Origin: Phycisphaerae bacterium
Lineage (GTDB): Bacteria > Planctomycetota > Phycisphaerae > UBA1845
Direction of reading: 5' to 3'
Assembly: GCA_030429365.1 (NCBI GenBank)
Contig: JAUIEW010000013.1
Location: 1-40,207, forward strand
Length of the DNA stretch: 40,207 nucleotides
The notes under the pieces were generated by a model. The model had not been told where the DNA came from. It worked only from the letters and a program-made list of their open reading frames with translations, and searched no databases. Below, in pieces: positions 1-40,207 of the stretch; position 1 is the stretch's first letter; each line of letters opens with the position of its first letter. Both the position numbers and the translations under genes were made by a program.

Positions 1-2075
1 GTCTCGGATCGTTTGGGCCACAGCAAATTGTCACAATCAATGCCAGTTTCGCCCAATCGGTCTTCGCTTCGGATTTGGATGGCGATGGAGATCTGGATCT
101 GCTTTCAGCATCTCTCAATGACAATAAGGTCGCATGGTACGAAAACCTGAACGGGATGGGAGATTTCGGTCCGCAACAAATCATTACAACCACTGCTGGC
201 CGCGCGCTTCATGTTATCGCGGCAGATCTCGATGGGGATGGCGACTCGGATGTTGTTTCATCCGCATCCCAAGATAACACGGTCGCGTGGTATGAGAATT
301 TCACGCTGGATGATTGCAACGACAATTCAATACCTGACGACTGCGACCTAGCAAATGAGACAAGTACGGATTGCAACGGCAACGACATTCCGGACGATTG
401 CGAAACTGACTGCAATGAAAACGGCATGGCTGACGAATGTGAAATCGCTGTCGGAATGGGCACCGACTGCAATATGAATGAGATTCTTGATGATTGCGAA
501 CCGGACTGCAATACGAACGGCGTGCCTGATGATTGCGACATCAGCTTCGGCACAAGTGATGATTGCAGTGGCGACGGAGTCCCTGATACGTGTGAGGCAG
601 ACTGCGACACCAATGGAATACCCGACATCTGCGACATCGCCGTCGGCAACAGTTTGGATTGCAACAGCAACAACATTCCAGACGATTGCGAAATCGCAAA
701 CGGATCGGAGCTTGATTGTAATGGAAACGCCATTCCGGATGACTGCGAATTTCAGACGATGTTCTCTGATCGCAGCGCAATCGACACCTCATTTAACGGG
801 GCATGGGACTTGATTGCCGCAGACTTGGATGGCGACAATGACCTTGACGTCATTGCATCATCTATCAATTCAGACGAAGTCACTTGGTACGAGAACACTG
901 ATGGGCTTGCGTCATTCGGTCCACGACAGGTCATCACGTCATTGGTCAATGGCCCGCGCTTTCTCGCTGTTGCAGACGTAGATGGAGACAATGATCTGGA
1001 TGTACTTTCATCGTCGGAATACGACGGAAAGACGGCTTGGTATGAAAATACTGACGCCATGGGTACTTTTGGACCGCAACTGCGAATTGACTATACGTAT
1101 GGAGGAGGAAGCATCTGGGCCGTGGACATCGACAGTGACGGGGACATTGATGTCTTGTCGCTGACAGGACCTTCTGGGGTGATCAGTTGGTACGAGAATA
1201 CAGATGGTTTGGGCACGTTTGGATCCCGTATCATAATCAGTTTCCTTGTCGGTGGTTCCGGTCCTGCATATGCAGCTGATATTGACAACGATGGGGATTA
1301 CGATGTCATTACTGTTTCAAGCAGCGGCAACGGTTCTGCGTGGTACGAGAATACGGATGGAAACGGCAACTTTGGATCTGAGCAGATCTTTCCTTTGTCA
1401 GAGCAGCCCTCTTCCATATCCGCCGCTGACCTAGACCTCGACGGCGATCTCGATGTCGTGCTATCGCACTCCACATTCGGCAACAGCTATGTGTCGTGGC
1501 ACGAGAACGTTGACGGCGAAGGGAATTTTGGCCCACGACAAACGATCACGACCGACATCGATCTCGTTATGTCAGTATTCACAGCTGACCTGGACGGTGA
1601 CGGCGACGTTGACGTCCTCTCCGCGTCTTATAACGACGACAAAATCGCGTGGTACGAGAATGTGAACGGCCAGGGTACCTTCGGACCTCAGCAGATCATT
1701 AGTGACATTGCCGACAGCACAAGGCGCGTCTTCGCTGGCGATCTTGACGGAGATGGTGATGTGGATGTGCTCTCCTCTGCATATGCGGGCGATCGAATCG
1801 ACTGGTACGAGAATAGCGCGTTGAATGATTGCAACGTGAATCGCGTGTTGGATGAGTGTGACATAAACCGTTTCTGGAGCAGCGACTGCAACAACAACAA
1901 TGTCCCTGACGACTGCGAGCCGAACGGAGAAGATGGCTATCTCGGAGATTTGATCGTATGCCTTGCAGGTCCAAACAGTGGGCAAGGGCCGGGTTGCACG
2001 TGCTTCGATTTCGACGAGGACGGCGACAATGACTTGGTCGACTTCGCAGTGCTTCAGACGTTGTACAATCAGTAG
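1..2075 (+). CDS. FG-GAP/VCBS repeat protein with TSP3-like repeats and dockerin-like end (5' partial)
   Basis: The frame is open to the left edge: codons from base 3 onward already read as repeat sequence (GSFGPQQIVT), so the TTG at 75 is not the start and the N-terminus lies outside the window. About 690 codons are visible. Repeats of about 58-60 residues carry a calcium-binding-type 'DLDGDGDxDVLSAS' loop followed by 'AWYEN' and 'GxFGPQQI'; these match FG-GAP/VCBS beta-propeller repeats. Between two blocks of them, bases about 315-750 encode roughly nine short 'DCNxNxIPDDC' units like thrombospondin type 3 repeats, and a few more appear at about 1825-1925. The last 45 residues (GDLIVCLAGPN...FDEDGDNDLVDFAVLQ) resemble the C-terminal dockerin-like module of planctomycete secreted proteins. 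It is probably secreted or surface-bound, with calcium binding and adhesion or structural work as the likely role. The precise function is unknown. Confidence 0.85.
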   Translation, partial: LGSFGPQQIVTINASFAQSVFASDLDGDGDLDLLSASLNDNKVAWYENLNGMGDFGPQQIITTTAGRALHVIAADLDGDGDSDVVSSASQDNTVAWYENFTLDDCNDNSIPDDCDLANETSTDCNGNDIPDDCETDCNENGMADECEIAVGMGTDCNMNEILDDCEPDCNTNGVPDDCDISFGTSDDCSGDGVPDTCEADCDTNGIPDICDIAVGNSLDCNSNNIPDDCEIANGSELDCNGNAIPDDCEFQTMFSDRSAIDTSFNGAWDLIAADLDGDNDLDVIASSINSDEVTWYENTDGLASFGPRQVITSLVNGPRFLAVADVDGDNDLDVLSSSEYDGKTAWYENTDAMGTFGPQLRIDYTYGGGSIWAVDIDSDGDIDVLSLTGPSGVISWYENTDGLGTFGSRIIISFLVGGSGPAYAADIDNDGDYDVITVSSSGNGSAWYENTDGNGNFGSEQIFPLSEQPSSISAADLDLDGDLDVVLSHSTFGNSYVSWHENVDGEGNFGPRQTITTDIDLVMSVFTADLDGDGDVDVLSASYNDDKIAWYENVNGQGTFGPQQIISDIADSTRRVFAGDLDGDGDVDVLSSAYAGDRIDWYENSALNDCNVNRVLDECDINRFWSSDCNNNNVPDDCEPNGEDGYLGDLIVCLAGPNSGQGPGCTCFDFDEDGDNDLVDFAVLQTLYNQ

Positions 2076-2199
2076 GGCTGAATCGCGAAACAGTTGACGC
2101 GAGGGGTTAGCGTTGCTGACAGAATGGTGTCACGATGAAGTCCATCATTGACGACATCGCCGAGTGGGCTGATCTGTCGCACGGATCGTAGCTCAACAA

Positions 2200-2216
2200 G
2201 TGCGTTCGAGACGCAC
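2200..2216. repeat. Short palindrome GTGCGT-N5-ACGCAC
   Basis: Perfect 6-base arms with a 5-base loop (ttcga+g), followed by CCCTACC. Its form is like the other extragenic palindromes in this window. A role as a weak terminator for the upstream gene is possible, but there is no T tract. Confidence 0.5.
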
Positions 2217-2226
2217 CCTACCGGTC

Positions 2227-2246
2227 ATTCCCGCGCAGACGGGAAC
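2227..2246. repeat. ATTCCCG-family extragenic palindrome, copy 1
   Basis: TTCCCG (2228-2233) pairs with CGGGAA (2240-2245) around a 6-base loop, in the context GTCATTCCCG...GGGAACCCAG. The same GTCATTCCCG/GGAATCCAG core occurs at 2351, 37997 and 38052, so this is a dispersed REP-like family. Confidence 0.7.
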
Positions 2247-2350
2247 CCAGGACTGGGCGCGACGACTTTGCTGATCTTCCCCACCTCATTTGGGCGCCTT
2301 GAACTTCCGTCGGGCCGTTTTGTTTGACTGCAGGTGACGCATTCTTCTGG

Positions 2351-2370
2351 ATTCCCGACTTCTCGGGAAT
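2351..2370. repeat. ATTCCCG-family extragenic palindrome, copy 2 (inverted)
   Basis: ATTCCCG (2351-2357) and CGGGAAT (2364-2370) form perfect 7-base arms. The flanks CTGG on the left and GACG on the right show that it lies in the opposite orientation to the copy at 2227. Confidence 0.7.
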
Positions 2371-2575
2371 GACGAAGAGCGACGAGAATCGGATTCGTCG
2401 ATGTGCCCAGGGCGCACGTTCATTTTGCTCTTTTCTTGCCGCAGACTCTGCTCGCCGGTTTTGTTGATTCTTCTGCGCGGAGTTGCCCCTTGGCTTTTTC
2501 GCGTATATGGTGCAAATTCGTTGTCGGCGGGGCCGCGCCTTCTTGACAGGTACTCTTCGCCCGGGGGTATAGGTT

Positions 2576-3007
2576 ATGACACAGCGTAAAACAATCCTGG
2601 TTCCGACCGATTTCTCTGACGCGAGCGCACAAGCGCTGGAGTATGCCGCCGACTATGCCCGAATGATGGACGCGGGACTGCTCATCGTCCACGTCCATGC
2701 CGGACCAAACACCGATGCCGGAGAGGGCATGCTTTACAGCGGCGTTGAATTCGAAGACGGAAACGCCCTGACCAGGCGACTCGAATCGATCAAACCCCAA
2801 ACCGCCGACATGCCGATCAGCCATGGCCTTCTGAGCGGTGATGCGGGGCAGGAAATCCTGCGCGTCGCAACCGAGCAAAACGTTGATCTCATTGTGATGG
2901 CCACCCACGGACTCACCGGGTTGGCACGAACACTGATGGGCAGCGTCGCGGAGTATGTGCTCCGGCGCTCGACGTGCCCGGTGATGACGATCAAGGTGCC
3001 GAAGTAG
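2576..3007 (+). CDS. Universal stress protein, UspA family
   Basis: A 143-residue single-domain protein, the usual length for UspA. It starts KTILVPTDFSDASAQALEYA, the typical first strand with the ATP-contacting Asp. It ends with the nucleotide-binding signature 'HGLTGLARTLMGSVAEYVLRR' pattern (G-2x-G-9x-G-S) followed by CPVMTIK. Proteins of this kind are cytoplasmic, bind ATP or AMP, and accumulate under starvation, oxidative or other stress. The ATG at 2576 is preceded by GGGGG about ten bases upstream, a tolerable ribosome site. It stands alone, between a repeat-bearing spacer and a convergent lipoprotein gene. The individual stress role cannot be read from the sequence. Confidence 0.93.
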   Translation: MTQRKTILVPTDFSDASAQALEYAADYARMMDAGLLIVHVHAGPNTDAGEGMLYSGVEFEDGNALTRRLESIKPQTADMPISHGLLSGDAGQEILRVATEQNVDLIVMATHGLTGLARTLMGSVAEYVLRRSTCPVMTIKVPK

Positions 3008-3089
3008 AGGGACTGAGGGGCCGAATGACGAAGTGACGTAGTGACGAAGGAAACACCGGCACTGTCGCATTGTGTTCGTCCGGTACCGA

Positions 3090-3947
3090 TCACCTGAACT
3101 GCGGTTCTGGTGGGAATAGTTCGTCACGGTTGGCCATGAGTTCCTCGCACGTGTCGATCTCGTCCGCGATCGGAATGAGGATGATCGGGTTGAGCCCCGG
3201 GTCGCGGAATTGATCCGGGTCGTTCGGCGCGTTCAAGATTCCGATCGACGCGCCGATCACGAACTGTTCCGAGTCATCCGTCACCGAGCCGCGCAGACTT
3301 CCATCGGAATAGAGCGTCACGTCGTTCTGAAAAATCTCACGACGGGCGATGTAGATTTCCCCCTTGATAAATCCAAACAGCGTCACGAACACCGTCACCC
3401 CGGGCCGCCCGTCGCCATCCGCATCGTTGATCAGTGGATCGTTGGGGTCCATGGTCAGCGGTTCGTCGGGATTGCCATCGACGCCGATCAGCGTGGGTGT
3501 TGCCGGCCGGTAGATGGTCCACTCGCCGTCCACTTCGCGAACTTCGACGACCGTGCTCCGAGGTAGAATGGCCTGCGTCGCCGCATCCGGAAACGTGCTG
3601 ACAAAATCCTGATTGGCTTTCTGTTCGGCGTGGCAGAAACGGTCGTATTGGACGAGTTCCTCGCCTTCGATAATCAGGTCGGTAAAGCCGTAGGAGATGA
3701 TGAACGTCGATAGCGGTCCATTGGGTGTCGCGCCTTGGTAAGCCACGATATCGTAATGAGCATAGTGACCGGCCATCGCTTCGATGGCCTGCTCCGTGGT
3801 CGCGGGCGGTTCCCAATTTGGATCGTTGATCGGCGTTTCATAGAGCGGGCTATCCGGCCAGGGCAATGGTCCGGTGCATCCTGTGCACGTCAAGCCAATT
3901 GCGGTTGCCAAGCTGAACGCCAACTGAGAATGCAAGGACATCGACAT
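3090..3947 (-). CDS. Probable secreted lipoprotein of unknown function
   Basis: 285 residues. The N-terminus MSMSLHSQLAFSLATAIGL is a signal peptide followed by a cysteine pair, TCTGC. The second Cys could be lipidated, although the position three before it is Cys instead of the usual Leu, so the lipobox is imperfect. The rest is soluble and acidic, with an Asp-rich loop DADGDGRPG near residue 170 that looks like an isolated calcium loop, followed by strands (VTVFVTLFGFIKGEIYI). It contains many dates-like NDPN/DPND segments. I do not recognise a family. It is convergent with the UspA gene and divergent from the FGE-like gene, so it is probably its own transcription unit. Confidence 0.75.
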   Translation of the reverse strand: MSMSLHSQLAFSLATAIGLTCTGCTGPLPWPDSPLYETPINDPNWEPPATTEQAIEAMAGHYAHYDIVAYQGATPNGPLSTFIISYGFTDLIIEGEELVQYDRFCHAEQKANQDFVSTFPDAATQAILPRSTVVEVREVDGEWTIYRPATPTLIGVDGNPDEPLTMDPNDPLINDADGDGRPGVTVFVTLFGFIKGEIYIARREIFQNDVTLYSDGSLRGSVTDDSEQFVIGASIGILNAPNDPDQFRDPGLNPIILIPIADEIDTCEELMANRDELFPPEPQFR

Positions 3948-4098
3948 CTGAATTCACCTATCAGGAACAAATGTAAGGACAGCAGATCGCAGCGAACATT
4001 CGATTTTAGTGGCCACCATGTGAATTGTCACAAGCAGGTGCGCGGGATCTGCGGGGTGAAGGCACTGGGGCACGAAGGCCCCCACCATCACTCCGTCA

Positions 4099-4130
4099 CT
4101 TCGCCTCTTCGTCTCTTCGTCTCTTCGTCC
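4099..4130. repeat. Short tandem repeat of CTCTTCGT
   Basis: Three to four near-perfect copies of an 8-base unit CTCTTCGT, followed by a C-rich run, directly upstream of the FGE-like gene. A diffuse reverse-complement-like match (GACGAAGTGACG, GTGACGAAGG) lies at about 3024-3048 on the far side of the lipoprotein gene. Confidence 0.6.
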
Positions 4131-4178
4131 CCCAACTCCCCCTTGACCTCCCCCCACCAGCCCCCTAGCTTCAACAAA

Positions 4179-5291
4179 ATGAAACATCCAACTTTTCTGC
4201 ACCGCGTTAGCGCCTTACTGCTTGTCACTTGCTTCGCCGCAATCGCATTGGCCGACACCCCCAAACAGCCAGACGGCATGGTCTGGATTCCCGGCGGCGA
4301 ATTCGTCATGGGCAGCACCGACTCGCTATCCCGAGCCGACGAATCGCCGAAGCATCGCGTTCGCGTGGATGGCTTTTGGATGGACGTTACCGAAGTGACC
4401 AATGCGCAGTTTCGTGCGTTCGTTCAGGCGACGGGTTACAAGACGGTGGCTGAGCGCATGGTCGATTGGGATGAGCTCAAATCGCAGCTACCACCCGGTA
4501 CACCGAAACCGGCTGACGATGCCCTTCAACCTGGTTCACTGGTGTTCTTCTCGCCCAATCATCCCGTGCGGTTGGCGGACTATCTGCAATGGTGGCGCTG
4601 GACGCGCGGGGCTGACTGGCAACACCCGACGGGCCCTGACAGTTCAATCGTCGGACACGATGATGATCCGGTTGTGCACATTGCTTTTGAAGATGCGCTG
4701 GCCTACTGCAAGTGGGCTGGCAAGCGGCTTCCCACCGAATCCGAATGGGAGTTCGCAGCCCGCGGCGGACTCTCTGAGAAGGTCAACGTCTGGGGCGACG
4801 AACCCGTCGATGAATCGCGAGCCAACATCTGGCAAGGCACGTTTCCCTACGAAAATACTGCCGCCGATGGATTTGCGTTTGTGTCACCGGCGAAGCACTT
4901 TCCGCCGAACGGGTACGGATTGTATGGGATGGCCGGCAACGTCTGGGAATGGTGCAGCGACCTGTACCGCCCTGATGAATACGCCCGGCGCGTCAAAGCC
5001 GCTGGAGAATCCGGCGTGACAGAAAATCCCAAGGGACCGCCGCGCAGCTTCGACCCGCGCAATCCGCGTGCGCTCGAATCACGCGTGCAGCGCGGTGGTT
5101 CGTTTCTGTGTCACGACAGTTACTGTGCAAGCTACCGCCCCAGCGCCCGGATGGCCTGCCCGCCCGACACCAGTTCGCAAAACGTAGGCTTCCGCTGCGT
5201 GATGACGCAGGACATGTGGCGGGCGAAACAGGTCAAACAAAATAGCAGCAACAGCGACGCCGCACCCAGCCCCCAATCATCGGGTTCATAA
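4179..5291 (+). CDS. Secreted formylglycine-generating enzyme-like (SUMF1/FGE) protein
   Basis: 370 residues from the ATG at 4179. This start is chosen because it gives a clean signal peptide (MKHPTFLHRVSALLLVTCFAAIALA), although no SD sequence is visible and the frame is open well upstream. The FGE-sulfatase fold is clear: GMVWIPGGEFVMGS at about 35, then VDGFWMDVTEVTNAQFRAF, LPTESEWEFAARGG, GMAGNVWEWC and finally RVQRGGSF. Cys311 and Cys316 in 'LCHDSYCASYRPSAR' correspond to the copper-binding/active-site pair of true FGE, which oxidises a sulfatase Cys to formylglycine. Many bacterial relatives lack this pair. NVGFRC near the end is also typical. So it is probably catalytic and exported, but no sulfatase gene is adjacent. 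A role as a carbohydrate-binding or non-catalytic SUMF1 protein remains possible. Confidence 0.88.
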   Translation: MKHPTFLHRVSALLLVTCFAAIALADTPKQPDGMVWIPGGEFVMGSTDSLSRADESPKHRVRVDGFWMDVTEVTNAQFRAFVQATGYKTVAERMVDWDELKSQLPPGTPKPADDALQPGSLVFFSPNHPVRLADYLQWWRWTRGADWQHPTGPDSSIVGHDDDPVVHIAFEDALAYCKWAGKRLPTESEWEFAARGGLSEKVNVWGDEPVDESRANIWQGTFPYENTAADGFAFVSPAKHFPPNGYGLYGMAGNVWEWCSDLYRPDEYARRVKAAGESGVTENPKGPPRSFDPRNPRALESRVQRGGSFLCHDSYCASYRPSARMACPPDTSSQNVGFRCVMTQDMWRAKQVKQNSSNSDAAPSPQSSGS

Positions 5292-5298
5292 AAACAAG

Positions 5299-5332
5299 AA
5301 AGGCGAGTGCCGGAATATCCGACACCCGCCTT
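5299..5332 (-). terminator. Intrinsic terminator between convergent genes
   Basis: AAGGCG-A-GTG ... CAC-C-CGCCTT forms a hairpin with one mismatch and additional CCGG pairing near the loop. Read on the minus strand it is followed by TTTCTTGTTTTTATG, a good T tract, so it mainly serves the PEP-CTERM gene. It may also stop the plus-strand FGE-like gene, which ends eight bases before it. Confidence 0.75.
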
Positions 5333-5392
5333 GATTAGACAGAGCATCAACGGTGATTCGAGCAATCTAATCACCGCGAACATTGATTACGA

Positions 5393-6148
5393 CTAGGCAC
5401 GGCGACGACGAAGCATCACCAATCCGCCCATGGCCATCAGCGCCAACGAAGCCGGCTCAGGAACGAGATTGACCACGACCTGCGCACGTCCACCAACGAT
5501 TCCAAACTGCGAAAGGTCAGAACCACCGGCAGTGATGACCGTCACACCGGAAAACGCATCGCCGCCGACATCGGTCACAAACCACGAGCCGCTAAAGAGA
5601 ACCGAACCACCAGCCCCAAGCAGATCGAATGAAGCTTGGAAAGTGCCTGGCGTCGTGCTCTCGGTGTGATCGAAGGTAAACGGCGAACCAACTGCCAACG
5701 CATCGCCACCGGCATTGGCGGTGCCCATGTCAAACGTGATCGTATCAATGATCTGACCACCCAACTGTGCTCCGGCAGGCAGCATCGCGTTGCCGCTGGC
5801 CATCGTCCATTCAAAGTCAAAGGTGCTCTGATTGGCACCCGGACCAGGGGTTTCCGTCGCGGTGATCGTCATCGTTTCGCCCGGTGCGTAAAGGGGATTG
5901 TCACCGATCGATTCTCCGGCGGCAGGAAACGTATGATTGTTCGGACCGGGGTTGAGCAGCGCGACTCCACTGGGACCTGCAACAACAACACCCACGTCGA
6001 ATGTGTCGCCAGCAGCGTCTTGTACGATGGTTGGTTGGGTCCCGAGGTCTGGAAACCCAACCCCATTCGCAGTGAACAGATCGGCCTTGGCGGCGGAAAC
6101 CGAAGCTGCCACCGCGCACGCGACGGCAAACAAGAGTAGTTTCTTCAT
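5393..6148 (-). CDS. PEP-CTERM sorting domain protein
   Basis: 251 residues from the ATG at 6148, chosen because AGGAGG lies eight bases upstream and a signal peptide follows at once (MKKLLLFAVACAVAASVSAAKA). The body is a low-complexity, beta-rich secreted domain with no cysteine-rich motif that I recognise. The C-terminus is a textbook PEP-CTERM signal: VPEP at about 228, a hydrophobic stretch LALMAMGGLVML, then RRRRA. In this family the tail directs recognition by exosortase and anchoring or release at the envelope, often in exopolysaccharide-producing bacteria. No exosortase gene is in the window. The upstream region 6149-6445 (about 300 bases) shows no gene. Confidence 0.9.
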   Translation of the reverse strand: MKKLLLFAVACAVAASVSAAKADLFTANGVGFPDLGTQPTIVQDAAGDTFDVGVVVAGPSGVALLNPGPNNHTFPAAGESIGDNPLYAPGETMTITATETPGPGANQSTFDFEWTMASGNAMLPAGAQLGGQIIDTITFDMGTANAGGDALAVGSPFTFDHTESTTPGTFQASFDLLGAGGSVLFSGSWFVTDVGGDAFSGVTVITAGGSDLSQFGIVGGRAQVVVNLVPEPASLALMAMGGLVMLRRRRA

Positions 6149-6445
6149 GTGAGAGTCCTCCTGAGAGTACATGAGAGCGATTCCCCTCCAATCGTGTTGC
6201 ACAATGCGACCCACGTTGTCGGGTGGTTCAACAGTTTTCTAAGCTGACGGCGCTTCGCGAGAGACAAAGCGATCAGGAATCATGCTTACAACTGAAGTCT
6301 ATCGTCCAGTGTATCCATCAACCAAATCGGGTTGCAACGTAATTAAAAGGATTGTGAGCGGCTATTTCGTCGATAATTGTCGGTTACGACATCAATTTGC
6401 GTCCATCGTTTGTCCTACGAAAAACTCCCGACAAACATAAGACTA
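6149..6445. other. Intergenic region upstream of the PEP-CTERM gene
   Basis: About 297 bases between two minus-strand genes. Only the AGGAGG ribosome site of the PEP-CTERM gene is recognisable. I see no clear terminator for the multicopper oxidase gene and no promoter that I can defend. Confidence 0.5.
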
Positions 6446-9172
6446 CTATCCGGTGAAATTCAGCTGCATCACTTTGAAGTCGTCAAGATCGACGTCGCCA
6501 TCCTGATCTGCATCAAACGCTTCGAGGCAGTCAGCGGTCGTGGGTGGCGGCGACGGTGGATTGGGCGAGGCATCAGGACCGCTCAGGCAATCGAACAGGA
6601 TCGCATAGTCCGCGAGATCCACATCACCATCGACATCGGCATCGCCAAACTCAACAGCACGGAACTGCCGCATCATGTCGTGGTCTTCATGTTCGAGAAT
6701 ATGACAGTGGTATGGGAACAGCCCTGAGTAATCTTCAAACCGAGTCACGACTTTGACCAGTTGGAACGGAGGCACCATCACAGTGTCCTTCCAGCCAGCC
6801 TCGTTGGGGGCCGGCGGAATGCGCGGGCCGTTTGTCGTGATGTTTTCGCCGTCGACAGTGAAACTCTGCGAATAAAGCACCTGAAAGAAATCGAGATGGA
6901 CATGCATCGGGTGCGCGATACCGGAGCGATTGATAAACGTCCACGTCTCTGTCGTACCCAGGCGCGGATATTCGGTAATATCATTCCAGTGCAAACCGTT
7001 GATTTGCCACGCCGTTCCGGAACAGGCGTGCGGCAATTTCTGCAAGACAAACTCGCGATCGGCGACAGCGTCACTCGGGTCCAACACATCAAGCGGTCGT
7101 AGCGATGTGGGAATCGGGTCCGTCGCACCGGTCGCACTGGTGACCACGAACTTCATGACATCCGGAATCACCCCGATGCCCGGCGTGCCCGGAAATGGTG
7201 CCGGAGCGGAATTGGTCAATTCGATTTCTGCGCCGGTCGGACTGGCAGAAAAGTCCATGATCAAATCGGCGCGCTCTGCGGGGCCCAAGGTAACTTCTGT
7301 CAGCGTGACCGGAGCAGGAAGCAATCCGCCGTCCGTTCCTATCTGTTGAAAGCTCTGGCCATTTGACAACGACAGCGTCAGCGTCCGCGAGTTGCAGCCG
7401 TTCAACGCACGGAAACGGTACTTGCCCTTCTTGACCTCCATGAAAGGAACCGCCATTCCGTTGACAAGCATGGTATCGCCAAAGAAATGATCCGGCAGGT
7501 CGGCTGGGTACTTGAGCGAACCGTCTGGATGGAACGAGCGGTCCTGCAGGATCAGAGGCACTTCGAATTCCCCCGACGGAAGACCGAGCGACTGTTCGAA
7601 CGCATCGGTGATCACGTACGCGCCAGCAAGGCCCATGTAGACATTAAGGCGAGTGATTCCCAAAGCATGATCGTGGTACCAGAGCAGCCCAGGCAGTTGG
7701 TTGTTGGGATACTCATACGTCAACATCGCGCCAGGAAGGAACGCGTCCTCGGGGTAACCATCGACTTCGGCAGGCACATGACCACCATGCAAGTGGACAA
7801 CCGTCTTGGGCACGTCTTCAGCACCGTGCGGACAAAGATTGACATCGAGATAGTGATCGGTGCGCGGTGTCCCGTTTGAATTCTGAAGATTGTTGATCCA
7901 GTTGACCGTCACGGGTTGGTCGCGTGTGGCCAGGATCGTCGGACCGGGAAACACACCGTCGTAGGCCCACACCGTCGTCGGCGGCAGATGGCGATGCAGT
8001 TGCTGCTCAACCTGCACAATCTCGATGTCATAGGTGGCTTCGAGCCCCGTTGTGCCGACACTCGGTGTCGCAATCGGCGGGATCGGTAGTGGATCGAGAA
8101 ACGGGGTGAGGACAACCGGGCACAATCCATTGGTACAAACCGTAAAGTCACCTTGGTAAATGCCGCCAGAAGAGACGCAATCGCCCTCCCCTTCCTGCGT
8201 ACAGGTACCGTCGTTGTGACAGCATGCACCGGTGACTCCCGGGCATGGGTTTGGCGAACAAACAGTACCGTCGCCCTGATAGGTATCTCCCGACGTATTA
8301 CACGTCGCCATGTCGGTGATATAGCAAGTGCCGTCGCCTTCACAGCACGCACCGAATGCCGATGGCGGAGTAAAATCAACCGTCAAACTAGGGCGCACGT
8401 TGCTGTTTGAGTGATCTTTCGAGTCGAAACGTTTCGAAGATCCGCCAATCTTCTCATTTCCGATGATGGCCCATCCAAAGTTGGTTCCTGGGGTATCGAG
8501 CCACGCCTGCACATCGGCGACCATTCCCTTTGAACTACCCCACGTGTAGAACGCCTCATCGGTGATGGTCTGCGTACCACTTGGAAAGATATCGAAATCG
8601 CCACCACGATTGGTCCAGAAATCCGACGCGGCGGGGTTTGAGCTGTTGTAGCGCGCATAAAGCCAGGTGGCGTCGTTGTTCGTGTGAAACGCCCCCATCC
8701 CTTCGTTGCCGGAAGCGTGCGACGTCCCCTCTCCCCAATCCGTGAGCAGACGATGCACCGAAACGAACTCGGGCGAATCACTGCTTCTTGACATTGATAA
8801 GGTGAGCGTGACGGAGTTGATCGTCGAACCAGCCGGGATATTCGCGGCGACATCAAACGCGATCAAACCGCGCCGCACATTTCCAAGACCTGTCGTACCG
8901 GAAAAAAAGTGGTCGCCCGCACCATTGCTCAGTGAGTTGGACTCACTGAAGACCGTGTTGTCCTTCGCCGCTTCGATCGAGACGATGTCGGCATTGACCG
9001 CGTCCACCGCATGGACTGCCAAGAAAGTTGCAACGCACAAGCATCGGACAACACGCCCACGCAACCGTCTCCGCTTCGGAACTACTTGAGGTTCCGCCAC
9101 GGGCAGGTCCATACAGTTTGAATTCGCGAGCGTGCTATCCGATGCCAAACGTCGTCCGGTCCTTGCGGTCAA
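6446..9172 (-). CDS. Secreted multidomain multicopper oxidase (CotA/laccase-like) with dockerin-like end
   Basis: 908 residues if started at the TTG at 9172, which has AGGAGG (9181-9186) eight bases upstream. The frame is open to a GTG at 9217, and an ATG at 9112 lacks an SD. A KRRRLRG stretch and hydrophobic segment (about 32-60) suggest export, possibly by Tat. Next comes a DNRLRE-like beta domain (about 65-265), then two cysteine modules 'GACCxxDGTC' (about 278-352). The multicopper oxidase part (about 375-840) has HLHGGH, WYHDH, HPMHVH and HCHILEHEDHDMM, which supply the type 1, 2 and 3 copper ligands including the axial Met. The order and the DGYPEDAF segment resemble CotA-type oxidases. 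The C-terminal about 65 residues hold two 'DxDxDGDVDLxDF' loops. It likely oxidises phenols or metal ions outside the cell; the substrate is unknown. Confidence 0.92.
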   Translation of the reverse strand: MTARTGRRLASDSTLANSNCMDLPVAEPQVVPKRRRLRGRVVRCLCVATFLAVHAVDAVNADIVSIEAAKDNTVFSESNSLSNGAGDHFFSGTTGLGNVRRGLIAFDVAANIPAGSTINSVTLTLSMSRSSDSPEFVSVHRLLTDWGEGTSHASGNEGMGAFHTNNDATWLYARYNSSNPAASDFWTNRGGDFDIFPSGTQTITDEAFYTWGSSKGMVADVQAWLDTPGTNFGWAIIGNEKIGGSSKRFDSKDHSNSNVRPSLTVDFTPPSAFGACCEGDGTCYITDMATCNTSGDTYQGDGTVCSPNPCPGVTGACCHNDGTCTQEGEGDCVSSGGIYQGDFTVCTNGLCPVVLTPFLDPLPIPPIATPSVGTTGLEATYDIEIVQVEQQLHRHLPPTTVWAYDGVFPGPTILATRDQPVTVNWINNLQNSNGTPRTDHYLDVNLCPHGAEDVPKTVVHLHGGHVPAEVDGYPEDAFLPGAMLTYEYPNNQLPGLLWYHDHALGITRLNVYMGLAGAYVITDAFEQSLGLPSGEFEVPLILQDRSFHPDGSLKYPADLPDHFFGDTMLVNGMAVPFMEVKKGKYRFRALNGCNSRTLTLSLSNGQSFQQIGTDGGLLPAPVTLTEVTLGPAERADLIMDFSASPTGAEIELTNSAPAPFPGTPGIGVIPDVMKFVVTSATGATDPIPTSLRPLDVLDPSDAVADREFVLQKLPHACSGTAWQINGLHWNDITEYPRLGTTETWTFINRSGIAHPMHVHLDFFQVLYSQSFTVDGENITTNGPRIPPAPNEAGWKDTVMVPPFQLVKVVTRFEDYSGLFPYHCHILEHEDHDMMRQFRAVEFGDADVDGDVDLADYAILFDCLSGPDASPNPPSPPPTTADCLEAFDADQDGDVDLDDFKVMQLNFTG

Positions 9173-9230
9173 TGGAACGTCCTCCTGGTTTTGCAAAATC
9201 AGTTGACGCGCAAACACCGATTATCTGCGC

Positions 9231-12200
9231 TTATGGCGTTGGACCACCCAGTTGCGCGGCAAACTGCGACAAGTCGCCACTGTCTACCGCCGAGTCGCCA
9301 TTCATGTCGCCTGCACCACAGGCACCAAGCGGACTCGATGAGCCCCAGCATGCCTGCAATTCTCCGAAGTCGACCAAGTCCACATCTCCGTCCATGTCGA
9401 AGTCACCATCGCCGACGTCGTTGCACACGAACGCCGAGATATCAAATGCGTCCAAACCACCCTCGACAACATCCCCAGGCGTTAGATCACTGACAGAAAA
9501 TCGAATGCGGAAGGTCGGACTGACTGCCGTTTCAACGCCAACCTCGATGCTATCGGTCCGCCAACTCGAAGATGCCGTCGTGTACGTTCGGATGGTTTGC
9601 CAGTTGGTACCAGCCGCATTGGTGGCGTATTCGACTTCCATCGAATCCTCCGAACCGATGGGCCCGGTGGAGATATCGTTGAGCCAATATGCGTAACTGA
9701 TCGTACCGCCGGCTGACAGGTCGAACGATGGCGACGTCAGCGACGCCGTACCGTTGTCCACGTCTGAATTGCTGTCAGACGGATCGTTTTCCGTGAGGAA
9801 GCACTGCCCTGAACCGTCGAAGTCCGAAACGGGATCGCCGCGATCAAAGTTCACGGGTATTCCGCGCTCCCACTGCCCTTCCGTCGCGTCACCGCTGGCC
9901 GTCCAACCCATATCGGTCTCGAAGTTGTCGGCGATAATCTGCTGATCCTGCCCCACGACGGCCGAGTAATATGACGAAGGCGCATCGAACGGTAGCGTGA
10001 CGGTTGCGCCGCCATCACCTTGTGCGCTGATGTAGAACTGAGCAACGTCCGCGCAATTGAACTGCGGCAGCGGAGCGTCATAAAGGTCTCCACCAACCGG
10101 CGTGAGCGCCACCGTTTGGAACGGAACAAAGATATTCGGACGGTAGTGCAAAGTTGGCGAACCCGGTACGACGTTCTCGCCCAGGGGAATGACTCGTACA
10201 TCAACGTTCGTGGTCGCGCCCGGTGCAACCTCGGTAGGTACGCCCGATGGGAACGTAATCGCCAACGCACCCGGTTCATCCACCGTGAAGTCTGCGTTCG
10301 AAATGTCAAAGAAAACGTTGTCGCTGCCTTTGATCTTGACCCTGGCCGTGCTCGTCGGAGCGTTCGGAACGACAACCTGCTCGACACCGTCGTTCAGCGT
10401 ACCGCTGGCCAGCACGATCGGGTACGTGAATCCGCCATCCGTCGAAAGCAAGATGTCCACATTGGCAGCCGCCACGGGTGCGCTGTCCGTACCCGCTACG
10501 CTCCAAGTCACCGTCGCGACACCGGACCAAACCTCTCCGCCATTGGGAGCGGTCACTTGGAAAGGACCTGCGGATGTCGTCACGGTTACGGCCATATCGT
10601 CCGAATCCACACCCCCGCCACCAGCTTGGTTGTCGCGGGCCGTGCATCGAAAATTCATCGTGCGATTGGTCGTTGGTAACTGCTCACCGGTCACCGTCGC
10701 GTTGTTGACGAGTTCACTTATACGGGGGAACGTGCGCGTCGGGCTTGACGTGGGGTTAAATGATCGAAACAGCGGACTGCTTCCATTGTCCGACGCTCCA
10801 ACCGCCTGGGCCGAACCCAGATCGCGTTCTTCCCAGCAATACGTGATCGGATCAAGATCCGGATCCGAACCGCTCGCAGTCAATTCAAACGGGGTGCTCG
10901 CCGGTATCGTGTAGTTTGATCCGGCGTTGACCGAAGGATCGTTGTTGCCCGTTGCGGACGTCACCGGGCAATTGTTGCCTGAACCGTTGGTGATGTGGTT
11001 GCGGATTTCACGGATGCTTTCGTGATGGAAATAGGGATCGCTGTGGGGCTGAAGGTCATCGCTACCGCAAATGCCTGCGTAGGCCATGATGGTCGAACCG
11101 CTGCCCGGTTCATACGCCGTCGATCCGTTGCGGTTTCCGCCCGAGCAGTTTCCAACGACGCCGTTAAACGTATGGTTGGCGCCGAATTGATGGCCCATTT
11201 CATGAGCAACGTAATCAATGTAGAACGGATCGCCGATCGGACTCGATTGTCCGGTCACACCGCGCGCTTTTGAGCTGGAGCAGATCACGCCCAAACTCGC
11301 AACACCGCCGCCGCCCGTGCTGAACACGTGTCCAACATCGTAGTTTGACGTGCCGATCACGCTGTTGACATTGCTTTGATTCTGACTGAGCATCGAGATG
11401 CCGTCATTGTTGCTGTATGGATCCGAACCAGACGACGTGTAAATGAGCAGGTCGTTGTTGGCAACAAGCTCCAGGCGGACCTGAACTTCCGTCTCATAAA
11501 CACCTGTCACGCGGTTGATCGCCGTCACCACCGCAGCCAATCCCGATGACACCGTCCCGCCATGAAACTGCGTGTATTCTCCGGTCGCGGCGCAGGCCAG
11601 ACGATACGTTCGCAAGGTCTCTGCCGCCCGATCGGCGCCGCGCGATCCATCGGCCGAACCGCCAGCCGGCTCCCCGTCGAGATTGGGGAAAACCTGACAC
11701 TTCGGCATTGTGTCGGGCCGCACGAAATCGCGTTTGTAGTAACTGGCATAGTTCGACGTATCGCCACGATTGAGCGGATCAATGTACACGGCGCCGTTGG
11801 GACTCAGAATCTGCGCATGAAAGCCGGCTGGCGTTGAATCGAATCTTACCACCGCGTGCGGATCGTCAATGCCCTGGCCATGAAACGTGCGAATTTCCGG
11901 ATAGCGGGCGGCCAACTCAGGGGCCATCACCGGCGACTCGACGAATTGAAACCGAGCGTATGAACCGTCTGGCATCGGCAGTTCAATGATCGACTGCGCA
12001 TCGCGAACCGAAACTTCCGATTCGGTTGGAACGTTGTCCAGCACTGCAGTCAATTGCCGCTGATCCAACGTCACGGCTTGATAAACATCCGGGCGTACCC
12101 AAGCGTCCGCCGCGTTGCCTTCCACCGACGCTCTCTGGGCCAATGACCACACGAGATCGTCCGACTTATCCGCGCTGAATTGCGCCTGAGCCACACCAGC

Positions 12201-12263
12201 CGACAGGCACACCACCAGTCCCATTCCCCATATAATCCGACCACCACGTCGATGCGTTTGCAT
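9231..12263 (-). CDS. Secreted reprolysin-like metalloprotease with PKD-like, beta-sandwich and dockerin-like domains
   Basis: 1010 residues from the ATG at 12263, preceded by AAAGGTGA and giving a signal peptide (MQTHRRGGRIIWGMGLVVCLSAGVAQA). A propeptide of about 190 residues is followed by a metzincin domain with the zinc motif HEMGHQFGANH (about 354-364) and a Met-turn STIMAYAG (about 391-398). Downstream are a PKD-like stretch (NAGSNYTIPASTPFELTASG), a 'PNGGEVWSG...TVTWSVAGTDS' beta domain, and a MAM/jelly-roll-like domain with NFETDMGWTASG. The end carries two dockerin-like loops (DFDMDGDVDLVDF and DMNGDSAVDSGDL). It is an exported protease, probably for protein degradation outside the cell. 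It lies just upstream of the multicopper oxidase on the same strand, with about 58 bases between them, so the two may be co-transcribed. Confidence 0.92.
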   Translation of the reverse strand: MQTHRRGGRIIWGMGLVVCLSAGVAQAQFSADKSDDLVWSLAQRASVEGNAADAWVRPDVYQAVTLDQRQLTAVLDNVPTESEVSVRDAQSIIELPMPDGSYARFQFVESPVMAPELAARYPEIRTFHGQGIDDPHAVVRFDSTPAGFHAQILSPNGAVYIDPLNRGDTSNYASYYKRDFVRPDTMPKCQVFPNLDGEPAGGSADGSRGADRAAETLRTYRLACAATGEYTQFHGGTVSSGLAAVVTAINRVTGVYETEVQVRLELVANNDLLIYTSSGSDPYSNNDGISMLSQNQSNVNSVIGTSNYDVGHVFSTGGGGVASLGVICSSSKARGVTGQSSPIGDPFYIDYVAHEMGHQFGANHTFNGVVGNCSGGNRNGSTAYEPGSGSTIMAYAGICGSDDLQPHSDPYFHHESIREIRNHITNGSGNNCPVTSATGNNDPSVNAGSNYTIPASTPFELTASGSDPDLDPITYCWEERDLGSAQAVGASDNGSSPLFRSFNPTSSPTRTFPRISELVNNATVTGEQLPTTNRTMNFRCTARDNQAGGGGVDSDDMAVTVTTSAGPFQVTAPNGGEVWSGVATVTWSVAGTDSAPVAAANVDILLSTDGGFTYPIVLASGTLNDGVEQVVVPNAPTSTARVKIKGSDNVFFDISNADFTVDEPGALAITFPSGVPTEVAPGATTNVDVRVIPLGENVVPGSPTLHYRPNIFVPFQTVALTPVGGDLYDAPLPQFNCADVAQFYISAQGDGGATVTLPFDAPSSYYSAVVGQDQQIIADNFETDMGWTASGDATEGQWERGIPVNFDRGDPVSDFDGSGQCFLTENDPSDSNSDVDNGTASLTSPSFDLSAGGTISYAYWLNDISTGPIGSEDSMEVEYATNAAGTNWQTIRTYTTASSSWRTDSIEVGVETAVSPTFRIRFSVSDLTPGDVVEGGLDAFDISAFVCNDVGDGDFDMDGDVDLVDFGELQACWGSSSPLGACGAGDMNGDSAVDSGDLSQFAAQLGGPTP

Positions 12264-12556
12264 AATCACCTTTCTCGATCGCGCGCCGGTTTTGGCGCAG
12301 CGATGAAACACTTTGGCCCACCACTTATTCCCTCTGACGCAAGGTGCAATTATAGCAACGCGATGTGTCGCGGATGTTTCCGATGTTTTCGTTTTTCGAC
12401 AAACACGCGCGATTAGACCGGTAACGTCTTGCGGCGTGAATTGGGAACATCAACGAATGGTGTCGGCGCAATCACTGGCGCCAATGGCTTGAACTGTCGG
12501 CAGGGCAAGTATTCGGTTTGCTACTAACAACTCCCCTCCGGTTTGGCGCGAGGCGC
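12264..12556. other. Intergenic region upstream of the metalloprotease
   Basis: About 293 bases between two minus-strand genes, containing the protease ribosome site. No gene or strong hairpin was recognised. Confidence 0.5.
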
Positions 12557-15049
12557 TTACCTGCGATTGATCTGGCCAAGAATCTGTGGGTCTTTGATCT
12601 TCTTGTCCTCGGCGAGCAAGAACGCTTTACTCAAGATGACGCTGAGCATGCCGTCGCCTTCAAAGGGAAGATAGAATTTGTCAGCCCCTCTGGTGCCACG
12701 CGCTGGCACGATGCAAAGATACTGATCGTTGGGCAGCATCAAAATGTTGCCGCTGCCCAGGTGGATCTTGTAGGTCCGCAGCGAGCCCTTCACCACCAGG
12801 AATCGATCGATCAACTCGCAGTGCTTGGCGATCTTCAGCTTCGGAAGCAATCGCGAAAAAATATCCTGCCGCGTCTTGGCCGATTCGGACAAATCGCCAA
12901 ACGCATAGGTCGACCAGTACTCGATTCCCAGCCGATTCCCCTGATCGACCCAATTCGGATCGTTCCCAACGCTGGATACGCCGACGAACAGATCGACGTC
13001 ACGCATCACTTCGGAGAACACGATCTTCGGCACGTCGCACACGCGCACCGGTTCACGATCTGGCGTGACAAATCGAACCTGGTCGGTCGACACGTAGAGG
13101 GCAATGCCATGGTCGCTCAACCCTTCCGCACCACCATCGACCCATTCGAGCCAGAACTCGGCTTTCATGTTCCATCTTGGCAGGCTGATCGTCGGCGTAT
13201 TTTCAGAATCGAAACCACCGTAAATGCCAGTCACCCAACCGCGTTGTTGGGCAAGCGCGTTGAGTTGATGCTGTTTGAGAATGTGCGCCGCAAAACGATT
13301 TGAATAGATGTCGGTTTCTTCCTCAGCTGGTGTCAAAATGTAGATCTCGCGATGGGCTTGTTTGAAAGGTTGCGTGATTTCTTTCGCCTCAAGCCACACG
13401 CGCCATGCCCGGACTTCATCAGACGATGCATGAACCGGATGCCACAGCGTCACCTTGCATCCGCCACCTGGACTCAATATCGCACCGTCGCACGTCACCA
13501 GGCCATCGTCCGTAGAAAACGCCGCTGTCGTCTTCCCATCGAATTCGAAATTCCAAATGAGTCGTCGGGCCAGCGTAGCCGCCAGCGGGTGATCGATGAA
13601 ACGCTTGCGCCAATCGTCAAGCGACCAGACGCGCTGTTCGATCGGCGCTCGTTCGAGTCGATCGCGAATCGTAGCCAACGTCTTCTGGATGTCTTTCGCC
13701 TTCTTGCGAAGGGCTTTCAGTTCATCGTTGTGATTATCTTTGACTTGCTTGGGAACAGACTTCTGTCGCTTGCCCGCACTGGTCAGCCAGCCAAGTTCCG
13801 TTTTGCCGCCCGCGACCACCGCCAACTCCGCCGTATGCTCCCCCATCTCCACGCGAAGCACACCGTCAGCCGCCATGCCGAATGTCGGCGTGGACATTTC
13901 TTCAAGGTCCTCGGTGCTGATCCCTGTTTTCGCAGAAGCGGCTTGCAGCGCTTTTTCAATGGTCTTACGAATGCTCGGCAGTTTGATTCGCGTGCGCAGC
14001 CGACTCAGCTCGGAAACACCATGCGGCGGCGGCATCTGTCCAAACGCATAGACGCAGGCATTGCCAACTTTGGTACAGCGGGCGCCGATCTCCGGTATCT
14101 TGTGGTAGCAGCGGTCGGCTAGCTCACCAATGGTGCGGGCATACGGAGCCCCCGCCTCACCGGCGAAACACCAGACCAAACCACGGAGCACATCGGCGTT
14201 CTTCTCGTGCAACATCGACGCATCGAACGCTTCGCCCAGATATCGATTGGGCTCTCGCGTACCGGGTTCGCCGACAGCGGATACGCATTCTTCAAGAAAC
14301 GCATGAAGCGGCGCGATGCCGATGTCGTCAACAAGCTTGCGGGCTTCGGTGCTCCATTTCTTACTCGGCTTGGCTTGAGTCGCGCCGGCCGCATGGCGGA
14401 GCAGCTTCTCCCAGGGCTTGCGTTGTTTGGGATCGAGTTTCAGAAGCGACTGCATCGCCCGCTTGGCCCAGGCATCTTCAAGATTCAGCAGCGGCACTTC
14501 CTCTTCGCCCAACAGAATGCGTTTGATCTTGTCGGCATTGCGCCTGTCGCCCGCGTCTGCATACGCCGACAAGACCGCGACGTGCAATCGCCGCAATGCT
14601 TGGGCCAATTCTTCAGAAGGTTCGCCACCATCAACGTGTTTTTGAACCCGGCCAATCAGTGCCCCGACCGGCATGAAGTATCGCGATGTTTTCACCGCGC
14701 AGTCGATCAGCGAGCAAAGGCTCGCATCCGTATGCGGAAGTTTGCGACGCATGAACTGGTTGAATAGCGCCTGGCTGGAACCATGGCGCGGCGAGAAGTC
14801 CTTCGTACCACACAATCGATCGGCGACAGCCAGTAGCACAAGCAGTTGAATCTCGGGCGAAGCGGCATCGAGTTCGGGCGTCAGTGGGAAGTTTTTCGCT
14901 GTCGTGGTAAGCCACTGGTCGGCTTTGTCGGCGTGCGATTCAAGGTATCCAGTGAGTAGTGCCTGTGCTTCCCGGCGCGAGCCCGAATCGGCTTGAGCGA
15001 AAGCACCACCCCGATCGACCAACCGCTGCCAGAAATCGCGAATCCCCAT
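12557..15049 (-). CDS. DUF4132-family protein (MolR/YehI-like), partner of the GG-ended beta-grasp protein
   Basis: 830 residues, no signal peptide and no membrane segment, so cytoplasmic. The ATG at 15049 follows GAGGG about nine bases upstream. The N-terminal half is alpha-helical, as in HEAT-type or all-helical scaffolds. The central part contains 'HPLAATLARRLIWNF', typical of DUF4132 proteins such as E. coli YehI and MolR. The C-terminus contains 'LVVKGSLRTYKIHLGSGNI' and 'YLPFEGDGMLSVILSKAFLL', matching the terminal domain commonly fused to DUF4132. A K/E-rich segment at about 445-475 (KALRKKAKDIQKTLATIRDRLE) is a probable coiled coil. No enzymatic motif is recognisable, and the family has no firmly established biochemistry. 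It starts 23 bases after the stop of a small ubiquitin-like gene, so the two are almost certainly one operon. Confidence 0.85.
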   Translation of the reverse strand: MGIRDFWQRLVDRGGAFAQADSGSRREAQALLTGYLESHADKADQWLTTTAKNFPLTPELDAASPEIQLLVLLAVADRLCGTKDFSPRHGSSQALFNQFMRRKLPHTDASLCSLIDCAVKTSRYFMPVGALIGRVQKHVDGGEPSEELAQALRRLHVAVLSAYADAGDRRNADKIKRILLGEEEVPLLNLEDAWAKRAMQSLLKLDPKQRKPWEKLLRHAAGATQAKPSKKWSTEARKLVDDIGIAPLHAFLEECVSAVGEPGTREPNRYLGEAFDASMLHEKNADVLRGLVWCFAGEAGAPYARTIGELADRCYHKIPEIGARCTKVGNACVYAFGQMPPPHGVSELSRLRTRIKLPSIRKTIEKALQAASAKTGISTEDLEEMSTPTFGMAADGVLRVEMGEHTAELAVVAGGKTELGWLTSAGKRQKSVPKQVKDNHNDELKALRKKAKDIQKTLATIRDRLERAPIEQRVWSLDDWRKRFIDHPLAATLARRLIWNFEFDGKTTAAFSTDDGLVTCDGAILSPGGGCKVTLWHPVHASSDEVRAWRVWLEAKEITQPFKQAHREIYILTPAEEETDIYSNRFAAHILKQHQLNALAQQRGWVTGIYGGFDSENTPTISLPRWNMKAEFWLEWVDGGAEGLSDHGIALYVSTDQVRFVTPDREPVRVCDVPKIVFSEVMRDVDLFVGVSSVGNDPNWVDQGNRLGIEYWSTYAFGDLSESAKTRQDIFSRLLPKLKIAKHCELIDRFLVVKGSLRTYKIHLGSGNILMLPNDQYLCIVPARGTRGADKFYLPFEGDGMLSVILSKAFLLAEDKKIKDPQILGQINRR

Positions 15050-15072
15050 GACGCGTTACCCTCTCATATGGA

Positions 15073-15471
15073 TTAACCGCCGACAAGCGGAATCAATCGA
15101 AGAAAAGATACCACCGTCTCCTTCGCCAGAACGATGTCCTCGTCGAGCGTTTCGACCTGTCGATCGTTGACGAGGATCAGTATCTGGTTCTCGTCGAAGG
15201 CTTTGAGCGCTACATCAAACTGCTGCTTCCAATCCACCTGCCTCGGTTGCTTGAAGCGGTATCCGTTAAGCTCCTTCTCCGTGTCGGTCGGCTGAACCAA
15301 TCCGCCGAAGTGCGTCTGGTTGCGCTTGGTGTTGTAATCCTTCACTTCCTGATATACACGGCTGCGAATCAACTCCCGCACGGTCGTCCGTTCCGATTCA
15401 AACTCAAGCGTCCCGGCATCGCGGATGTCGCCCGACGTTGTTTCATCGCGAATCGCAATTGTAATCGACAT
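15073..15471 (-). CDS. Small ThiS/MoaD/ubiquitin-like beta-grasp protein ending in Gly-Gly
   Basis: 132 residues from the ATG at 15471, which has AAGGAG eight bases upstream. The N-terminus (MSITIAIRDETT...GTLEFESERTTVRELIRSRV) looks like the first beta hairpin and helix of a beta-grasp fold. After a polar insert (about 45-90) the last 40 residues (ILILVNDRQVETLDEDIVL...VSFLRLIPLVGG) match the closing part of ThiS/MoaD proteins, including the exact C-terminal GG. In those families the GG is adenylated by an E1-like enzyme and thiocarboxylated or conjugated. Here it is already exposed, so no processing would be needed. The protein is longer than ThiS (about 66) or MoaD (about 81). It is the first gene of an operon with the DUF4132 protein. 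The fold assignment is inferred from pattern, not from a structure search. Confidence 0.8.
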   Translation of the reverse strand: MSITIAIRDETTSGDIRDAGTLEFESERTTVRELIRSRVYQEVKDYNTKRNQTHFGGLVQPTDTEKELNGYRFKQPRQVDWKQQFDVALKAFDENQILILVNDRQVETLDEDIVLAKETVVSFLRLIPLVGG

Positions 15472-15744
15472 GGTTGATACTCCTTCATCCGACCGAGGTG
15501 GTTTCCGGCGCATTGGACCCGACTGTGCCGCGATTGTAGCACACGCCTTCGCCCGCCCCAAGGAATTTGAATCCCAACACATCCATTGAAACTGTTACGA
15601 CTCCAAACTTCGACATGGTATCTTCATTTCGCCGCGCGAGCCCCCTTGCCGAGTCATGCCTTTGCGATATAGCATTCAGTTTCACCAAAACCCAACAACG
15701 GGCGCCCAATGCCTGCTGGACCTCATGCACGGAGGAAACGCGCG
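15472..15744. other. Divergent promoter region
   Basis: About 270 bases between the divergent beta-grasp/DUF4132 operon and the GH31 gene. It must hold the promoters of both. Good ribosome sites are visible at each end (AAGGAG on the minus strand, GGAGG at 15731-15735 on the plus strand), but no convincing -35/-10 pair could be fixed. Confidence 0.5.
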
Positions 15745-18700
15745 GTGCGGACTTTGCGTTACTTGACCATGACGATCGTCTCAATTCTCGGAAGCACTCC
15801 CTCACTCGGCGGCGAAATTCGACTGACGCCCATCGCCAACGAAGACGCGACAGTCCAATTGGGCCATGCACGATTCACCATCCTCACGCCCGAGTTGATT
15901 CGCATGGAGTGGTCGCCATCCAATTCGTTTGAAGATCGCGCCTCCTTCACCTTCATCAACCGCAATCTCGAAGTTCCGAAATACACAACAAGCCGCGACG
16001 GTGAATGGCTCGTCATCACCACCGGTGCATTGACGCTGCGCTACCAGGACGACGGCCAACCGTTTCGCGACGGGAATTTGAGCGTCACGTTCAAACTCAA
16101 CGGCAATACCATCGAATGGAAGCCAGGCATGGAAGACGCGGGTAACCTGCGCGGAACAACCCGCACTCTCGATGGCGTTTCGGGCGCGTGCCCGCTCGAA
16201 AAAGGCCTCCTCAGTCGTGACGGCTGGTCTGTCGTGGATGATTCCAAGCGGCTGCTGTTCGCCAACGATCCGCCCCACTGGGTCGAACAACGCAAAGACG
16301 CCAACGCACTCGACTGGTACTTTTTTGGTTACGGTCACAACTACAAGCAAGCCCTCAAAGACTACACGAAGGTCGCCGGCAGCATCCCCGTCCCGCCGCG
16401 CTATGCCTTTGGCACGTGGTGGTCGCGCTATTGGGCATATTCCGATGCCGAACTGCGCACGCTCATCAAAGAATTCAACGAACATGACGTCCCGCTCGAC
16501 GTCCTCGTCATCGACATGGACTGGCACCTCGACGGATGGACCGGCTACACCTGGAACCCGAAATACTTCCCCGACCCAGACGGCTTTCTCAAATGGGTCC
16601 ACGAGCAAGGCCTGCGCACCACGCTCAACCTCCATCCGCACAGCGGCGTCGGCAAACACGAAGCCGCCTTCCCCGAAGTCGCGACGGCCATGGGATTGTC
16701 ACCGGAAACAACCGACGGCATCCCCTTCGATTGCACCGACCCCAAGTACATGAGCGCCTACTTCAAATACCTCCACCATCCGAAAGAACGACAAGGCATC
16801 GATTTTTGGTGGATGGATTGGCAGCAAGGCGAAGAAACGAAAATCCCCGGACTCGATCCGCTCTTCTGGCTCAACCATCTGCATTGGCATGACATGGCCG
16901 CCAACCCCGATCGCGCCGGCAAGCGGCCTTTGGTCTTTAGCCGCTGGGGTGGGCTTGGCAATCACCGCTATCAGGTCGGATTCTCCGGCGACACGTTCTG
17001 CAACTGGGCGTCGCTGGCATTTCAACCGTATTTCACGGCCACGGCTGGCAACGTCGGGTACGCCTATTGGAGTCATGACATCGGAGGGCACCAACCGGGC
17101 AAGGTCGATCCGGAGCTTTATACGCGATGGGTGCAGTTCGGCGTGTTCAGCCCCATCCTCCGCACGCACACCACCAAGAACGAAGCGGCTGAACGTCGCA
17201 TCTGGATGTTCCCGCCCGAAAACTTCAAGGCGATGCGCGAGGCGTTTCGGTTTCGCTATGAATTGATTCCATACATCTACACGATGGCCCGAAAGTGTCA
17301 CGATACGGCACTGCCGCTTTGTCGCCCGTTGTACTACGAATGGCCCGAACTTGACGAAGCCTACAACCATCCGGGGCAGTACATGTTCGGTGACGATCTG
17401 CTCGTCGCTCCAATCACTCAGCCGGCCAACAACATCACCGGCTATGCCCACCAAAAGGTCTGGCTGCCACCGGGACGTTGGATCAACTGGTTTACCGACG
17501 ACATCCACGACGGTCCGGGGACGGTGCTTGTGCAGGCGGGTCTGGACGAAATCCCACTCTTCGCCCGGGCGGGTGCGATTATCCCGACCGCGCCGCGTGC
17601 GCTGCGGACGCAATCGATCAGCGACGACACCATGACGCTGAACGTCTTTCCCGGAGAGTCGGGAGAGGCTGTGCTCTACGAAGATGACGGTATGTCGGCG
17701 AACTACGAGAATGGCGGCACACGCACGCGAATCACAGCCGAATATGTGGGCGAAAACTACACCGTGACGATTCACCCGGCGACCGGGGAGCTAGCACCGG
17801 ACGCACCACCGCGTGCTTATGAGGTGCGATTGCATGTTCTATACCCAGCATTTCCCAGCTTTGAGGGTGCAATACGAATCGACGGGAAGAATATTGACGA
17901 AGCGCAGCAATCCAACACTGCGGGCTGGCGTAAAGATATAGACCAGTTGCAACTTGTCATACGCACCAATCCCATTGAGCGTACCGAAGCTTGCTCGATC
18001 GTGATTAATCTGGACAGCCCATACAACGAGAACCCATGGAATGCTCGCGGTTTGCGCGGGCGAATGCGTGCCTTGGCGGAAGTCGAAGCCCTGCTGGACT
18101 TAGATGATCGACAGACAAGCACTACGAAAATCGTCAAGGAAGGTTGGGCAAAGGGTGAGACCTTTGACAAGACAATCGCGGGCAGCCTCGTTGTGTGGAT
18201 TCAGACGATAGGAAGAGTGAAGAGATCGACGGCAGACGAGCAAACCAAACGCAAGTGCTTTTGCCGCCTGCTGGGTTTGGTTCCATACGTTCATCCTTCC
18301 TCAAAGGATTCAACCGCGACCCATTGCACGTTGGAAGTTTCGACCGATCTGACCAGCCAAACCCTAACCGAAGTCAAAGAATGGAGTGCATCATTTGGTT
18401 TAGAACCGCCAAAGAATTGGAGGACTCTGAACGCCGGCAAGACGGGCAAGGTCCGGGCAAAGGTTGGCGAGACAATTGGCCAGCGGATCGAGCTTGAGCG
18501 CGAGGGACCGTTGCAATCCACGATTCTGCGAGGTGACATGATCGTCGAGATCCCTGATATCGCGACCATAGGCATTCCGATCAGCACGACGCTGTTCCCC
18601 TCGATCAATCGTTGGCATCTGCTCGGCCCGTTCGACGCCCCGGACGCCGAACGCCTGCAGACAGTGTTTGCGCCGGAACGAAAAATCGATTTAGCCGCAA

Positions 18701-19122
18701 CCTACACCGGCAAGGACAACAAGACGATTCGCTGGCAGAAGATCGAGCGACCGGTGACGCCTGACAGCGACCTGACTGACGAGTTCTTCGTCGAGTTTCA
18801 CAAGTACTTCGGCGATTACTATTACAACGCGGTGGCATACGCATTGACCTACCTGCACGCCCCACGCGACATGGACGTCGTGCTCGCGATCGGCAGCGAC
18901 GATGGCGTCGCCGTCTGGCTCAACGGTGACGAAGTCTATCGCCACGACGTGGGCCGCCCGTTCACATCAAAGCAGGACCGCGTCAAGGTAAGTTTGAAAA
19001 AGGGAAGCAACACGTTGCTACTGAAGATCAGCCAAGGCGGCGGAATGTGGGGCTTCTCAACGCACGTGGAAACAGAAGACGGCCAACTAGCCGAAGAAGT
19101 CACCGGCCACCTGCAACCATAG
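15745..19122 (+). CDS. Secreted glycoside hydrolase family 31 (alpha-glucosidase/alpha-xylosidase type) with C-terminal sandwich domain
   Basis: 1125 residues from the GTG at 15745, chosen for GGAGG nine bases upstream; an ATG at 15709 is in frame but lacks an SD. The start gives a signal peptide ending near PSLGGE. The GH31 barrel is clear: VPPRYAFGTWWSRYW, DVLVIDMDWHLDGWTGYTWN, then DFWWMDWQQG with the probable nucleophile Asp358, and FSGDTFCNW with the probable acid/base Asp416. Later come WSHDIGGH and the beta-sandwich end with IPLFARAGAIIP and YEDDG (DUF5110-like). Residues about 690-960 are an extra region I do not recognise. The last about 160 (RWHLLGPFDAPD...GSDDGVAVWLNGDEVYRHDV) form a PA14-like or carbohydrate-binding sandwich common in planctomycetes. 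It cleaves alpha-glycosidic bonds of an unknown polysaccharide. Confidence 0.94.
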   Translation: MRTLRYLTMTIVSILGSTPSLGGEIRLTPIANEDATVQLGHARFTILTPELIRMEWSPSNSFEDRASFTFINRNLEVPKYTTSRDGEWLVITTGALTLRYQDDGQPFRDGNLSVTFKLNGNTIEWKPGMEDAGNLRGTTRTLDGVSGACPLEKGLLSRDGWSVVDDSKRLLFANDPPHWVEQRKDANALDWYFFGYGHNYKQALKDYTKVAGSIPVPPRYAFGTWWSRYWAYSDAELRTLIKEFNEHDVPLDVLVIDMDWHLDGWTGYTWNPKYFPDPDGFLKWVHEQGLRTTLNLHPHSGVGKHEAAFPEVATAMGLSPETTDGIPFDCTDPKYMSAYFKYLHHPKERQGIDFWWMDWQQGEETKIPGLDPLFWLNHLHWHDMAANPDRAGKRPLVFSRWGGLGNHRYQVGFSGDTFCNWASLAFQPYFTATAGNVGYAYWSHDIGGHQPGKVDPELYTRWVQFGVFSPILRTHTTKNEAAERRIWMFPPENFKAMREAFRFRYELIPYIYTMARKCHDTALPLCRPLYYEWPELDEAYNHPGQYMFGDDLLVAPITQPANNITGYAHQKVWLPPGRWINWFTDDIHDGPGTVLVQAGLDEIPLFARAGAIIPTAPRALRTQSISDDTMTLNVFPGESGEAVLYEDDGMSANYENGGTRTRITAEYVGENYTVTIHPATGELAPDAPPRAYEVRLHVLYPAFPSFEGAIRIDGKNIDEAQQSNTAGWRKDIDQLQLVIRTNPIERTEACSIVINLDSPYNENPWNARGLRGRMRALAEVEALLDLDDRQTSTTKIVKEGWAKGETFDKTIAGSLVVWIQTIGRVKRSTADEQTKRKCFCRLLGLVPYVHPSSKDSTATHCTLEVSTDLTSQTLTEVKEWSASFGLEPPKNWRTLNAGKTGKVRAKVGETIGQRIELEREGPLQSTILRGDMIVEIPDIATIGIPISTTLFPSINRWHLLGPFDAPDAERLQTVFAPERKIDLAATYTGKDNKTIRWQKIERPVTPDSDLTDEFFVEFHKYFGDYYYNAVAYALTYLHAPRDMDVVLAIGSDDGVAVWLNGDEVYRHDVGRPFTSKQDRVKVSLKKGSNTLLLKISQGGGMWGFSTHVETEDGQLAEEVTGHLQP

Positions 19123-19126
19123 GTAA

Positions 19127-19145
19127 GTCGGGTCATCGACCCGAC
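19127..19145. repeat. GTCGGGTC-family extragenic palindrome, copy 1
   Basis: GTCGGGTC-ATC-GACCCGAC, perfect 8-base arms, five bases after the GH31 stop. Related copies lie at 23513, 24271 and 26031. It could help stop GH31 transcription. Confidence 0.75.
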
Positions 19146-19168
19146 AAGAACGCAAAATACCAATGGCG

Positions 19169-19193
19169 GCGCCGTGAATTTAGTCCACGGCGC
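19169..19193. terminator. Hairpin between convergent genes
   Basis: GCGCCGTG (19169-19176) pairs perfectly with CACGGCGC (19186-19193) around a 9-base loop. It touches the stop codon of the minus-strand gene at 19193 and lies 47 bases after the GH31 stop. A bidirectional terminator or another dispersed palindrome fits; there is no T tract. Confidence 0.5.
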
Positions 19194-19921
19194 TATGCCT
19201 TGCCCTTTTTAGCGGCTTTGATACCTGCAATAATCAAACCAATGACCGCGCCAATCGCCGCGCCGCGCATCGCCCCGCTGAAAATAGGATTCGACTTCGG
19301 CTTGAATTTGTAACCGTCATCGAAGCGTAAGCTATCGGTGACCTCTTCAAACACCGGCGCCCATTTGTCGAACTCGTCGGCCAACGCATAGCAATGGATG
19401 TTCATCAGCCCGTTCTTACCCAACCACCCCACCGAAACGCCGCGGACCTTCCCAACCCCTGCAATCTCCATCACAATCGGCGTCACGATTCGCCCCTTCT
19501 TGCGATCCAGGGTCGGCTTACCCGTTTCTGCGTTGCTCACGATTTCAGAGAATGCGTCGGCTGCTTCTTGCACACCTTCTTCCATCGCCAACCCTAGCCC
19601 GCGCTCAAGCGACGAATAGTTCGCATCGGAGAAATCTTGACGAACGACTTGAATAAGCAGGTACGGATAAGCAAGTGTGGGCGTACCCAAGGGCTGATAC
19701 CCTGCATCGTACTCCACGCCGGTCATGTTTGAATTCTTGGCTTGATAATTCGCCATCTTATTGACCATGTTGATGGTCTCGGGAACCATCGCCACCCAAT
19801 CATCTGGCATCGTGATCGAAAAGTGATTGCGATCGTCGCGATACGTCTCACCGAAAACGACCGATGCCGAACCGAGCGCACAACACAGCACGGTGACGAT
19901 GACCAGTTTGGGGGATTTCAT
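19193..19921 (-). CDS. Exported protein of unknown function with C-terminal glycine-zipper segment
   Basis: 242 residues from the ATG at 19921, preceded by AGGAG seven bases upstream. A signal peptide (MKSPKLVIVTVLCCALGSASVVFG) is followed by a soluble domain that begins YRDDRNHFSITMPDDWVAM, the style of PsbP/DUF1795-like domains that open with 'F.I..P.gW'. The C-terminus GAMRGAAIGAVIGLIIAGIKAAKKGKA is a glycine-zipper membrane segment with a basic tail. A periplasmic domain anchored by the C-terminus is therefore likely. No catalytic motif is visible and I cannot name a function. It is convergent with GH31, with a hairpin at the junction. Confidence 0.75.
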   Translation of the reverse strand: MKSPKLVIVTVLCCALGSASVVFGETYRDDRNHFSITMPDDWVAMVPETINMVNKMANYQAKNSNMTGVEYDAGYQPLGTPTLAYPYLLIQVVRQDFSDANYSSLERGLGLAMEEGVQEAADAFSEIVSNAETGKPTLDRKKGRIVTPIVMEIAGVGKVRGVSVGWLGKNGLMNIHCYALADEFDKWAPVFEEVTDSLRFDDGYKFKPKSNPIFSGAMRGAAIGAVIGLIIAGIKAAKKGKA

Positions 19922-20091
19922 ACGGTTGCTCCTGGATGTGCTTAAGGTCGCAGAGATCATGGCTGCCCGACTCAACCGACCGCATCACGTTACGCGAAAC
20001 GTACCCACCGTGCCAACCCCCGAGCCCTTAATATCGAACGTCGTACCACTGTCAGGTAGACCGCAAAGCATCCGTTGACTAATCTGAGCGA

Positions 20092-20616
20092 ATGGATTCG
20101 ACACCAACTCAATCGAACGAACAACATGACCATATCCCTGCACCGCCGATCACCGGTGTCGGCGAGATCGTCCTCAGCGTGCGCGATTTGCCGCAGATGC
20201 GCGAGTTCTATCATTCGGTGCTTGGGTTTGGTGTGTTCAGCGAAGGTTGCTACGAATCGCAAGACGGTCCCACCGAAGGCGGCGAGCCGACAATCTGCTT
20301 TTTGACGATTCGCGAGATTGATACGCCGCTCGGTCGGCACGGGCATCCGCAACTGCTCGCGCTCATCGACCATCGACGACACGTATTTGCCAAGCCGCGG
20401 TTTGACGGCCACGATGTTCGCCGCTCGACTTTGAATCATCTCGCTTTCGAGATTCCGCCCGAAAGCTACGACGCCCACAACCAGCGTCTCATCGCGCTCG
20501 GGCTGAACCCGACGTATTCAGAGTTCCCCGCGATGAATGCCAAGGCCATCTTCTTCAAAGATCCGGAAGGCAACACGCTGGAGTTGATCTGCCACACACC
20601 GCTTACCAGCCGCTAG
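20092..20616 (+). CDS. VOC (glyoxalase/dioxygenase) superfamily protein
   Basis: 174 residues. The opening ITGVGEIVLSVRDLPQMREFYHSVLGF and the closing AIFFKDPEGNTLELICH are the hallmark first and last strands of the vicinal-oxygen-chelate fold. NHLAFEI in the middle supplies a His, and the Glu of NTLELI is the usual metal ligand. Members include glyoxalase I, ring-cleaving dioxygenases and fosfomycin-resistance proteins. The substrate cannot be told from the sequence. The ATG at 20092 is preceded by a weak GAG. The TAG stop overlaps the stop of the convergent HAD-like lipoprotein gene: both share CTAG at 20613-20616. Confidence 0.88.
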   Translation: MDSTPTQSNEQHDHIPAPPITGVGEIVLSVRDLPQMREFYHSVLGFGVFSEGCYESQDGPTEGGEPTICFLTIREIDTPLGRHGHPQLLALIDHRRHVFAKPRFDGHDVRRSTLNHLAFEIPPESYDAHNQRLIALGLNPTYSEFPAMNAKAIFFKDPEGNTLELICHTPLTSR

Positions 20617-21629
20617 TCGTCGTCTTTTTCGTCGTTATCTTTTTCGTCATCGTCAGCATCATCGCCATTCTCGCTGGCGATGCGAATCTGCAGATGCTCG
20701 GGTTGGTCGGGGATGTCCAGTTCGGTGATCGCATCGCGTTCGAGTATGTCCGCGAGCCTGTCTGGCTTGGTCAGCGACTCGCCATTGACGTCGAAGAACG
20801 CCTGAATCGCCGCCCAGTTCGGCATCACGAAAACGTTTTCCGCTTCCAGTTCCTCTTCGGCCGGCGCGAGGAGAATACTCAACATCCCCACCGCATGGTA
20901 TGCCTCAGCGTCAGACGCCTTGTCGCCAATCCCAATCAGCAAGTTCGGCAAGGGCTCGCGTCGCCATTTCAACAGGTCTTCCTTGAGTTCGGCTTGATCG
21001 ACGAGCGCCGACGCGTTCGGGCCCATCACCAGCGGCGCCTGCGGATATCCGTGCATCTTCAACCACTGGCGCGTCTCGTCGTAAAGAAAATTCGGACGGG
21101 CTGTCACGTACATCACGTGAAACTTTCGCGACAACGCATTCAACGCTTCGACCGAACCAGGAATTGTCGTCGTCTTCGTATCAACATCATCAAGCAGCAC
21201 GCCCTCATAGTCCGTCTCGGCGATTGTGTGATCGACATCAACCGCGATGATCACCGTATTGGCGTCCCAAGATTGGATGGGCCGCACAACCTCCACACGC
21301 CGCAATCCAACCCACGCACGCGCTTTGACCTTATCCTGCAGCGATCGCTTGCCAAGGTCTGCGGCCAACCGCGCTCGACCCTCGTCATCCGTTTTCGCAA
21401 CCCCGATCAAATCGTCTCCGACCCAAAACGAAATCGACTCATTCTCCATCGCATCGGGAATGCCAAAGGGCGAATCGCGTTCAAGCTGCCCAACGAAAAT
21501 CGACTTCTCGCCCGGAACGTACGCGACATCCTCCATGGTCAGTTGCAGCTCGCCGCAGCCCGACACCACCGCGATACATGCGCAAACCGAAACGATCAAG
21601 AACCGAACCAGCCCGCTTTGTGCGATCAA
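20613..21629 (-). CDS. Lipoprotein with HAD-like (LNS2/APP1-type) phosphatase domain
   Basis: 338 residues from a TTG at 21629, supported by GAGGGGG about six bases upstream. A signal peptide ends in the lipobox VVSGC, so Cys25 is probably lipidated. Residues about 30-115 form a beta domain. Then VIIAVDVDHTIAETDY carries the DxDxT motif (Asp131, Asp133) of HAD phosphatases in the lipin/LNS2/APP1 style. VMYVTARP and GIGDKASDAEAY match HAD motifs II to IV (YVTARP and GDKxSD). In eukaryotes such domains dephosphorylate phosphatidate. A phosphatidate or similar phosphatase on the envelope is a reasonable guess, not shown. The C-terminus is a run of about 15 acidic residues mixed with Lys and Asn (DDADDDEKDNDEKDDD). 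The gene is convergent with the VOC gene. Confidence 0.85.
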   Translation of the reverse strand: MIAQSGLVRFLIVSVCACIAVVSGCGELQLTMEDVAYVPGEKSIFVGQLERDSPFGIPDAMENESISFWVGDDLIGVAKTDDEGRARLAADLGKRSLQDKVKARAWVGLRRVEVVRPIQSWDANTVIIAVDVDHTIAETDYEGVLLDDVDTKTTTIPGSVEALNALSRKFHVMYVTARPNFLYDETRQWLKMHGYPQAPLVMGPNASALVDQAELKEDLLKWRREPLPNLLIGIGDKASDAEAYHAVGMLSILLAPAEEELEAENVFVMPNWAAIQAFFDVNGESLTKPDRLADILERDAITELDIPDQPEHLQIRIASENGDDADDDEKDNDEKDDD

Positions 21630-21800
21630 TGAAACCCCCTCGCCTGTTTGAATTCATACGTCGTCTGCGCCCAACCGGCAGCAGTAGCCGAGCATTCTAG
21701 CCGGGATCGAACCGCAGGAAATAGCCACGAGCGGAATTGGATACAGCGCGACTGGCAGCTTGCCTGCAACTCGGCGCCCTTCCGCATGAGTTATCCCGAC

Positions 21801-21844
21801 CGGTAAAAACAAAAAGGGGCCTGGAGAGTTCGTCTCCAGACCCC
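21801..21844 (-). terminator. Strong intrinsic terminator of the propeller lipoprotein gene
   Basis: On the minus strand GGGG-T-CTGGAGA pairs with TCTCCAG-G-CCCC around a short loop (21816-21844) and runs directly into TTTTTGTTTTT (21805-21815). This is the clearest rho-independent terminator on the minus strand. It lies 34 bases beyond the stop at 21879. Confidence 0.88.
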
Positions 21845-21878
21845 ATTGCTTTTGGTTATCCAAACTCCTCTGCCGAAA

Positions 21879-23252
21879 CTACTCGGCGAGGAAGACTCGA
21901 ATCGGACCGGACAACTGCGTGTTCAACCCCTGGATCGTACGGTCCGGAGCGATCGTCCCGTTCAACGAATCGATTTCGTCGTACGAATGCACCGCGTTGT
22001 CGCCATGATCGACGATGTAGGCCGTCCCCTCGGCATCGACCGCGATCGCCGTCAGGAAAACCACTCCCGGCAATTGCAGCGTCAGGTCCGGCTCACTGAC
22101 ACCGTTGAGCGTCGATGCGTCAAAGAACGTGAAGATGAACCCAACCCCATCGACGACATACATGGTGTCGTTTCCATCGATGAACACGTCGGTGATATTC
22201 GTAAACGCCGCGCTGGTGATGATGCGGGTGGCGTTGACGTTACCGTTGAGCGTGCTCGCGTTGGCAAACACGGCGACGTTGGTGCTGCCGTTGTTGGCCA
22301 CGTACAGATCGTCGTCCGCACCGAAGTTCATGCCCGCCGGATTGTTCAAGTCGGCACTGGTGATCGTGCGAATCGGCGCCTGGTTACCGTTGAACGTCGG
22401 ACTGGACGTTTCACCGAAGACCAGAATATTATCGAGCACGGTGTCGGCCACGAACAGCAGATCCTCATCGGCGTTGATCGCCAGCGTGATCGGACCATTC
22501 GGATTCAACTGAGTCGCTGCACCCTGAACGTTTCCGTCGGGCGAAAGGTTACCGTTGGTCTGGTCGGCATCGTTGTACGTCGTCACGGTGCCAGCCGTGA
22601 AGTTCGACACCAGAAGCTGGTTGGCCGAGTTGACGACGATGTCGCTCGGGAACATGAGCTGCGTCTGCGCACCGGCCAGGTTGGTATCGGGAACGATGTT
22701 GCCGTTCACCTCCGCCGGATTCGCGTAACTGGTGACGTTGGCCCCAACGTTGGCAATATAGAGTCGCGGTTCGCTCGGCGCGGTGACGTTCACGAATACG
22801 GATGCCGTGGAAGTCAAACCGCCCGTGTCCTCGACGGTCAGCTCAAACTCCATCTGCTCATCCGAATCGGGCGCGGTGAAGCTCGGCGAATCGGTGTCGG
22901 CATCGCTGAGCGCGACCGGTGTACCAGACGTCTGCGACCAACTGAACGTGAGCGCATCACCGTCCGGATCGCTGCTGCCGGAACCATCGAGTGTTACGGT
23001 GTCACCGCCAAGAGCGGCTTGATCGGAACCAGCGTCAGCCGACGGCGCCTGATTTTCATCCTGCGATTCGTCTTGTTGATCATCCGGCTGATCGTCTTGC
23101 TGATCGTCGGGTTGTTCGACCTGCGGCGCAGGATCCTCGCCGCCCGGAGGCGTAAGCCCGCAACCGACAACACCCATGCTAAAAAACACGCCCAACGACA
23201 GCGTGCCAAGTGTGCGAAACCAAACGTGGTTTTTCATTTTTTTCAAACCCAT
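21879..23252 (-). CDS. Lipoprotein with PKD domain and beta-propeller
   Basis: 457 residues from the ATG at 23252, with GGGAG eight bases upstream; the open frame extends further but without support. The signal peptide ends in VVGC (Cys31), a good lipobox. A linker of repeated DDQQDDQPDDQQDES follows. Then comes a PKD/cadherin-like domain (about 55-145: NQAPSADAGSDQAALGGDTVTLDGSGSSDPDGD...). The remainder is a propeller of NHL-like repeats (LYIANVGANVTSYA, LLVSNFTAGTVTTYN, LLFVADTVLDNILVFG, LYVANNGSTNVAVFA, MYVVDGVGFIFTFF, AYIVDHGDNAVHSY). These probably form six blades. Binding of a ligand or partner at the cell surface is likely, while enzymatic action is not indicated. Confidence 0.87.
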   Translation of the reverse strand: MGLKKMKNHVWFRTLGTLSLGVFFSMGVVGCGLTPPGGEDPAPQVEQPDDQQDDQPDDQQDESQDENQAPSADAGSDQAALGGDTVTLDGSGSSDPDGDALTFSWSQTSGTPVALSDADTDSPSFTAPDSDEQMEFELTVEDTGGLTSTASVFVNVTAPSEPRLYIANVGANVTSYANPAEVNGNIVPDTNLAGAQTQLMFPSDIVVNSANQLLVSNFTAGTVTTYNDADQTNGNLSPDGNVQGAATQLNPNGPITLAINADEDLLFVADTVLDNILVFGETSSPTFNGNQAPIRTITSADLNNPAGMNFGADDDLYVANNGSTNVAVFANASTLNGNVNATRIITSAAFTNITDVFIDGNDTMYVVDGVGFIFTFFDASTLNGVSEPDLTLQLPGVVFLTAIAVDAEGTAYIVDHGDNAVHSYDEIDSLNGTIAPDRTIQGLNTQLSGPIRVFLAE

Positions 23253-23560
23253 GGTGACATCTCCCGCGGCTTCCCCAAGCCGCTTTTTGCCTGCGTGCAG
23301 CAACCAGCCCCGCACCGGCCCCCAAAAATCAAAAGCCGCAAACGCAATCCGTTTCCGGCATAACCCCCAACGCCCAACCATTGGCCACCGTCCGACTGCA
23401 CCTTTCATGGAATTGCCAAAATCGGCCCTAGCGCCCCATCAAAGGCGGCAATCCCGGCGAATCGTTTGATTTGAGATTTCTGAAAAACGCTAGAAGAAGC
23501 GATAAGAGGTAGGTCGGGTCATCGACCCGACAATTGAATCGATCATGCAGCATACCTCAC
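23253..23560. other. Intergenic region with one palindromic repeat
   Basis: About 308 bases between two minus-strand genes. It holds the ribosome site of the propeller lipoprotein and a GTCGGGTC-family palindrome at 23513. No gene is seen. Confidence 0.55.
23513..23531. repeat. GTCGGGTC-family extragenic palindrome, copy 2
   Basis: GTCGGGTC-ATC-GACCCGAC with TAG on the left and AATTG on the right. It has the same orientation as copy 1 and is opposite to the copies at 24271 and 26031. Confidence 0.75.
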
Positions 23561-24163
23561 TCAAATGGAGGCTTCCGCTGAGCGAATCGGTGTGCCGCAT
23601 TCTGGACAAATGCCCGATTCGTTTCCCGTCAGGTCGTAACCGCATTGGATGCAGTTGCCCGAATCATTCGAAACTCCTGGTGGCACAAGAATGGCGATGC
23701 AAAGTCGAACCAACAGTGGAAGACACAGAACTGCGGAAACAACGAACGCACCGGTCAAATCATCCCATCGATATGACCACATGGATGAAGATTTCGGAGA
23801 AGTAATCACTTTGAAGGGACTAAGGAGGATAAGGCTGATGACCAACCCAATCTCATAGATCGCCAACGATATAGCGCAACACGCATAACACCAGAACAGC
23901 CGCCGACTCTGTCGTCCGGCAGCCTCTCTAAAGAATGCGACCAGGGCAACGACTCCAAGGATCACTCCGCATGGCAGCCACAGATGACTACCGTGAAGAA
24001 GATGGGGAACGACTTTGTACCATGGCATGCTTGCCCAAAGCTTCTGGTTGGAATTTCCGTGAAGTGTCGCGGGAAGCCAAAGGAACATCGCGATCAGCAA
24101 TCCCAACGATACGTAAACAAGGGTGAACCACGCGGCTACTCGCATCGCCGTACGCCGTTTCAT
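23561..24163 (-). CDS. Four-helix membrane protein with C-terminal zinc ribbon
   Basis: 200 residues. Four hydrophobic segments are seen at about 8-30, 62-80, 92-115 and 140-160. The C-terminal 30 residues are CIQCGYDLTGNESGICPECG-type: two CxxC pairs in the zinc-ribbon pattern CxxCGYDLTG...CPECG that is widespread and often repeated in planctomycete genomes. The N-terminus MKRRTAMRVAAWF is basic, consistent with an inner-membrane topology with the ribbon in the cytoplasm. Upstream, GGGA/AGGGA are candidate ribosome sites. Function is unknown. The gene is bracketed by two inverted copies of the GTCGGGTC palindrome. Confidence 0.75.
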   Translation of the reverse strand: MKRRTAMRVAAWFTLVYVSLGLLIAMFLWLPATLHGNSNQKLWASMPWYKVVPHLLHGSHLWLPCGVILGVVALVAFFREAAGRQSRRLFWCYACCAISLAIYEIGLVISLILLSPFKVITSPKSSSMWSYRWDDLTGAFVVSAVLCLPLLVRLCIAILVPPGVSNDSGNCIQCGYDLTGNESGICPECGTPIRSAEASI

Positions 24164-24270
24164 AAAGGAGTCCCTTTCTCCCTAATCCTTAATGCGAGGA
24201 GCATCGCACCAGCAGCGTAATCCCAGTGACGAAGGTCGGAACATGTGGCAAACCTAGAAATATTGCACCT

Positions 24271-24289
24271 GTCGGGTCGATGACCCGAC
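24271..24289. repeat. GTCGGGTC-family extragenic palindrome, copy 3 (inverted)
   Basis: GTCGGGTC-GAT-GACCCGAC followed by CTAC. It is in inverted orientation relative to copy 2, about 740 bases away, and the membrane zinc-ribbon gene sits between them. Confidence 0.75.
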
Positions 24290-24295
24290 CTACAC

Positions 24296-25255
24296 TCAAC
24301 CGCACTGTAGCTGCAACCAAACTTCGTCGAACGCTTTGTTGTTTAGCTTTTCGGTTGGTATCCAGAAGTAGAGGCGGCCGACATCGCCCCACATCCAGCC
24401 CGGGCCTGCTTTGTCGGAGTCCAATTGCAGCAGCAAACGCCAATCGTCGGTTTCGGTCAGCAGTTGTTTGAGCGATTCGTCGCACTCGGTAGCCGGTTCG
24501 CCGGGGATGGTCATCGTCGCACCGGTGAACGGATTCCTTCGCTCTGTCGGCGGCGTTTCGGTCAGGCGGATAAGATCGCGGAACCCTTCTGGCATTGGCC
24601 CCTGCAATTCGTGGGCATGTCCCAAGAGTCGATGATCAGGCCCATCCTTTGGCGGATCGATCAACGTCTCAAAGGCTTCCTCGTAGTCGATACTGTCGAG
24701 GACGATCTTGCCGGCTTCGACGGGTTGGCCATCCCATTCGCGGGTGAATGGGCTTGATGGGTCCCCCTCGGTCAAGAATTCATGTCGCGGCAAAGTCAGC
24801 GTCTTTTCGAATTGCAGCGCACACGTCGGAAACGTATAGCGTTCATCCTCCGGACCTTCAGACGGCTCCAACGATTCCTCATCGCAATCGAAATACTCGA
24901 CCCGCCACCCACCGGCATGCTCCACAGTGTGCCCCCACGGCTGAGTCTCGATGTCGTAGAAGAAGCAAAGCCAGCCAGTCGAAGGCAACGGCAAACTTGA
25001 ATCGAGTGCGGCGATTTCAGCTAAGTTGATCTGTGCAAGAAACGCCAACTCATCAACTTCGGTCCCGTCGGGCCACTCCCAATCCTCAGGCACATCCGGA
25101 ACCCCACCAAACCGCGAAGTTCCAAGCGGCAATTCAGAGTCATCCACCCGCGATGTCCGTATCCGCACCGTCGGCCGCAGCATGGAGATGAGGTAATCCG
25201 CGTTCGCGGCGAAAGCTGAACGTCGAATGAGTTGCTCTGCCTGATTCATATTCAT
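24296..25255 (-). CDS. DUF1963 (YwqG-like) protein
   Basis: 319 residues. Characteristic segments of the YwqG/DUF1963 family are visible: 'SRFGGVPDVPEDWEWPDG' near the N-terminus, 'LAFLAQINLAEIAAL', 'GWLCFFYDIETQPWG', and near the C-terminus 'LLLQLDSDKAGPGWMWGDVGRLYFWI', which ends in the usual aromatic-rich strand. The family has about 260-320 residues, is cytoplasmic and has no proven biochemical role. Two starts are possible three codons apart (25255 and 25249), neither with a clear SD. It lies about 60 bases beyond the DUF4272 gene stop on the same strand, so the two may be co-transcribed. Confidence 0.85.
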   Translation of the reverse strand: MNMNQAEQLIRRSAFAANADYLISMLRPTVRIRTSRVDDSELPLGTSRFGGVPDVPEDWEWPDGTEVDELAFLAQINLAEIAALDSSLPLPSTGWLCFFYDIETQPWGHTVEHAGGWRVEYFDCDEESLEPSEGPEDERYTFPTCALQFEKTLTLPRHEFLTEGDPSSPFTREWDGQPVEAGKIVLDSIDYEEAFETLIDPPKDGPDHRLLGHAHELQGPMPEGFRDLIRLTETPPTERRNPFTGATMTIPGEPATECDESLKQLLTETDDWRLLLQLDSDKAGPGWMWGDVGRLYFWIPTEKLNNKAFDEVWLQLQCG

Positions 25256-25316
25256 GATGTGATCGCTATCTGTAGTTGCGGTTCAAAGAACACAACGTCA
25301 ACGTCGCCACGCCAAA

Positions 25317-25964
25317 TCACGTATCCAACGGCACGTCGTCCCACTCGAGTTGATCGTCCATCACCCATTCGAGCGCTTTTCGTCTCTCGACGATGATCTC
25401 CCAGTTGACTTTTCCGGTATTTTCTTTGCGAAGCCCCGCGTCTCTGGTCCACCAATGGAGGCGGTAGTATAGATCGAGCATTTTGAAAAGCTCTCCGTGT
25501 GGACGGAGGTTCATCTTGTCGCGGAACTTGCTGCCGTCCTCGTTTTTCTGCAGATTCGGACAGAGGCTGGCCATGTAGTCTTCAATACCGCGATCAAACG
25601 GCATCTCATCAATGAGCTGCGTCGCCCACAAGAACGCCCACAGCGCTTCGATGTACCAATACAAGTCGATCTTCTCCTGATCGGTGATCATCGAAGCATC
25701 GCGCCTTAAGATGTCAGACTCCTTGGGAGACAACGCATGGCTGATCGAGTTGCGTTCAATCCAATCGGCGATGGCCTGCGGCGGAGCGCCGAAATGAATC
25801 TGAAACATTGCGTTTAGAATCAGCGCCCGATCGACGATGTCCTCAAGTTTGCGGGTTTGCGTGTGGTTCAGGTATGGCAACCCTTCACAAATCCGCCCGC
25901 CGGCAGCGAGGATGACTCTCTCAGAAGACTCTTTCACTTCTACGGGGTCAAGAAAATCGGGCAT
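25317..25964 (-). CDS. DUF4272 domain protein
   Basis: 215 residues. The pattern 'RALILNAMFQIHFGAPPQAIADWIERN', followed by 'YWYIEALWAFLWATQLIDEMPF' and 'WWTRDAGLR', then a final 'EWVMDDQLEWDDVPLDT', matches DUF4272 proteins, which end with a W-D-x-V-P-L-D-T-like tail. The protein is soluble and mostly helical. The role is unknown. The ATG at 25964 has only a weak GGGAA upstream. A neighbouring DUF1963 gene follows on the same strand. DUF4272 and DUF1963 proteins are both often annotated in gene neighbourhoods with other small unknowns. I infer no toxin here because none is visible. Confidence 0.82.
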   Translation of the reverse strand: MPDFLDPVEVKESSERVILAAGGRICEGLPYLNHTQTRKLEDIVDRALILNAMFQIHFGAPPQAIADWIERNSISHALSPKESDILRRDASMITDQEKIDLYWYIEALWAFLWATQLIDEMPFDRGIEDYMASLCPNLQKNEDGSKFRDKMNLRPHGELFKMLDLYYRLHWWTRDAGLRKENTGKVNWEIIVERRKALEWVMDDQLEWDDVPLDT

Positions 25965-26030
25965 GATGTGTTTCCCACGCTAACACCAGATTTCAGGCCG
26001 GCCATCAGCTTGGAGATCGATAACGCGGCT

Positions 26031-26049
26031 GTCGGGTCGATGATCCGAC
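26031..26049. repeat. GTCGGGTC-family extragenic palindrome, copy 4
   Basis: GTCGGGTC-GAT-GATCCGAC followed by CTACG. It has one mismatch in the second arm and the same orientation as the copy at 24271. Confidence 0.7.
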
Positions 26050-26101
26050 CTACGTAAATTCCAGATTTGAATGATACGGTGGGCGTGCTGTAACTACAAA
26101 G

Positions 26102-27157
26102 TCATCGCGGTCGATTTTCCTTGATGCGCTGCGCGAGCGAGCGGGTGTAGGCTTTGCCGCCATGGCGACTCAGGTGGCCATAATCAAGGAAGAATTCGTC
26201 GCCCGTCCCCTGTTGCATCGCGTCAGCCGTCGTGTCCAGGATCAGCATCGCGCCGGTGCTCTCGGCCAACTCATCCAGCAGCTTGAGCATCCTCCTGTAT
26301 CCGATTTCGCTGGCTTCATTTTCTAGAATCTGCTGATGGTAGCTCGCCGATGTGGGCGGTCGAACCAGAATCAACCGAACCTTGCGCTCCTTGCACCACG
26401 CTGCCAACTCCCTTAGCGAGTCTTCGACCAACGGCGACCATGCGAAATTTGCGAAGTGGCGTTCGTAGGCGGCATCGGGCGTGGCATTGGTTGGTATCCC
26501 CTGCTTATTCACCCGCGCCTCATGCGCGTCCCACTCCTTATCGTGCGTGGACGTCGGCGCATCTGGGTCAACAGTGTGCCAAACGGCGCTGAGCCAATCC
26601 ATGATCGTGCGGCGCTGCGATTGGTAGGGCCAAACCAGATCGACAGGGTTGGCTCGCCGGTCGTCACTTTCGTCCGCAAGCTTCACGCGATCGTCCCACG
26701 AAGCAAGCCGCGGAAATCGTTCACCGAAACGCGTGGCTGCGTTGGCGTTGAATTGCCACGCCCCGACATCCACCACGACCCCGCGCGCCTTGGGAAACTC
26801 ATCCGGCCGAAGCTTCATAAGCTGCCAGACCTCCCACGGCGTACCGGCGCTGAAGGTCAGCTTCTCCACCCGATCCCGATCGACTCCCATTTCGTCCGCA
26901 AACGCATCGATGTCCACCCCCATACCCAATCGCGAACTTCCCACGACGTACCAGTCAACGGGTTCATCATGCCGAATCGTCAGTTGATTCCACGCATAAC
27001 CAAAATCCCGGTCCACACCCCAGCCGCCAAGCACATCCGTCAGTCCTGGACCGGCAAACATGATGGCCAAGCGCACAATCACCAGCAGACCAAGCGCCGC
27101 AGCGCCCGTCACGATTGCTTCGCGCTTGCCGATGGCGTTAGAACTGGAAGTAGACAA
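26102..27157 (-). CDS. AlgX/AlgJ-like SGNH-type protein, partner of the MBOAT acyltransferase
   Basis: 351 residues from the TTG at 27157, chosen because GGAGG lies eight bases upstream. The frame is open to 27199 but that would overlap the preceding gene by 62 bases instead of 20. After a short basic N-terminus comes one membrane segment (AIVTGAAALGLLVIVRLAIMFA). The soluble part has VVGSSRLGMG, an SGNH block I-like GSSRxG, and near the C-terminus FFLDYGHLSRHGGKAYT, the DxxH catalytic pair. This matches the AlgX/AlgJ/DltD style of periplasmic acetyl-transfer proteins. It probably passes acyl groups from the adjacent MBOAT enzyme to a cell-surface polysaccharide. The coupled overlap supports one operon. 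The acceptor is unknown. Confidence 0.82.
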   Translation of the reverse strand: MSTSSSNAIGKREAIVTGAAALGLLVIVRLAIMFAGPGLTDVLGGWGVDRDFGYAWNQLTIRHDEPVDWYVVGSSRLGMGVDIDAFADEMGVDRDRVEKLTFSAGTPWEVWQLMKLRPDEFPKARGVVVDVGAWQFNANAATRFGERFPRLASWDDRVKLADESDDRRANPVDLVWPYQSQRRTIMDWLSAVWHTVDPDAPTSTHDKEWDAHEARVNKQGIPTNATPDAAYERHFANFAWSPLVEDSLRELAAWCKERKVRLILVRPPTSASYHQQILENEASEIGYRRMLKLLDELAESTGAMLILDTTADAMQQGTGDEFFLDYGHLSRHGGKAYTRSLAQRIKENRPR

Positions 27158-28568
27158 AGGGCTTGCCTCCACTGGGTCCAACAAATGTCGCCACGGCAAT
27201 CATGATGCCATAGAGAACGCCACGAATGACAGCCGGCCAGCTTGCGGGCACCGGCACTTCACGATCGCTCCACCAGCATGGCACATCGATCATCAACGTC
27301 AGCAACACAAGCACAACGAAAACCGCAAGTACTTCGAAGCTACCGATCGGACTGTGCAAGGTCACGATGTCGTGCAGCACGCGAAACGCTTCGTCGAGTC
27401 CGTGGGCGCGAAAGAGTATCCACGCCAGACAGACCAGATGAAACGTGATCGCAGTCCCGACAAACCACTTCAACCATGTACCGAACCCGCCGCGCGGTCG
27501 ATCGGCTTTCTTGTGCCCCTTGCGCGAGGCGAACATGCGCTCGACGGCGAGGTACGTACCATGCAGTCCGCCCCAGATGACGAAATTCCACGACGCGCCG
27601 TGCCATAGTCCGCCAAGCAGCATCACGAGCATGAGGTTTCGATAAGTCTTCCACGGGCCCAGCCGATTGCCGCCGAACGAAATGTATAGGTAATCGCGCA
27701 GCCATGATGAAAGCGAAATATGCCAGCGTCGCCAGAACTCCGTGATGCTCGAAGAAAGGTATGGCTGCCTAAAGTTCAGGCAGAGATCGAAACCCATCAA
27801 CCGGGCGACGCCGCGTGCGATGTCGGTGTAGCCGGCGAAGTCACCGTAGATCTGAATCGCAAAGAAGTAGACACCCAGAAGCGCCCCGACATTGCCCGAT
27901 GGATCGTTGAACGCGATGTCTGCGTAGACGGCGGCAGAGTCTGCGATCACCATTTTCTTAAAGTACCCCATCACCATCAGGGCGCTTCCAATCCGAAGAT
28001 CATCCACCGTCACGCGCCGCCCGGTGCCGATCTGCGGCAGCAGATGGGTGGATCGTTCGATCGGACCGGCCACCAATTGCGGGAAGAACGCGACGTAAAG
28101 AGCGAAGTCGAGAAAGTTATTCGTCGGTTCCTGCTTGCCGCGGTAGACGTCGATCGTGTAGCTCATCGTCTGAAACGTGTAGAAGCTGATGCCGACGGGA
28201 AGCACCAGCCCCACCAGTTCAACGTGGGCATCAATACCCAACGTGTTAAGGATAGTCGTCGCCGATTGGATGAAGAAATCGCAGTACTTGAACGTGGCGA
28301 GGATGCCAAGGTTCACCACGCAACTGGCGATCAGATAGAGTCGCGCACGGCTGCCGCCATTCTCCTGGTCCGCTCGCATCCGCTTTGCCAGAAAAAAGTC
28401 AGCGATCGTCGAGATGGCCAGCAGTGACGTGAATCGCCAGTCCCACCAGCCATAGAACAGATAGCTGGCGGCCAGCAGCATGAGATTCTGCGCCCGGAGG
28501 CGCATCGGGTAGTACAGCGCGAGGACGACGACGAGGAAGATCGCAAAAACGGATGAATTAAAAAGCAT
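27138..28568 (-). CDS. MBOAT family membrane-bound O-acyltransferase (AlgI-like)
   Basis: 476 residues with about ten hydrophobic segments. The start MLFNSSVFAIFLVVVLALYYPM and LMLLAASYLFYGWWDWRF are typical of AlgI-type proteins. VLPVGISFYTFQTMSYTIDVYRG is a signature segment, and the invariant histidine is in LGGLWHGASWNFVIWGGLHG. AlgI-like enzymes move an acetyl or acyl group from the cytoplasm across the membrane for O-acylation of alginate, peptidoglycan or other exopolymers. AGGGG lies about 13 bases before the ATG. The following gene encodes an SGNH partner and overlaps by about 20 bases. Both gene order and families point to an O-acylation pair, substrate unknown. Confidence 0.93.
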   Translation of the reverse strand: MLFNSSVFAIFLVVVLALYYPMRLRAQNLMLLAASYLFYGWWDWRFTSLLAISTIADFFLAKRMRADQENGGSRARLYLIASCVVNLGILATFKYCDFFIQSATTILNTLGIDAHVELVGLVLPVGISFYTFQTMSYTIDVYRGKQEPTNNFLDFALYVAFFPQLVAGPIERSTHLLPQIGTGRRVTVDDLRIGSALMVMGYFKKMVIADSAAVYADIAFNDPSGNVGALLGVYFFAIQIYGDFAGYTDIARGVARLMGFDLCLNFRQPYLSSSITEFWRRWHISLSSWLRDYLYISFGGNRLGPWKTYRNLMLVMLLGGLWHGASWNFVIWGGLHGTYLAVERMFASRKGHKKADRPRGGFGTWLKWFVGTAITFHLVCLAWILFRAHGLDEAFRVLHDIVTLHSPIGSFEVLAVFVVLVLLTLMIDVPCWWSDREVPVPASWPAVIRGVLYGIMIAVATFVGPSGGKPFVYFQF

Positions 28569-28761
28569 CTTGCGAAATGACCCCTGGCGGCTTCTGAAAA
28601 TTATGGGGCGATATTAGGTGCACAGGTCCAAGCCCGCAAACAATGGATCGATCAACGGGCCATGATTGGCTGACCAATAGCCGCCCAACCGAATTAGACG
28701 AATGGGCGTTGTGATGTTGGTGGAAGGCCGGGGCCTTGAGGGATTGAACTTCGCAAATGAC

Positions 28762-28834
<73 letters not shown>

Positions 28835-29222
28835 GAAGGTTGTACTTCTTGCACATTTCCGCCGCGTTTGGGGCCCCGCTGCTTGGCGGATCGCCTGTGA
28901 TTTCTTGCCCGCGACGTCTGTATTGTGCTCTTCGGACAATCGCGATCCGCCCTTTATCGCCACCTTTCAAGTGACTGAAACACCGCTTCCCAACGAACCG
29001 ACATGGGCTGGCTTTCGGGCTGATCACGACCACGAACGCGGCACTTATAACGCCCAAACCCGATGATGACAACCCCGCCAGCCGCAAGAATCGCCGTTCT
29101 CGGCAATTGGCGTGTGAATTGCGTGCAATCGGCGGCTGCGTGTCAAACCAGCCCTGCCCGCGGCTATGGATTGTTGGATCGATCGTGCGGTCGATCCGCC
29201 AGCCTGCTCGGGGTTGCGATCG

Positions 29223-29247
29223 GGGGTGAAAGCCTTCGGCGCACCCC
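29223..29247. repeat. Palindrome GGGGTG...CACCCC
   Basis: GGGGTG (29223-29228) and CACCCC (29242-29247) bracket AAAGCCTTCGGCG, which can pair internally. This looks like another extragenic palindrome. It is not a tRNA or riboswitch as far as I can tell. Confidence 0.5.
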
Positions 29248-29299
29248 GGGCTACTGATTACCGCAGACCCGAGACGGCGTGGTACGTCCTTCCAGGTAG

Positions 29300-29316
29300 G
29301 GTCCGCTCTGCGGACC
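29300..29316. repeat. GGTCCGC palindrome, copy 1
   Basis: GGTCCGC-TCT-GCGGACC with GTA to the left. It forms an inverted pair with the copy at 29337. Confidence 0.75.
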
Positions 29317-29336
29317 GTTCCGAGTGACGCCCAATT

Positions 29337-29353
29337 GGTCCGCACAGCGGACC
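29337..29353. repeat. GGTCCGC palindrome, copy 2 (inverted)
   Basis: GGTCCGC-ACA-GCGGACC followed by CTAC, the mirror of copy 1 (TAGGGTCCGC...). Together the two copies with 20 bases between make a larger inverted repeat like a REP/BIME pair. Confidence 0.75.
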
Positions 29354-29402
29354 CTACAGGTATCGGTTGGCCCGAGTTCTTCGCGCCGCTAACATACGCC
29401 GC

Positions 29403-29900
29403 ATGCCTCGACGTCGAAAACGAACACCGCTGCAAGCCGCCCTGGTCATTGTCGTTGCGCTCATCGCATATGCCGGCAAGCAATGGGGTGGGTCTGGCGA
29501 TTCACCCGCGTCAACATCCAATCCCCCGTCATCCGTTTCGACCGCCAGATCACCGCACGGTTCCGACACGCCGCCGGCCCGCATCGAGTCGATCATCCGC
29601 GACGGCAAATCCGGTGAAATCATCCAGGCGCCCGCCACGGTCACCAAAACGCTGCCCGATGACAACGACGGCTCGCGACATCAACGATTCATCGTGAAAC
29701 TGGACTCCGGGCGCACGCTGCTCATCGCCCACAATATCGATCTTGCGAAACGCGTCCCCGTCAGCGAAGGCGACGCCATCCGCTTTCGCGGCCAATACGA
29801 AACCAACGAACGCGACGGCGTGATCCACTGGACCCATCGCGACCCAGCCAACAGGCGTCCGGGCGGTTGGATTCGACACGACGGACGCGAATACAAATAA
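29403..29900 (+). CDS. DUF3465 domain protein with N-terminal membrane anchor
   Basis: 165 residues from the ATG at 29403; a TTG at 29367 is also in frame. The basic start MPRRRKRTPLQ precedes one hydrophobic segment (AALVIVVALIAYAG). The C-terminal about 95 residues match DUF3465: GSRHQRFIVKLDSGRTLLIAHNIDLAKRV, then GDAIRFRGQYETNERDGVIHWTHRDP and GGWIRHDGREYK. The domain is small and beta-rich, with an OB-fold-like look and conserved His/Trp (IHWTHRDP). The function of the family is not known. The HerA-like ATPase starts 37 bases after its stop on the same strand, so the two may be an operon. Confidence 0.83.
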   Translation: MPRRRKRTPLQAALVIVVALIAYAGKQWGGSGDSPASTSNPPSSVSTARSPHGSDTPPARIESIIRDGKSGEIIQAPATVTKTLPDDNDGSRHQRFIVKLDSGRTLLIAHNIDLAKRVPVSEGDAIRFRGQYETNERDGVIHWTHRDPANRRPGGWIRHDGREYK

Positions 29901-29937
29901 GTCAACCAACGCAACACGTGAGGAGAACCTCAACCCA

Positions 29938-32406
29938 ATGGCCACCCCGAATTACGAAAAGCTCGCGGCGTTCTATCTGGGCAAGCAATACAACCTTGAA
30001 GAAGCCGCCATCACCGACGACATCCTCCTCTACGATGCGAAGGATCTGACCACCCACGCCGTCTGCGTTGGCATGACCGGAAGCGGTAAGACGGGCCTCT
30101 GCCTCTCGCTGATTGAGGAAGCCGCCATCGATGGCATCCCCACCATCGCCATCGACCCCAAGGGCGACCTCGGCAACCTGCTGCTCGCGTTTCCGAAACT
30201 CCAGCCGGCTGACTTTCGGCCGTGGATCGACGAAGCGGAAGCCGCCCGCAAAGGGATGACGCCCGACGAATACGCAGCCGACCGGGCGAACCTCTGGAAG
30301 AAGGGTTTGAAGGATTGGGATCAGGATGGCGCCCGCATCGGGCGATTCAAAGATGCGGCCGACATCAACATCTACACCCCCGGCAGCAGCACCGGTCTGC
30401 CGCTGATGATCCTGCGATCGCTCAAAGCCCCACCCGCCAACCTGCTTGATGACAACGATGCGATGCGCGAACGATTGATGGCCGTCGTCTCCGGATTGCT
30501 CGCGCTTTTGGGGATCGACGCCGACCCGATTCAAAGTCGCGAACACATTTTGATTTCGAACATCGTCGATCGCAGTTGGCGTGCAGGTCGCGATCTCGAT
30601 GTGGCCAGTCTGATTCAATCGATCCAGACGCCGCCATTCGAGCGGCTCGGGGTGATGGATGTTGAATCGTTCTTCCCGTCGAAGGATCGCTTCAAGCTGG
30701 CGATGGCGCTGAACAACCTGCTGGCCTCACCGGGCTTTGCGGCATGGATGACGGGCGAACCGCTCGACATCGATCGACTGCTCTACACGAAGGAAGGCAA
30801 ACCGCGCGTGTCGATCCTTTCCATCGCGCATCTGTCCGAAGCCGAGCGAATGTTCTTCGTCACGATCCTGCTCAACGAAGTCGTCGCGTGGGTGCGGAGT
30901 CAACCGGGCACCGGCAGCCTGCGGGCGATTCTCTACATGGACGAGATATTCGGGTACTTCCCACCGTCGGCGAACCCGCCTTCGAAGATGCCGATGCTTA
31001 CGCTTCTCAAGCAGGCGCGGGCGTATGGCCTCGGTGTGATGCTCGCGACGCAGAACCCGGTCGATCTCGATTACAAGGGACTCGCCAACACGGGCACGTG
31101 GTTCATCGGCCGCCTGCAAACCGAACGCGACAAGATGCGGCTACTCGATGGACTGGAAAGCGCCAACGCATCGTCAACCATGAACCGCGCGCAGGCGGAG
31201 AAGGTGCTGTCGAGTTTGGGAAGTCGCGTTTTCTTGATGAACAACGTCCACGAAGACAAGCCAACACTGTTCCACACGCGGTGGGCGCTGTCGTATCTGC
31301 GCGGTCCACTCACCCGAAGCCAGATCCAGGAATTGATGGACGCGCGCAAGGTGCTTGCGGCTCAGTCCGCACCGACACCTTCCATGCCAAACGCGCAGCA
31401 ACCGCGAAACCTGCAACAGGCGTCCGCCGCAGTAAGTGACCCGGGCTTGATGTCTTGCCCCCCACCGCTGCCGCCCGGCGTGAACCAGGTTTTTCTGCCT
31501 GCGACGCGAAGCGTTCCGGATGGGGGATACCTTCGCTACGAGCCGTTGATCATTGGCAAAGGGAAATTGCATTTCGTGCGGGCGTCGGCAAAGGTCGACG
31601 ATTGGCGCGATGTGTCGCTGCTGGCGATGATCGACGGACAGTCCGGCAGCAATATCTGGGAGGCGGCAGACGGCGCGACATCCGTGGACATCGAAATGTC
31701 TGGCGAACCCAGCGCCCGTTTCGCACCGCTGCCTGCAATCGCGCAACGCAAGACGAGCTATCCAAAGTGGTCCAAGTCGTTTACCAATTTTCTGTATCGC
31801 AACCACGAGGGGACGATTCTCAAGTGCAAGGAATTGAAGCAGTATTCCGAACTCGATGAAGCCGAGTCAGACTTCCGCGTCCGCCTCCGCCACCTGCTGC
31901 ACGAAGAGCGCGACAAGGACATCGAAAAGCTTCGCAAGAAATATGCCCCGAAACTGATGGCGTTGGAAGAACGCATCCGCAAGGCCGAAGAACGCGAAGA
32001 CCGCGAGAGATCGCAAGTCAAGCAAAAGGGTGTGCAGACCGCCGTGTCATTCGGCGCGACCATCCTGGGCGCACTGTTTGGCCGAAAGAAGGCCAGCGTC
32101 GGAAACGTCGGGCGAGCAGCCTCTACCATCCGAAGTGCAAGCCGAATCGCGAAAGAGAAAGGCGATGTCGCGCGTGCCGTCGAAAACGTCAAAGCCCTCC
32201 AAGAGAGGCTGGCTGAAATGGAAGCAACGTTCGAATCCGAGATCGAAGAAATCCGCACCGAAGCCGACATCGACAATCTCGAATTCGAAGAACTAACCAT
32301 CCGCCCAAGAAAAAGTGACATCGCAGTAGAAACGCTGGCGCTGGCCTGGACGCCCTACATCGTCCGCCCGGACGGCATCGCGGAAGCGGCGTTTGAGATG
32401 GAGTAA
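29938..32406 (+). CDS. HerA/DUF853-like ATPase with C-terminal coiled coil
   Basis: 822 residues, with GAGGAG about 11 bases upstream of the ATG. Walker A is GMTGSGKTG (about residues 45-53) and Walker B is AILYMDEIFG with Asp335. The order of motifs, including PTIAIDPKGDLGNLL, MLATQNPVDLDYKGLANTG and FIGRLQTERDKMRLLDG, is that of HerA/DUF853-type hexameric pumps in the FtsK-HerA group. After about residue 430 there is a Pro-rich linker, a DUF-like domain, and a long charged coiled coil (about 640-790, with RKKYAPKLMALEERIRKAEER). No NurA nuclease is adjacent. Known relatives translocate DNA or move polypeptides; which applies here is open. The product is cytoplasmic. Confidence 0.87.
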   Translation: MATPNYEKLAAFYLGKQYNLEEAAITDDILLYDAKDLTTHAVCVGMTGSGKTGLCLSLIEEAAIDGIPTIAIDPKGDLGNLLLAFPKLQPADFRPWIDEAEAARKGMTPDEYAADRANLWKKGLKDWDQDGARIGRFKDAADINIYTPGSSTGLPLMILRSLKAPPANLLDDNDAMRERLMAVVSGLLALLGIDADPIQSREHILISNIVDRSWRAGRDLDVASLIQSIQTPPFERLGVMDVESFFPSKDRFKLAMALNNLLASPGFAAWMTGEPLDIDRLLYTKEGKPRVSILSIAHLSEAERMFFVTILLNEVVAWVRSQPGTGSLRAILYMDEIFGYFPPSANPPSKMPMLTLLKQARAYGLGVMLATQNPVDLDYKGLANTGTWFIGRLQTERDKMRLLDGLESANASSTMNRAQAEKVLSSLGSRVFLMNNVHEDKPTLFHTRWALSYLRGPLTRSQIQELMDARKVLAAQSAPTPSMPNAQQPRNLQQASAAVSDPGLMSCPPPLPPGVNQVFLPATRSVPDGGYLRYEPLIIGKGKLHFVRASAKVDDWRDVSLLAMIDGQSGSNIWEAADGATSVDIEMSGEPSARFAPLPAIAQRKTSYPKWSKSFTNFLYRNHEGTILKCKELKQYSELDEAESDFRVRLRHLLHEERDKDIEKLRKKYAPKLMALEERIRKAEEREDRERSQVKQKGVQTAVSFGATILGALFGRKKASVGNVGRAASTIRSASRIAKEKGDVARAVENVKALQERLAEMEATFESEIEEIRTEADIDNLEFEELTIRPRKSDIAVETLALAWTPYIVRPDGIAEAAFEME

Positions 32407-32448
32407 TCCAGCATATGATATCGGGATTGCGAAAGTCGGCGCTATACG

Positions 32449-32862
32449 TCAGTTGCAAACCACCCGCAACCTGCTGGCCAGATCGTCGACGACAGGAGTC
32501 CATTCGTCGAGCGATTCTGCGTCTTCCCACAGGTCTTTCAATTCTGAGTCCGTTCGGATTCGTTCAACAGCTTTCATTGCAAGTTGCAAGACTGCATTGT
32601 CCGCGACGGCTGAGTTTTGTTCGAGCCATGCTTTGGCATCCTCCGGCAAGTCTGAAGGCGGTTTGCCGGAGAGGGCTGCCACCATTTCGCAGGCGGCTAA
32701 CGCACTGCAGCATTCTGGAGCCTCCAAGTCATCTCCCGGCGGCGCATCAATTGCGATCTGAATCGTTTCCCTGATGAGGTCACTGGAAACCGAGTCTTCA
32801 AGATCGCAAAGCCAATCAAGCGCATCATCGTTTTCGAAGCATCCAGCACCCCATGCACCCAT
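32449..32862 (-). CDS. DUF4259 domain protein
   Basis: 137 residues from the ATG at 32862, chosen because GTGAGGT lies just upstream and the protein then begins with the family signature MGAWGAGCFENDDALDWL. The rest is helical (DLIRETIQIAIDAP, SALAACEMVAALSG, AVADNAVLQLAMKAVERI, ESLDEWTPVVDDLASRL). Members of this family are about 130-140 residues and cytoplasmic. They have no proven biochemical role. The gene is convergent with the HerA-like gene, with only about 40 bases between the stops, and is followed on the same strand by an M29 peptidase further upstream. Confidence 0.85.
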   Translation of the reverse strand: MGAWGAGCFENDDALDWLCDLEDSVSSDLIRETIQIAIDAPPGDDLEAPECCSALAACEMVAALSGKPPSDLPEDAKAWLEQNSAVADNAVLQLAMKAVERIRTDSELKDLWEDAESLDEWTPVVDDLASRLRVVCN

Positions 32863-32960
32863 GTTGCACCTCACTTTGAATGATGACGGGCCGCTACTTG
32901 TGGCGGCATGATTCGTTCCTACGTACGGAATGTGACGTGACTGGCATCGTACCTGAACGG

Positions 32961-34085
32961 CTACGACTTTTTCAACTCTTCCGGATTGAGCGGTTTCAAC
33001 TCATCCGTCACGAAAATCCCGTCCTTGCGGATCAACTCGTCGTCGAACCAGATTTCGCCGCCACCGTTGTCCTTATCCTGGCGGCAGACCATGTCCCAGT
33101 GAATCTGCGAACGGTTTCCATTGTCGGCATCGTCTTCGTAGGCAGCCCCCGGCGTGAAGTGAAATGAGCCGGCGATCTTCTCGTCGAACAGAATGTCGAG
33201 CATCGGTTTGGTGACGTACGGATTGAAGCCGATCGCAAACTCGCCGATGTAGCGGGCTCCTTCGTCGGCATCGAGCACCTTGTTGAGCGTTTCGGTGTCG
33301 CTGCCGGTGGCTTCGACGACCTTGCCATCCTTGAACGTCAGCTTGATGTTCTCGTGGCGGGTCCCCTGGTACACCGTCGGCGTGTTGAACTGCACGGTTC
33401 CGTTCACCGAATCGCGAACCGGCGCGGTGAACACTTCACCATCGGGAATATTCAGCTTCCCGTCGCAGCAGACCGCCGGAATACCCTTGATTGAAAAACG
33501 CAGGTCCGTTCCGGGCCCGACGATCTTGACCTTGTCCGTCTTTTCCATCCGCTGTTGGAGCGGTTTCATCGCTGCCGCCATTCGGCTGTAGTCCATCGTG
33601 CACACGTTGAAGTAGAAATCCTCAAACGCCTCGGTGCTCATGCCTGCCGACTGGGCCATCGAGGGCGACGGATACCTCAGCACGACCCAGCGTGTCTCGC
33701 GCACCCGAATCGCACCATGCACGGGCCGCCACCAAATCTTCTGATACGCCTTCATCCGCTCATCGGGCACGTCGGACAGCTCGGTGATATTCGCCGAGCC
33801 GCGCACCCCGATATACGCCTGCACCTGCTTCATTCGCGCCGATTCGACGTCTGCAATCGTTTGAAGCTGCGCGTCGCTGCTATGCATCAAGAGCGATCGG
33901 GTGATCTGGTTATTCTTGATCGTCACCAGCGGATCGGCGCCGGCTTCTCTGGCGAGGCGGATAAGTTCGCAAACGATGTTCTCGGGCACATCGATGGCCT
34001 CAATCAAGACCTTTTCGCCCGCTTTCATTTCGGTGGAATAGTTGATCAGTACGTCGGCGAGTTTGGTCACGCGTGGATCAATCAT
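32961..34085 (-). CDS. Aminopeptidase, M29 (AmpS/PepS) family
   Basis: 374 residues. The opening MIDPRVTKLADVLINYSTEMKAGEKVLIEA is typical of M29 aminopeptidases (AmpS, AmpII, PepS). The family's metal-binding segments follow: IPDGEVFTAPVRDSVNGTV (Glu near residue 240), ARYIGEFAIGFNP, GSFHFTPGAAYED (His) and SQIHWDMV with HxD. These enzymes bind two divalent metals and release N-terminal amino acids. AAAGGGA precedes the ATG at 34085. The protein is cytoplasmic with no signal peptide. It lies 24 bases after the PafA-like gene stop, so the two are probably co-transcribed. Confidence 0.93.
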   Translation of the reverse strand: MIDPRVTKLADVLINYSTEMKAGEKVLIEAIDVPENIVCELIRLAREAGADPLVTIKNNQITRSLLMHSSDAQLQTIADVESARMKQVQAYIGVRGSANITELSDVPDERMKAYQKIWWRPVHGAIRVRETRWVVLRYPSPSMAQSAGMSTEAFEDFYFNVCTMDYSRMAAAMKPLQQRMEKTDKVKIVGPGTDLRFSIKGIPAVCCDGKLNIPDGEVFTAPVRDSVNGTVQFNTPTVYQGTRHENIKLTFKDGKVVEATGSDTETLNKVLDADEGARYIGEFAIGFNPYVTKPMLDILFDEKIAGSFHFTPGAAYEDDADNGNRSQIHWDMVCRQDKDNGGGEIWFDDELIRKDGIFVTDELKPLNPEELKKS

Positions 34086-34109
34086 GAAATCCCTTTGCCT
34101 TTGCCGCGA

Positions 34110-35783
34110 TTACTTTTGCGACTGGTTAAGAATGAAGTTGAAAGGCCGCCCGGCAAGTTCGTTCTTGTCCGGCATGCCCAGAAGTCGGCTGATCGTTGGC
34201 ACCATGCCCGTCGGGCACACCGCGTTGTCGTATTTGCCAGGTTTGATACCGCCGGCCATGAACATCACCGGCACATGCTGGTCGTAGTCCATCGCGGCGC
34301 CATGGACCGCCACTTTGCGTCCCTTGGCCCAAAAGCGATCCCAATGCACATACACATGACCACTTCGCGGTGGATGGTAACTGTTTGCGATCTGCCGGTG
34401 CAAATCGCTTTGAGTCGCGAATCCGCCCGACGCAATCTCCGCAACGTCGAACGCCTTCTCGATCCCCTCGATCTTGACGACTTCGTCCCGGGCGAACCGC
34501 GCGGCATCGGCCAACGAAACCGACTGTGCCTTGACCGTGTCTTCGTCAAGGTAAAGCCACGGGAACATCATTTCACGAACATACTTGCGGTCGTCTGCCG
34601 GCTCGCCGAATTTCGCACAAAACGCCTTCTCAAGCTTTTTCTCCAGCTTGCCAGTGTTATGACGTCCGCCGCCATGGCCGCAATCCACGGTGAACTCAGC
34701 GACGGGACCAACACCGTGGTCCGAAGACAACGCCACGATGCAGTGCTTCAAACCGACCTCACGATCGAGCCAATCGAGAAACGCGGCGATCTGACGATCG
34801 GTCCGAATCGAACAGTCCATCACTTCATCGCTGTCGGGGCCATACTTGTGCCCGACGACGTCATTGCTCGAAAGACAGACGCTTAGAAAATCCGGAACGT
34901 CGTCGGTCCCCAGTGACTGAGCCTTGATCGCCCGCTCGGCCAACTCAAAGACCAAGTCATTGCCAAATGGCGAAGCGTAGAGCGCACCGTAGTACGCCAC
35001 ACTGGGCGTGGACTGCCCGGCCCCCAACGGCTTGGGAAATGCCATCGGATTGTGCTTGCGCCAGACGTCGTTGTCACATCCCTTCAGAAACCGGGTCGGA
35101 TATGCGCCCGCATCCAGCAGACGATCCCACTCTTTTCCAAAATAGCGATCGACGAATCGCTCGTTGTTGAATGCCTGAACCCAATTGGGCAGGCTCTCAC
35201 CGTAAAACGTACTGGAAACGAAATTCCCGCTCGCCGGGTGCCACCATATGGCACCGTCGGCTTTTTGTCCGGCAGTCAGAATAGCCGCCCGATCCTTCAG
35301 CGCCGTGCCCCAAACCTGACACTTGTCTCCAAAATGCGCTTTCATCCGATCGCCAAGCGTTGCGACTTTGAGTGTCAGTGGAGAGCGCGACGAGTCGGCC
35401 ATGTGCGGGTCCAAACCGGTCAACTTGAACTCCCCACCACCGCAGCAGTATTCAACGTGCCCGGCTTCTTTGGGGAGTATCCAATTGTTGCCAACGATCC
35501 CATGCTGCGATGGATAAGCACCGGTTCCCAAAGACGCATGCCCCGGGCCGGTCGCGGTGCAGCCGTATTGGAGTTTGGCATTGGTCAACCAAGCCCCGTC
35601 ACGCATCAAGCGATTGAATCCGCCTTCAACAAAATGCTGCTGGTAGGCTTCAGGATAGTCCCCGCGAAACTGGTCGATGACGATCATCACCACCAGGCGG
35701 GTGTCAGAAGGAGGTTTAGCCGTTTCGGCCCAGACGGCGGACTGTGCGACGAACAAGACGACTGCGGCGATCTTCCCCACCAT
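34110..35783 (-). CDS. PafA-like alkaline phosphatase superfamily protein, exported
   Basis: 557 residues with GAGGGAAA upstream of the ATG. The signal peptide is MVGKIAAVVLFVAQSAVWAET. VVMIVIDQFRGDYPEAY gives the first metal Asp37, and CTATGPGHASL gives the Thr78 nucleophile of the phosphodiesterase/PafA type. SSDHGVGP and CGHGGGRHNTGKLE are further active-site segments. PafA in Flavobacteriia is a calcium-activated phosphate monoesterase that releases phosphate from organic phosphate in the periplasm. The match is by eye, and phosphodiesterase activity is an alternative. The following M29 gene may be in the same operon. The upstream divergent region leads to the sigma-54 activator. Confidence 0.9.
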   Translation of the reverse strand: MVGKIAAVVLFVAQSAVWAETAKPPSDTRLVVMIVIDQFRGDYPEAYQQHFVEGGFNRLMRDGAWLTNAKLQYGCTATGPGHASLGTGAYPSQHGIVGNNWILPKEAGHVEYCCGGGEFKLTGLDPHMADSSRSPLTLKVATLGDRMKAHFGDKCQVWGTALKDRAAILTAGQKADGAIWWHPASGNFVSSTFYGESLPNWVQAFNNERFVDRYFGKEWDRLLDAGAYPTRFLKGCDNDVWRKHNPMAFPKPLGAGQSTPSVAYYGALYASPFGNDLVFELAERAIKAQSLGTDDVPDFLSVCLSSNDVVGHKYGPDSDEVMDCSIRTDRQIAAFLDWLDREVGLKHCIVALSSDHGVGPVAEFTVDCGHGGGRHNTGKLEKKLEKAFCAKFGEPADDRKYVREMMFPWLYLDEDTVKAQSVSLADAARFARDEVVKIEGIEKAFDVAEIASGGFATQSDLHRQIANSYHPPRSGHVYVHWDRFWAKGRKVAVHGAAMDYDQHVPVMFMAGGIKPGKYDNAVCPTGMVPTISRLLGMPDKNELAGRPFNFILNQSQK

Positions 35784-36372
35784 CGGTTTCCCTCATTTTC
35801 GACAGGCTGGCCTCGCGGATTTGGAAGCCCCCGCGCGGGACATCCAATCGAGCACCAGCCGCACTTATAGATTTGCATGGGGCAAAATCAAGGGGACGAA
35901 AATGGTGCCCGCAAAGGAAGTTAGAGCAATATGTAGTGGCTTTATCGAATCTTAACCAAACGACTGCCGGAACCCATTCCACGCCTATGTTACTGTACTT
36001 TCCAAAGTTACCATTGACTTTGATGGCTGGTTTCAGTAACGTGGCAACTTAGGGCGTAGAAGGATGTTTGGGAGACATCCAACTCGTCCGATGGGCTTTG
36101 ACACCATCGCGATCCGTCAGAACAAGCCATGTTTTGAGGGGTTTTGGGTTGATAAGCCAGAGCTGTCAGGACGTACGGGGAGAGAGACGAGTCATACCAG
36201 GACGGACCCCGTCTACTTTTAGACAGCAATCAAAACATCACTGAGCCCGCTGTCTGTGCGCAGAGGATCCTGCCATCGGCGGTCGCACCGGTTGTGCATG
36301 AGTTTTGTTGGCACGCTGGGAAGGAATACGCTCGTCGATCAGTCGGGCTGCCGCCAAATTGGTGGGCAGGCG
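35784..36372. other. Divergent intergenic region, possibly structured leader of the sigma-54 activator
   Basis: About 590 bases. Several inverted repeats are visible: GTTACTG...CAGTAAC (about 35990-36040), GGATGT...ACATCC (36062-36080), CGATGG...CCATCG (about 36098-36118) and ACGGGG...CCCCGT (about 36174-36213). They may form a structured transcript upstream of the activator. None matches a riboswitch class that I know. No clear gene lies here. Confidence 0.45.
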
Positions 36373-37926
36373 ATGGGCGAAGGAGAGAGAAGAGTTTTGA
36401 ATTTGTCGCAGGCGGCAACCGGTCGGGTGCTGCTGGTCCATTCTGATCCCATTGCGCGCGGAGTGCTGCGCTCGAAGATTGAGCGCGCCGTCCCCCCACT
36501 GTCGCGCAATCTCTATGCAGACGCCCACCCTCCGATTATCGAGGCTTCATGTTTAAAGGAAGCTTCCCGGTTGGTGAACACAGGCGCCGACATCTGCATT
36601 CTGGTCGTTTCGATTGATCCAACCGTTGAATTTGAATCCATCGCAAGTGGCATTGGCAATCTCTGTGCGGCTCCGGGATCGCCCGACATTGTCGTGCTTT
36701 CCGATCATGGATTGTCCGTCGACCGATGCCAGGCATTGATTGCCTCCGGTGCGACAGCCCTCATCGAAGTTCAGGACAGGAATCCGGAAACGTCAGACGC
36801 ACTTCTTGTCAATCACCTGAAAGCATCGCTTACACGATTCCGCACGCAAGGCCCAGCCCCGCAAGGATCGCGGGCGCGGAACACCGAATTCAATCCCGGG
36901 GGCATGGTCTGGCAAAGCCCGACAATGCACCGCCTGATCGAACAAGCCACGCGAGCTGCACAGATTTCTGATATTCCCGTGTTGATCCTTGGCGAATCGG
37001 GCACGGGCAAACAATTGCTCGCCCAGTACATCCATAGCCTCGATCCCAAACGCGGCCACAAGAAACTGCAGTCGGTCAATTGTTCGACCATTTCAGGAAC
37101 GATGGCCGAAAGCATGCTCTTCGGGCACAAGCGCGGCGCGTTTACCGGTGCGACCGAAGCCCGCAAAGGAATTTTCCGTTCAGCGGAAGGCGGCACCGTT
37201 TTGCTCGACGAGATTGGCGAGCTCGATCTGATGCTTCAGCCGAAACTGCTGCACGTTTTGCAGGAAAAAATCCTGACCCCGCTTGGAAGCGATCAGCACA
37301 TCGAGTGCGACGTGCGCGTGATCGCAGCCACCAACCGTCAGCTTCCGGCACTAATTCAGGAAGGCCGATTCCGCCTGGACCTCTATCAGCGTCTCAATGT
37401 CATCGCGCTGGAGATTCCGCCGCTGCGTCAGCGCCGCGAGGACATCCCGCTGCTGATCGACTTTTTCCTCGAGAAGTACGCCGACTATTACCAGTACCCG
37501 ATCGAAGGCGTCGAACCTGCGGTCTACGCCTATTTCGAAAACTGCACGCTCGAAGGCAACATCCGCCAGCTGGAAAACGCCATCCGCCAGACGCTCGCCC
37601 TGAAAGGCAAAGGCCGCATCCTCTGTATGGAAGATATTCCTCCGCGGCTTCGGGCTGGCCTTGGTTCAAACGGTTCGGTGCATGCCAACGATCGTCCGAA
37701 AGACATTCCGATCCTGACTGAGTTGGTCGATGCGGCGTGCAAAATGGTCGATGCCGGTTCACTGACACTTCCGGAATTCGTTAGTGCGTGCGAAGAGACC
37801 GCCCTTCGCAAATCATTGGCCAACGCAACCGAAAGCAGCAGCGAGTTGGCCGACAAACTCGGGGTCAGTCGCCGCACGCTATACAACAAAATCCGCAAGT
37901 ACGGATTGAAGCAACCGCCGGCATGA
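36373..37926 (+). CDS. Sigma-54-dependent transcriptional activator (AAA+, Fis-type HTH)
   Basis: 517 residues from the ATG at 36373; a TTG at 36397 behind GGAGAGAGAAGAG is an alternative. Residues about 10-140 resemble a receiver domain (RVLLVHSDPIARGVL) but the expected phosphoryl Asp is replaced in ILVVSIDP, so it is probably degenerate or differently used. The AAA+ core has Walker A GESGTGKQ (207-214), the GAFTGA loop (255-260) that contacts sigma-54, Walker B GGTVLLDEIGEL and the R-finger region. The C-terminus (ELADKLGVSRRTLYNKIRKYGL) is a Fis-type helix-turn-helix. The intact GAFTGA means it should act with sigma-54. About 430 bases downstream lies a candidate sigma-54 promoter before a small gene. 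Confidence 0.93.
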   Translation: MGEGERRVLNLSQAATGRVLLVHSDPIARGVLRSKIERAVPPLSRNLYADAHPPIIEASCLKEASRLVNTGADICILVVSIDPTVEFESIASGIGNLCAAPGSPDIVVLSDHGLSVDRCQALIASGATALIEVQDRNPETSDALLVNHLKASLTRFRTQGPAPQGSRARNTEFNPGGMVWQSPTMHRLIEQATRAAQISDIPVLILGESGTGKQLLAQYIHSLDPKRGHKKLQSVNCSTISGTMAESMLFGHKRGAFTGATEARKGIFRSAEGGTVLLDEIGELDLMLQPKLLHVLQEKILTPLGSDQHIECDVRVIAATNRQLPALIQEGRFRLDLYQRLNVIALEIPPLRQRREDIPLLIDFFLEKYADYYQYPIEGVEPAVYAYFENCTLEGNIRQLENAIRQTLALKGKGRILCMEDIPPRLRAGLGSNGSVHANDRPKDIPILTELVDAACKMVDAGSLTLPEFVSACEETALRKSLANATESSSELADKLGVSRRTLYNKIRKYGLKQPPA

Positions 37927-37996
37927 CGCTGGTATCGGCATGACGCTGGTTCCTCAATCGTTAACCACTCCGCAAGAAATTCAGCATCAGTCCTGG

Positions 37997-38016
37997 ACTC
38001 CCGCTTTCGCGGGAGT
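37997..38016. repeat. ATTCCCG-family extragenic palindrome, copy 3
   Basis: ACTCCCGC-TTTC-GCGGGAGT, perfect arms, with CTGG left and GACG right. It pairs with the inverted copy at 38052. Confidence 0.75.
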
Positions 38017-38051
38017 GACGCACTTCTGCGCATTCATTCCACACTGCCGTC

Positions 38052-38071
38052 ATTCCCGCGCAGGCGGGAAT
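38052..38071. repeat. ATTCCCG-family extragenic palindrome, copy 4 (inverted)
   Basis: ATTCCCGC-GCAG-GCGGGAAT, perfect arms, with GTC left and CCAG right. The best-preserved member of the family in the window. Confidence 0.75.
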
Positions 38072-38210
38072 CCAGAAGAATGCAGCAACGCACAACCCCA
38101 GTGCAGATTCATGCACACCAAGAGCGCTCCACCAACAAACCGCGCAGAAAACACTGCAATCAACGATTAAGCGAACAATTATCGGCGATCACCTAACGAA
38201 CGCAGCGCAA

Positions 38211-38221
38211 CACACAATGTG
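38211..38221. promoter_or_regulatory. Weak inverted repeat CACA-N3-TGTG
   Basis: CACA (38211-38214) and TGTG (38218-38221) with a 3-base spacer, about 20 bases before the stronger TTGCACA palindrome. Its short arms make it marginal; it is listed because the same half-site pattern recurs nearby. Confidence 0.3.
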
Positions 38222-38231
38222 AGTTCCAACC

Positions 38232-38250
38232 TTGCACAGCACGTGTGCAA
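38232..38250. promoter_or_regulatory. Perfect inverted repeat TTGCACA-N5-TGTGCAA, candidate activator binding site
   Basis: TTGCACA (38232-38238) and TGTGCAA (38244-38250) are perfect 7-base arms. The centre is about 120 bases upstream of the GG/GC element, a usual distance for enhancer-like sites of sigma-54 activators. The Fis-type HTH activator is encoded just upstream. That it binds here is inference. Confidence 0.5.
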
Positions 38251-38354
38251 TTCGTTTCCCAACCATCGCCGTCGCGCAACGCCGTCCAGCCGCCGCCCCC
38301 GCAATTTCGCCTTGAAAACAGCCATTTTTGAAATTTGCCATCCGCCCGAAGTTT

Positions 38355-38370
38355 TGGCACACCGTGTGCA
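38355..38370 (+). promoter_or_regulatory. Candidate sigma-54 promoter (TGG-N10-GCA)
   Basis: TTGGCACACCGTGTGCA: GG (38356-38357) and GC (38368-38369) are ten bases apart, as at -24/-12 promoters. TTGGCAC matches the -24 element well; the -12 part GTGCA is one base off TTGCA. Transcription would start near 38381, and the small gene starts at 38420. The element is also palindromic (GCACA-CCG-TGTGC), so an operator is the alternative. Confidence 0.5.
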
Positions 38371-38419
38371 TAGTCACCATGCGTAGAGGTTTCGATGGAT
38401 ACGATTTCGGAGACGACCG

Positions 38420-38725
38420 GTGACTCAAGACATTCGACAAGGCGCGACTGCATCCTTTGCAATCGGCGACGTCGTGTGCCCTGATGCCACCAGGACGCTC
38501 GAACAAGTCGGCCCGGAACTGACGATTCGCGGTGAGATCACGATGCTCAGTGATCATGGCGCGGAGAAAAGCGCGTTCGCGGTCGTGCAGGTGGAAGGCA
38601 TTCATTCGCCGCTGATTGTTCCGGTGAATCGCCTGCGCTTGGAACCGCAAGCAACGCAATCGACAGCGATTGCAGAAAATGAAGTAACTGGATCGAACGA
38701 GGTCAGAAGTAAGCAATCGGCGTAA
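38420..38725 (+). CDS. Small protein of unknown function, candidate target of the sigma-54 activator
   Basis: 101 residues from the GTG at 38420, with GGAG (38409-38412) seven bases upstream. An ATG at 38395 is out of frame. The product is acidic and soluble, with no signal peptide or membrane segment. It begins MTQDIRQGATASFAIGDVVCPDATRTLE, continues with beta-like ELTIRGEITMLSDHGAEKSAFAVVQVEG and IHSPLIVPVNRLRLEP, and ends in a polar tail. The middle suggests a small beta-barrel or SH3-like/KOW-like domain. I do not recognise a family. It lies between a candidate sigma-54 promoter and a strong terminator, and may be a single-gene transcript. Confidence 0.65.
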   Translation: MTQDIRQGATASFAIGDVVCPDATRTLEQVGPELTIRGEITMLSDHGAEKSAFAVVQVEGIHSPLIVPVNRLRLEPQATQSTAIAENEVTGSNEVRSKQSA

Positions 38726-39089
38726 CGAGAAATTAAGCGAACCTTGTCGAAAGCAAGACAAACGCGCCTCGCTGACCGGTTGAAAGCAAGTAGCATTCAA
38801 GGAAACCAGTAGCTGGCTCGCCATCTCAAAAGCAGACCGGCAAGTCAGAGACTAATAGCGCTCTCTCTCTCCCTCCCAGGCGTGGGGTGCTCACACGAGC
38901 ATTCCCTGCCTGGGAACTTTTTTGCGCATGGGTCGCACTCGCGAACTTGCAAGTGCCAGTCGCTGTAGCCCAAACGATCGGACACCCCGATTCATACTTG
39001 CACGTGCTTGTTGCCATGTGCTATACCCACCGCAAAGGAACATTCAGGTTGCAGTGACGCTTGGACTACCAAGGAATTTGGAAATCACA
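38726..39089. other. Intergenic region with strong terminator
   Basis: About 360 bases. The first 150 follow the small gene and contain a TTGTC...GACAA hairpin and a CT-rich run (CTCTCTCTCTCC). Next is the 18-base-stem terminator. The rest leads to the membrane protein gene and shows no gene I can support. Confidence 0.55.
38875..38923 (+). terminator. Very strong rho-independent terminator
   Basis: CCCAGGCGTGGGGTGCTC and GAGCATTCCCTGCCTGGG form an 18-base-pair stem with a single mismatch and a few G-T pairs, around an ACAC loop (38875-38914). It is followed by AACTTTTTTG. It is oriented to the plus strand and lies about 150 bases after the small gene. Confidence 0.88.
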
Positions 39090-39869
39090 ATGCCATTTCT
39101 AGTGGGCGCAGAACAAGGGAATGCATTTCGTCGACCGATGCCGCAGTCGACAGACATGGTCGCCTACTGCAAGTTTCTCTTGGTGGATGAAAAGGGTCGG
39201 TACACACAGCGAAACTCTTCAATCCAAATGGTGCTCTGTAAGGAGTATCTTTGGGTCAGCGAGGCGCTGAGCATTCCACTTGCCGCAATCAGGAATCTGG
39301 GGGTAGCCGATCGGATTGGCGTGATCACCTACTTCGACGAAATCGCAAATGAATCTCGGAATTTGCGTTTCACGAATCTCGGATTCGTGGGATTGAAAGA
39401 TGAGAAAGTCGTCGCTTTTCTCGAAGTTATTGAAGAGAATCTCCCAATCGCTTCCTCAGAATCATCGGTCAATCATCCGAACGCCGATGATCGTAAGGGT
39501 GTCATTGCATGCGAGTACTGTGGATCACGGGAAGCGAGTGTGTATGTCTTTGAAGTTTTTCAATTCTTCGGACTGATCCTGCTGTACTATTCGTATCGGC
39601 TGACGCCTCTCAGGTACGTCTTGTGCGATCAGCATGCCGGCAAGCAAGTCGTGACTTGCTCCCTGCGCACAGGTCTTTTGGGCTACTTGGGTTTTCCCGG
39701 TTGCTTCGCTGCCCCTTGGTACGTGTGCAAAAACTTGTGGAAGCTCCATCGAGATGGCGTCGCTACGTTCAAAGACACTGTCTTGAGCGTCGTTATGGGA
39801 ATTGGCGTGCCGGTGAGCCTGATCGCTGGAGTGATCTATCTTCTAGAAACCTCGATTGGAGAGCCTTAA
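39090..39869 (+). CDS. Membrane protein of unknown function
   Basis: 259 residues from the ATG at 39090, chosen because the preceding open frame is Arg/Cys-rich and improbable; GGAAA lies about ten bases upstream. The N-terminal about 130 residues are soluble (CKFLLVDEKGRYTQRNSS, SEALSIPLAAIRNLGVADRIGVITYF), resembling a PH-like or bPH-like beta domain. A CxxC (CEYCGS) sits at about residue 143 and other cysteines (YVLCDQH, VVTCS) could complete a metal site. Hydrophobic segments lie at about 155-170 (FFGLILLYYSY), 195-212 and 233-252 (VLSVVMGIGVPVSLIAGVIYLL). Function is unknown. Confidence 0.7.
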   Translation: MPFLVGAEQGNAFRRPMPQSTDMVAYCKFLLVDEKGRYTQRNSSIQMVLCKEYLWVSEALSIPLAAIRNLGVADRIGVITYFDEIANESRNLRFTNLGFVGLKDEKVVAFLEVIEENLPIASSESSVNHPNADDRKGVIACEYCGSREASVYVFEVFQFFGLILLYYSYRLTPLRYVLCDQHAGKQVVTCSLRTGLLGYLGFPGCFAAPWYVCKNLWKLHRDGVATFKDTVLSVVMGIGVPVSLIAGVIYLLETSIGEP

Positions 39870-39933
39870 GCCCCCTTGCCTTCAACCCATCGCCGAACTA
39901 TAGTTTTTTCAGTTATTTTTGAAAGGAATGGTT

Positions 39934-40207
39934 ATGGGTGCCGACGCGCTGGATCGGGCTCAGCAGACTTTTGTTCGACGCTGGGGCGAGATGGGAGCCA
40001 CCTGGGGCATCAGTCGCACGATGGCTGAGGTCCACGCCCTCCTCTTTATCACCGGTGATCCCCTTTGCACCGACGACATCATGCACATGCTGCAAATCTC
40101 GCGCGGCAATGCCAGCATGAACCTGCGACAACTCGTCAACTGGGGGCTCATCCGCCGCACGCACCTGCGCGGCGACCGCAAGGAATACTTCATCAGCGAC
40201 CTCGACA
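39934..40207 (+). CDS. GbsR/MarR-type transcriptional regulator (3' partial)
   Basis: Only the first 91 codons are visible. The ATG at 39934 has AAAGGA seven bases upstream; an in-frame ATG two codons earlier is too close to that ribosome site. The protein begins MGADALDRAQQTFVRRWGEMGATWGISRTMAEVHALLFI and continues with a winged helix: DPLCTDDIMHMLQISRGNASMNLRQLVNWGLIRRTHLRGDRKEYF. SRGNASMNLRxLVxWGLI and GDRKEYF are signatures of the GbsR branch of MarR-like repressors. GbsR controls choline and glycine betaine genes in Bacillus; relatives elsewhere control other targets. The target here lies outside the window. Confidence 0.9.
   Translation, partial: MGADALDRAQQTFVRRWGEMGATWGISRTMAEVHALLFITGDPLCTDDIMHMLQISRGNASMNLRQLVNWGLIRRTHLRGDRKEYFISDLD

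What the first reader, a model, noticed from the sequence alone, without database searches (positions are those of the whole stretch)
12557..15471. Two-gene operon: GG-ended ubiquitin/ThiS/MoaD-like protein plus a large DUF4132 protein
Seen: a 132-residue protein with an N-terminal beta hairpin, a helix and a closing 'FLRLIPLVGG', followed 23 bases later by an 830-residue DUF4132-type protein. Known: in ThiS, MoaD and ubiquitin-like proteins the C-terminal GG is adenylated by an E1-like enzyme and then carries sulfur or is conjugated. DUF4132 has no firmly established biochemistry. Inference: the DUF4132 protein could be a partner, target or scaffold of a protein-modification or sulfur-carrier pathway not yet described. 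No E1, E2, JAB peptidase or sulfur-transfer gene is in the window, so the activating enzyme would have to be elsewhere.
Basis: partly seen in the sequence, partly recalled or inferred. Interest (0 to 1): 0.85.

Follow-up and report, generated by a model that had tools for sequence, protein, structure and literature searches.

The report
Ubiquitin-like protein paired with DUF4132 protein
A small bacterial protein with the ubiquitin fold and a free glycine-glycine tail is encoded, in at least six phyla, next to the same large uncharacterised protein, which points to an undescribed two-protein system whose Deinococcus version responds to DNA damage and affects peroxide survival.

Summary
Window 15471-15073 (-) encodes a 132-aa protein ending ...LRLIPLVGG; 23 bp later 15049-12557 (-) encodes an 830-aa protein with an N-terminal HEAT/ARM-like half, DUF4132 and C-terminal DUF7737. 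The small protein is predicted beta-grasp (closest: MOCS2A/MoaD, Z 9.2) with a helical insert and a mobile tail. Its family spans Planctomycetota, Actinomycetota, Cyanobacteriota, Pseudomonadota, Deinococcota and Bacteroidota. In subfamily A, 80/80 proteins end exactly in GG-stop, and 69 of 78 testable loci have DUF4132 downstream. In 294 Planctomycetota, 16 of 19 DUF4132+DUF7737 genomes carry it; 0 of 13 DUF4132-only genomes do. No E1, fusion or recurrent third gene lies nearby. A related subfamily (B) has GG, GA or even GRLW tails, so GG is not universal. The Deinococcus pair is DR_A0165-DR_A0166: DNA-damage induced; deleting DR_A0165 raises H2O2 survival. I found no description of the module or its range. 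Best reading: an obligate Ubl-partner complex, MoaD/MoaE-like, with the GG tail docking in the DUF4132-DUF7737 protein; activation by a housekeeping E1 is possible but unproven.

The parts
15073..15471 (-). small ubiquitin/MoaD-like (beta-grasp) protein gene, 132 aa, subfamily A
   Evidence: ORF; AlphaFold2 model pLDDT 78, pTM 0.70; VIA-align Z 9.2 to MOCS2A; homologues
15076..15081 (-). two C-terminal glycine codons directly before the stop
   Evidence: 80/80 subfamily A homologues end GG-stop
15184..15321 (-). helical insert between the beta-grasp helix and the third main strand (about residues 51-96)
   Evidence: model secondary structure: H63-70, H81-93 between H31-50 and E97-101
15480..15485 (-). 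AAGGAG Shine-Dalgarno-like sequence of the small gene
   Evidence: read directly
15050..15072 (-). 23-bp intergenic gap with GAGAGG (15060-15065) before the second start
   Evidence: read directly
12557..15049 (-). DUF4132-DUF7737 protein gene, 830 aa
   Evidence: ORF and Pfam; model pLDDT 84.8
13889..15049 (-). N-terminal alpha-helical repeat half (residues 1-387), HEAT/ARM-like
   Evidence: secondary structure; VIA-align rows are HEAT/ARM proteins over residues 20-387; weak evidence, as usual for helical repeats
13235..13774 (-). DUF4132 domain (residues 426-605)
12569..12880 (-). DUF7737 domain (residues 724-827), the part whose presence tracks the small gene

Best explanation
The two genes encode an obligate two-protein module. 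The small protein is a ubiquitin-fold (beta-grasp) partner; the large one is a HEAT-repeat scaffold joined to a conserved, probably catalytic DUF4132-DUF7737 part. I propose a MoaD/MoaE-like arrangement: the Ubl body binds the large protein, with DUF7737 as the likely docking part, and the mobile GG tail reaches into a conserved pocket of DUF4132-DUF7737. Shown by computation: the fold, the invariant GG end in subfamily A, the linkage, the co-occurrence with DUF7737, and the absence of a linked E1 and of fusions. Known from experiment on the Deinococcus orthologues: DNA-damage induction and an oxidative-stress phenotype. Inferred: direct binding, tail docking, catalysis. Only possible: the tail being charged as a thiocarboxylate by a housekeeping ThiF/MoeB/MoeZ E1, so that the pair works as a sulfur-transfer or Urm1-like modifier system.
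For: Beta-grasp model and structure matches led by MoaD/MOCS2A. The tail is the least ordered part of the model (pLDDT 35), yet its two glycines are invariant (80/80, including 27 representatives under 70% identity; the scan used internal motifs, so it was not biased towards GG). Linkage: DUF4132 downstream in 69 of 78 testable loci and 24 of 27 representatives, usually overlapping or within tens of bases. Most genomes with an orphan small gene keep a DUF7737 gene elsewhere (8/10). In 294 Planctomycetota, DUF4132 genomes split 16/19 with DUF7737 versus 0/13 without it for presence of the small gene (Fisher p=3e-6). Distance matrices of the two proteins correlate, r=0.68 against at most 0.29 in 2000 permutations. 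Large protein: invariant polar residues cluster in the C-terminal half (H537, R550, Q560, Q564, R567, E568, Y570, R585, H589, R603, E680, R683, D684, D686). Deinococcus: RDRM upstream of DR_A0165; operon up on DdrO depletion; DRA0166 protein up with mitomycin, IrrE-dependent (PMC8533742; motif read at L104 2714-2733); deletion of DR_A0165 raises H2O2 survival (PMC9650054).
Against: Subfamily B, which also pairs with DUF4132-DUF7737, tolerates AGA and even SGRLW ends, so a GG-dependent reaction cannot be general to the whole family. No E1 is linked and no third gene recurs; E1 presence elsewhere is nearly universal, hence uninformative. No complex could be modelled; direct binding is inferred. 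The C-terminal half of the large protein had no fold match, so catalysis rests on conservation alone. An Acetobacter plasmid DUF4132 with a DUF7737-like end has no small gene. The published Deinococcus interaction study highlights thioredoxin 1, and its main text does not name DR_A0166 as a partner.
Confidence: 0.55

Rival explanations
1. The small protein is a purely structural or regulatory Ubl subunit. Its tail packs non-covalently on the large protein and is never adenylated, thiolated or conjugated; GG is kept for shape and flexibility.
For: Subfamily B tails GA and GRLW with the same kind of partner; no linked E1; many beta-grasp domains act only by binding (general knowledge).
Against: Absolute GG at the exact C-terminus of all subfamily A members, in a disordered tail, is more than packing usually demands.
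Confidence: 0.33
2. E1-independent conjugation: DUF4132-DUF7737 itself activates and attaches the Ubl, as PafA does for Pup.
For: Strict two-gene module with no other recurrent gene; dense invariant polar residues in the large protein.
Against: No nucleotide-binding motif or ligase fold recognised; GA and GRLW tails in subfamily B.
Confidence: 0.08
3. The small protein works independently as a thioredoxin-binding negative regulator of oxidative-stress defence, as proposed for DR_A0165, and the DUF4132 neighbour is incidental.
For: Deletion phenotype and Trx1 pull-down in D. radiodurans (PMC9650054).
Against: Trx is not a recurrent neighbour, while DUF4132 is; presence tracks DUF7737.
Confidence: 0.06
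4. Conflict module (defence or toxin-antitoxin pair): DUF4132 as effector, Ubl as its neutraliser or activator.
For: Patchy distribution, presence on plasmids or secondary replicons, and often broken large genes beside an intact small gene in Actinomycetota.
Against: No PADLOC match; no related locus found in IMG/VR viral contigs or phage genomes; no mobile-element neighbours recur.
Confidence: 0.08

Closest known systems
DR_A0165 (SEP068184) / DR_A0166 of Deinococcus radiodurans
   Same: Orthologous pair: beta-grasp protein ending LTALAGG followed 2 bp later by a DUF4132-DUF7737 protein
   Different: Belongs to subfamily B with a 1626-aa partner; published work treated the small protein as Deinococcus-only, linked it to Trx1, and did not connect the two as a module
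MoaD / MOCS2A with MoaE (molybdopterin synthase)
   Same: Closest solved fold, similar C-terminal end (MoaD ...IPPVSGG, here ...LIPLVGG), small Ubl plus larger partner
   Different: Below the Pfam ThiS/MoaD cut-off (12 vs 22.5 bits), profile match limited to the 7-residue tail, about 45-residue helical insert, partner not MoaE, no Mo-cofactor genes recurrent nearby
Urm1 / SAMP / CysO / BexX-type sulfur carriers and modifiers
   Same: Prokaryotic-type Ubl, GG end, possible reliance on a shared E1; Urm1 acts on peroxiredoxins under oxidative stress (PMC8561144)
   Different: No evidence here for thiocarboxylation or conjugation; partner is DUF4132-DUF7737
Bacterial Ubl conjugation operons (Bil and related E1-E2-JAB clusters)
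   Same: Bacterial Ubl with a C-terminal GG
   Different: No E1 in any neighbourhood and no recurrent third gene
E. coli YehI/MolR DUF4132 proteins
   Same: Share DUF4132
   Different: YehI lacks DUF7737 and has no Ubl gene; sits with MoxR, vWA and SWIM genes

Membership tests
ThiS/MoaD sulfur carriers (PF02597) | beta-grasp fold | tested here: met
ThiS/MoaD sulfur carriers (PF02597) | free C-terminal Gly-Gly | tested here: met
   window protein and 80/80 subfamily A; subfamily B varies
ThiS/MoaD sulfur carriers (PF02597) | score above the curated family cut-off | tested here: not met
   12.0 bits vs 22.5, E=0.32; profile comparison aligns 7 tail columns only
ThiS/MoaD sulfur carriers (PF02597) | adenylation by a ThiF/MoeB E1 and thiocarboxylate formation | not testable with these tools
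   E1 present elsewhere in 29/29 genomes but nearly universal
E1-E2-JAB type bacterial ubiquitin-like conjugation operons | linked E1-like gene | tested here: not met
   no ThiF hit in ORFs of 89 loci or in the window
E1-E2-JAB type bacterial ubiquitin-like conjugation operons | linked E2 or JAB peptidase gene | tested here: inconclusive
   no recurrent third gene family; no dedicated E2 or JAB search was run
DUF4132 (PF13569) | score above cut-off | tested here: met
   184.8 bits vs 27
DUF7737 (PF24879) | score above cut-off | tested here: met
   136.3 bits vs 27
YehI/MolR type DUF4132 with MoxR-vWA-SWIM neighbours | MoxR/vWA/SWIM genes adjacent, no DUF7737 | tested here: not met
   DUF7737 is present and no such genes were recognised among the window ORFs (by eye); compare

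The most novel reading that the evidence does not exclude
DUF4132-DUF7737 is a new class of enzyme that uses a dedicated, C-terminally activated ubiquitin-like protein, for sulfur transfer or for protein modification without a dedicated E1-E2 cascade, in a stress response spread over at least six bacterial phyla.
Probability: 0.25. Interest if true: 0.9.

Novelty: new variant of a known kind. Interest (0 to 1): 0.62.

Why it matters
It gives DUF4132-DUF7737 proteins, which have no known biochemistry, a dedicated ubiquitin-like partner, and joins separate pieces of Deinococcus data (a DNA-damage regulon gene and an oxidative-stress peptide) into one widespread module. It makes a direct test possible: does the GG tail of the partner carry a chemical group, and does DUF4132-DUF7737 use it? 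It also splits DUF4132 into two systems, one with a Ubl and DUF7737, one with MoxR/vWA/SWIM genes.

Tried and rejected
PDB sequence searches with the small protein and its profile gave nothing; with the large profile only designed helical repeats. NCBIfam hits to phosphoglycerate mutase (E 0.0075) are far below cut-off and rejected. PADLOC: none. Phage records and IMG/VR: none. Profile comparison with ThiS/MoaD aligned only the tail. A search for a recurrent third gene found only antisense shadow ORFs and common genes. E1 counts did not separate genomes with and without the pair. A first mixed-subfamily alignment was too diverse for the contig scan. Iyer et al. 2006, the survey of prokaryotic beta-grasp proteins, was searched by keyword only and gave no hit for this pairing.

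Full report
What is in the sequence. On the minus strand of a Planctomycetota (Phycisphaerae-like) contig, ORF 15471-15073 encodes 132 aa ending VVSFLRLIPLVGG, and 23 bp later ORF 15049-12557 encodes 830 aa. Both have Shine-Dalgarno-like sequences. The flanking genes (a large secreted metalloprotease-like protein downstream, a divergently transcribed GH31-like gene upstream, by eye) show no obvious link in function. Pfam puts DUF4132 at residues 426-605 and DUF7737 at 724-827 of the large protein; the small protein gets only a sub-threshold ThiS hit, E 0.32, to its C-terminal third. The genome holds one copy of the small gene.

Family of the small protein. Whole-genome and contig searches found relatives at 20-95% identity. 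Two subfamilies align over the full length (hhalign probability 100, E 4e-38). Subfamily A (window type; partner usually about 700-1150 aa) is in Planctomycetota, Actinomycetota, Cyanobacteriota, Pseudomonadota (Sphingomonadales) and one Chloroflexota contig that ends before the neighbour can be seen. Subfamily B (partner about 1630-1690 aa) is in Planctomycetota, Deinococcota and Bacteroidota. A cyanobacterial B-like protein (L165) ends LVPLVGG.

The tail. All 80 subfamily A proteins of the scan end in GG immediately before the stop; 27 representatives share under 70% identity. The scan patterns were internal, so this was not built in. Further Planctomycetota and cyanobacterial A members agree. 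In the model the tail has pLDDT about 35, so these invariant residues are not held by the fold itself. In subfamily B, Deinococcus ends LAGG, Planctomycetota end LAGG or LAGA, and Bacteroides finegoldii ends LSGRLW. GG is therefore a rule in A and not in B.

Fold. The model (38-sequence alignment, pLDDT 78, pTM 0.70) runs strand-strand-helix, two inserted helices, then strands 97-101, 112-114 and 120-125. Foldseek E-values are weak (best 0.013) but the rows are overwhelmingly beta-grasp proteins: MoaD/MOCS2A, ubiquitin, SUMO, superantigen-like beta-grasp domains, Ras-binding domains. VIA-align gives Z 9.2, rmsd 2.7 over 76 residues to human MOCS2A, the other rows 7.5-8.7. Such Z values lie near the noise level stated by the tool, so the consistency of the list, the topology, and the sub-threshold ThiS hit to the same C-terminal strand carry weight. 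The Deinococcus authors reached a similar MoaD-like list for DR_A0165 (PMC9650054).

Linkage. Among 79 contig loci one (L054) is cut; 69 of the other 78 have a DUF4132 frame downstream, mostly overlapping or within tens of bases. Some exceptions look like degraded remnants (L049, L052), and 8 of 10 genomes checked still hold a DUF7737 gene elsewhere. In 61 genomes (own and relatives) all nine with a full-length small gene have DUF4132; the two DUF4132 genomes without it are a contig-edge case (G010) and a YehI-like gene beside SWIM and vWA genes (G057). In 294 Planctomycetota, DUF4132 genomes with DUF7737 carry the small gene in 16 of 19 cases, those without DUF7737 in 0 of 13 (p=3e-6); of the three misses one contig starts 70 bp upstream of the gene, one DUF7737 hit is below cut-off, and one is unresolved. 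E. coli YehI also lacks DUF7737 and a small partner. So the partner tracks DUF7737, not DUF4132 alone. One counter-example is an Acetobacter plasmid gene with a DUF7737-like end and no small homologue. Protein distances of the pair correlate, r=0.68 against a permutation maximum of 0.29, which shows co-inheritance, not contact.

What is missing. No E1-like protein is encoded in the ORFs of 89 loci or of the window, no gene fuses both parts, and no third family recurs. All 29 tested genomes with the pair have a ThiF-family E1 elsewhere, but so do nearly all others. Shared E1s serving several sulfur carriers are established knowledge (MoeZ with CysO and BexX; from memory), so absence of a dedicated E1 neither supports nor refutes activation.

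The large protein. Its model (pLDDT 84.8) has a helical-repeat N-terminal half (residues 1-387) and a mixed alpha/beta C-terminal half. Matches are to HEAT/ARM proteins only. The C-terminal half holds most of the invariant polar residues, many shared with Deinococcus, Bacteroides and Novosphingobium proteins. That is compatible with an active site but is not proof of one.

Known biology. DR_A0165-DR_A0166 is this pair: the D. radiodurans record shows trxC, the small gene, then DUF4132 2 bp later. The identification rests on the trxC neighbour (DR_A0164 in PMC9650054), the DUF4132 annotation of DRA0166 and the matching upstream motif. A regulon study (PMC8533742) lists an RDRM 83 bp upstream, induction on DdrO depletion, and mitomycin- and IrrE-dependent rise of DRA0166 protein. 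The motif GGTTATGCTATTTACATAAC can be read in L104. PMC9650054 reports that deletion of DR_A0165 raises H2O2 survival, that it binds Trx1, that it is confined to Deinococcus and that it lacks an RDRM; the last two statements conflict with the present data. In the open-access papers searched, three mention DUF4132 and none of the passages found describes a Ubl partner; subscription papers and preprints were not searchable.

Mechanism and scores. I commit to an obligate Ubl-partner complex with the tail docking in DUF4132-DUF7737 (0.55). Within that, chemical activation of the tail is perhaps one in three, mainly because subfamily B relaxes the GG. The strongest rival is a non-covalent subunit (0.33). 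The finding is a new variant of a known kind: a GG-ended beta-grasp protein with a new, widespread and untested partner.

Noticed in passing
L104:2714-2733: The RDRM palindrome upstream of DR_A0165, listed in PMC8533742 but denied in PMC9650054, is present in the D. radiodurans DRR11 sequence.
   Followed up: yes
L164 (E. coli yeh cluster) and L122:3049-8999: DUF4132 proteins lacking DUF7737 sit with vWA and SWIM (in E. coli also MoxR) genes and have no Ubl gene, so DUF4132 seems to serve two different systems.
   Followed up: partly
L174:1834-2424: A distant Ubl-like protein ending VTFLRMIQVAGG without DUF4132, downstream of HPr-kinase-like and nucleotidyltransferase-like ORFs (by eye) in a planctomycete.
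   Followed up: partly
L102:4831-7629: Acetobacter plasmid DUF4132 protein with a DUF7737-like C-terminus and an unrelated small ORF upstream instead of the Ubl.
   Followed up: partly
L049, L052, L057, L076, L078: Actinomycete loci where the GG protein is intact but the DUF4132 frame is broken, shortened or missing, suggesting loss of the large gene first (or sequencing errors in high-GC assemblies).
   Followed up: no
L105:6239-13996: In Bacteroides finegoldii the pair sits on a plasmid between a rhomboid protease and a GAF-domain gene, and the small protein ends SGRLW.
   Followed up: no
window 28762-28834 (-): tRNA-Phe (GAA); the overlapping ORF 28800-29483 is probably spurious.
   Followed up: no
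window 29938-32406 (+): Large ATPase ORF whose N-terminal part resembles HerA-like P-loop ATPases (by eye); not examined.
   Followed up: no
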